64,000 nucleotides of DNA from Impatiens glandulifera (lineage: Eukaryota; Streptophyta; Magnoliopsida; Ericales; Balsaminaceae). Within the stretch, counting starts at the first letter, position 1. Each line of letters starts with the position of its first letter. The position numbers and the translations under genes are program-made. The notes under the pieces were generated by a model that ran no database searches, was not told the DNA's origin, and saw only the letters and a program-made list of their open reading frames with translations. Below, piece after piece: positions 1-64,000 of this stretch. Location of the stretch: assembly GCF_907164915.1 (NCBI RefSeq), contig NC_061867.1, positions 52,827,852 to 52,891,851 on the forward strand, in the 5' to 3' direction.

Positions 1-376
1 GAATCGTGGAGGACGATTGGTTGAGTTTAGTTTCACAGTTTTTTTTGAACTTTTTTAGCCAAAAATCACCTCCCTCTTGCTCACCTTGTTCCCTATTGCC
101 TCCCCGAGCAAGCGTTAATGTTACCATTCAAATAACGATAGTGAAATCGTATTACAACACTATCAGTTATGTCATCCAAACATTTTATATCTTAGACGGT
201 TGTTTCTCGAGTTGTTTAAGAATAAAGATGTTAGCTCTTTTCAGTGTGATATTTATCAAATATCTAAGCATACTCGTAGTCCTTATTCTTCAAAACCTTA
301 TAAGGCATCTCATCATTTTTCCATAATCTATAGTGATATATGGGGAGCATCTAGGGTGTCAAATATCAATGGTGCA
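1..376 (+). pseudogene. Outer Copia: GAG-pre-integrase/integrase start, first half
   Basis: The frame from about 200 to 376 gives an integrase N-terminal segment that includes CDIYQISKHTRS and FSIIYSDIWGASRVSN, typical of the Copia region between the zinc-binding HHCC module and the catalytic core. The reading stops at the nested LTR and continues after it at 4531 (AKWFLLFADDHTRLSWVFLM), so these are two halves of one protein. Upstream of 200 the frame is broken by stops. No function is expected. Confidence 0.8.
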
Positions 377-742
377 AGTTGAGTTATGGAGAATATACTT
401 ATAATAATCTATACAAAAGTTAATTAGAATTTATTGGGTTTGTATTTGGGTTTGGGTTTTCGCCTGACCAAGAGTTATTTATGTTTTATTACCTAAATGT
501 TTACCCTATTAATATGTTATTATTAAGGGTTTACATTGATAAGACAAAATTCTATAGAGATAAAGTGTGAGGCAAAATCTTTGTATTTCTTCTTCTTTAT
601 AGTGAAATATGGTGGCGGCTGAAGTGGACATAGTTCATTTGAATGAACCACTATAAATATTTGTCTCTTGTGTTCTTTTTTTTCTTTCGTTTTTACATAT
701 CGTTTCAAGTAGGTCAGATTTAGAGGATACAAAACCTAAAAA
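377..742 (+). repeat. 5' LTR of the inner Copia
   Basis: Aligns by eye along its length with 4166-4530. Shared words include TTGGGTTTGTATTTGGGTTT, CTGACCAAGAGTTATTTA, GATAAAGTGTGAGG and GTGAACCACTATAAAT (with small differences). It ends next to the primer-binding site at 744. The terminal TG/CA pair has decayed. Confidence 0.88.
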
Positions 743-743
743 C

Positions 744-755
744 TGGTATCAGAGC
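744..755 (+). other. Primer-binding site (initiator tRNA-Met type) of the inner Copia
   Basis: TGGTATCAGAGC, the standard plant Copia primer-binding site complementary to initiator tRNA-Met, lies one base after the 5' LTR. Confidence 0.92.
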
Positions 756-784
756 TGCTATGCTAGATTGGAGCATTGGAATCG

Positions 785-3700
785 ATGGCAAACGAGAATA
801 GTATAGGACACAGGATTGGAAGATTTGATGGAATAGATTATGCCTTCTAGAGAATGCGGATTGAGGATTATCTCTATAGAAAGAAGCTTCATGTTCCTTT
901 GAGTGAGAAACTAGAGAAGATGGATGAAGCTGAATGAAAACTCCTTGATAAAGATGTTTTGAGAGTTGTCCGATTGACGCTAGCCAAGACAGTATCTCAC
1001 AATGTAAAAAAGGAGAAGACCACCATTGGTCTGATGAAAGCTCTTTCTGATATGTATGAGAAATATCTGCTAACAAGAAGGTCATTTAATGAAGAGACTT
1101 TTTATACTTAAGAATGGTTGATGGTACTTCTATCACTACACATTTGAACGAATTCAATACAATTGTGAATCAACTGATATCTGTTGAGATTGATTTTGGG
1201 GACGAAGTTAGTGCCTGATTTTGTTGCCATCTCTATCAAATAGTTGGGAACCTATGAGGGAAACAATTAATAACTCTGTTGGAAATTTTAAATTGAAAAT
1301 TATTGAAATTAAAGATCATATTCTTACTGAAGAGGTTCGTAAAATTGATTATAATAAAACGTTCAAAGGTTCTGCTCTAAATATTCAAAATATGGTAGAG
1401 GAATGATAGAAATTTTAATCGAGGTAAGAGTAGATCTATGTCGAGGAATAGGAGGAGTCAGTTCAAGTCTGGGCGGATATTTGATTGCTGAAATTGTGGT
1501 AAGAAGGGTAACTTGAAGATGAACTGCAAATCACCGAAGAGAAATGGTGATGATAAAAATGATACAACCAACGCAGTTACAAAAACTCTCACTAATGCAT
1601 AGCCCGATAGATTCATGGGTTTTGGACTCGGGAGCATCTTTCCACACCACTGCCTACAAAGAATTAATGGAAAATTATGTAGTTGGAAACTGTGGGAAGG
1701 TTTATCTCGTAGATGATGAGCCACTAGATATTGTTGGCATAGGGACATCAAATTGAAGATGGAAAATAATTCTTTTTCGAAGATTAATAAGGTGAGACAC
1801 ATTCGAATCTGATTTCTATTCCATAACTAGATGAAGAAGGTCACAATTTCAGTTGTAAAAATGGTGCGTGGAAGGTGACTAAAAGAGCGATAGTTGTTGC
1901 TCGAGGTCTCTATATTGGAACATTATACACAAAATCAACATGTATAGAAAAAATTTGCAACTGTAATTAATGACTTAGAGAACAATGAGCTATAACATTG
2001 CAGGTTGGGCCATATGAGAGAAAAAGGATGAAAATTATTTTGAAGAATGGTCAGATTCCATAACTAAAGTCTTTTGAACATCAATTATGCGAAAACTGTA
2101 TTCTTGAAAAATAGAAATGAGTGAGTTGTTTAAGAAAAAAAAAAGGAGCTCAAGCAAAAAGTCTAGAGTTGGTACACACTGATGTGTGGGGACCTACACC
2201 TGTTTATTCTATTGGCGAATCATACTACTACGTGACGTTTATAGATGATTCGACGAGAAAGGTATGGGTATATTTTATGAAGAACAAATCTGATTTATTT
2301 GTGGTTTTCAAAAAGTGAAAGACTTTGGTTATAAATGAAACAAATCAGAAGGTTAAATGTTTGAGATTCGATAATGGAGGCGAGTACATCAGTTCAAATT
2401 TAAGAGAATATTATGTTATAAATGGGATCAGTATGGTGAAGATTGGTCCCCGAATGCCTCCATAGAATGAAGTAGTTGAACGGATGAATAGAACATTGAA
2501 CGAGCGTGCTAGAAGCATGAGATTGCATGTAGGGCTACCTAAAACCTTATGGGCAGAAGCTATCAACATTGTTACCTACTTGATAAACAAAGAACCCTTT
2601 GTTCCTCTTGAATTCAGAATTCTTCAAGAAGTCTGGAGCAATAAAAAAGGTAAATCTTTTTTATTTAAACGTGTTTGGTTGTTTATCATATGTTAATATT
2701 AATGAATGTGATAAGAGCAAACGTATCCAAAATCTAATAAATGTTTTTTCATTGGTTATTGTGATATCGAGTTTGGTTATAGTTTATGGGATAATCAAAA
2801 CCGGAAGATCATTCGTAACAGAAACGTTATCTTCAATGAACATGTTCTCTACTAAGATTGTGTTGGGAAAATATCAGATGGTGATTCCAAATTGGAAGAA
2901 ACTAATATTGTCGACTTGGGAGATTTTTCTGCTGAATATATATCGACTATTGAAAAACACCAATGTGTTGTTGAGGATGAAATTGTTGAGAACGTGGCCC
3001 TAGAGGCAAATCAGCAAACACCGATTATACAGTTGAAAAGATTCTCAAAAAATCAAAACCATTCGAAGGATGGTCCTCTTCTCTGAACTATATCTTGTTG
3101 AATGATAGAGATGAACCTAAACGCTACGAAAAAACAATACAAGCTGATGAATCATTTTACTGGGAGTCTGCAATTAAAGATGAGATTGACTCTTTAACGT
3201 CGAATTAGACTTGGGAGCTCATTGAGCTACCAAAGAGAAAGATAACACTTCACACAAATGGATCTTCGGATTAAAAAAGAACATGACAAAACCATGAGGT
3301 ACAAGACAAGGTTGGTTGTGAAAGGATTTCAACAAAAGGAAGGTATTGACTACAATGGGATCTTCTCTTCAGTGGTCAAATTGCTAACAATCAAAACTAT
3401 TCTGAGTTTGGTTGTGAAAGAAGACATACATTTTCAACAAATGGATATCAAAACTGTTTTTCTTCATGGTGATTTGGATGAAAATATTTACATACGACAA
3501 CCACAAGGCTTTGAAATCAAAGGAAAAAATAAACTTAAAGTACAATAGTACGATACTTAAGAGGAAGTAGTAAAGTGGATAGTACGATACTTAAGAGGAA
3601 GTATGAGTCTCGTTTTGTGATTTCGAAAGTCTAATTTTAGTTTGGAATGATATGTTGATGCTGACAATGGCGATAATATTGATAGTAAGAAGAGCACAAC

Positions 3701-4100
3701 AATGTAGATTTATACTCTTAGAGGTACTGTAATCAGTTGGATTTCAAAATTGCAGAAGATTGTTATTCTTTATAGTTGTGAAGCAGAGTATGTTGTTATG
3801 ACAAAGGCTATTAAGGAGATGATGTAGTTGCAACATTTTTTGTGAGAATTGTGTCAAGACTACGAGTAAAGTATGTTGCGATGCGAAAGTCAAAGTGTCA
3901 TTCATTTGGCAATGAATCATGTTTACCATGGCAGAACGAAGCATATACAAGTTCGTTATCATTTCATCCGATAAACTTTAGAAGATGGAGTGTTATCTCT
4001 TGAAAAGATTATCGGGAGTGAGAATTCAGTTGATATGCTGACAAAAGTTGTGACAAACGAAAAACTAAAGTTGTGTGCAACTTCAGTTTGTCTTCTTCGT
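785..4100 (+). pseudogene. Inner Copia gag-pol, inactivated
   Basis: The start ATG is at 785. Gag (UBN2/retrotran-gag type) runs to about 1430 and is interrupted by stops at 848 and 935. A zinc knuckle near 1480-1530 keeps C, NCGKKG and a late C, but has an in-frame stop between the first cysteines and N in place of H. The aspartic protease near 1610-1755 retains DSGAS. Integrase (2160-2600) keeps HTDVWGP and DDSTRKVWVYF. RT is limited to LVVKGFQQKEGIDY...QQMDIKTVFLHGDLDENIYI (about 3310-3510). RNase H follows from about 3650 with EAEYVVM. RT motifs carrying the YVDD catalytic site are missing. A 23-base word repeated 34 bp apart (3547 and 3581) marks the deletion junction. Confidence 0.85.
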
Positions 4101-4165
4101 TAGACTACCGGACGAAAAGCCGCTACCGATCGAGAGATGATGAAGTTAGTCTTTAAGTGGGAGAT

Positions 4166-4530
4166 TGTTGAGTTATAAAACCTACACTTATAATAAACTC
4201 TACAAAACTTAATTAGAGACTATTGGGTTTGTATTTGGGTTTGGGCTTGGACCTGACCAAGAGTTATTTAGATTTTATTATCTGAATGTTTACCCTATAA
4301 ATATGTTATTATTTAGATTTTACATTGATAAGAAATAATTTTACAAAGATAAAGTGTGAGGAAAAAACTCTGTATTTTTTCTTCTTCATAGTGAAATCTG
4401 GTGGCGACTAAAGTGGACGTAGCTCATTTCAGTGAACCACTATAAATCTGTGTCTTCTTGTGTTCTTCTTTTCTTGCGGTTTTACAGATCATTTCAAGTA
4501 GGTCAAATTTAGGGGATCCAAATCCTAATA
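4166..4530 (+). repeat. 3' LTR of the inner Copia
   Basis: Direct repeat of 377-742, preceded by a purine tract (AAGTGGGAGA, about 4155-4164) that serves as polypurine tract. It starts TGTTGAG and ends CCTAATA next to the right-hand target duplication GTGCT. Confidence 0.88.
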
Positions 4531-6990
4531 GTGCTAAATGGTTCTTGTTGTTTGCTGATGACCACACACGCTTAAGTTGGGTTTTTCTAATGAGGAAAAA
4601 TCACAAACTAACCAATTTTTCAAGTGTTTTCACACAATGATAAAAAACCAGTTTCAACTTAACATTCAAGTCTTTCATTCTATAATATATGAGAGTTTTT
4701 TAACAATCAACTTGGTAATTATTTTAACTCTCATGGTATTATTCATACTAGTTATTATGTAAAAACACCTTAACAAAATGGTATCCATGAGAGGAAAATA
4801 AACATTTACTTGAGGTTGCTAGGTTCATAATGGTCGCCTTTAACGTCCCTAAACAGTTTTAGGGGGAAGTTTTCATCACCGCCACTTATCTCATCAAACA
4901 AATGTCACCTCGAGTTCACTCATTCCAAACCCCATGTGAATTCCTACAACTCGAGTTCCCCACTACACACCTTATCTTTAATTTAAAAATGTGAATCTTT
5001 GGGTATTCGTTTTTTTTCCACCTCTATGATCAAAGTAAACTAGACCCAAAATCTATAAAATGCAATTTTCTAGGGTATTCAAATACCAAGAGGGGATATA
5101 AATTCTACTCTCCCCAACTTTAGAAGGTCTTCGTTTCTAAAGATGTAACCTTTCATGAGACATCTTCATTCTATTCGGCGACCATTTAGGGGAGCCAATA
5201 CAAGAATGCCAACCTTGGAATCAAACAGTGGGTTGACATTTACACCCTAAACTAACCTAACATAGAGTCACCCGACATCATCACCCAAACACCAACTCCT
5301 ACACCATCAGAAAATACCGCCTCCATCTCAGACATCCAGGAAGAACCCTCCAATCTAGGTCCTAACTCGATTGATGCATGTAACATCTTACACTTTCCCA
5401 ATATTGCTCCTAAAATTATTTACCTAGATGTTCCTATTGAGAAAGTCATCAAGATATTGCGGGTCATATCTCTTAGAAGACTATATGTATTATGAAAAGC
5501 TCTTCAACTATTATAGAGCCTTCAATACCAAGACATACCAAATATAAATTCTTCAAAGTATTAGCGAGACTCTTACAAGCCTGGATTGGAAGACACATGC
5601 GTGTAATGAGATCTGAGCTCTCAAGAAAAATGGAACATGGGAGATGGTGAAACTTTCTCTAGGGAAGAAAATGGGGGGTGTAGATGGTTGTTTAGTGTTA
5701 AATAAAACCTTGATGGGTTAGTGGAGAGATTCAAGTTACGTTTAGTTGCTAAAGGATATACGTAGGCCTATGGATTTGATTATGGAGAGACTTTCGTGTC
5801 CGTTACTAAAATAAATATTGTGCGCATATTCTTGTCTTTTGTAGCAAATCTTGAGTGGCCACTACATCAACTAGATGTAAAGAATACATTTTTGAATGGA
5901 GACCTTGAGGAAGAAGTGTACATGGATGTACCACCTAGATTCGGTTCAAAAACTAACATCGATAAGGTTTGCAAACTTAAGAAGTCTTTGTACGGATTAA
6001 AGCAATCCCCACATGCCTAGTTTGGAAAGTTCTCGTTTGTTCTTACGTACCATGGTTTCTTACAAAGTCTTGCAAATCACACACTATTCACAAAACATTT
6101 TTAGGATGGGAAGTGTACTATATTTAGTGTTTATGTGGATGAGATAATGCTCACTAGTAATGCCAATAATGAAATTCAGAAGCTCGAGATATGTATGTCA
6201 TTTTAGTTTGAGGTCAAGGACCTATGGGTTCTTAAGTAATTCCTTGAGATGGAGGTGGCACGCTTCAACACTAGAATCTTAGTAACCCAAATGAAGTATT
6301 TCCTAGACTTACTAAAAAAACTAGATTACTTGGCTACAAACTAGTGGATTAAAACATGAAACTAAGTGTTTGAACTTATGAAGCACCAGTAGATAAAGGG
6401 AAATATCATTGTCTAGTTGGGAAGCTCATATATCTTACACATATGCAACCTGACATAGGATTCGTGGTGAGCATGATAAGTTGATTTATGAGCAACCCAT
6501 CAATCACTCACATTAAAACAGACATGAGAACTCTTTGTTATCTCAAAACTTCCCCAAGAATTGGTTTATTTTTCAAGAACTCTAGTGGAGATATAATTGT
6601 CTTCACCGATGCTGATTGGGCAAGATCCATTTCAGACAGCAGATAAACTTTAGATATGTGTACCTATGTCTAGGGTAATCTTGTTACTTGGCGCTCCAAA
6701 TAACAATCTGGTGTGGCTCGCAGCAGTGCTGAGGATGTATTGCTTTCATTAGCTCATGGAGTGTGTGAATGGTTGTGGATTAAAAGAGTGTGTGTTTATG
6801 CCCCATTCGCATGTTGTATGACAATCAAGCTATTATGATAATGTCAATAGACTCATTTCATTATGACAGATATTGAGATCGATTTTCATTTACTAGCAAA
6901 AAACTGGAAGATCATACTATCTCTATGAAATACATTCTGTCTCAAAGTCAAGAAGCTGACATCTGAACTAAACCGCTGCCTAGACCTATT
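4531..6990 (+). pseudogene. Outer Copia: integrase second half, RT and RNase H
   Basis: Integrase resumes at 4531 (AKWFLLFADDHTRLSWVF). RT shows LVAKGYT, then an interrupted YGFDYGETF, then PLHQLDVKNTFLNGDLEEEV and KLKKSLYGLKQSPHA (5740-6018). The catalytic motif has become VDEIMLTSN near 6135-6160, where Copia RT usually has YVDDM. RNase H traces occur at about 6600-6790 (ADWARS, RSSAED). Stops are frequent, for example at 5764 and 6018. It is non-functional. Confidence 0.83.
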
Positions 6991-7050
6991 TTTCGTGACT
7001 TATGTCGCAAACTTGACTTGTTGAACATCTATAGTCAAACTTGAGGGGAG

Positions 7051-7227
7051 TGTTCGATTGTGTATCGTCACAATTAATATCACATATTCTTATGTTTGTT
7101 TTGTCTTCTCCTATAATCATGACTATTAGTTTTGTCGTTAATATTACTCTTATAAATATGGAATTAATTTTCATGTAAACACACAATAATTCTTTTTTTC
7201 TTATACTATTTTTTAAAGATTTCAACA
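7051..7227 (+). repeat. 3' LTR of the outer Copia
   Basis: Follows the purine-rich tract TTGAGGGGAG. It begins TGTTCGATTG and ends TTCAACA, giving TGTT...AACA termini. The short length (about 177 bp) fits a short-LTR Copia lineage. The matching 5' LTR lies outside the window. Confidence 0.75.
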
Positions 7228-7529
7228 ATATATATTAATAATCTTGTTTAAAAATAAATCAATTTAAAATTAATAATCAAATATAATATAAAGAAACAAA
7301 ATCACCATAAAAAATTTATTGATCCAAAAATATACTTGCACACATTTCCTTTCAAAAAAAATCATTGTCGTTTCTTTATGCTAGGGTATCACTATAAAAT
7401 AAAAACTCTTGTTTAAAGCCAGAATAAAATTATAATTTATTTTGTTATATATTTATATTTAGAGTTAGCATAATCTCACTACTATATTTAAACTTCAACT
7501 TAAGACATTTTTAGTGGAGACTAAACTCA
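7228..7529. other. AT-rich spacer, no gene seen
   Basis: About 300 bp between the outer Copia LTR and the LINE fragment. No open frame with protein-like composition and no recognisable repeat termini. Confidence 0.6.
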
Positions 7530-8845
7530 TAACATATTGATTATCTGGGGTAGTAGAGAGAGAAGGAAAGAAAATCAAATGGATTGCTCTCTGTAAGCCG
7601 AAAGAGGAGGGAGACATTGGCCTAAAGAACCGTGTCGAGTAGAACAAGGCTCTAACCTTCAAGCATTTGTGGGCATTGGAACGCAACCATGAATCAGTAT
7701 GGATCAAATGGGTACACACGCGATTTATGAAACTGGAAACTAGTATCTAGACGTATAAAATCAATGAAGGTATGAGCTGGTCACTAAAGAAAAATTTTAA
7801 ACTGAGAAGTGATATTATAGATATTTACGACATTCGGCTAAGGGACGGGAAAGACACTCTGTTCTGGCACGATCCCTGGTTCGAAAATCAGCCAATCATT
7901 CACAAAGAGGAGTTCAAAAATACACGTATTAGAAGGCACTACGCAGTGGCGAAAATCAAAGACGTAAAAGACGGGGACTGAGACTTGCTTTTGAGAAGAA
8001 ATCCAGAAGGACATAGGATAATGGATCACATCAGTAACATACAACTCCGAGACAGACCCGACGTTCATGAATGGAATGCAGAAGACAATGGGAAGCTGGT
8101 CTCAAAGAGAATATAGGAGGTAATCCGAGAAAAAGTGCAGAAAGTAGAATGGGCTCCTCTCGTATGGTCAATCAAGATCATTCCTCGACACCAGTTCATC
8201 ATATGGCTTGCCTTCTGGGAAAGACTCATCACTCGTGACCGTATCAACAAGTATATGAGCATCCCGGATGTGAGTTGTCCTCTATTCAACGGAACTGAAG
8301 AAACCATTGTTCACCTATTTGGGAGCTGCAGTATAGCATTGGAAATTTGGGACAGATTTTCTAAAAGCCTGGAGCTGATCAGTTTCTCAAAGTAATGGAA
8401 AGAAATCAAAGAAGCAACACTACTCAAAGTCAAAGGAAACAGATTCGCAACAAACGTATTCAAGTGCGGCTTTGGAGCAGTAGTTTACAACAATTGGCAG
8501 GAACGTAATGCGAGAGTCTATGGCAGAACCCGCAGAAGTGTTGAAGAATTATGGAAAGACATAGTCTCGAATTGTGGCGCACTTGCGGGAACGTAGAGAA
8601 AGTTCCAAGTACGGAGCATAATTGGAATATCAGTAGGAATTGGAATTTACCATTTACTAAAATCATTGGAAACGAAAAACATTGTAATCAGATAGTTCAT
8701 TTACGCTTTTGCTTTTATTCAGAATGATACGACTTCAAAATTATTTTAGGTCTGTCTAGAATAATCTCTTCAACTCGTGGTTTTTTCCCGTTTTGGAAAA
8801 TTTTTAATGAAATAACGATAAGTCGTTTTTCAAAAAAAAAAACAA
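7530..8845 (+). mobile_element. 5'-truncated L1-like LINE (3' end of ORF2)
   Basis: Translations carry the C-terminal part of a plant L1-type ORF2: KWIALCKPKEEGDIGLKN, LWALERNHESVWIKWVH, then DTLFWHDPWFENQPII and the zf-RVT (reverse-transcriptase zinc-binding) region LVWSIKIIPRHQFIIWLAFW...RDRINKYMSIPDVSCPLFNG. The endonuclease and RT core are missing. The 3' end is CCCGTTTTGG...GTCGTTTTTC followed by a poly-A run at about 8832-8841, as expected for target-primed reverse transcription. It belongs to the same family as the LINE at 33990-36196. In-frame stops show it is dead. Confidence 0.85.
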
Positions 8846-9849
8846 TACCCTTGTCATTTTAACTTAAAAATGTTATAGTAAAATGAAGTTGGAACAATAA
8901 AACAGTAGGTTAATAAAAATAGATGTTTTTAAAACTACAAAATTTCCACATTAAACTCCATCTTTAGTATAGAATAAATTCATTTTGATTTTGCAACAAT
9001 CTGACTTGATTGCTCATCAATCAATCCAATAGGAAAAACAATGATTGATTTGATTGTTCAATTCTCTACATTTATTCTATACCACTATTTAAAGTAGTCA
9101 ACTTTAATAGACTAAACTATAACATTTTGAAATGTTATGATTTTTCAACAAGGAACGAAGTCAAATAATTAGATTTTATTTCGTGCACTCATCCATTCAC
9201 ATTGAAATTTCATTTTAATTGAGATTAATTAATCCCACCTATAGAGTCCGAATAGTGTGGTTGGACAAAATAAGGAGTACTTCATTGACTTGACTCATAA
9301 AGTTTTGGATTTAGAAATTAGAACTAGGAGTTTGAATACATATAAAAAAAAGGAAATACTTTAACTTAATAATGGGTGGATCTATGTTAGGAGTCCGCCT
9401 ACTCCGAAAAACAATACGATAAAAATGTAACATAATCTTCTAATTTTAAAAAAAAATCAATTTAATTCAGTCATTCATTCTTAAAAAACTGAATAAAACT
9501 TACATTTATTTACTTGGTTTATTCATAATTTTTCTATTTTTTTAAACTCACTCAAACTTGAATTCTTATATTCGTCCCTATTTAATATAATAAAAAAATT
9601 CTAACCCAAAAAAATACAATTAAGGAACATCATAAAAATACACAATATTTATTGTAAAAAAATTAAACATTCTTAAATATTTGGATTCATGCCTACTTAA
9701 GTAATAATATTTTTTATTTGATTAAACCTAGTATAATTCTTACCTAAATTTGTTTTGGTGACATTATCTAAATTTATAAACATAAAACGTGAACACTTTC
9801 ATGGATACACCATTGGTTGAGTTTGTTGAGATGGTTGAAATAATTTTAT

Positions 9850-9895
<46 letters not shown>

Positions 9896-11250
9896 TAATA
9901 TTTATTATCAATTAGTTAATTTTTATATTAGTTAAAAATTATTTATACTAATAAAAAAATATTTTATATATATACATGAGAGAAAAAATATATAATAAAA
10001 GATAAATTTTATTTATATAAAATTAATGATGAAAAATAATATATATATATATATATATAAAAGATAACTACATTTAATATATATATATATATATAAATTA
10101 TTAATAAAAAAATATATTTTTTTTTATGGTGGGTAAGAATATATATATATAATTAATGAGGGAGAAAATAATTAGGAAAGAAAATAATATAAAATAAAAT
10201 ATATTTATAATTTTTAACATTTAAAATTTATTTAAGAGAGAGAGAATATAGAGAAAAAAATACGCGTGAATTATATATTTTATGACTTGATTATTGTGGT
10301 GTCTGACTTTAAAGATCCTTTTATATATAGATTTACATAAGTTTATAAATAAGTCATTTTTGCACAGCTTCAAAGTTCAAATGAGATAGGAAATGCATAT
10401 ATTCCTTTTTAAGCCCTCACTTCTATTTTTCTTTTTTATTGTTAAAATTATCCCAATGTGAAGATTTCAACTAACTTTGAAGACATGAATTACATATGTA
10501 TGAGTATTTTTTTTTTTTTAAACAGTTCATGTATATGAAAACAAAATAAGATAAAAAAAAATTGTAAGAGGACTTCTTAAAATTAAAATATTCATAAATT
10601 AAAATATCTTAGGATTTCTTAAAAAATAAAATATTTAAATATATTCTTTAACCTAAATAGCTAGTCTTATAAACAAGCTAACTAACATTAAGTTAATTTT
10701 TTATTTTTGTTTAATATTAACATTCTATATTTTTATTTCTTTATTTTTAAATGCTAAAATATTTAAAAATATATAAAGTTGTATATTCACCGTTATCTAA
10801 CTTTAGGTGCCGGGCACCCGAATTTTGACCCGAATGAAAAATGGTGAATCATACACACAAAAAGTAGTTTCTGAATTAAAAGATAAAATATAGGTGATTC
10901 GTTGGTGGTTGTAGAAGATATTTGAAATGAGGAAAATTAATTGTGTGAAATTAAATTCTGGCCTATTTGCTAGGTGGGGTGGTTCTGCCTTTAAGTGCAA
11001 AGAAGAAGAAGAAAATTACATTTTTTAATGCTGCATCTACATCATTATTTTTGTTTTCTTTTTTATTTTCGAAACCAGTAAATTATTTTCATTAATGCTA
11101 ATAATACATTAAAATAGTTATTAAATCAATGAGTACTTACAACAATATTATGTTTGATTCTTTATAAAAGAAAATGTATCATATTGTTTGTACAATTTTC
11201 AACAATACCAAAATTATTTCAAATATAGTTAGTTCTATATTTATTATTAA
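8846..11250. other. AT-rich intergenic spacer with microsatellites, no gene seen
   Basis: No coding frame with protein-like composition. Contains an (AT)n run at 9855-9891 and shorter AT runs near 10041-10095 and 10138. Nothing else is recognisable. Confidence 0.6.
9855..9891. repeat. (AT)n microsatellite
   Basis: Uninterrupted alternating TA for about 37 bp. Confidence 0.95.
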
Positions 11251-11258
11251 CTAGCATA

Positions 11259-11266
11259 TATTCCGT
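11259..11266 (+). other. Left 8-bp target-site duplication of the hAT
   Basis: TATTCCGT, identical to 12339-12346. Confidence 0.95.
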
Positions 11267-12338
11267 CAGTGGCGGACCTACAAGGGGGGCCTTGGGAGGC
11301 CCCGGCTTCCCCAACCAGAATAAAACTTTTAAAATATTATATATATGTTTATCAAATAAGGCTTTGCCTTAGTGGTTTTGGAGTTGAAATTTATAGTGGA
11401 GGTCAGGTGATCAAACCCTGCCTCTACTATAATTACAACATTTTATTTTATACAAATTTTATTTTCTAATATTTATAATAAATTAACCCTTCCTTTTACA
11501 AAAATTAATAAAAAAACTAATTCATAATTATATTATTCTAATTTCAAATATAATTTTATTAAAGTAATTATTATTAATATTTTATTTAGGGGTTGTGACA
11601 CATATTTATTTTTAATCATTTATTTTATGTAGGATATAGAATAATGAAGATGTTCTATAAACGAATTTGTACTTCTACATCACATGACCAACATGAGTCT
11701 TCTCAATCAATTAATGAGTCTAATGTTACTGATCAAATATACATGGTTAGAATATAGCATATCAAAAGATGCATCATTTTGTTTTTGGTGTTATCTTTTC
11801 AAACCTTTAAATAGAGAAAACGTAGATGATACATCTATAGGAGATGAGTACAAAAATTGGAAAAGAGCATTAGAAAGATTCAATCGTCATATGAGAACTT
11901 CAAATAGTTGTCATATTGAAGCTAGAATTCAATTTGAATCATTTTAAGATCAAAGACATATAACGTGAGAAACGTTTTACGTACACATGGTCGTGATATA
12001 TAAATAAATTATCACACATGTTTAACGACAATATTTGATGTAACACGCTTTCTATTGAGGCAAGGATTACCTTTTCGAGGACATGATGAGTCAAGTAGTT
12101 CATCAAATAAAGAAAATTTTCTTGAATTGATTGATTGGTATTGTCAACGTAATGAAGATATTTGTCTTCTTTTGTACCGACTCATGGACAAGAATAATTT
12201 AGTAATTGTGCTTATTAGTATTTTTATATAATTATCGAGTAAAATTTTAATTAAAAAATACATTTATTTGATAGCCAAAATATGCTACGTTATTATGTAT
12301 TTGGCCCCCCCGAGAAAATATTTCTGGGTCCGCCACTG
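11267..12338 (+). mobile_element. hAT-type DNA transposon, deletion derivative
   Basis: Termini are CAGTGGCGGACC at 11267 and GGTCCGCCACTG ending at 12338, perfect 12-bp inverted repeats with further partial match inward. It is flanked on both sides by the 8-bp duplication TATTCCGT (11259-11266 and 12339-12346), the size used by hAT elements. Length is 1072 bp. The middle carries a broken transposase-family segment. The insertion lies inside the terminal hairpin region of a Helitron, so it postdates it. Confidence 0.95.
11660..12200 (+). pseudogene. TTF-type zinc finger / DUF4371 hAT transposase fragment
   Basis: The frame from 11684 to 11947 reads WLEYSISKDASFCFWCYLFK, then GDEYKNWKRALERFNRHMRT and SNSCHIEARIQFESF. 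After a stop the reading continues in other frames with LRQGLPFRGHDESSSSSNK and LELIDWYCQRNEDIC (about 12055-12165). This is the N-terminal TTF zinc finger and the start of the DUF4371 region of plant zinc-finger MYM-type/hAT transposases (FCFWC matches the conserved FCFxC pattern). The RNase-H-like catalytic part and C-terminal dimerisation domain are absent, so it is inactive. Confidence 0.82.
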
Positions 12339-12346
12339 TATTCCGT
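12339..12346 (+). other. Right 8-bp target-site duplication of the hAT
   Basis: TATTCCGT, identical to 11259-11266. Confidence 0.95.
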
Positions 12347-12517
12347 GCATTTACACGAGTAATAATATAAAAAATCGTGAAAAAAAATATTACTGTAAAA
12401 ATGTTTATAGACGGGTCAACCCACAATCCGACTCAAGTATCTATTTACTCTCACATATATATTCAAATTAACCACAGCTCTTGACCCGAAATCCGGACAC
12501 TTTAAAAAATAAGCATC

Positions 12518-12518
<1 letters not shown>

Positions 12519-12550
<32 letters not shown>
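12519..12550. repeat. (AT)n microsatellite inside Helitron copy a
   Basis: Alternating AT run at the head side of an internal Helitron unit. The same position carries AT runs in the other family members. Confidence 0.95.
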
Positions 12551-12553
<3 letters not shown>

Positions 12554-12858
12554 TTAGTTAAAAAATTGAACTTATATTGTTTAAATGTCTTACGTTTATT
12601 AAATTTTGTTTTAAATTAAAAATATAAAATGTTATTAGTCTAGTTGGTTAAAAAATTGTACTTATTTTGTTAGATTGAAAGTTTAAACCATACCTATAGC
12701 ATAATTATTTTTATTTTTAACCGTTTTAAGTTTATGGGCGGGCAACCCACAATCAGACTCAAGTATCCATTTACTCTCACATATATATCCAAATTAACCA
12801 CAACTCTCGACCCGGCAATTCGGACACTTTAAAAATTAAACATTATTATATATATAGA

Positions 12859-14479
12859 TTGTTTCATTGACTTTGAATAGGAAGATACTCATTTAATAGT
12901 TTCTCTATATGTTTTATTCATTTTATAGGAAAAAATATAAAAAATTGCGTAAGATGAAGTTTGAGACTTAAAATATGCAATAAGATAGAGAAAATTAAAA
13001 ATTAATTTTTTTTACAAGATTGACGTAATATCATATAAATGAGAGTCGTTTAAATATAATAATAAAAACACGAATATTAATGTAAACTATGGAAACAAAG
13101 TGAAATGTCTAAAACCATTATAGAATAAAAGTATTTAGTTAGATGTATATATGTTCAATTATACTACTTTGAATATCTTGATCTTATCAATTAGAATTTG
13201 GTTTCTTTGTTGTGTTTTTGTGAATTTTTAATGTTTTTGTTGGTTGTTTTATTGATTTTTCTTTTATTGTTTGTACATTTTTTAATTTGTGTCAATTCTT
13301 TTTTTTTTTTATAACGTTGTGTTCCTTTTTTTTGTGCGATTAATCTGCGCGGGTTAAGCATATAATGCGTAAACACACTTAATAAATTAACTACACGAGT
13401 TCGAACCTCAAAGATGCTGAAAATATTTTTTTTGGGGAAAACGGCTAAAACCATTTTATTAAAATTCCAAAAGAGGCCGAAAATATTCATGTGCATAACA
13501 TGTGTGTCAATTCTTATTATACCATGCATTGTATTTAGTTTTATTTCTCTACAAATAGTGTGATCCCTATGTCATTTAATTATGCAAAAAAAAAAGTTTC
13601 TCATTTTTTAAAAAGTTTAGACTTGAGATATAATCTTGTTTTTAAATATAAATATCAAATCCAAACATGAAATTTGACATAAATAAAATTTTAAATGAAT
13701 TATTATAGAACAGTTAACATTTAAGTTAGATCTAATTAAGGTAACACATAATAAAGATAAAGCTGTTCAATTCTCATTAAAACACTATCATTTAAATAGA
13801 TTATCTAAGTTTGAACACGCTTTGTCGTTACAAAATTTAAATTTGTATTTAATGCTTTTCTTGATTTGTAAGAAAGGATAAGAAAAAAAATGATTTCTTT
13901 CTTATCAAAAGTAAAAAAATAATAAATAAATAAAAAATGATAGCTTTAAAAGAGGATTAATGGGAACTTGTCCGTCTTCTTACGTTTCGGCCGGCAATAT
14001 TGGTTCCTTTACTTTTCCTCCTTTTAGCAGTAGCAATCAATTCTTGATTTAATATTATTTTATTATTTTAAAAATTAAATTAATTAAGTTATATAAATCT
14101 AAAAAGTATTAATTAACGGCTTCTTTGACAAATTAAGATACCACTTATATATTTTTTTTTTTGTATTTGAGACAACCAACGTATTTCATAAGTCAGTTTT
14201 TTTTTTTAAAAAAATTTGGCAATATTCACAACAACAAAAATATGTTATTTATTTCATTAATTAACTTTTGACCTTAAAAAAAGTTTCATTTAATTAATAT
14301 TTTTAGTCATTTTTAAAAGTAACTTGATTGTTACGATAATTGTGGCAAAATACTACATTTTCAAAAAAGTCTTTAACATAGTCAATTATGCAATATTTAT
14401 TAAAAAGCTCTATGTATGTATTTATACTGATATACTCACATATGAATCAAAACTTCTCTAGGTCCGTGATTACTTCAAT
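12859..14479. other. Upstream region of GulLO copy 1, AT-rich, no gene seen
   Basis: No convincing coding frame. A 48-bp LINE 3'-end insertion sits at 13428-13475. The 60 bp before the start codon hold loose TATA-like words (TTTATACTGATATACTC, about 14418-14434) but no clear TATATATAA box as in copies 2 and 3, and the upstream blocks of those copies are not recognisable here. Confidence 0.5.
13428..13475 (-). mobile_element. Very short 5'-truncated LINE insertion (3' end only)
   Basis: On the minus strand, about 40 bp match the 3' end of the LINEs at 8780-8845 and 36150-36200 (TTTTAATAAAATG...CCGTTTTCCCC) and are followed by a poly-A (plus-strand poly-T at 13426-13433). The flanks GCTGAAAATATT (13416-13427) and GCCGAAAATATT (13476-13487) form a 12-bp target duplication with one mismatch. 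Confidence 0.7.
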
Positions 14480-17400
14480 ATGGAAATTGGAAAACAATTT
14501 CTATTATCCCTAAAATTGGCATTTATCGCCCTTAATACCATTACCAACACCAATCTTTACGTTCACGCAACTCCTCCACAAGATCCCGTAAAATGTTCTT
14601 CAAACATCAACACTTGCACCATCACCAACGCCTACGGAATGTTCCCCGACAGATCAATCTGCCGGGTAGCTGACGTGGCGTACCCTAAAACCGAGGAAGA
14701 GTTAGTCTCGGTTGTAGCGGAAGCTTCTAAGAACGGTCGTAAGATGAGAGTGGCGACACCTACTTCACATAGCATACCGAAATTGGTTTGTCCTGATAAT
14801 GGCGATGGAGGGCTTTTGATTAGTACGAGGTTTCTAAATCGGGTAATTGAGATCGACAAAACTAGAATGATTTTGACGGCGGAGAGTGGTGTTCTGTTAA
14901 AAGACTTGATAAATGAGGCGGCTAAGGTTGGACTTGCTTTGCCTTATAGTCCTTATTGGTGGGGTGTTACGGTTGGTGGGATGTTAGCCACGGGCTCACA
15001 TGGAAGCACACTTTGGGGTCGAGGGGGTGCGGTTCATGATCATGTTGTTGGTCTTCGTATTGTGACACTGGCTGGACCGGAGGAAGGGTATGCGAAAGTT
15101 CGAACTTTGGTTTCGTCGGAGATAACCGCCGCCGTTGGTAATAGTAGTGTGGATGGGGAGGAACAAAGTGGTGGATTTGATGCTGCTAGAACTTCTCTAG
15201 GTGTTCTTGGAGTTGTTTCACAGGTATGCATTGATTATTACCTTTTTTAATTTAAAAAAAAAAGTACACAAAAGATTTAAATATATACCCACTTTCTATA
15301 ATGCATAATGAGACATGGTTATTTGAATAATCAAGTGAGCATATATGAAAGGAATCTTGGTATAAAAAAATGGGTTATTTGAACAAAATGATCAACTTAA
15401 AATATTATAAATGATTTGAATGATCCTATTAGGTATTGTTTTGATTTTGTATTGGAATTTTTATGTGGGTATTTTCTTGATGAGTTATGTTTTTACCATA
15501 GTAAAGTTTATTGTAAAAATAAATAAATTGCTCTTACAACCATTATTGAAGTATATCTAAAAGAAGATTTCAAATAAAGTCCAACATAAGTGGTAAGAAG
15601 ATAATAAATGATAGAAAGAACAACATGTGGACATGATCATAGTGGTCCAAATTTAGTGATGCTATAAAGAGATCCAACAACATTGTTTTTAGCAATTTTT
15701 AAATAGGATAGAAATTTTAAATATTAAATGTCACACAACTATAATTTTATTTTATGTTTAATTTGAAAACAAACAAAACGTACATATTCTTTTGAAAACC
15801 TTTTTTTTTAAATAACCTATTTTAAAACTTTTCTTTTTTAATTAAAAAAAAATCCCTAAGTTATATCTCAATGATAACAAAAAAATGTAAAGCCTAAAAC
15901 AAATAACAATACATCAATTTAGATCCAAAAGCTTAGACCAAACATTATAAATAAGAAAAACTCACATTAGAATTCAATTGAGATTGACATTGTACATTCC
16001 TAGATTTATGCCTCTCTTAAAGTTTATGATTTTCTTTTCGGTACTACAATTTCCTTTTCCTTTCATTTTTTTTTGACAATTATGTTTGAATTTTAATCAT
16101 AGGTCACATTTCAACTTCAACCAATGTTTAAGAGGTCAATAACATTCCAAATGAAGAATGACAATGATTTAGGGGATCAAATCGTCAATTTCGGATATCA
16201 ACACGAGTTTGCGGATATAGCATGGTACCCGAGTCAACGTAAGGTTGTGTATCGCCTTGATGACAGAATATCCTCGAGTGTTTTTGGCAATGGCCTTTAC
16301 AATTTCATACCATTCCGCCCCACTCTTTCACTCTTAACCGCCTCAATCAGAGCTTCAGGTTTGATCATATTCACCCTCAAGTCTTTAATACATATAAATT
16401 AATTTTATTTATTATTAAAGTATATGATAAAATTAGAAAAATATTTTGTTTGGCTCAGAGTAGTGTAGACTTTTATTAATTTAGGTTTTTGTAAATAATT
16501 TATTTTTACTTTAATTGGGCTGCCTCTGGTGCTGGCTGGGCTGTTTTAGCTCAATGGCTTGTCAGGCTTATTAAGGTCTGGCTCAACTTATTCTATATGT
16601 TTTAACAATAAGTGAGAGAGATATGTAATTTAGTTTGGCTAATTAAATTTGAAATAAAAAATTATTTTCCATTCAATTAAAAATCCTTAGTTGTAGAATG
16701 CTTAGTTTAAAAATCTGACATTTTTTTGTAAGACACTTTTATTAATATTCTCTAAATAAACCTATGATAACAAGTACTTTAGTGTTCTCAAAATCCAAAT
16801 AAATGATCATATTAAGACTCAATCATGCAAAAAAAGAGGAGCACATTTTCCTTATACCAACAAAATCATAAGTCAAGTTGTCACACCTCGAGAATTATCG
16901 TCAAAAAATTAATAAGTAGATATTTAAATTCATCTATGTAACTTCTCGACCTCTTCAATAATATTCAATTTTCTAGTCTTCTCATTGTTATTGGTCTTAT
17001 TTTCAAAGTTTTTGGTATCCATTTTGTTCGAAATTGTCTTCATTGTAACCATTTATGGATGACTTAAATTATTCTCACTTTTATTTTTCACATAACTAAT
17101 TAATATTGTTACATGTGTTTTATTATTTTAAATATAGAGGAAATTCAAGAGTACTTGGGAGATGCCAATGGGAAATGCTTGGTAGGGATAGCCTCTACCA
17201 CAGCTCTTTACCTTAGTGCATATGGTTTGACTAATGATGGTTAGTAAATACATTATTATTATAGCTAGGTTATTATAAGTTATTATTCCAATCTCATAAT
17301 ATAAAATATTTCAAAACAGGCGTTTCCATGAAGGGGTATCCAGTAATAGGATATCAAAACCGGATGCAAGCTTCTGGTGGCTGTCTCGATGGCCCTAATG

Positions 17401-18032
17401 ACTTTAAGCTTACGACATGCCCATGGGATCCTCGTATAAAGGGTTTGTCCTTCTACGAACTCGGCGTAAGCATTGTCATGTCCAAAGTGAAGGCTTTCGT
17501 CGAGGATGTCCAAAGCCTAGTGAATTTGGATCCTAAAGCCTTATGTGTCCTCGATCTCTACAACGGCTTCCTCATTCGCTATGTCAAAGCTTCGACATCT
17601 TACTTAGGAAAAGACGAGGATGGAGTACAATTTGACTTCACTTTTTATAGGAGCAAGAATCCATTGACAACTAGGTTGTACGAGGATGTATTGGAAGAGG
17701 TGGAGCAGATGGCATTGTTCAAGTATGGGGGAATGCCGCATTGGGCAAAGAACCGGCCCATCGCATTCATTGATGCCATTAACAAGTATAGGAACGCGGC
17801 GGCGTTCTTGGCCGTCAAGCAAGAGTGGGATCCATTAGGGCTTTTCTCTAATGAGTGGACTGACCAAGTGTTGAAGGGAGGCGATCATGTGTCGATAGTT
17901 AAAGAAGGTTGTGCCCTAGAAGGATTGTGTATATGCTCGGAGGATATTCATTGTGCTCCCATGTCGGGGTACTATTGTCGTCCCGGGAGGATCTATAAGG
18001 AAGCTAGGGTTTGCCGCAAAACAATGGTATAA
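14480..18032 (+). CDS. L-gulonolactone oxidase-like protein, copy 1 (4 exons, 604 aa)
   Basis: Predicted secreted FAD-linked aldonolactone oxidase of the plant GulLO family, which converts L-gulono-1,4-lactone (or a related lactone) toward ascorbate with O2 or another acceptor. Exons: 14480-15223, 16103-16358, 17138-17239, 17320-18032; all introns are GT-AG with phases 0,1,1. The protein starts with a hydrophobic signal peptide (residues about 1-30, likely cut after VHA), then a Cys-containing segment with CTITNAYGMFPDR, a PCMH-type FAD domain with TSHS (H97 is the candidate covalent flavin histidine) and YWWGVTVGGM, then the ALO-type C-terminal domain with HWAKN (508-512) and a family-typical Cys-rich tail (CALEGLCICSEDIHC). 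Length agrees with plant homologues. It differs from copies 2 and 3 by MLATGSHGST where they have MLGTGAHGSS. Substrate is inferred from family only. Confidence 0.93.
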
Positions 18033-20100
18033 ATTATAACACATGAGGACAGAGACGGAGTTAGGATGAAAAATTATCTGAGGCTGACTCCAATTTTTTT
18101 TGCAAATCAAATTCTCAGCACCTCAGATTTAACTTTCTATGTTTTGCTTTATTTTTCGTGTAATTGCTACAATAAATTAATTAATTCAAACATATAAAAT
18201 AAAAGATGCATAAACATTTACCTATGAAATTATGAAATAAAACAATACATTCAAAACATTTAGCATTGTGCCCTTCTATTCTTCTTAATAAAAATAAATT
18301 AAAAAAAGTGAAACACTAAAAATATTTAAATAAAAAAAATTAAAAATATATTTAATTAATTATTTTAACTTTTAAATTAGACTCATCATTCATCAAAATT
18401 AGATAATATATACCTTAAAAATAATTTGTGAATTTACATAGAGAAAACATACCAATTATTTATTGAATTAACTAAAAAAACTAAATTATTAGATTTTCTT
18501 TTATAGTTATTTTTTATTATATATTTGTACTTTTAATATTTTTTTAACTCAAATCACTTATATTTTAATAATTAAAAAAATAAATAACTTAACTAGCAAA
18601 AACACATCCATTAATTTGACTAATAAATAATATTATAATTAAGTTAGATAAGGATAAAAAGCATTTTTTTAATTCATATTAAAAAAGATTAACCAAATAT
18701 TTCAAAAAATATTTTTCAACAAAATTACAGTCTTATGAATTATTGTCACTAAATTGCTAATTCAAATAAATTTTGACGTGAAGAAAGAAATTGTATTAAA
18801 AATGCGAAATTAACTTCTACAATAACTTATTCGAACATCAGAAAAATATAAACATAAAGTGCTAATTTTATTTTATTTATAAAAATAAAAATAAAAATAA
18901 AGTTTTGTTAAGTGGGACCAAATATATGCGAATCTAAATTGAGGAAAAAGAAAAATGTAATTATCCCATATTTATTTATTTGTTATTTAATTGGGTCTAG
19001 AACCCACATTAATTAAATATTTTTTTAATTTAGGTGGACTGGACCCATCCTATCCCAAGTGTGGCTTCGAGCAAGGATATATGTTAGGGTTTGCCAGTAA
19101 AACATTAATTGGTATGATACATGAGGATTTATTGGTCAATTAATACATCTAATTTGATTGATGGTTGTATTATCAAAATAATAATAAAAAATTGAATAAT
19201 AAGTTTAATAATTTGGTTGAAATGTAATAAATGATAATTTGCAAATGTTAAAAATATATTAAGTATAATTAATTTGTTACAGTTGATAGGAGGTAAAATT
19301 TTGAAGATTGTTTTCTATTATTTTTTTTGAATTATTTAATATTTATGCAAGTCTTTTATAACATTTTTATTACACTTGGTGGTTTCTATCATGTTATTTA
19401 AGTCTATGTATAAATATTTGTTACAAAATTTTGGTATGGGAATGAGAGTATGCCCTCTTTCAAAGTGGATATTTTGGAGACCATTTATTTTTGCTCTTTT
19501 TCTAATTTGAGGTTAATTTTCTTAAGGATTTCCTTCTAAGTAGTGTGAAGAGATAGGAGTGGGGAGGACAATTTTTTCTTTTTCTTTTTAATTTGTTTAA
19601 GGACAATTTAAAAAATCAAGGTTTAATCGATTCGGTTGGAATCAAATTGTTGAAATTGATTTGAAAAAATCTCAAAATTTTCAGTTTTGGTTTATTAGTA
19701 AATAGATAAAAATAATAATAAAATGACATATAAATTAGTTTAACATAAATATATGGTTTGTAAGAAAAATAGATTTTATTTTACCATTATTATTTTTAAA
19801 TTTTAAAACTTAATTATTATGATAAATGTTTAGATATACTCTCAGTTATAATCAAATTATATATAATTTTAAATTTTAATAATGATGGACTCTAACTTTA
19901 AATAAATTGTTGGTCATCTATACGGATAGATTTAGACGATTTGATCGATTATATTTACACCATTGCCTCAAATACTATAGGGTTTTAATTTTTTCTTACT
20001 AATCTATATGTGTAAAACATAGCATAATTAAATCTAGAAAACTAATAATTAATCCTTATTGATATGAATGTAATTTGAAGCCTCTAATAGTCATACCCCT
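18033..20100. other. Intergenic region between GulLO copies 1 and 2, AT-rich
   Basis: No coding gene seen. A relic resembling the end of GulLO exon 4 lies near 19068-19130. The start, around 18052-18090 (CAGAGACGGAGTTAGGATG), resembles a transposon terminus of the GTGGCGGAGCTAG type, but no matching second terminus was found. The rest is featureless AT-rich DNA. Confidence 0.5.
19068..19130 (+). pseudogene. Relic of a GulLO 3' end (last codons plus 3' UTR)
   Basis: TTAGGGTTTGCCAGTAAAAC and GATACATGAGGA resemble the end of exon 4 and start of the 3' UTR of copy 1 (CTAGGGTTTGCCGCAAAAC ... ACACATGAGGA, 18004-18051) and of copy 2 (26178-26221). Only about 60 bp are alignable, so it is either a small duplication of the gene end or all that is left of another copy. 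Confidence 0.5.
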
Positions 20101-22080
20101 TTAAAACCATATTCATTGGATTGGGTTATGTTTGATGCTAGAGTTTATGATTAATGCTTGTTTTTGTTTTTCAATGTAGCATGATAATTTTTAAAACTGA
20201 AAAATGGCTCATAGTTTCACTTTATAAAAAATTACGATTCGAAACAATTATAGTGATCATTCTTCTTACGACATTCACACACTAAATCAATATGGGGGAG
20301 TGAGCTCGATCACGCTCTTGCGAGACTTTTAAAGTCCATTACCAAGAACTTTGAAATCAAAAATATTAAAATAAACTCAAAATTCAACTCCATTGTCTAG
20401 GAGGGGGCCTGTTCGTCATCAAGATATCGAACACAATTTAAAACGCAATTTGAAAAAACTAAAGAAACCCTAACCGGTGTGAACAACTATCCAAACAAAG
20501 ATGTAAGTCAACTTTCCTTGTGACAAAGATCTAATTAGGATTTAAGTTAGAACAAAATATTTCAATGATCAATAAATTAAAAAGGTTTGACTTTTCATCT
20601 AATGACTTTCTTAATACTTGGGGGCATGTTTGATCTTAGATTTTTTAGAATTTGTTTGATTCTTTTCAAAAGAAAATCTTGTTTGATAAAAATAATATAT
20701 GTTATTTGATATGTATTTAATATTAAAATATCAGATATGATCTCCCCTCTCAAATAATTATAAAATAATATATATGCATACACTACAAAAAAAAAATTTA
20801 TTTTTAATATTTTATGGATTTTTTATTATAAAAATATATTGGTTTTCATGTCATTATGATGATTCTTTGTTTAGGCCGGCTGATTTAATTTAGTTAGTAT
20901 TCTTTTCTTCCCCGTTGAGATTTGTAAATAAAAACGTGTCAAGTTTTGTTTTTAAATAGGCCAAATCTATATTATAAAATAATTAAATAATCATTTTATT
21001 TTATATTAATTTTAAAATAGAGTAAAACGTACGTTATATTTTGTCCATCTCAAATTAAACAAATTAAAAAGCTTATTCAATTAACCCGGAACTTGCTGCA
21101 GATAAGAACACTGTAATATTTAATATTTTAATTTATTGATTTTATTTTTAAATAATTAATAATAAATTTTAAAAATATTATTTATTTTATAAATAAAAAT
21201 AATTAATAATTCTAATTTATAAAAATAGTAATAAAATATTTTTAAACAATGATTTTATTTTAAAATTTTAATAAGATTAAAATTGTTTTATTTACATATA
21301 AAATTTTTATAATATATTTAATTTAATATTATTACTAAAATATTTATATAATCTTATTATTTTATATATAAATTACAATTATTAAGTTTGTTAAAAGAAG
21401 CTGAAAGTAAAATTATTTACTCAAAATATAATATTCTATATTATCACTAATTATATATATAGTTTAATTCAATAAAATTATTGTGAAAAAAATATAAAAG
21501 AGAACTAACAAGACGCTCAACCGCTATGGTCTGCTTAAACTCAAAACTCTTTCAGATGAAATTAAATCTGTGACATTTTTGTCTCTTAAGTCGACAATTA
21601 TCACTTAGCTACCTTGGTGGGGTGTCATTTTTTTAATATAGATATAATATTAAAAAAAACAAATTAAATCAATTTTGTAATAGTTATTATAAATTAAATA
21701 TCTTATAAAAAATTATGTATAAATAAAAAATAAAAATAAAAACTTTAAATGTTTTTAAAGAAAACAACTGTTTAAAAGTATTTTATTTAAATCTATAATT
21801 GATTTTAATAATTATAAATAAATTATATATATATTAAAATTACTATGTTATTACAAAATTTAAAATCAAATCATATTGTAGAAATATTGAATTATTTATT
21901 AAAATCATTAAGTTAAAACATTAAAAATAATAAATCGGGTAGCTGCCTTATTTTGGCTGATTTTTATTTTCAATGCCAACTTATTCTGACGTGTATTAAT
22001 AATAATATTTACTTATGAATTAGATTAGATATGTGGGATTATTCCCTATATATAAGAATATCACAACTTCAATCTAGCTA
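20100..22080 (+). repeat. 5' flank of GulLO copy 2, parent-type of the duplicated upstream blocks
   Basis: Contains the block landmarks found again near 41000, 45900, 53900 and 55100: TCATCAAGATATCGAACACA (20416), AAAGTCAACTTTCC-like words, AATGACTTTCTTAATACTTG (20602), TTTTCATGTCATTATGATGA (20842) and TGTCCATCTCAAATTAAAC (21042). The remainder is AT-rich with no gene. Homology to the later blocks shows the whole flank, not just the promoter, was copied. Confidence 0.7.
22047..22055 (+). promoter_or_regulatory. TATA box of GulLO copy 2
   Basis: TATATATAA, 46 bp before the ATG at 22101. The surrounding GGGATT...CCCTATATATAA and the following CTTCAATCTAGCTAAT are shared with copy 3 (56409) and with the orphan promoter at 49102. 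Confidence 0.7.
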
Positions 22081-22100
22081 ATCCCTTGATTACTTTTATT

Positions 22101-26199
<4,099 letters not shown>

Positions 26200-26315
26200 G
26201 TATTAATTATATGATACATGTATGATTAATCTGTTAATGAATATGAATATGAATAAGTGAATAACTTGCATGAAATGGTCCTTTGACTATTAACTATCTA
26301 TTTACTTTGTGTGGC

Positions 26316-26321
26316 AATAAA
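26316..26321 (+). terminator. Candidate polyadenylation signal of GulLO copy 2
   Basis: AATAAA in the 3' flank, 117 bp after the stop codon. The same word in the same context (CAATAAATG) follows copy 3 at 59603. Confidence 0.55.
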
Positions 26322-26534
26322 TGTTGCAAGCTTAATTAGATATTGTTTTGAATATTTCATGATATTTTCTTTATTGATTCATATTTTAGTATGGTAGAAA
26401 TAATTTAAAATTAAAAATAAAAGATAAATGAAATTTTAAACCATGTTTAAATTCTAAATGGAATTGTACATCCCAGTCCTCCCAGATTCTTCTTCTTCTG
26501 ATTTCTTTCATATTATCATTTATTTGATATAGAA

Positions 26535-29500
26535 TCTATATATATCTAATGATGCTTAATTTAAAATGTTGGAGGTGGGCATCACGCTCTCTCCAAAATG
26601 ATTCACATCATCATCATATAATATTTTCTCTTTCTTAGATATATATATATTACTCTCTCTTCATTTATCTTTATTGATTAATTGTTTTTCTATCCCTTAC
26701 CATATATATATATTCACACTAATAATATATAAAAAAATATATTTTTTCATCAATTCTATTAACCAAGTTTCTTAATTAATTATTCTATGTCGGTTACTCT
26801 TTTTATATATATATTAATATTTTTTATTAATTATTTTAAAAATAAACCTAATTAATTCTCTTCTAAAATATTATATATATTAATCATTCTCTCTCCAAAA
26901 TGATTCATATCATCATCATAGGTATTTTCTCTTTCTTAGATATATTTATTTCTCTCTTCTTTGTCTCCCCTTAAGTCTTTATTTGTTATAGAGAGTTGTT
27001 GATTATACATATTCTATTTGTTATTGATGCAATGAATATTTTTTCTTGAGTTTTTGTTGACATAATGTTGTCATTTTCATAGGGAGAATGAGACTTTCAA
27101 TTATTTCAAAGAAGATCTATATTTGTGTAATGTGGTATGAACTCTTGAGCTCAAATCTAAACTTTTTATCATATATTTTTATTAGTTCTTGAAATAATTT
27201 TTCTTCTTTATTATGTTTCGTCTCTCCTTAAGTCTTACTTTATATATAATAATTCCCGATTTGTTTGGTTGGTTTCAAGTATTTTTATACATCACTTTAA
27301 TAGGTTGATTTTTAATATTTCAATTAATGTTTTGATGAAGATAATGAGATCATTGGATTCAAGGTCATAATGGTGCAATCATGGTTATGCAAAGTTGTTT
27401 TTGGTGATAATCGTGTTATCATGCCTGGAGGTGTGAGCATTGATAAGTTAGAAATTTAGATCATTTTATCATAAATATAGTTTGTAAAAAGATTTTTTAA
27501 TTTTTCTATTACATTAATTCCTGATTTTGTATATTTAATTACCTTAATTTAAAATGTTGGAGGTGTACATCAAGCTCTCTCAAAAATGATTCACATCATC
27601 ATCATAGTATTTTCTCTTTCATATATATATATATATATTTTTCTCTCTTCATTTATCTTTATTGATTAATTGTTTTTCTATCTCTTACCATATACATATT
27701 CACACTAATAATATATAAAATATATATTTTTTCATTAATTCTATTAACCAAGTTTCATAATTAATTATTCTATATCGGTTACTCTTTTATATATATATAT
27801 ATATATTAATATTTTTTTTATTAATTATTTTAAAAATAAACGTAATGAATTCTCTTCTAAAATATTATATATATTAATCATGCTCTCTCCAAAATGATTC
27901 ACATCATCGTCATAGGTATTTTCTCTTTCTTAGATATATTTATTTCTCTCTCTTCTTTGTTTTTAGCAGGAAATTAGTAATCGTCTTCCCTTAGGTCTTT
28001 ATTTGTTATAGAGAGTTATTGATTATACATATTCTGAAAGGTATTTATTTGTTATTGATGCAATGAATATTTTTTTCTTGAGTTTTTGTTGACGTAATGT
28101 TGTCATTTTCATAGGGAGAACGAGACTTTCAATTATTTCAAAAAAGATCTATATTTGTGTAATGTGGTATGAACTCTTGAGCTCAAGTCTAAACTTCTTA
28201 TCATATATTTTTATTAGTTCTTGATATATAACTTTTCTTCTTTATTATGTTTCGTCTCTCCTTAAGTCTTACTTTATATATAATAATTCCCGATTTGTTT
28301 GGTTGGTTTCAAGTACTTTTAGTCATCACTTTAATAGGTTGATTTTTAATATTTCAATTGATGTTTTGATGGAGATAATGGTTCATTGGATTCCAGGCTA
28401 TAATGGTGTTATCATGGTTATGCAAAGTTGTTTTGGTGATAATCGTGTTATCATGCCTGGAGGTGTGAGCATTGGTAAGTTAGAAATTTAGATCATTTTA
28501 TCATAAAATTCATTTGTAAAAAGATTTTTTAATTTTTCTATTACATTAATTCCTAATTTTGTTTGGTTTATTTCAGATACTTTCAGCCATCTATATATAT
28601 CTAATGAAGCTTAATTTAAAATGTTGGAGGTGGGCATCACCATCACGCTCTCTCCAAAATGATCCACATTATCATCATAGTATTTTCTCTTTCTTAGATA
28701 TATATATATTTCTCTCTCTTCATTTATCTTTATTGATTAATTGTTTTTCTATCCCTTACCATATATATATTCACACTAATAATATATAAAAATATATTTT
28801 TTCATCAATTCTATTAACCAAGTTTCTTAATTAATTATTCTATGTCGGTTACTCTTTTTATATATATATTAATATTTTTTATTAATTATTTTTAAAATAA
28901 ACCTAATTAATTCTCTTCTAAAATATTATATATATTAATCATGCTCTCTCCAAAATGATTCATATCATCATCATAGGTATTTTCTCTTTCTTAGATATAT
29001 TTATTTCTCTCTTCTTTGTTCTTAGCAAAAATCAGAAATCGTCTCCCCTTAAGTCTTTATTTGTTATAGAGAGTTATTGATTATACATATTCTATTTGTT
29101 ATTGATGCAATGAATATTTTTTCTTGAGTTTTTGTTGACATAATGTTGTCATTTTCATAGGGAGAACGAGACTTTCAATTATTTCAAAGAAGATCTATAT
29201 TTGTGTAATGTGGTATGAACTCTTGAGCTCAAGTCTAAACTTCTTATCATATATTTTTATTAGTTCTTGATATATAACTTTTCTTCTTTATTATGTTTCG
29301 TCTCTCCTTAAGTCTTACTTTATATATAATAATTCCCGATTTGTTTGGTTGGTTTCAAGTACTTTTAGTCATCACTTTAATAGGTTGATTTTTAATATTT
29401 CAATTGATGTTTTGATGGAGATAATGGTTCATTGGATTCCAGGCTATAATGGTGTTATCATGGTTATGCAAAGTTGTTTTGGTGATAATCGTGTTATCAT

Positions 29501-30908
29501 GCCTGGAGGTGTGAGCATTGGTAAGTTAGAAATTTAGATCATTTTATCATAAAATTCATTTGTAAAAAGATTTTTTAATTTTTCTATTACATTAATTCCT
29601 AATTTTGTTTGGTTTATTTCAGATACTTTCAGCCATCTATATATATCTAATGAAGCTTAATTTAAAATGTTGGAGGTGGGCATCACCATCACGCTCTCTC
29701 CAAAATGATCCACATTATCATCATAGTATTTTCTCTTTCTTAGATATATATATATTTCTCTCTCTTCATTTATCTTTATTGATTAATTGTTTTTCTATCC
29801 CTTACCATATATATATTCACACTAATAATATATAAAAATATATTTTTTCATCAATTCTATTAACCAAGTTTCTTAATTAATTATTCTATGTCGGTTACTC
29901 TTTTTATATATATATTAATATTTTTTATTAATTATTTTTAAAATAAACCTAATTAATTCTCTTCTAAAATATTATATATATTAATCATGCTCTCTCCAAA
30001 ATGATTCATATCATCATCATAGGTATTTTCTCTTTCTTAGATATATTTATTTCTCTCTTCTTTGTTCTTAGCAAAAATCAGAAATCGTCTCCCCTTAAGT
30101 CTTTATTTGTTATAGAGAGTTATTGATTATACATATTCTATTTGTTATTGATGCAATGAATATTTTTTCTTGAGTTTTTGTTGACATAATGTTGTCATTT
30201 TCATAGGGAGAACGAGACTTTCAATTATTTCAAAGAAGATCTATATTTGTGTAATGTGGTATGAACTCTTGAGCTCAAATCTAAACTTTTTATCATATAT
30301 TTTTATTAGTTCTTGAAATAATTTTTCTTCTTTATTATGTTTCGTCTCTCCTTAAGTCTTACTTTATATATAATAATTCCCGATTTGTTTGGTTGGTTTC
30401 AAGTACTTTTAGTCATCACTTTAATAGGTTGATTTTTAATATTTCAATTGATGTTTTGATGAAGATAATGGGATCATTGGATTCAAGGCGATAATGGTGC
30501 AATCATAGTTATGCAAAGTTGTTTTTGGTGATAATCGTGTTATCATGCCTGGAGGTGTGAGCATTGATAAGTTAGAAATTTAGATCATTTTATCATAAAT
30601 ATAGTTTGTAAAAAGATTTTTTAATTTTTCTATTACATTAATTCCTAATTTTGTATATCTAATTATCTTAATTTAAAATGTTGGAGGTGTACATCAAGCT
30701 CTCTAAAAAATGATTCACATCATCATCATTTTTTTTTCTTTCTTATATATATATATATATATATTTTCTCTCTTCATTTATTTTTATTGATTAATTGTTT
30801 TTCTATCCCTTACCATATATATATTCACACTAATAATATATAAAATATATATTTTTTCATTAATTCTATTAACCAAGTTTCATAATTAATTATTCTATAT
30901 CGGTTACT

Positions 30909-30982
<74 letters not shown>

Positions 30983-31755
30983 TTTTTTTTATTAATTATT
31001 TTAAAAATAAACCTAATGAATTCTCTTCTAAAATATTATATATATTAATCATGCTCTCTCCAAAATGATTCACATCATCGTCATAGGTATTTTCTCTTTC
31101 TTAGATATATTTATTTCTCTCTCTTCTTTGTTTTTAGCAGGAAATCAGTAATCGTCTTCCCTTAGGTCTTTATTTGTTATAGAGAGTTGTTGATTATATA
31201 TATTCTGAAAGGTATTTATTTGTTATTGATGCAATGAATATTTTTTTCTTGAGTTTTTGTTGACGTAATGTTGTCATTTTCATAGGGAGAACGAGACTTT
31301 CAATTATTTCAAAGAAGATCTATATTTGTGTAATGTGGTATGAACTCTTGAGCTTAAGTCTAAACTTCTTATCCTATATTTTTATTAGTTCTTGATATAT
31401 AACTTTTCTTCTTTATTATGTTTCGTCTCTCCTTAAGTCTTACTTTATATATAATAATTCCCGATTTGTTTGGTTGGTTTCAAGTACTTTTAGTCATCAC
31501 TTTAATAGGTTGATTTTTAATATTTCAATTGATGTTTTGATGGAGATAATGGTTCATTGGATTCCAGGCGATAATGGTGCTATCATGGTTATGCAAAGTT
31601 GTTTTGGTGATAATCGTGTTATCATGCCTGGAGGTGTGAGCATTGGTAAGTTAGAAATTTAGATCATTTTATCATAAAATTCATTTGTAAAAAGATTTTT
31701 TAATTTTTCTATTACATTAATTCCTAATTTTGTTTGGTTTATTTCAGGTACTTTC
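26535..31755 (+). repeat. Tandem array of five ~1-1.1-kb units inside the Helitron
   Basis: Units start at about 26535, 27526, 28587, 29633 and 30652, each with (TCTATATATATC)TAAT..CTTAATTTAAAATGTTGGAGG. Two subtypes occur: units 1, 3 and 4 have GGTGGGCATCAC, units 2 and 5 have GGTGTACATCAAG. Each unit ends with a segment reading MVMQSCFGDNRVIMPGGVSIG, followed by GTAAGT-like and TTTCAG-like splice words (units 1 and 4 read GATAAG at the donor position). From about 28146 to 29232 the sequence looks identical to that 1046 bp further on. I do not recognise a gene in the unit; the intron-like layout would fit a captured gene fragment, but that is inference. Confidence 0.85.
30910..30977. repeat. 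(AT)n microsatellite in array unit 5
   Basis: Uninterrupted TA run that explains most of the extra length of this unit. Unit 2 has a shorter AT run at the same place (27787-27806). Confidence 0.95.
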
Positions 31756-32139
31756 AGCCATTGTAGATCAATATACTTCTGGATGCAAGCTATTGTACTT
31801 CTAAATGTTTGTTTACTTAAAATACTTTAATTTTGAAATAATTGTGTTTAGCTCTATATTTGTATCTTCATATGTATACACTAACTTGGAATAATTGAAG
31901 ATCAAGTATTTTGTTTAATACTCTTAATTTTAATGAAATAATAATTTGTTTTATGAATTTAATTTTATTCTGTAACTTCTATTTTTATGGTATAATAAAA
32001 ATAAACTCAATAAATATAACCTACCATCTATATATATTAATATTTTTTTATTAAATATTTCATTTAAATAATTTGAATGTTTATAAATAAATTCAAATAA
32101 AATAAACCCTTCTCATCTAAAAAGTCATATATAATTATT

Positions 32140-32650
32140 GAGATTTGCATTAAATATTAATATTAATTATGAAAACTATTTAGGAGATTTAAATTGTAAA
32201 AAAATATACTTACATTGAAAACCTCCCATCCATAAAATAAATCATTCAGTTTCATTCTAATTTATAACTAATGAATAGAAAATAAAATTAACGGATAATA
32301 AATATTATTACAACCTTCAATTCATATATGTTAATTATTTATCCAAATAATTAACATCAAATAAAACAAACCCTTTAAGTTCTATTTTGAGATTTGCATT
32401 AAATATTAATATTAATTATAAAAACTATTTAGGAGATTTAAATTGTAAAAAAATATACTCACATTGAATATGTTCACTAACGATAATAAATATTATTATA
32501 ATCTCACATCCATAAAATAAATCATTCAGTTTCATTCTAATTTATAACTAATTAATGGAAATAAAATTAACGGATATTAAATATTATTACAACCTTAAAT
32601 TCATATATATTAATAATTTATCCAAATAATTAACATAAAATAAAACAAAT
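32140..32650. repeat. Two-copy tandem repeat of 249 bp
   Basis: GAGATTTGCATTAAATATTA starts at 32140 and again at 32389. The following TTTAGGAGATTTAAATTGTA and ATCATTCAGTTTCATTCTAA words repeat in order. It lies in the non-array part of the large Helitron. Confidence 0.85.
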
Positions 32651-33644
32651 TAATACAACAAAAAAATGAGTTTCATCTTACAAAATTTTAGACAAATTGT
32701 TAGGTGGTATAAGTAAATTCATAAATAATGAACTTTATTATTATTATTATTATTATTAACTTTATTATTATTATTATGTTTTGACATATTTTAACTTTAA
32801 TGTTATATTGCTGGTTGTTCATTATCTACATTATTTTGGTATTTATATATGTATTTGTCTTTACATTTGATAAAAACTTATTTATTTTTCTTGTCACTAT
32901 TCTATATTTTGGTGATTTGAAATTGAAATAATAAGATGTTTATTAAGAATGTTACCAAACTCTTAGCCTTTTGATATTATACTTTTTATTCTCTATTACT
33001 TTTTCATCTATTCCATTTAAAATGAAATTATCTGCAAGAACATAAAAAGAGAAATTTCGAACATCAGTTTTATTGTTTGAATGTGTAGATCCACTAAATC
33101 CTTATCGGATGATGATTTCAATCGTATTTATTGATCTCTGTAATTTAATTTGGATAAGTTTTGATTGAATCGACACTATGAATAAGAGTTTTGTTTGATA
33201 TTTATAGTCTCGAATTTGTAGGACTTTTAAATGATATTTATAGTCATAAATTTTGAGAAATTAGAACTTATGATTCCTTGTGTTGTGTTCAATTACGATC
33301 CTTACAACCTTAAAAAAATGTAGTAAAAAATATTGTCCAATTATCGATATTCATTCTACTTATTATTTCATCGTATATTTTTTTTATGTTTACAACTTAG
33401 ACTAATTATTATAATATCTATTTATATTAAAATCTCAAAAAATAATACAAAGGAATCCATTTGAATGGTGAATTTAAATAGCAACTACAAGCATTTAGTG
33501 GTTGTTCGCCGAACGAAGATTTATTAAGACGAAAAAAACAGAAAATTTAATTTTTCTTTTATGATTTTTAATTTTTTTTTCATGTTTTTTTAGTTAATAT
33601 ATGTGTTAACTTACTTTCGGGCAAGTGCACAGACTTTTTGCTAG

Positions 33645-33989
33645 TTTATATTAATCATGTTTATTATTATATCATAAAATATAAATTGAATAAGCTTGTA
33701 TCAAAATATTTCGGGGAACAAGTTACTAAATAGGACAGGGTTAGAAACTGTCCTATTTAGTAATTACATACCTTTCACCGAATCTCGTTAAATTTATGAT
33801 ACTTATAAATAAAAAAATAGGTTAAGTTTGTTGTATTTTATATTTTAATACATTGTGTTTTCATTAAAAGTGGAGGGGCTGTAATTCCCAACGTTGCTTC
33901 TAATTTTTTCTCTATGTAAAATCTAGCTTAATATTCTCTCATCTTGTTGATTCACTGTGGTCACAAATCGCCAGAATTCTTTCATGATA
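33645..33989. other. GulLO copy-2 3' flank resumed, then AT-rich spacer
   Basis: ATAAATTGAATAAG (33684-33697) and following words align with 59812-59890 behind copy 3, showing that this is the original gene flank displaced by the Helitron. The segment also contains a short inverted pair, ACTAAATAGGACAG...CTGTCCTATTTAGT (33727-33762). No gene. Confidence 0.65.
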
Positions 33990-36196
33990 TCAAAAAGTGA
34001 TTTCTAGCATTGTTAGTCTAAGCCAATCTACATTCATACCCGGTAGGTTTATATCGCATAACATTCTCTTAATGCAGAACATTCTTAAGGGTTATGGGAA
34101 AAAGAGAATCTTGCTTCGGGTTGCGTTTAAAATTGACATTCGTAAAGTTTTTGATTCCGTCAAGTGGGAAACTATCAATGATTTTCTTGTCGTCTCGGGT
34201 TTCCCTAGAATCTTCATTGAATGGATTATGCAGTGCGTTTCTACCTCCCGTATCGTTGTCCGTGTCAATGGAGCGCACGGTGGCTACTTCAAAGGCGAAA
34301 GTGGCGTGAGGCAGGGTGACCCTCTCTCTTCTTTTATCTTTGTGTTGATCATGGAGGTCTTTGAGAGTGTCTTAACGACATTTCGAAAGAACCACCATTA
34401 CACTTTCCACTCTTTCTGTGAGGAGGAGAAGATTACTCACCTTTGTTTTGCTGACGACCTATTTGTTCTTGCGCGCCGATGTCGATACCGTTAAAACTAT
34501 AAAATATGCTCTTAACTTCTTTTCTGATGTTACAAGTTTATTTATTAATGAGGAAAAAAGTACAGTGTTCTATGGCGGTGTTAATGACGAGACAAAAGCA
34601 AAGATACAAGACATCATGGGCATCTCCGAAGGGTCGTTTCCGGTCCGTTACTTGGGGATTCTGCTTACGACAAGGCAGATTCATGTAGTACATTGCAGGC
34701 CACTTATTGAGAAGGTCAAAAACGTGATTATGGGTTGGGCAGCCAAGAAATTATCTTATGCGAGAAGGATTGAATTGGTGGGCAGCATGGTAATGGGGTT
34801 TATCGGGTATTGGTCTCAACAAATTGTTCTTCCTAAGAAGGTTATGCGGGAGCTTGATACATTATTACGGGATTTCATTTGGGGCACTCATGGCTGTGGG
34901 GAAAAAAAGTCAAGTGGACTAATGTGTGTAAACCTAAGGATGAAGGAGGTGTGGGTTTGAAGAATTGTGTCAAATGGAATCGTGTCGTTACTTACAAGAA
35001 TTTATGGGCCTTACAATCTAAGAAGAATTCCTTATGGGTCAAATGGGTGCACTTCCAGTTTATGAAACGTGAAATGAGCATATGGACGTGCAAAATTACC
35101 GACTACATGGCTTGGTCATTAAAGAAGATATTGAAGCTCAAAAACAGCATTAGTTCGATATTTGACATCCAAATTGGTGAAGGGCGTGGCACTCTGTTTT
35201 GGCACGACCCATGGTTCGAAAACAAACCATTGATTAGTAGAGACGAATTCCGAGGCCTAAGGATCTAGAGGGATTGTGCGGCTTCCACGGTCCATAACAT
35301 TCATAGCGGGCTTTAGGTTTCGGTTATTACTAGAGTCTTGGAAGGCAAAAGAGCTATTGATCATTTGAACGGTCTCAATATTTGTAATATGACTGATGTG
35401 CACTTGTGGAAAGCGGAAGAAAATGGGAAAATTAAGTCAATTGCAATTTGGAACGTTATTCGGGAAAGAGGTCAAATTGTAAGTCGGGCTTCACTTGTGT
35501 GGTCCTCAAAAATCATTCTAAGACACCAGTTTATTCTTTGGTTGGCTTTCCGTGGTAGACTTAGTACCCGTGATCGTATTCTTGCTTATATGGATATTCC
35601 GGATGCCAATTGTGTTCTTTGTAGTGGGTTTGCGGAGTCCATTGATCATCTTTTGGGTGTCTGTTTTTTTTGCTAAATCTATTTGGAATCTTTTCACTTT
35701 AGCCATGGGAATTGTGAGCTTGTCGGGGTCTTGGGAGGATATAAAAGTTGTTGCCCAAGTCTTATCTAAAGGTAGTAAATTTCATGTTAACGTCTTTAAG
35801 TGTGAGTTTGCTGCCATCGTTTATCATTTGTGGGCTGAGAGAAATACTAGAGTCTTTGGTAGAGTTCGTCGAAACGTTGATCATGTGTGGAACGACATTG
35901 TATTTGATTGTGGTGCGCTAATTAGAACGTGGAGATGGGTTCCTAAAGGCGAGCGGGAATGGGTCCTTTGTCACGAATGGAAAGTCAATTATGATGAAGT
36001 CACATCTTTTAAATGTTTTAAGGTTAACTAGTTCTTTATGTTTTGTTTGTAAGTCATGTATGTTGCTTTGTTAGAATTGTTTGGTTCTTGAACTTTATTC
36101 TAACTTTCTAGGTTTGTTAGAAAGTTAGAGGAAACTATGTCTGTATTCTTTCCCGTTTTGAGATTTTAATAAAATGATATTAAGTCGTTTTCCCCC
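33990..36196 (+). mobile_element. 5'-truncated L1-like LINE, ORF2 with frameshifts
   Basis: Starts inside the RT domain (SLSQSTFIPGRFISHNILL, 34012 onward) and continues with FKIDIRKVFDSVKWETI, GVRQGDPLSSFIFVLIMEVF and the catalytic CFADDLFV (about 34444-34467). A frameshift near 34470 moves reading to RADVDTVKTIKYAL..., another near 34890 to KWTNVCKPKDEGGVGLKN, FWHDPWFENKPL and, after a stop at 35266, the zf-RVT region LVWSSKIILRHQFILWLAF. The 3' end (CCCGTTTTGAG...TTAAGTCGTTTTCCCCC) resembles that of the LINE at 8780-8845, without a clear poly-A. The 5' endonuclease domain is absent. Inactive. Confidence 0.9.
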
Positions 36197-36281
36197 AAAG
36201 AAACAACAATTCATCAAAATCCATATCTACCAGTGGTGTCTCCTCATAAACATCTCGTAGGATTCCGAACTCCACAGAATT

Positions 36282-37655
36282 TTATACGAGCTTGTTGTTA
36301 TTGTTGCACCACTTCCACTTCTTCTCCTCCTCGAATATGGCATCTCTGCTCACATAGATTTTTCCACAAGCTGGATTAGGAAAATTGTGCGCCTTGCTTC
36401 CATCTTCGAACTTCACATTTCCGGTAATTTTCTCGTCGAGCTCATTGAGATTCTCTCGATGGCCCATCATATGGTTGCTTGCTCCATTATTAAGGTACCA
36501 CACATTGGTGTGATTACACTCATCGCCACATGCGAGGAGTTTCTCCATAACTTTCTCTTCATTGAACAACACCACATCTAGTTCCTCCTTGGACGGTTCT
36601 TGCATGAACTCTTCAAGGTTTGTCTTCTCGTCTCCCTCGACAAACATTAATACTGGCTCCTCGTAATAAAACCTAGTGAGGTTTGCATCATTGTCTTCGG
36701 GCAAAGCTTTCGTCACTACCTCAGCAAACATTAATGATGGCTCCTCGTCATAGAAGCTAGTGAGGTTTGCCTCATCATCAGACCTATTGTTAGGGCACTT
36801 AGACGCGTAGTTCCCATACTTTTGACGAGTGTAACACTTCACTTTGCTATTTTCTTTGCTGGGCTTGGTATTTTCAGTTGAGCTTTCTTCACAACTGCGC
36901 CTTTGACCTTGCCCTTTGACACGACCTCGGTTATCTCCACCGTTGCCACTACAACTCGACGATCCAGAAGAAAAATTAGCTTCTCCGTTTTTTTTCATTC
37001 GTGACATCCATTCATCATGTGTGAGTAATAGGTGCTCCTCGTGTTGGTCTCCATAGCCGCGAAGTCTCTCCTCGTGGACTTTGAGACGACCGACAATCTC
37101 TTCGACGTTCATATTCTTGAGCTCACGAAATTGCTCGATCGTTGTAACGATCTGCATGTATGTTTGTGGTAAGGCTCTAAGGAACTTCTTGACGACGGAG
37201 ATCTCCTCCACCTTCTCTCCCAACGAGAGGATACCAGTCACGATCGATGTCAATTTCATGGCGAAATCATCCACCGATTCCCCATTCTTCATATGAATCG
37301 CCTCAAATTGTGTCTTCAAGGTTTGCACTTTTGCATCCTTAACTCTCTCCACTCCAACATGCATTGTCTTTAGCGTCTCCCACGCTAGCTTGATGGAATC
37401 CTTCTCAGCCACCATGAGAAAGACGTCCTCAGGGAGTGCTTGATAGATGGCGGCGAGAGTCACTCTATCCATATGTTCATCGACATCGTCGAACATCATG
37501 GCTTCTCACACTCCTTGTGCTTGTAAGTTTACCCGCATCTTCAACGCCCACACCGAGTAGTTACTTTTCGTGAGTAACAGATAAGAGAGCGTCACGTTCC
37601 CTTCTCTTCCAATCTTCATTGTCGCTGCATCTCTAGTTGATCTTGTCGACGCCAT
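36282..37655 (-). pseudogene. Copia gag-protease remnant with one in-frame stop
   Basis: The start codon at 37655 opens MASTRSTRDAATMKIG; a TGA at 37508-37506 interrupts after 49 codons where related proteins have W. From 37499 to 36282 the frame is open for 405 codons. It covers the UBN2 gag domain (residues about 50-200 from the first ATG), a low-complexity stretch, a degenerate zinc knuckle (CYTRQKYGNYASKCP; second C and H replaced) and a protease start WYLNNGASNHM in which the catalytic D is N. It ends with KIYVSRDAIFEEEKKW after a large in-frame deletion. The loss of zinc and protease residues indicates a non-functional product despite the long open frame. Confidence 0.85.
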
Positions 37656-37668
37656 GTTCTTCAATCTA

Positions 37669-37680
37669 GCTCTGATACCA
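37669..37680 (-). other. Primer-binding site of the minus-strand Copia
   Basis: TGGTATCAGAGC on the minus strand, two bases from the LTR. Confidence 0.92.
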
Positions 37681-37682
37681 AA

Positions 37683-37919
37683 TGTTGGATTTTGACTATT
37701 GGATCTTTGAAAAACGATTACGAAGAAAAAAAACCTTGGAAAACTGGGAAAGACAATAAGATTTGCTGAAGAGGAAAAAATATTTCTATTCTCAAGTGAT
37801 CTGTATTAACCTTAGAAACCCTAAATTACTTATACATATAAGTCCAAGCCCATTAATAATTAAATAAACCCTAATTGTATAAAAGACAATAAAGGCCTAC
37901 AACTTTCAATTTACTAACA
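37683..37919 (-). repeat. 5' LTR of the minus-strand Copia
   Basis: Plus-strand termini TGTTGG...CTAACA, 237 bp. Contains an AT-rich promoter-like segment. No second copy is found to the left, so the element is truncated. Confidence 0.75.
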
Positions 37920-37924
37920 ATCAA

Positions 37925-39365
37925 TGCTTAAACTCACATTTGACACGTTTAGCACATTATTGATATGTTTAACATGTTTTTCACGTTATTGGCACGTTTT
38001 TGACACGTTTAACATATTTTTACACTTTTAACACAACTTTCATGTTTTTAGCATGTTTAAAACGTTTTTAATACGTTTAACACGTTTTGACACATTTAAC
38101 ACGTTTTTACATGTTTAACATATTATTGATACGTTTAACATGTTTTTCACATTTTTGGCACGTTTAACACTTTTAACACATTTTCACACGTTTTTCACAT
38201 TTTTTGCATGTTTAACACATTATTTATACGTATAACATGTTTTTCATGTTTTTGGCACGTTTAACATGTTTTTAACACGTTTAACACATGTTTCACACAT
38301 TTAGCACGTTTTTCATGTTTTTTTTGCATGTTTAAAATGTTTTTAATACGTTTAACACGTTTTTGACACATTTAACATGTTTTTGACACATTTAACACAT
38401 TATTGATACGTTTAACATGTTTTTCATAATTTTGGCACATTTTTGACACATTTAACACATTTTCACACATTTTTTTACATTTTTGGCATGGTTTAAACGT
38501 TTTTAATACATCTAACACATTTATCGCGTTTTTGACACATTTAACACATTTTTGACGCATATAACATATTATTGATACATTATCATATTTTTCACGTTTT
38601 TGACACGTTTGACACGTTTAATACATTTTTGACATGTTTAACACGTTTTGACGCATTTAACATGTTATTTTGGAACTTTAACATGTTTTGGCATGTTTAA
38701 CACATTATTGGCACATTTGACAAATTATTAACACGTTTAAACATGCCAAAAACTTGTTAAAATGCCAAAACGTGTTAGACGTACTAAAAACGTAAAAACG
38801 TGTTAAATGTGTCAAAACGTATTAAATGTGCCAAAAACGTAAAAAAATGTGTTAAGTATGTCAAAACGTGTTAAACGTATCAATAATAAGTTAAACGTGC
38901 AAAAACATGAAAAATGTGTTAAACGTATCAAAAACGTGAAAAACTTATTAAACACGTTAAATATGTAAAAAACATGAAAAACGTGTTGAATGTACCAAAA
39001 TGTGTCGAATGTACCAAAATGTGTCAAACGTTCCAAAACGTGTTGTATTTGCAAAAAAATGTTAAACATGTCAAAAACGTGTTAAATGTGTCAAAAACGT
39101 GTTAAACATGTTAAATGTGCAAAAACGTGTTAAATAAGTTAAAATGTCAAAAATGTGTTAAACGTGACAAAAATGTGTTAAACGTAACAAAACGTGTTAA
39201 ATGTGCCAAAAACGTGTTCGACTTGTCAAAATGTGTTAAACGTGTGAAAAATATGTAAAACGTGTTAAAAATGTCAAAAACGTGTTAAATATGCCAAAAT
39301 GTGAAAAAACATGTTAAACTTGTAAAACATGTGTTGAACGTGTTAAATATGTCAAAAACGTGTTC
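37925..39365. repeat. Degenerate satellite in two inverted halves
   Basis: The left half (to about 38735) is built of short words ACGTTTAA, AACACG, TTTTTGACAC and TTTTTGGCAC; the right half (from about 38742) is built of their complements, TTAAACGT, CGTGTT, GTGTCAAAAA. The strand bias flips at the palindrome GTTTAAAC (38735-38742). A longer phrase (TTATTGATACGTTTAACATG and variants) recurs in the left half near 37957, 38122, 38219, 38399 and 38568. Frames in it are artefacts. A transcript could fold into a long imperfect hairpin. I do not recognise a named satellite. Confidence 0.88.
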
Positions 39366-39734
39366 GACTGTAATGGAGATCAACGTAGTAAAAATCAAGA
39401 GAATATAATAAAGTTAGAAGATGGTTAGTTTATATTGAATTAATAAGAGAGAATTAAATTAAATTTATATAATTTGGATAATTTGGGAAACCCTAACCAA
39501 CCCAAATTAAACCCAACCCAACCCAAATTAACTTACCCAAATTAATATTTTGGGTTAGGGTTGGAAATTGGATCAACCCATAATATGCTCACCCCTAGGG
39601 AGGAGTATACTCAATCATACTCTTATAATCATACTCTTATGAGTTTTAAGGAGTAAACTCAATCATGTTCTTACGATACTTTTAAAGCCCATCATCACCA
39701 TTATAATATAACAATAATATTATCATAATAATCC
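39366..39734. other. Spacer with AACCCAACCC-rich stretch, no gene
   Basis: About 39488-39560 is rich in AACCC/CCCAA words, and ATGCTCACCCCTA (39580-39592) resembles a hAT-type terminus, but no partner terminus was found. The end (ACTCAATCATACTCTT) resembles the start of the GulLO upstream blocks. Confidence 0.45.
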
Positions 39735-40010
39735 CCTCTTTTAGCCTAATGGAAATAAGATGTGTATATTAACCCTAAGTTTTTGGGTTCGAGTCCATCA
39801 GGCGGTAAAATCTGCGTCTGGTAATTGGTTAAATGTGTTTTCATGCTACATACTTAATCTGTTGTCATATTTTTATCCCCTCTTCTAGCCTACCGACAAT
39901 AAGAGGTGGATACTCACTATAAGGTAATGGGTTCGAGCCCGTAAGGCGGCAAGTTCTGCACCTAGTTAAGTGTGTTTGCGAGTAACATACTTAATTCGTT
40001 ATCCATTATA
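39735..40010 (+). repeat. Two tandem SINE-like (tRNA-related) units
   Basis: Unit 1: A-box-like TTAGCCTAATGG (39741-39752) and B-box-like GGGTTCGAGTCC (39785-39796). Unit 2: TAGCCTACCGA (39886) and GGGTTCGAGCCC (39929-39940). Both share CCCCTCTT before the A box, GGCGG after the B box and ACATACTTAAT..GTT at the end; the period is about 144 bp. No cloverleaf is evident, so they are not tRNA genes. There is no A-rich tail. Confidence 0.6.
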
Positions 40011-40039
40011 ATATTATCAAATGTTATAATATCATTATA

Positions 40040-41734
40040 TTATAATATAATTTTCTTTATTAATCTTATGAATATTTATATAATAAACATAACTTATATA
40101 ACTCAAAATAATAAATTATCAATACAATCTCATATATATATTCTAACATGATATTAGAGCCACAATTTTGTTCTTAATATTAGAGCCACAATTTTGTTCT
40201 TGAACTACAAATTATATATAGTTTTCCGTTACTTCCCTCAATGATTACTCTAGTCATTTATGGAGGGCTCTAGTAATTTTTATTATATTTTTTTAATAAT
40301 ATATTTTTTTATTTAAATGTTTTTGTTGATATCTTATTTTGTTCAGCTATCATATATTCTGAGTTTTTTTTAGTTGTTGTCTTACTTTAGTAGTGAATAG
40401 CCATATTTTGAATCTAATCATATGTGATTCTTCGTTGATTTATCAGTCAACACAATGTCATCCTTTTGTTAAGATAAAATTTCTTTTTAGGTGTTGTTTC
40501 ACCCTAGTATTCTATGTCCATGGGATTCTACCTTGTCAACACATTGTCATCTCGTCGTTGGATATATCTCGAGATTCTAAAGTAACTTTGGAGTTTCATT
40601 TCGGTTATTGTTTCACCCTAACATTCAATGCCCATAAAGTTATACTTTCTTCGTTGGTTTTTCAGTCAACACACTGTCATCATATTATTAGAATGATCTC
40701 AACACTCAGAAGTTTATGAAGTTTGAAGAACACAACATCAATATTTCACAATCTCATCTTCAACCTCAAGTTATCAAGCGTTTTTTATCTTGAGTTTGAG
40801 GAGGAATGTAGAATTTTAATATAATATAGATAAGATATTATCACATTATTATAAATTGTGATAATATCATTATTATATTAATATTTTTATAAATATAATG
40901 TTAATGTTTATATAATGGATATAACTTATTTAACTTAAAATAATAAATTATTTAATACAATACTTTCTATCTATTCTAAAAATCAAGAATTTCTAAATGA
41001 AAATCCAAAATTCTTCTCAATTTATTGAGAGAGCCTAATAGTCATCAAGACATCAAACACAATTTGTTATGCAAATTGAAAAGGCTAAAGAAACTCTAAC
41101 CCGATGCGCACGAAGTCATCTTTCCAAATTGGCTAGATCAAATTAGGATTTAAGTTAGAACAAAATAAATCCGATAATGAATAAATTATAAAGGGTTTGA
41201 ATTTTTTATGATTCTTTTCAAAAGAAAATCTAGTTTGATAAAAATGAAACAGGTTACTTAAATTTGTTTAAGATAAATTATTAAAATATTAGAAATTATC
41301 ATCCTTATTGAAAAACTCAGTGCAAGTTAATATTTTTAGTATGTTTGACTTACAATATTTAATTTTCTCCTTTGATTATCATTTTTCGTATTTTTATTTA
41401 ATTTTGTCTGATATCAGGTTCGGTAACTTAAGTTTAAATGAATTACATTTTTTTTTATATATTCTATGAACTTTTTAAAAAGTTTAATAAAACCTGAAGT
41501 AAAATTTGTTGGCAAGAAATGACAAAAATAAATATTGTTTTTAAGAATGGTTTTCATGTCATTATTAGAGATTTTTTTAGGCGGCCTGATTTAATTTAGT
41601 TATTTTTTATTTCTTCCATATAAATAGAAATATGTTAACTAGTGTTTTTAAATATGTCAAATAAAAAAAAATATATATTATATCATTTTATTTTATATTA
41701 ATGTAAAATAGAGTAAAATAGTCATTTATAATAT
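40040..41734 (+). repeat. GulLO upstream block I (duplicate of the 5' flank, no gene)
   Basis: Shares ordered landmarks with the flanks of copies 2 and 3: GTTGGATATATCTCGAGATT (40557), TTTCGGTTATTGTTTCACCC (40598), CAAGTTATCAAGCG, GTCATCAAGACATCAAACAC (41042), AACTCTAACCCGATGCGCAC (41092), TTTTTAAGAATGGTTTTCAT (41537). It stops before the promoter. The open frame at 40393-40719 lies inside repeated DNA and is not supported as a gene. Confidence 0.75.
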
Positions 41735-43275
41735 GAGATGTTTGGTTGGTGGTTTTGATTATTTGATTCCCGGATACTCAGGAATCATTCCATCCTCTCT
41801 AAATTGGGAGGAATGAATCGATTCAATTATTTAAATAATATTAAAGAATCATAAAAAACAAAAAAACATTAGTAATAATTACAATAACTAATAATAATAT
41901 AATTAATTTTATATAATTAATTTTAAATATTATATATTAATAATAAAATTAAAATTAATTAATTAAAATATAAAAATATAAAACTAAAAATAAAATAACA
42001 ATTTTATATAAAAAAAAAATATTAAAAAATTAAATATAAAATATTTTAATAAAAATTATTGTTAAAACAATTATACCATGTTATAATATATTATTAAATA
42101 AAATATTATATTTAATTTAAAGTATATAATATTTGAAAAACTTTCTCTTATATTATTTATATTTAATAGATAATTATTTATTTATAATTAATAAAAAATT
42201 AAAACATTCAACATTTTTTTTTGTTATAAGTATTTTTGTTTTGAAAAAATATAATTAATATGATAAAATATTAGATGTTTATATTTTATTAAATTATATC
42301 ATTTAAATATTTTATATATTTTATAAAAATAATAATATTTTATATTTTTAATTTAATAAAATAAAATTAAAATTAATCCTAATTTTAATAACAAAATTAT
42401 ATTTATAACTTTTCTCTTATAAATCCAAACAAACGTTATCAATGATAATGAGAATGATTAAAACTCTTGACCAAATACTACACTTCTATTCATCATACAT
42501 ATTCCCATTCCACACATTTATCGATCTCAATCTTAGGGCAACTCCAACGGAACCCCATACGCAAACTCATTCCTATATTTCCCTCCAACCGTCCGGCAAA
42601 TCACAACAGCAAAATGGGTTTTACACTTTTTTAAAAAAAAAAAACGCATATTTGCGTATACACTATTCACCCTGCATACTTATTTTATAAAAGATTAATT
42701 TAGTCCTTGAAATGTATTACCATATTAATTTAAATATTAAACTTGTTTAAATAAATTATTTGAAACAATTTAGTGATCTTTTAATTTTTAATTTTAAGAT
42801 AAAAAGTTATAATATTTTTTAAATATTTAATTAAATCATTAAATTGTATTATACTTAAAATTTTATCTAATTTATTTTATATTTATATTTTATTTTATAT
42901 TTTTATGTTATATTTTATCTAATTTTAAGTGTGTTGTGCATATTTTTGTTTATTTAAATGTATTATTGAATTATTTTATTGTTTATGAATTATTGATATA
43001 TACTTAATTTTATTTTAATATTATTAAATGAATGAGAAAAGATTGGGATTAAATATGTAAAGTTGATAAATATATAGATAATATTAATAAGGTTAAAAAG
43101 TTAGTGTAAGAAAAGAATATTTTAATAATATTCTTTTAGGTTTGGAAATGAGTTTTTGGGTTGGAGATAAATTACTGTTTGATGTTTGATGTGACGTTTA
43201 CTGCATTTTGAGTTTAAGAATGGGTTTGTGGGTTGGAGATGGTCTTATTCTCATTCCTTTATTTGAACCAAGCAA
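41735..43275. mobile_element. MITE-like element (TGTTTGGTTGG ... CCAAGCAACCC) with a nested second MITE
   Basis: The left end ATGTTTGGTTGGTGG and the right end TTGAACCAAGCAACCCT are roughly inverted, and inside them GGAATCATTCC and GAATGATT/TCTCATTCC words mirror each other. The very AT-rich body has no coding frame. Boundaries are approximate and no target duplication was established. A second element at 42536-43244 lies inside. Confidence 0.45.
42536..43244. mobile_element. Harbinger/Tourist-like MITE (709 bp)
   Basis: Left terminus GGGCAACTCCAACGG and right terminus TTGGAGATGGTC are inverted with mismatches and are flanked by TTA on both sides (42533-42535, 43245-43247), the 3-bp duplication typical of PIF/Harbinger elements. 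Second inner matches: ACCGTCC/CAAACCC-type words near the ends. No transposase. Confidence 0.55.
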
Positions 43276-43429
43276 CCCTAAAACAAAACGATGAACATAT
43301 TTTCATGTTATAAAAAATTATAACAAATAAAATCTAGTACTAGAATGATTATCTTTTTACAACATTCACCCACTAGATTGAGATGGGAGCTAGATTGAGA
43401 TGGGAGGAATGAGGAGTAAACTCGATCAT

Positions 43430-43790
43430 GCCCATCATTAATGTTAAAATGTAATATAATATGGCTGTGTTTGTTATTAGGTAAGCTCGATCATGCCCAT
43501 CATTAATGTTAAAATGTATGCCCATCATTAATGTTAAAATGTAATATAATATGGCTGTGTTTGTTATTAGGTAAGCTCGATCATGCCCATCATTAATGTT
43601 AAAATGTATGCCCATCATTAATGTTAAAATGTAATATAATAGGGCTGTGTTTGTTATTAGGTAAGCTAGATCATGCCCATCATTAATGTTAAAATGTATG
43701 CCCATCATTAATGTTAAAATGTAATATAATATGGCTGTGTTTGTTATTAGATAAGCTCGATCATGCCCATCATTAATGTTAAAATGTATT
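43430..43790. repeat. 90-bp minisatellite, about four copies
   Basis: GTAAGCTCGATCATGCCCAT recurs at 43481, 43571, 43661 (one change) and 43751. Within each unit, TGCCCATCATTAATGTTAAA occurs twice, so the unit itself arose by internal duplication. Because 90 is a multiple of three, the minus strand stays open for 111 codons; this is a repeat artefact, not a gene. The seed sequence is part of the GulLO upstream block (compare 54217-54270). Confidence 0.93.
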
Positions 43791-43850
43791 ATTAGGTATA
43801 AAACTGTAGATAAAGTATATATAGTTGTATATACAGTAAATTAAATTGAT

Positions 43851-44860
43851 TGTTTGGTTGGTTATAATTTATATATACAGTAATATTTAGATATAAATTA
43901 TACTTTGAAAAGGGGTATAATATAATACCTATTCAAACTAGTTACAAAAATATTTAAACTTTTATAAAATTTAACATTCCATTTTTACCCTTTAATTTTA
44001 TAAAATTATTAAAATTATAATTTCTTTATTATATTTTAAAATATAATAATAAAAATAATAAATAATAAATAAATATTTATTTATATTTAAATGGGTTTAA
44101 TTTTATAATTTAAATATTAATAATAATAATAATAATAAATACTTAATTACTTATTTTTATTTGATTTTTAAATTTATATATATTTATTATCTTTATAAAC
44201 AAATATTAAATTATAAAAAATTTAAATGTGACAATTTTATATCTAATTAAATATAATAATTATTTTAAAAAGTTAATAATGTTAATTAAAAAATAATAGT
44301 CATATTACAATTAATTTATAAAATAAGATTGTATTACATTATTAATAAATGATATTTATAATTAATTACATTATTAATTAATACAACTTAAATCTATCTA
44401 ATTTATTTTTGAAACTAATTTATAATTATGTCATTTAATTTTTCAAATATTATGTTTTATAAAATTATTATTATTCATATTATATTTTATACAAACAATT
44501 AATATTTTTCATTTATAAAAATATTTATAATAATACATAAATTTTAAAAATAATTATTAAATATTAATTAATATATAAATAATTTTTATTAATATATAAA
44601 TAATTTTATATATAAGAAATTATATATAAAATATTGTGTATTTATTTTTATTTTAAAAATATATTTATATGATAATTAGATATTTTTTTATTAATTTCAA
44701 TATAAATAATAATATAAACTATATATAAGATAAATATTAAAAAAAAAAAATTATATAAATATAAGGGTAAAATAGTCTTTTACACTTCTTACCACTTTTT
44801 TATACCACCGACCAAACATAATATAATAAACCTATATAATTTATATTCCTAACCAAACAC
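43851..44860. mobile_element. Candidate MITE with TGTTTGGTTGG / CTAACCAAACA ends
   Basis: TGTTTGGTTGGTTATAATTT at 43851 mirrors ATAATTTATATTCCTAACCAAACA ending at 44859 in pieces. The body is almost pure A/T without coding potential. Further GACCAAACA and TACCAAACA words up to 44955 leave the right boundary uncertain. Confidence 0.4.
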
Positions 44861-45059
44861 AAATAGTCTATATAATTTATAACTTCTAATACCTTCTTAC
44901 AATTTATACATCTTTACAACTAATACCTATATAATTAGTATTGTGTACCAAACATTACCTATATATATATATATAAAATATTATAAATTTTAACAATATT
45001 ATTATATTTATTTATTTATAAATCTAATTTATATTTATATAATAAATTATTTAATACAA

Positions 45060-46654
45060 TCTATTCTACCTATTCTAATATGTTATCAAAACTATAAAAT
45101 CTTGTCTTACGCAGTCTACATCAATAGTTACTCTAGCTATTGGCGTCTAATAATTTTTATTTTATATTTTAATAATATTTTTTTCATTTAAATCTTTTTT
45201 TATTGATGTCTTATTTTCTTCGACTATCATAAACTCTGAATTTTTTGAGTCGTTTACTCAATCGTAAATACCCGTAATTTTAATATAATCATATGAGATT
45301 CTTTGCTAATTTATTAGTCAATACACTGTCATACTTTCGTTATAATAGATTTATTTTCCAGGTGTTATTTCCCAGCATTCTATGCTCCCATGATATTTTA
45401 CATTCTTCGGTGATTTCTTTTTAGTCAACATACTATCATCCCAGCGTTGGATGTATCTCGAGTGTCATGAATAACTTCGGGGTTTCTTTTCGGTTATTGT
45501 TTCACCCCATCATTCATTGCCAATGAGATTCCACTTCTTCGCTTGTTCTTTTCATTCAACACATTGTAATCCTATTATTAGATGGATCTCATTACTCAAA
45601 AGTTTATGAAGCTTGAAGAATACAACATCAAAATTTCACTTTCACAATCTCATTTCAATCTCAAGTTGTCAAGCATTTTCTATCTTGAGTTTGAGGAGAG
45701 ATATTATCACCCTACTATAGATTGTGATAATATCATTATTATATTAATTTATTTATAAATCATGTAATGTCTATATAATAAATATAATTTTTATATCTCA
45801 ATCTAATAAATTATTTAATACAATGTTTTCAATCTATTCTAACAATCAAAAGAACTTTAAAATGAAAACTCAAAATTTGTCTTAATTTCTTGAGAGGGCA
45901 TAATATATAGTCATCCAGACATCTAACACGATTTAAAAAAAAGCTAATAAAACCTAAACCCAAACAAAGAAGAAAGTCAACTTTCCAAAGTGGTGTAGAT
46001 ATAATTTGTATTTAAGTGGGAATAAAATAAAATAGTTCTCACAATGAATAAATTAAAGGGTTTGACTTATTATTTAATGACTTTCCTAATACTTGGGGCA
46101 GTTTTGATCTTGTAGTTCGAATATTTATGATTATTTACAAAAGAAAATCTAATTTGATAAAAAAAAAAAAAAAATAGCTAGGTTACTTAATATTTGAACA
46201 ATATTAAAGATATCGCTCTCCTTAAAAATCCTCGGTGCACGTCGTTTATGTTTTTAATGTTTGTGACTTACAAATTACAATATGATTTTTCTCCTTTTAT
46301 TGTATTTTAATTTTAATTTTTGTCTACTGTCATGTTCGGTAATATATGTTTAAACGGATTTTTTTATTAACTTTTTTAATAATTAATAAAACATAAAGTA
46401 CATTTGACAAAAAAATTATTGTTTCTAAGAATAGTTTTAATGTCATTATGAGGATTCTTTGTTAATGTCTGATTTAATTTAGTTAGTTTTAATTTTTTTT
46501 TCATATAAACAGAAATGCGTTAACTAGTGTTTTTAAATAGGCCAAATATAAATATATATTTGTATTATAAAACATTAAATAATATCATTTTTTTATTAAT
46601 GTAAAATAGAGGAGAACGCTCACGCTATAATTTGCTCATCTCAAATTAAATAAA
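45060..46654 (+). repeat. GulLO upstream block II (no gene)
   Basis: Landmarks in the same order as in blocks I and V: GCGTTGGATGTATCTCGAG (45442), TTTCGGTTATTGTTTCACCC (45488), CATCCAGACATCTAACACG (45913), AAGTCAACTTTCCAAAGTGG (45975), AATACTTGGGGCAG (46090), AAGAATAGTTTTAATGTCAT (46427) and TCATCTCAAATTAAATAAA (46636). It is cut at 46654 by a Helitron-related element before the promoter. Confidence 0.78.
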
Positions 46655-46825
46655 CTAGGAAGATCCTCATGCGATACACACCGATAAAAATATATTTTTA
46701 CAATCTTAAGTTTATTGGTGGGTCAACCCAGAATCCAACCCAAATATTCATTACTTTTACATATATATCCAAATTAGCCACGGCTCTCGACCCAGCAATC
46801 TGGACACTTTCAAAATTAAGCATCA

Positions 46826-46826
46826 T

Positions 46827-46871
<45 letters not shown>
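46826..46871. repeat. (AT)n microsatellite in Helitron copy b
   Basis: TA run with one C at 46835. Confidence 0.92.
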
Positions 46872-46873
<2 letters not shown>

Positions 46874-46930
46874 GTTAAAAATGTCCTGTGTTAATCAAAT
46901 TTGGTGTTGAATTTAAAATATGATGTGGTA

Positions 46931-46985
46931 TTAGACTAGTTGGTTAAAGAGTTGTATTTGTTTTGTTAGGTTGCGAGTTCGAAAC
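46931..46985 (+). other. Pol III-like A and B boxes inside the Helitron family unit
   Basis: TTAGACTAGTTGG (46931-46943) fits the A-box pattern and GCGAGTTCGAAAC (46973-46985) the B-box pattern at tRNA-like spacing. The same pair recurs in other units (47177/47217; complements at 48270-48345, 62705-62755 and 63015-63070). Function unknown. Confidence 0.4.
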
Positions 46986-47579
46986 ATACCTATAACATTT
47001 TTAATTTTATTTTTAACCGTTTTAAGTTTATGGTCGGGTCAACCAAGAATCCGACTCAAGTATCCATTTACTCTCACATATATATCCAAATTAACCACAG
47101 CTCTTGACCCGGCGTTAGTTAAAAATGTCTCACTTTCATCAAATTTGGTGTTTAATTTAAAATATAATGTGTTATTAGTTTAGTTGGTTAAAGAGTTTTA
47201 CATGTTTTGTTAGGTTGCGAGTTCGAAACATATCTATAGCATTTTTAATTTTGACCCGGCAATCCGGACACTTTTAAAATTAAGCATTATTATTATATAT
47301 ATATATAAGTTAGTTAAAAATGTTCCGCGTTCATCAAATTTGATGTTGAATTTAAAACATAAAGTGTTATTAGCCTAGTTTGTTAAAGAAATGTATTTAT
47401 TTTGTTATGTTGCGAGTTTGAAACATATCTATAACATATTTTATTTTATTTTTAAACCGTTTTAAGTTTATGGACGGGTTAACCCAGAATCCGACTCAAG
47501 TATATATCCATTTATTCTCACAAATTCTAATTAACTAAATCTCTCGAGGCAATTCAGAAATGATCAAAATGAAGTATAA

Positions 47580-47711
47580 TGAGAGAGGAGAGAGGAGAGA
47601 GGAGAGAGGAGAGAGGAGAGAGGAGAGAGGAGAGAGGAGAGAGGAGAGAGGAGAGAGGAGAGAGGAGAGAGGAGAGAGGAGAGAGGAGAGAGGAGAGAGG
47701 AGAGAGGAGAG
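47580..47711. repeat. Heptamer minisatellite (GAGAGAG)n, about 19 copies
   Basis: Perfect 7-bp periodicity over about 131 bp. With no stop codons in the unit, frames on both strands stay open, giving RGERREE-type and SPLSSLL-type translations that are artefacts. It occupies the position where related units have an AT run. Confidence 0.96.
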
Positions 47712-48048
47712 TTTCATTAGTTAAAAATGTAGAATATAATGTTATTAGCATGTGGTTAAAGAGTTATAATTTGATAAAAAAAAAAAAAAAAAAAAATAGC
47801 TAGCTAGGTTACTTAATATTTGAAAAATATTAAAGATATCGCCCTCCTTGAAAAACCTATCTGTATGTTTTTATGTTTGTGACTTATGATACATGTTTAT
47901 CTCCTTTGATTGTATTTTTATTTTAATTTTGTCTAATATCAATGTTCTGTAATTTATGTTTAAACGAATTTTTTATTAGTTTTACAAACTTTTTTAAAAA
48001 ATTAATAAAATTTAAAGTACAGTTGACAAAAAAAAATAATGTTTTTAA

Positions 48049-48050
<2 letters not shown>

Positions 48051-48127
<77 letters not shown>

Positions 48128-48130
48128 ATA
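48051..48130. repeat. (AT)n microsatellite at the head of Helitron copy c
   Basis: About 80 bp of TA with one break at 48115-48117. It has replaced the canonical TC head of the element. Confidence 0.95.
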
Positions 48131-48640
48131 ATGATGCTTAATTTTTAAAGTGTCCGGATTGCCGGGTATAAGAGTTGTGGTTAATTTGAATATATATGTG
48201 AGAGTAAATTAATACTTGGGTCGTATTGTGGGTTGACCTGTCCATAAACTTAAAACGATTAAAAATAAATTTAAAAATGTTATAGGTATGGTTCAAATTT
48301 GCAACCTAACAAATTAAATACAACTCTTTAACCAACTAGGCTAATAACACTTTATATTTTAAATTCAACACTAAATTTGATGAACACGGGACATTTTATA
48401 AATATAAGTTCAACTTTTTAACTAACTAATCTATATGTATAATGATTAATTTTTAAAATGTCCAGATTGCCGGGTCGAGAGCTGAGAATAAATGGATATT
48501 TGGGTTGGATTCTGGGTTGACCCGTCCTTAAACTTAAAACGGTTAAAAATAAAATTAAAAATGCTATCATATTTTTACCGTAATATATTTCTCACGGTTT
48601 TTATATTATTATTCGTAAAAATTCACGAGATGCATACTAG
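48052..48640 (+). mobile_element. Small Helitron (family A, copy c)
   Basis: Lies between A48051 and T48641. Uninterrupted homologues at 41537-41560 (TTTTTAAGAATGGTTTTCAT) and 46423-46447 show the empty site. The 3' end has the stem words TTCGTAAAAATTCACGA followed by CTAG (48637-48640). Inside are two tandem units (starting near 48120 and 48425), the second with a TC head after A (AATCTATATGTATAATGATT). No protein. Confidence 0.82.
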
Positions 48641-48799
48641 TGGTTTTAATGTCATTACGAGGATTCTTTGTTTATGTCTGATTTATTTTAGTTAGTTTTT
48701 ATTTCTTCCTTATAAATAGAAACGTGTTAACTAGTGTTTTTAAATAGGCCAAATATAAATATATTTGTATTATAAAACGTTAAATAATATCATTTTTAT

Positions 48800-49195
48800 T
48801 AACGTTATAATTTGCCCATCTCAAATTAAATAAATTATCTATCTATCTATATTATTTATTATGTTATTAAAAAATTAAAATCAAATCATATTTTTAAAAT
48901 ATTTTATTAATTATTATTTTAAAATAATTTTATTAAATTAAAATGTTAAATCTAATCTTTCACTACATTATTTTTCATTTTAATGTCAACTCATGTATTT
49001 AGAATAATAATATTGATATTTGGAATAAGTTAATTAAAAAAAAGAATAGGTAGCAAAACTTATTATTGTTAATTTTGCATACGTAAATATGGGATTTTCC
49101 CTATATATAACATATTGAAACTTCAATTTTTCATAGGTAAGTATGGGATTTTCCCCTATATATATATAACATATTGAAACTTCATTCTAACTAAT
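48800..49195 (+). promoter_or_regulatory. Orphan GulLO promoter with a duplicated core
   Basis: Homologous to 56098-56445 ahead of copy 3: TTTGCCCATCTCAAATTAAA, TTATTTTTCATTTTAATGTCA, AATAGGTAGCAAAACTTAT. The core ATGGGATTTTCCC...TATATATAA...CATATTGAAACTTCA occurs twice, with TATA boxes at 49102-49110 and 49157-49169. No GulLO coding sequence follows; the Gypsy LTR starts at about 49196. Confidence 0.8.
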
Positions 49196-49487
49196 TGTCA
49201 TAGGCTGAAAGTCGAGCCGTGTTAAATAAGTCTTTTTAGACAATACAATAAAAACTTAGAAAGAGAAAGAGCTTGAGAATAATAATTGTATTAATTGAAT
49301 ACTTTGTGTTTACAAAATAATACTTTGTAGGTATAATGCTCAATTACCCCATTAATGATATGATCCATATTCTAGGGCATGCCTTCTATCAATGATTCTA
49401 AAATATTCTTTGGATTGGGCCTGCTTTAGATGGGTGAATATTTCTCTTGACTAGGAAGATTAGTACACCAACTAATGATTTATAACA
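49196..49487 (-). repeat. 3' LTR of the Gypsy chromovirus
   Basis: Plus-strand termini TGTCATAGG...TTTATAACA (TGT/ACA), followed at once by the polypurine tract (TTCTCCCCCCT on the plus strand). It sits directly after the orphan GulLO promoter. Confidence 0.75.
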
Positions 49488-49499
49488 TTCTCCCCCCTA

Positions 49500-52400
49500 A
49501 GTCGTGGTCGTCCTTGGCTCGAACCGGTACTTTTCCATCTTCTGTCTGAATTGGCACAAGTGATCCTCACTTTCCCAGTTATTCTCAGCATCGGGTAGAC
49601 TTCCCATCGTACGAAGTATTCGGTAAAAAGGGAAACTCCTCTTCTTTTAATCTCCCTATGAGATATGATTTCTTTTATATCTTTGTCGAAGGAGGTCGTG
49701 ACGACGGTTGTTGCCCGACTAGATTGTCCCCTTTCTGCATCCTACACATCTTAGTGAAACGACTTAATTTTAATTACGTAGAACACTAGATGAATCTTTT
49801 GTCTAGGTGGCAACTCCAACCGATATGAGACATTCTCCACACGCCGCTCAATTTTAAACGGTCCCTCGTATCTACGTACAAACCCCTTGTGCATTGATCG
49901 TAGAGATTTAAATTATTGTGGGAGTAATTTCACCATTACTCTGTCACATTCCTTGAACTCGACTGCACGCCTCTTTAGATCTTCCTATTTCTTCATCCTC
50001 TTGGTGGCTTTGTCCAAGGACGTTCGAACAAAATTTGCCTCATCTTCTAAAGATTTGGCGAAAGTGTAGGCAGACGTACTTTGTCCTACGTAACCGATAG
50101 CCAAACTTTGTGAGTCGCTGGTTGTCTCCCTATCGCTAATTCAAACGGACTCTGCCCAATCGATTCACTCCTCAATAAGTTATATGAGAACTGTGTCGTG
50201 TCTAAAAGTCTGCTCCATTGTCTTTGGTTGACACTCACATTGTGTCTCAAATATAACTCTAGCAAGGCATTGACCATTTCTGTCTGCCCATCGGTTTGTG
50301 GATGGAAGCTGGTTGAGAATGCTAAATTGGTACCCATCAATTTGAACAATTCAGACCAAAACTTCCCGGTGAATCGAGGATCTCTATCGCTCACAATTGT
50401 CTTTGGGACTCCCTAATGCTTCACGATGTTCTTCAAGAACAACTTGGATGTATCGAACGTCGTAATGTCGGGTAGTGCCGCTATAAAACTTATATCCTTT
50501 GAAAAACATTCAACCACCACTATGATCGACCGTACCCCTCAGACTTTGGTAGGGTTATGATGTAATCCATCGAGATGCTTTCGAATGGATGTTCCAGTAC
50601 TAGTAATGGTTGGAGCAAACAACCGGGTTGTTGTTGCTCGATCGTATTTTGTTGGCAAATAAGACATGTCCGCACATAAGCTTCCACATCATCGCGCATT
50701 ATGGGCTAATAATATGAATCCTCCATCAGAACCATGGTGCGATGCATTCCTAGGTGGCCCGCCCATTTTGAATCATGACTTTCCTTTCAGACGTCTCGTC
50801 GTAAGCTCCCCCACTTGGGTACGAACACTCGATTTCTTTTTTTCAAGAGTAACTCGTCGTCGACCCAAAACCTTTGAGTCTTGCCGCTTCGAGCAAACTC
50901 TATCAGGCTTAATGCATTGGGATCCTTCTCTAAGCCCTCTCGAATGTGTTCCCTTATGTTGGTATCTAGTTTACTAATGGCGGTCAGCTCTGTCTTGCGT
51001 CTTAATGCGTCAGCTACATGATTGGTAACCCCTAGCTTGTATTCCAATGTGTAGTCGAACTTAGCTAGAAATTCTTGACACCTAGATTGCTTAGGAGTTA
51101 GCTTCTTCTATGTTTGGAAGTAGCTAGTGGTTACGTTGTCTGTTCGGACCATGAACCTACTACCAAGAAAGTAGTGCCTCCATGTGTGTAGGCAATGCAC
51201 AATCATTGTCATCTCTTTGTCATTGATTGTGTATCGTCGTTCCGTGTCGTTTAACTTTCAGTTTTCGTCTGTATAGGGTGTCCATCTTGCATCAACACAC
51301 CTCCGATGGCAAAGTTAGACGCATCGGTTTGCACGTCATACTCCTTGCTATGGTCTGGCAATGCTAGAACTAGTTGTTCAGTAACTTTGGCCTTGAGCCC
51401 CTCTAAGGCCTCCATGCATTTTTTGTCTCACCTTTATGATCGATCTTTCTTCAAGTGGTCGATTAGGGAGTATCTATTTTTGAGTACCATGTAATGAACT
51501 TGTGGTAGTAGTTTACCAAACCAAGAAATAACCGGAGTTGAGCACATTTTTTGGTGGTTCACATTCTTGAATAGCTTTAACCATGGCTTCATCCATCATA
51601 AGGCATCCGGACTTCATTTGATGGCCAAGAAACATTAGTTGATCTTGGGAAAATGAGCATTTTTCCACTTTGCGTACAACTCATTCTCCCGCAAAGCTTG
51701 AAGAACCAATCTTAAATGTTCAACATGCTCATGCAGCGTGGATAAGTATACAATAATATCATCAAGATAAACTACCACGAATTTATCTAGGTAGGGGTGA
51801 AAAACCTTATTCATGTGGGTGCAAAATGTGGTCGGTGCATTAGTAAGGCCAAAAGGCATGACAAGGAATTCGTAAGACTCATACCTCGTGACCATAGTAG
51901 TTTTTGACTTATCCCCTTTTGATATCTCACTTTCCAATATCCGGACCGCAAGTCTATCTTCGAAAACCACTTGGCTCCTCCAAGTTGATCGAATAATCCA
52001 CCGACGATCAGGATTGGGTATTTATTTTGGACTGTCAACTTGTTCAGCGCCTGATAGTCCACACACATCCCTAATGACCCATCATGCTTCTTTTAGAAAA
52101 GCATCGGGGCACCATAGGGCAATTTGGATGACTGGATCATTCCAGCATCAAGCAACTCTTTCAATTGCTTCTGCAACTCCTTTATCTCGTGTGGTGCCTT
52201 TATATAGGGTGTGCGAGAGGGTGGTAAAGCATATGGCACAAACTCGATTTTATGGTCCACACCCCGTTTTAGCGGTAATCTTTTCGGGAGTTGGGCATAG
52301 TATCTTTAAACTCCTCCAACACTTCTTGGACTTCCTTGGGTACTTCTCTTTATGTTTTGGAATTGTCCTCTTCATCCATCATAGAGAAAGCGACAAATGT

Positions 52401-53566
52401 CTCTTCACCATGCTGGAGGTCTCGTCTGAATTGTATTGCCTAGAGCATGCCCATTCCCTCTAGTTCCCTTCTTACTATATTTCGCTAGTCTTTTCGTGAT
52501 CCAAAATGACCAGAAAATAAGAATAGGGAATTATACAAATGCGTACCTGATCGAACCATCGTAGCCCCAACACTACATCGAAATCATCCAAAGGGATTAC
52601 CAAAAACGAGACCCTTCCTTTCTAGTCTTCGATCCGGACTTGCACTTCCTTCGCCTCCCCGACCACCGGTGTGGCTATCGTATTCACGGACTTGATAGTC
52701 CCCCTTGTTGGGTTTATGTGGAGACCCATGCCTTAAACACTCCTTCACGCATGAAGTTATGGGTATCTCTAGTATCGACTAATGCTTTGACACACTTTCC
52801 CCCGATCAAGGTCTCCACGAAAATAGCCTTAACAGCATTGAGAAGTTTTAGGGATCCTAGTTGAGCCCTTCTTCCTCATTGGAGGACTCAGTTTCTCGAA
52901 CTGCTGCAATATTTTTACCTTTGAACGGGCACATGAACTTTATGTGGTTGGTAGCACCACATATATGACAAGTTCTTGGCTTACCCGATTCGTCGGGTTT
53001 CCTTCCTGAATTGTTGTTTGGCTGCCACTTCTTGGGTAGGCAGTCTCCCCCACCTTTCTCATTGTTGTCTTTATTTAACTTCGATCTATCAATAGACACT
53101 TTCAGTTCAACCAGTCTTTCCGCAACCGCAATTGCCTCAGAGACATTCTACACCTTGGCCCTTTGTAGTTCTAACTGTGACCATGTCTTTAGGCCGTTAT
53201 CAAAGGCGAACAGTGCCTCATGTTCTTTGAGACTGAGTAACTCGAGCATCAATTCCTTGAACTCCTTCACATACTTCTTGATGGTCCTGTTGTGCACAAG
53301 TTGACTTAGTCTAAGTCTCTTTCGTGTCTCAAAATTGGCGTTCTTTGGGAAGAATTGACAACTTTTCACCTACCTCATCCAACATCATCACTCTATCGGC
53401 CACCGCAATAAACGCTTCGAGAACTTCTTGGTGCTCGTTCATGCCTTCTTCAAGTCGGGTCACCCGCGCTTCTATGGAAGCACCTCTCTCGATAGACTTA
53501 TCCCTCTTAGATCATTTGTCCTTATGTTTGTCGGTTGAAACTTTAGTGATGGTAGAAGCACTTAAA
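49500..53566 (-). pseudogene. Gypsy chromovirus gag-pol, inactivated
   Basis: Gag includes SQLVHNRTIKKYVKEFKELM and an intact CCHC zinc knuckle CHICGATNHIKFMC (about 52971-52930). The protease active-site loop reads DTRDTHNF; Ty3/Gypsy plant enzymes usually have DTGATHNF, so the catalytic glycine is lost. RT shows KIDLRSGYW, FLVMPFGLTNAP and the catalytic YLDDII. The RNase H end reads GVTNHVADALRRK. Integrase has SDRDPRFTGKFW and FHPQTDGQTE. The chromodomain-like EYFVRWE lies near 49610 and the reading frame shifts just after it. Stops between domains make it non-autonomous. Confidence 0.87.
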
Positions 53567-54250
53567 TCCGTCGTTGGATGTATCTCGAGATTCCCGAGTA
53601 ACTTCGGAGTTTCTTTTCGATTGTTGTTTCGCCCTTATTAGATGGATCTCAACACTCATGAGTTTATTAAATTTGAAGAACACAACATTAATATTTCACA
53701 ATCTCATCTTCAACCTCAAGTTATCGAGCATTTTTTATTTTCATATTATTATAAATTATGATCATATCATTATTATATTAATTTCTTTATAAATCTAATG
53801 TGAAGTGTATAATAGATATAACTTATTTAACTCAAAATAATAAACTATTCAATACAACATTTTCTATATATTCTAAAAATCAAGAACTTCTAAATGAAAA
53901 CTCAAAATTCTTCTCAATTTATTGAGAGGGCCTAATAGTCATCAAGCATCTAACACAATTTGTTTTGCAAATTGAAAAAGTTAAAGAAACTCTAACCCGA
54001 TGCGCACGAAGTCAGCTTTCCAAAGTCGCTAAATAATAACATTTTATTTTATATAAATGTAAAATAGAGTAAAATCGTACGTTATCATATGCACATTTTG
54101 TTTTTTAATGTAGCATGGTGATTATTAAAACAAAACAATGACCATAGTTTATGTTATAAAAAATTATAACAAATAAGATCTTTAAAATGATCTTCACACA
54201 CTAGATTCAGATGGGAGGAGAGAGAGGAGTAAGCTCGGTCATACTTTTGA
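53567..54250 (+). repeat. GulLO upstream block IV (partial, no promoter)
   Basis: Begins mid-block at TCGTTGGATGTATCTCGAGA, the word present in blocks I and II, and runs through TCATCAAGCATCTAACACA (53939) and AACTCTAACCCGATGCGCAC (53989) to GATGGGAGGAGAGAGAGGAG (54210). It is closest to block I. Confidence 0.75.
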
Positions 54251-55614
54251 GAGACTCTTAAATCTCATCATTAATGTTAAAGTATAATATAAATATATTT
54301 AAAATATTATAATATTATTATCATTATATTATTATATTAATTTTTTTATAAATCTAATTTATATTTATATAAAATACATAATTTATATAATTCAAAATAA
54401 TAAATTATTTAATATAATCTTTTCTTTATCAATAATTACTTTAGCTATTTATGAACGACTCTAATAATTTTTATTTTATTTTTTAATAATATTTTTTATT
54501 TAAATATTTTTATTGATGTCTTATATTTTTTCAGCTATCATAAATTCTATTTTATTAGTGATTATTTTACCCGTTGTGAATACCCATATTTTTAATATAA
54601 TCATATGAGATTATTAGTGAACACACTGTTATTCTTCCGTTATGAGGATTTTTTCAGGTGTTATTTCCCCGGCATTCTATTGTTCTTTCACCCCATCATT
54701 CACTGCTCATGAGATTCTACTTCTTCACTTATCTTTTCAGTCAACACATTGTCATCCAATTATTAGATGGATCTCATTATTCGGGAATTTATGAAGTTTG
54801 AAGAACACAACATCAATATTTTACATTCACAATCTCATTTCAATTTTAAGTTGTTCAAGCGTTTTTCATCTTGAGTTTGAGGAGTGATGTTAACATACAA
54901 GATAATATATATAAGATATTATCACTATATTATAAGTTGTAATAATATTATTATTATATTAATTTATTTATAAGTGATGTAATGTCTATATAATACATAT
55001 AATTTTTATAATTCAATATAATAAACTATTTAATACAATCTTTTCTATTTATTTAACCATTAAGAACTTCAAAATGAAAACCCAAAATTCGTCTCAATTT
55101 CTTGAGAGGGCACAATAGTCATCAAGACATCGAACCGATTTGTAATGCAAATTGAAAAAGCTGAAAAAACCTAAACCCAAACAAACAAAAAAAGTCAACT
55201 TTCCAAAGTGGCCTAGATCTAATTAGTATTTAAGTTAGAATAAAATAAAAATAGTTCTCACAATGAATAAATTAAAGGATTTAACTTATTATTTAATGAT
55301 TTTCTTAATACTTGGGGCAGGTTTGATCTTAGAATTTTTATGATTATTTTCAAAAAAAAAATCTAATTTGATAAAAAGAAAAAATAGCTAGCTAGGTTAC
55401 TTAATATTTGAAAAATATTAAAGATATCGCCCTCCTTGAAAAACCTATCTGTGTGTTTTTATGTTTGTGACTTATGATACATGTTTATCTCCTTTGATTG
55501 TATTTTTATTTTAATTTTGTCTAATATCAATGTTCTGTAATTTATGTTTACACGAATTTATTTTTTTTGTTTTACAAACTTTTTTAAAAAATTAATAAAA
55601 TTTAAAGTACAGTT

Positions 55615-55915
55615 GTCTCAAAATAATGTCTCACTTGCTGTCTCATAGGAGGGAGAAGAGAGTAGAGAGTAGAGAGAGGAAAGATAAAATTAAATACTAA
55701 AATAAAATGTTATATATATATATATATATAATTTTTTAGAGTTTAAAATTTAAGGTTTAAAGTTTAGAATTTAGAATTTAGGATTTAGATTTTAGGGTTT
55801 ATTTCATATATATATATAACTTTTTATTTATTTAATTTATCAAAATTATGTTATTTTGATAAATGAGACAACAAGAGACACTTCTTCACTTGGGACAGTA
55901 AATTCTCACCCGTTT
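55615..55915. mobile_element. Candidate MITE with a TTTAGGG-like tract inside
   Basis: Interrupts block V relative to block III after AAAGTACAGTTG. Ends contain mirrored TGTCTC/GAGACA words (55627-55650, 55864-55880). The middle has an (AT)n run and about 65 bp of degenerate TTTAGAATT/TTTAGGATT units ending in TTTTAGGGTTTAT (55737-55802). Boundaries are approximate. Confidence 0.4.
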
Positions 55916-56408
55916 AAATAGGCCAAATATAAATATATATTTGTATTGTATTATAAAACATTAAATAATATCATTTTTTATTAATGTAAAATAGAGGAGA
56001 ATGCTCACGTTATAATTTGTCCATCTCAAATTAAATAAAATAAAGGATTCTCCTAAGGCTTGGGAATTCATTAGCATATATATCATTTTTTATTAACGTT
56101 ATAATTTGCCCATCTCAAATTAAATAAATTATCTATCTATATATATATATTATTTGTTATGTTATTAAAAAATTAAAATCAAATCATATTTTTAAAATAT
56201 TTTACTACTTATTATTTTAAAATAAAATTATTAAGTTACAATATTAAATCTAATCTTTTACTACATTATTTTTCATTTTAATGTCAACTCATACTAACGT
56301 GTATTAAGAATAATAATATTGACAACTTGGAATACGTGAATTAAAAAGATAATAGGTAGCAAAACTTATAATTGTTAATTTTTCATAGGTAAATATGGGA
56401 TTTTCCCC

Positions 56409-56417
56409 TATATATAA
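56409..56417 (+). promoter_or_regulatory. TATA box of GulLO copy 3
   Basis: TATATATAA 45 bp before the ATG, in the shared context GGGATTTTCCCC...CATATTGAAACTTCAATC. Confidence 0.72.
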
Positions 56418-56461
56418 CATATTGAAACTTCAATCTAGCTAATGCCTTAGATTACTTCATT

Positions 56462-59400
56462 ATGGGAAATCGAAAACAGTTTCTATTAGCACTAAAACTA
56501 GTGATTATCACCATTAATACTATTATCATCCTGCCCGAGGTTTTCGTTCACGCAGATCCTCCTCAAGATCCCGTTAACTGTCCTTCAAACCACAATTGCA
56601 CCGTGACCAACGCCTACGGAACATTCCCCGACAGAACAATCTGTCGGGCTGCTGACGTGGCATACCCTACAACCGAGGAAGAGCTAGTCTCGGTTGTGGC
56701 AGAAGCTTCTAAGAATGGTCGCAAGATGAGAGTTGTGACACCAACTTCGCACAGCATACCGAAGTTGGCGTGTCCCGATGATGGGGATGGAGGGCTTTTG
56801 ATTAGTACGAGGTTTCTAAATAAGATAATTGAGGTGGACCGAAATAGAATGATTTTGACAGCGGAGAGTGGGGTAAGGCTAAAAGAGTTGATAAGTGAGG
56901 CAGCTAGGTTTGGACTTGCGTTGCCTTATAGTCCTTATTGGTTGGGGGTCACGGTTGGTGGGATGTTGGGGACCGGTGCACACGGAAGCTCGCTATGGGG
57001 TCGAGGGGGTGCGGTTCATGACCATGTTGTCGGTCTTCGTATTGTAACCACGGCTGGACCGGGAGAAGGGTTTGCGAAGGTCCGAAATCTTGTGTCGAAC
57101 GCGGATGATAGTGATAATAATAGTGCAAATGGTTTTGATGCGGCTAGAACTTCTATAGGTGTTCTTGGAGTTATTTCACAGGTATGTTTTATTATTATTA
57201 TTATTATTGTTATTATATAGATTTGAAATTATGGAGCTTTTATAATTTCCTTTTTTCTCCTATTCCATTTTTATTTAACATATATAATAAAAAGATATTC
57301 TATTATCGGGCGGGCCTTGGATAGGCCCAACATAATTAGTCAACTCTCAATTAGTTAGCCTCTGAGCTGAACTTGGGTTTGAAATTTGAACAAATCAAAA
57401 ATTTATTTGAATTTTTTTTTTTATCATTTTTAAATATTTATTTATATTAGATAATGTGATAAATATATTTTTATACGAAAAAACTATAAAGAGTGTTTCT
57501 AGTTAAATTAATTCAAATGGAAGGTTTGTTTTAGTAAGAATTTTAATGTAAACAAAATATATATATTAGTTATATATAATTATTAATTATATATATATAA
57601 TTAAGTATAAAATTAATCTAATAAATAAATTAAAAAAACTACATTACACTTAAAAATGGTAAGAGTTACTACTCTATTGAAATAATTTCATTTGTTTGAA
57701 TAAGTAATAACTTATATAAAACTAATAAATTATGAGATTTATATAATTTATAAATTTGTAAAATATTATACTCATAAATTTAAAATTATAAGAATTTAAG
57801 TAGTTTACAAGTTTACATAAATATGACTTATTAGTATATTTTAAAATTGTAATTCAACTCAAAAAATCATAAGTTGAGATATATGAGAACACATGTCATG
57901 CACATTTCAATTAATCATAGTGAGTTTACATAAATATGAATTAGTTGATTAAGATATATTGAGTGCAGGTAACATTTCAACTGCAACCAATGTTCAAAAG
58001 GTCAATAACCTACCAAATGAAGGATGACAAAGACTTAGGGCAACAAATTGTCAATTTTGGACATCAACACGAGTTTGCAGATCTAACATGGCTTCCCGCT
58101 CAACGAAAGGTTGTGTATCGCCTTGATGATAGAGTCTCCTCTAATGTCTCGGGCAATGGACTTTACAATTACATCGCTCTTCGCCCCACTCCTTCGGCCT
58201 TAATTGCCTCCATCAGAATTTCAGGTTCATATCCATCTCATTCTATATTTTCAAAAGAATGAGACATAAACATACACAATTAAGTTTCTATTAGGGTTGA
58301 ATGAAATTTGAGTAAGCCGACAATTAACCCATTTAGGTCTAAACGGATTGTGTTTAAATTCAATTTTTAATATATGTATAGTTTAGAAAGGGCATGATTG
58401 AACAAAAAAATTAAACATTTTTGTGAGCATTGTTTTTTTTTTTAAATCGTCATTGGAACTCCTCGATAATCATTGATGATCACCAATTAATCAAAGCTTT
58501 CCACAACCAAATAATTCTTTTAGTTATTCTAGTAGCTTCTTCACCCATGATCAATTCTATATTATTGTTATTTATCTTACTTTCACATGTGTTTATGAAT
58601 GATGAACATAGAGGAAATTCAAGAGTCGTTGGGAGATGCCAATGGGAAATGCTTGGAAGGGAAAGCTTCTACCTCAGCTCTCTTCCTTGGTGCCTATGGT
58701 TTGACTAATGATGGTAACTACATTAAAGAAAAAAAAAACATTTTGTTTGGTTTTGTTAATGTTAAAAAATCTAATTTCAAGTCATGATATAAAACAGGCA
58801 TTCTTATGAAGGGTTATCCAGTAATAGGTTATCAAAACCGGATGCAGGCGTCTGGTGGCTGCCTAGACGAACCTGGCGATTTTAAGTTGACGACTTGCCC
58901 ATGGGATCCTCGTATAAAGGGGTTGTTCTTCTTCGATCTTGGAATTAGCATTGGCATGTCCAAAGTAAAAGACTTCATTCATGACATCCAAAACCTAGTG
59001 GAGCTCGAGCCTAAGGCCCTTTGTGTCCTAGAGCTCTACAATGGCATCCTCATGCGCTACGTCAAAGCTTCGACCTCTTACCTAGGAAAAGACGAGGATG
59101 GAGTCGAATTCGACATAATTTTTTATAGGAGCAAGGACCCGAAGACACCTAGGCTGTTTGAGGATGTGTTGGAAGAGGTTGAACAAATGGCACTATTCAA
59201 GTATGGGGGAATGCCACATTGGGGAAAGAACCGACCCATCGCATTCATTGATGTCATTAGCAAGTATAAGAATGCATCTGCGTTCTTGGCCGTCAAGCAA
59301 GAGTGGGATCCATTAGGGCTTTTCTCTAACGAGTGGACAGACCGAGTGTTGAAGGGAGGCGATCATGTGTCGATAGTTAGTGAAGGTTGTGCCCTAGAAG

Positions 59401-59504
59401 GGTTGTGTATATGTTCCGAGGATATTCATTGCGCTCCTAAGTCGGGGTACTATTGTCGTCCCGGAAGGATCTACAAGGAGGCTAGGGTTTGCCGTAAAAT
59501 ATAG
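56462..59504 (+). CDS. L-gulonolactone oxidase-like protein, copy 3 (4 exons, 594 aa)
   Basis: Closest relative of copy 2, with the same predicted role as a secreted FAD-dependent aldonolactone oxidase. Exons: 56462-57181, 57969-58224, 58612-58713, 58798-59504; GT-AG introns, phases 0,1,1. Signal peptide to about residue 31 (FVHA/DPPQDP), candidate flavin histidine H97 in VTPTSHS, HWGKN at 500-504, Cys-rich C-terminus identical in pattern to copy 2. Notable changes: W to L at residue 161 in YSPYWLGVTVGG, part of the FAD domain where copies 1 and 2 keep WW, and NYIALRPT where copies 1 and 2 have NFIPFRPT. The frame is complete, so it is probably expressed, but these changes could alter activity. 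Intron 1 is much shorter than in copy 2. Confidence 0.93.
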
Positions 59505-59939
59505 GTATAAATTATATGATAATATTAGTTGATGAATATGAATAAGTGAATCTTGCATTAAATGGTCCTTTGACTATTACCTATCTATTTACCTTGTATG
59601 TCAATAAATGTTTGTTTAGATCTTGTTTTGAATATTTCATGACATTTTCTTTATTGAGTCATATTTTATATTTTATTGTGGTGGAAAATGAAATTTTAAA
59701 CCATGTTTAAATTCTACTTAAATTGTATATCCCTTCTTCTGATTTCCATCATATTATCATTAATTTGAGAGAGGATTTACATTAATAATATTGATTGTTA
59801 TATTATAAAATATAAATTGAATAAGATGTTTTCAAAATGTGGACCAACAGGTTACTAATTAAGTTGGTTAGACAGTATCACATTTAATAATTAGATAACA
59901 TTCATCAAAGTTCTTTATTAATAGTCAATACATTTAAGA
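59505..59939. other. GulLO copy-3 3' flank holding the unoccupied Helitron site
   Basis: Aligned ungapped with 26495-26534 plus 33645-33694; the A|T at 59775/59776 is the position where the Helitron entered behind copy 2. No gene. Confidence 0.8.
59603..59608 (+). terminator. Candidate polyadenylation signal of GulLO copy 3
   Basis: AATAAA in the same context as after copy 2, 98 bp after the stop. Confidence 0.55.
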
Positions 59940-61905
59940 TGCGCCAAATATGTATATGTCAAGCTAGACATCGAAAAAATTTATAATCACGTAAATTGAG
60001 AATTTTTGTTTGATGTCATGAACAAAATGGAAATGGGTATGAAATTGATCAGCTAGATTAGATTTTGTCTCTCGAAAGTTAAATTTTCTGTCATTGTAAA
60101 GGAGAATTCTTATTGATTTTCGAGGGCTCTCGAGGGATCGGACATGATAATTCACTCTCTTTTTTCTTGTTCGTCATTTTGGAAACCCTCTAAAATATGA
60201 AGACATTCGTAGAAATTTGGGACTCATCCGTGGAGTGAGTTATGAGATAAGGTGGTATCATTTTGTCATATCACAATTGTTTTTCGTTCATAACATGCGA
60301 TACATGGTTCATGTTACCTACATGAATTTTAAGCATTTTCAGAATATTTTATTGTTATTATGTGCATGTTTCGGTCTTCGAGTTAATTTAATAAGTCATA
60401 CATATTTTTCACATATTTTGTTTCAATTTGGAGAAGGATGATGTTGTAAATGTTTTGGGGTATAAAATTGGTTCTCTTCCGCCAACCTATCTTGGTATGT
60501 CATTGGGTGTTAAGTTACTAGCTAAAATCTTTTGGGACCGATTATCATTAAAATGAAATGTAAGCTATCTAGATGAAAAAATAAAATAATCTCGAAAGGG
60601 TCGTTGGTTAATTCTTTTTAAGAGTGTGTTATCATTTATGCTCATATATATGATATCTTTTTTCATTCTTCTCAATAGTGTGGCGGTGAAAATGAAGAGA
60701 ATAATGTGTAATTTTTTATGGTGATCTTCGAACTCATCATTTTATCATTTAGTTATTTGAGATAAGGTTAAATGTTTTAAAGATCAAGGAGGTTTGAATA
60801 CTAGAGATCTTGTTTCCTTTAAAAAAGTTCTTTTATCAAAATGGTGTAATAGATTTGCAATGAAGCCGAATAGTTTTTGGGCATCGATGATCAGACATAA
60901 ATATGGTCAAGATTGATTTACTTGGTTCACAAAAATATCTAATTATCTAGTATGCTCTAACATTTGTGAGAGGAATTTATTCTATGTGGAAAAGTTTTCG
61001 TAAACAGTCTACATTCATTGTGGGGGATGGATCTTCGATCGGTTTATGGGACGATATTTTGTGTAGTGTTAAAATTTTAGTTGTGATGTATCTTAAGTTT
61101 GTTTCCATTAATATATGAAAAATGTCACATTTAAGGACATGTTTAATTCTCGGTTTAGTGGTTTTGCTAGTCGAAATATATATAAAATCAGATTTAACAC
61201 TAGAGAGAGTTCTTCACATAGAAGAGTTTTACTTTTGATATGACGTAAGTAAATGTCCACGTCCGAATAAGATATTATACGTTAGCAAGACATTAATCAT
61301 TTCTATGTGGGTCTTTACTATAATTTGTTCACTGAGTTAAATATATTTTTTGTTGAGAGAAACTTTGAGAATTAAAGATTCTATCTAAAATCTCGTTTTT
61401 TGGATAGAGCGTTATTCACGATAGAATTTTTACGGATGATATACGTATAAAAAAAGTTGTATTATGATAAGTCGTTGTCGTATGTGTCACGAGAAAGTTG
61501 AATCAACAGCTCACTTATTTTTGCATTGTCGATGGGTTGCTAGTATCTAGAGTCTTTTGTGAAGTATTATTAGGTTTTATTAAGTGATGAACGAGTTTTT
61601 GGATAGTTATTAGGAAATTTAGATTGATGCGGTTGATATGACAGACTTACATATTTGCGTTACCATCCAAAATATTTTTGATGGACTATCTGATTTGAGA
61701 GAAATCATTTAACATTTATTGATTGCAGTTGTCAGATGCGTATCATTCATAATCTCGATCGGGAAGTTGATTGGTTTTCTCGAGTACTCACAAGCTCGAT
61801 AATCTACCGGGTAATGTGAATGTATTATATTCTTTTTATTCATGTTATGTTTTTACGTTGTTCTTAAAGGATTTTTATTGTTTTTAATATAAATGGATCA
61901 TTTTC
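59940..61905 (+). mobile_element. Degenerate L1-like LINE, second family
   Basis: Broken frames give RT start KLDIEKIYNHVN (59961), then a YLGMSLGVK-like motif (60488), KDQGGLN (60783), NSFWASM (60872), STFIVGDGSSIGLWDD (61009-61056) and the zf-RVT zinc motif CRMCHEKVESTAHLFLHCRW (61476-61535). The order matches ORF2 of plant L1 LINEs. Every segment has stops. It differs in sequence from the LINEs at 7530 and 33990, so it is another family and older. The right end is diffuse (about 61905, AT-rich). Confidence 0.78.
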
Positions 61906-63429
<1,524 letters not shown>

Positions 63430-64000
63430 TTTAATGTGTAACGGTAAACACTAAAAATCTACGTATCCAATTTATGAATTTTAAAATAATTATTTTGATT
63501 ATTTTTAAATAAATAAAATCAAAATAATTAACTCCAATTCTAAAGCTTAATTAAACAATTAATTAGATTAATTATTATGATAAAAATTAAAACTTAATTA
63601 ATTGAGTATAATGGCCAAATAAAATATATAAAATTGTTTGAAATAAATGTTGTACTCATTTTTTCACAAAATAAATTTAAAAAAATCAAAGGGGTTAAAA
63701 TAAATAATTTAGGATGAAATGTGTTGCCCATTTTATCCCAAAAATTAATTATTTAACCCAAAAATATAAAAATAAACTAAAAATAAATTTGAAAAACATT
63801 TGTCATATTTGTTTTAAATATTTTGTGTATTTTAAAGAATTAAAAATAAAGTCAAAAAGGGTTAAAGAAAAATTATTTTCAAACAAACCTTAAAGTTTTA
63901 AATACAAAATAAAATTTGTAAATGGGTATAGCCGAAATATAGAGAAATCACTCCAGCCGAAGCCGCGGCCTTTGGATGGACGTTGAATCTTCATTCAACG
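63430..64000. other. AT-rich right edge, no gene seen
   Basis: No open frame or repeat terminus recognised. The last 60 bp (GCCGAAGCCGCGGCC) are less AT-rich than the surroundings and may begin something beyond the window. Confidence 0.5.

Follow-up and report, generated by a model that had tools for sequence, protein, structure and literature searches.

The window, i.e. the whole stretch of 64,000 nucleotides of Impatiens glandulifera DNA that was analysed, harbours tandem copies of a gene designated GulLO. Copy 2 (22101..26199, plus strand) has four coding exons, an intact reading frame of 592 aa and the domains of L-gulonolactone oxidase-like enzymes. Copy 3 (56462..59504, plus strand) is separated from copy 2 by a dS of 0.103 (39.0 differences at 405.5 sites), and the dS between copy 1 and copies 2 and 3 is 0.49-0.50. 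Behind copy 2 lies an inserted element of 7110 bp (26535..33644, plus strand), which starts 335 bp past the stop codon and leaves all GulLO reading frames unbroken. It begins with TC after A26534 and ends with CTAG before T33645. The preliminary description had placed the ends at the same bases, and the comparison with an empty site agrees in this point with the ends of other members of the family.

The empty site is found behind GulLO copy 3 (59736..59825, plus strand). When the flanks of the element (26495-26534 and 33645-33694) are joined, they align to this region without a gap and with 78 of 90 bases identical, the join corresponding to A59775|T59776. A hand count had given about 78 of 90, and our recomputation returned exactly this number, with neither a gap nor extra bases at the junction. 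A chance match of the joined flanks was considered and rejected, based on a genome search and on the fact that each half has its best ungapped match in the rest of the window at the copy 3 site (34/40 for the left 40 bases, next best 24/40; 44/50 for the right 50 bases, next best 35/50). The genome search with 59640-59860 returned four matches, namely the query region at copy 3, both flanks of the element and a second empty site at C6:52910219-52910439. The latter also matches the joined flanks at 78 of 90 positions, with the join at the identical base, and lies behind a fourth GulLO copy outside the window, whose exon 4 is 99.86% identical to that of copy 3 (707 bases). Since the two empty sites match each other at 89 of 90 positions, the second is to be regarded as a sister of the copy 3 site and not as an independent witness. 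The DNA downstream of GulLO copy 1 did not align, which leaves the insertion site without an outgroup.

The breakpoint deserves a comment, because the ends had been described as fixed to the base by the empty site. By alignment alone, a shift of 0 ties with a shift of +1, while shifts of -2, -1 and +2 to +7 each cost one base. It is the ends of the family that settle the breakpoint, since unrelated flanks meet the family copies at A|TC on the 5' side and at CTAG|T on the 3' side. Thus, base precision can be retained, although for another reason than the one given originally. As Helitrons insert without target-site duplication, their ends usually have to be inferred; here the filled and the empty state are present side by side.

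The family is repeated in the genome. A genome search with the first 201 bases of the element yielded at least 77 matches, at least 44 of them spanning most of the query (lower bounds, as 40 of 881 candidates were scored), and the last 200 bases yielded at least 40 matches (40 of 140 candidates scored). Twenty loci, picked by their 5' matches, were fetched. The two ends occur together: downstream of the 5'-end matches, similarity extends up to base 33644 in 12 of the 20 loci. In L016 it ends 2 bases short of this position and in L011, L020 and L027 it ends 22, 26 and 20 bases short, respectively; in L023-L025 it breaks off inside the tail, around 32317-32335; the pattern of L026 is irregular. 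The end patterns were counted in the fetched loci, the window and four loci chosen by their 3' ends; L023 and L026 were dropped by hand from the 3' count, and in L027 the pattern found no start. In 19 of 20 copies an A stands directly before the start, and all 19 ends counted (17 separate sites, since L019/L028 and L033/L034 have common 3' flanks) are followed by T. Copies start with TC (16/20), TA (3) or TG (1) and end with CTAG (17/19), CTGG (1) or CTAT (1). Across the 5' border the mean pairwise identity is 0.34 outside vs 0.85 inside, and across the 3' border 0.37 outside vs 0.81 inside.

These ends, TC, CTRR and an A|T target, correspond to the canonical Helitron signature as outlined in PMC4778049, and the empty-site comparison confirms that the element went in between A and T and produced no target-site duplication. 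Further, the family has a hairpin, CGTGC-AAGC-GCACG, located 9 nt before CTAG. Two forms of it fold with -5.5 and -4.7 kcal/mol, values reached by 3 and 7 of 200 shuffled sequences, respectively. The core GTGC-4nt-GCAC is kept in 15 of 20 tails, and the window copy is among the five without it: at the corresponding place (33618..33631, plus strand) it reads CGGGC-AAGT-GCACA, for which no stable fold was obtained (-1.4 kcal/mol, 123 of 200 shuffles as good). We read the broken hairpin as decay in one copy, which makes it less certain that the element can still transpose but does not affect its membership in the family.

No stop-free frame of more than 88 codons was found in the element. As candidates for a gene in its interior, the longest frame and a two-exon-like join of 33 aa were tried and rejected, as neither had a Pfam match up to an E value of 1. 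A search for an autonomous partner with an intact Helitron replication-initiator gene gave six PF14214 matches, all partial or with stops, and the family ends are absent from all six surrounding stretches. The lack of a RepHel gene inside the element and the loss of the window hairpin are what could be put forward for some other kind of repeat insertion, but the combination of TC, CTAG, an A|T site, the absence of a target-site duplication and a family hairpin makes this extremely improbable. Thus, the element is almost certainly a non-autonomous canonical Helitron of a repeated family, inserted after the split of copies 2 and 3.

While its classification as a 7.1-kb Helitron with the given ends stands, this label hides the fact that most of the length is made up by a tandem array, which the preliminary description did not mention and which we consider more informative than the insertion itself. 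According to self-BLAST and the resulting unit layout, the first 5.2 kb (26535-31760) consist of five head-to-tail units of about 1 kb in the order A1 B1 A2 A3 B2, followed by one tail with one 3' end, all in plus orientation. Unit A1 (26535..27530) starts with the 5' terminus TCTATATATATC. It passes into B1 (27531..28589) at the A-to-B junction TTTTGT|ATAT, and B1 ends with CAGCCA. In A2 (28590..29635) and again in A3 (29636..30653) the full 5' terminus follows directly after CAGCCA. The last unit, B2 (30654..31760), contains a (TA)n run at 30911-30977. The single-copy tail (31761..33644) ends in the sole 3' terminus, CTAG. Each B unit starts at the A-to-B junction, behind a short deletion; the array comprises three full and two shortened heads in front of one CTAG end. 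The tail also contains a degenerate repeat pair (32138-32370 and 32387-32649, 84%).

The A-to-B junction TTTTGT|ATAT is also found in L010 and L012, and L010 is the nearest relative with a simple AB layout (3.66 kb, 1038-4694). Trees were built from unit halves of 7 of the 20 loci together with the window. In them, the A units of L010 and L012 cluster with those of the window, at a support of 100/99 in the 3' half (A2 left out) and 99/97 in the 5' half; the groups of B units are weaker (94/91 and 84/96). Because of the common junction and the clustering of the A units, the AB head was inherited. The same relatives are nearest in the tail: over the last 700 bases L012 is identical at 690 of 698 and L010 at 679 of 688 positions, and the window tail groups with both at a support of 100/98 (the bootstrap had not converged).

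These values also bear on the age of the insertion. The two halves of the head differ at 18 of 989 and 18 of 1057 positions. A divergence of 1.1-1.8% in tail and head has to be compared with a dS of 0.103 between the genes and with 0.147 between the flanks of the filled and the empty site (12 of 90 differences). On the assumption of similar rates, the gene duplication is about six to thirteen times as old as the insertion. Together with the empty site, this bears out the earlier claim that the element arrived after copies 2 and 3 had separated. Formally, copies 3 and 4 could instead have carried the element and lost it by exact excision. Putative Helitron excisions were indeed described in rice, but in the cases reported in PMC4683698 they left remnants, deletions or filler, whereas the site here is free of gaps. 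Moreover, with its nearest relatives only 1.1-1.3% away, the element is far too young to date back to the gene duplication, and we regard such a loss as very improbable.

The last step in the growth of the array can be mapped. The first 643 bp of A2 are identical to A3 and its last 446 bp to B1, and the two identical runs overlap by 43 bp (29190..29232, plus strand). Since A2 is an exact A3/B1 chimera joined within 43 identical bases, a single unequal crossing-over between A3 and B1 at the window locus explains it, and very likely this is how it was produced. Such an exchange would lengthen the element by 1046 bp and copy the CAGCCA|TC junction. As no difference has arisen since between A2 and its sources, the crossover is recent. 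Without any difference from its two sources, A2 could in principle also be an assembly duplicate; the array is known from one assembly.

Other copies have multiple heads as well. Allowing up to three errors, at least two unit starts were counted in 9 of 21 copies, while one 3' end is found in 17, none in 4 and two in none of them; all copies with unit layouts were picked by 5'-end matches, which biases the count toward copies with heads. If up to four errors are allowed, L026 shows one more start, at a distance of 7.3 kb. At C3:23887677-23888252 a pair of 3'-end matches is separated by 376 bp, which speaks against a strict rule of one 3' end. The units are joined in different ways: CAGCCA|TC is the junction in the window element, the A-B junction occurs in L010, L012 and the window, L009 has a fold-back junction, in L022 the join is within the start of the tail, and L019 and L028 have a unit with about 30 foreign bases.

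How the AB head was doubled is the more difficult question. In a search allowing up to three mismatches, the CAGCCA|TC junction was found in two places, both inside the window element; one further match, with three mismatches, lies on C2. In the tail, the counterpart of the inner junction site reads CAGCCA|TTGTAG, which is an A|T. Among the private derived sites, A1 and A3 have one in common and B1 and B2 two, and 33 are confined to single units, in a count made with the borders of A2 and A3 one base off the final ones. On the A side this test of shared sites is weakened by the rearranged A unit of L012 (53 private sites). The ratio of 3 shared to 33 unit-private sites suggests that the split between the two AB halves is about as old as that between the members of the family. 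We therefore find that the joining of two members by self-insertion fits slightly better than the copying of a single template in one event, and self-insertion has, in our view, somewhat less than an even chance of being the origin of the doubled AB. More tentatively still, the element may be a composite of two members, in which a head cut at an internal A|T was fused to a whole second member. Because the junction was found at the window locus only, a donor of such a composite is not visible, and this speaks for an origin at the locus itself or in the course of transposition. Self-insertion in place would leave the tail of the outer member behind the inner CTAG. Since host DNA follows immediately after the sole CTAG, the tail of the first member either never existed at this place or was lost through recombination of the two tails; the composite would thus have transposed as a whole, unless its tails were eliminated by recombination. 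Nested intermediates of self-insertion at the A|T where the halves meet would have CTAG joined to TTGTAGATCA.

Alternatively, the doubled head could stem from rolling-circle replication of a circular template lacking its 3' terminator, the multimer being inserted in one event. This template-copying model is attributed to Xiong, Dooner and Du 2016 in PMC12628747, where the published pattern combines numerous 5' ends with one 3' end. It agrees with the 9 of 21 copies with at least two unit starts and none with two 3' ends, and with the restriction of CAGCCA|TC to the window locus. However, copies made in one event should have many private changes in common, and this is not what the site counts reveal. 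The A-B junction common to L010, L012 and the window implies that at least part of the array was inherited and not made in the jump, and the neighbouring 3'-end matches on C3 may also argue against it. We consider this origin rather unlikely. The doubling could also postdate the insertion and be the product of ordinary duplication or recombination at the locus, with no transposase involved. A2 shows that unequal exchange operates on the array, and in L019 and L028 a head unit of 570 bp ends in about 30 bp which match nothing in the window element; in L028 these bases also precede the first start, as a duplication including the flank would leave. But homologous exchange alone cannot account for the first CAGCCA|TC junction: it coincides exactly with the 5' terminus and with an A|T, so that chance breakpoints would need to hit both. 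Besides, the halves differ about as much as separate members do. Doubling purely in place is therefore still less probable than the multimer.

In summary, the composite joined by self-insertion would imply the following order: gene duplication, insertion, doubling and the single mapped crossover. The Helitron entered between A and T behind GulLO copy 2 after the split from copy 3; by analogy with the Helitron family, it would have been moved in rolling-circle fashion by an HUH transposase, RepHel, from another element, acting from the 5' TC to the hairpin and CTAG. Before the crossover the element would have had the form [A B][A B]tail. Most likely the head of an AB-type member would have been fused precisely at its internal A|T (CAGCCA|TTGTAG) to the 5' terminus of another member, and of their two 3' ends a single one would have remained. 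The growth of the array can be ordered, as the AB head is common to the relatives, the doubling was found at the window locus only and the last unit is a crossover within 43 bases. If the composite is real, the empty site allows the self-insertion route to multi-headed Helitrons to be followed step by step.

Both the insertion and the five-unit head belong to known kinds. Paralogous empty sites served to fix the ends of Helentrons and Helitrons in PMC4067079; the test is the same as here, where the filled and the empty site are no more than 34 kb apart and each follows one of the tandem copies of a single gene. DHH_Mothra, a non-autonomous Helitron of rice, resembles the window element in its TC start, CTAG end, A|T insertion, low GC content, blocks of tandem repeats and lack of RepHel, and its variation in size was attributed to slippage or unequal crossing-over (PMC4683698). 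The repeats described there are internal blocks, whereas in the window element every A unit begins anew with the 5' terminus itself. Arrays with multiple 5' ends and a single 3' end have already been published (PMC12628747, PMC5148889). The plant tandem arrays of Xiong, Dooner and Du 2016, as summarized in PMC12628747, likewise have several heads and one tail; they are truncated elements with several to several hundred repeats, while here five units lie behind a gene and the empty site is preserved. The FoHeli elements also combine multiple 5' termini with one 3' terminus, for which self-insertion was suggested as the cause in PMC5148889. They are, however, Helitron2-type elements of a fungus (Fusarium), and their duplicated head is typically shorter than 200 bp, compared to about 1 kb here. 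The window element changes no principle, but it neatly illustrates the way in which Helitrons acquire tandem heads, from which satellite-like repeats have been suggested to arise.

Among the genomic copies of the Helitron family to which the window element (26535-33644, plus strand) belongs, the copy at locus L009 contains fold-back junctions between internal units (positions 3270-3526 of the oriented copy, and its repeat). There a unit end together with the tail start recurs in reverse-complement orientation immediately before an internal 5' terminus, and the match extends over 191 bases at 94-95% and over 61 bases at 97-100%. This arrangement ahead of an internal 5' terminus suggests strand switching in replication.

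Two further copies, at L019 and L028, harbour a head unit of 570 bp (1068-1637 and 904-1473, respectively) which includes approximately 30 bases without a match anywhere in the window element. In L028 the same bases are also present ahead of the first start, a pattern resembling a duplication of the head that took some host flank along. At L033 and L034, which have a common 3' flank, a new 5' terminus lies approximately 72 bp past a 3' end (around position 1773 on the strand reading the 3' end). Thus, head-to-tail placement is possible for elements of this family.

The genome search for PF14214 (Helitron_like_N) revealed no intact source of the Helitron transposase RepHel; all matches (loci L039-L044, including C1:72751363-72751819, C3:54241437-54241850 and C1:24125245-24128978) were partial or contained stops.

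Close downstream of the window element, Pfam matches correspond to a reverse transcriptase piece (PF00078; 33997-34491, plus strand) and, on the opposite strand, to a Copia-type gag (PF14223; 36285-37499, minus strand). Past the window end, a fourth copy of the L-gulonolactone oxidase-like (GulLO) gene is found at L046, in front of the second empty site at C6:52910219-52910439, and its exon 4 is 99.86% identical to that of copy 3 over 707 bases.
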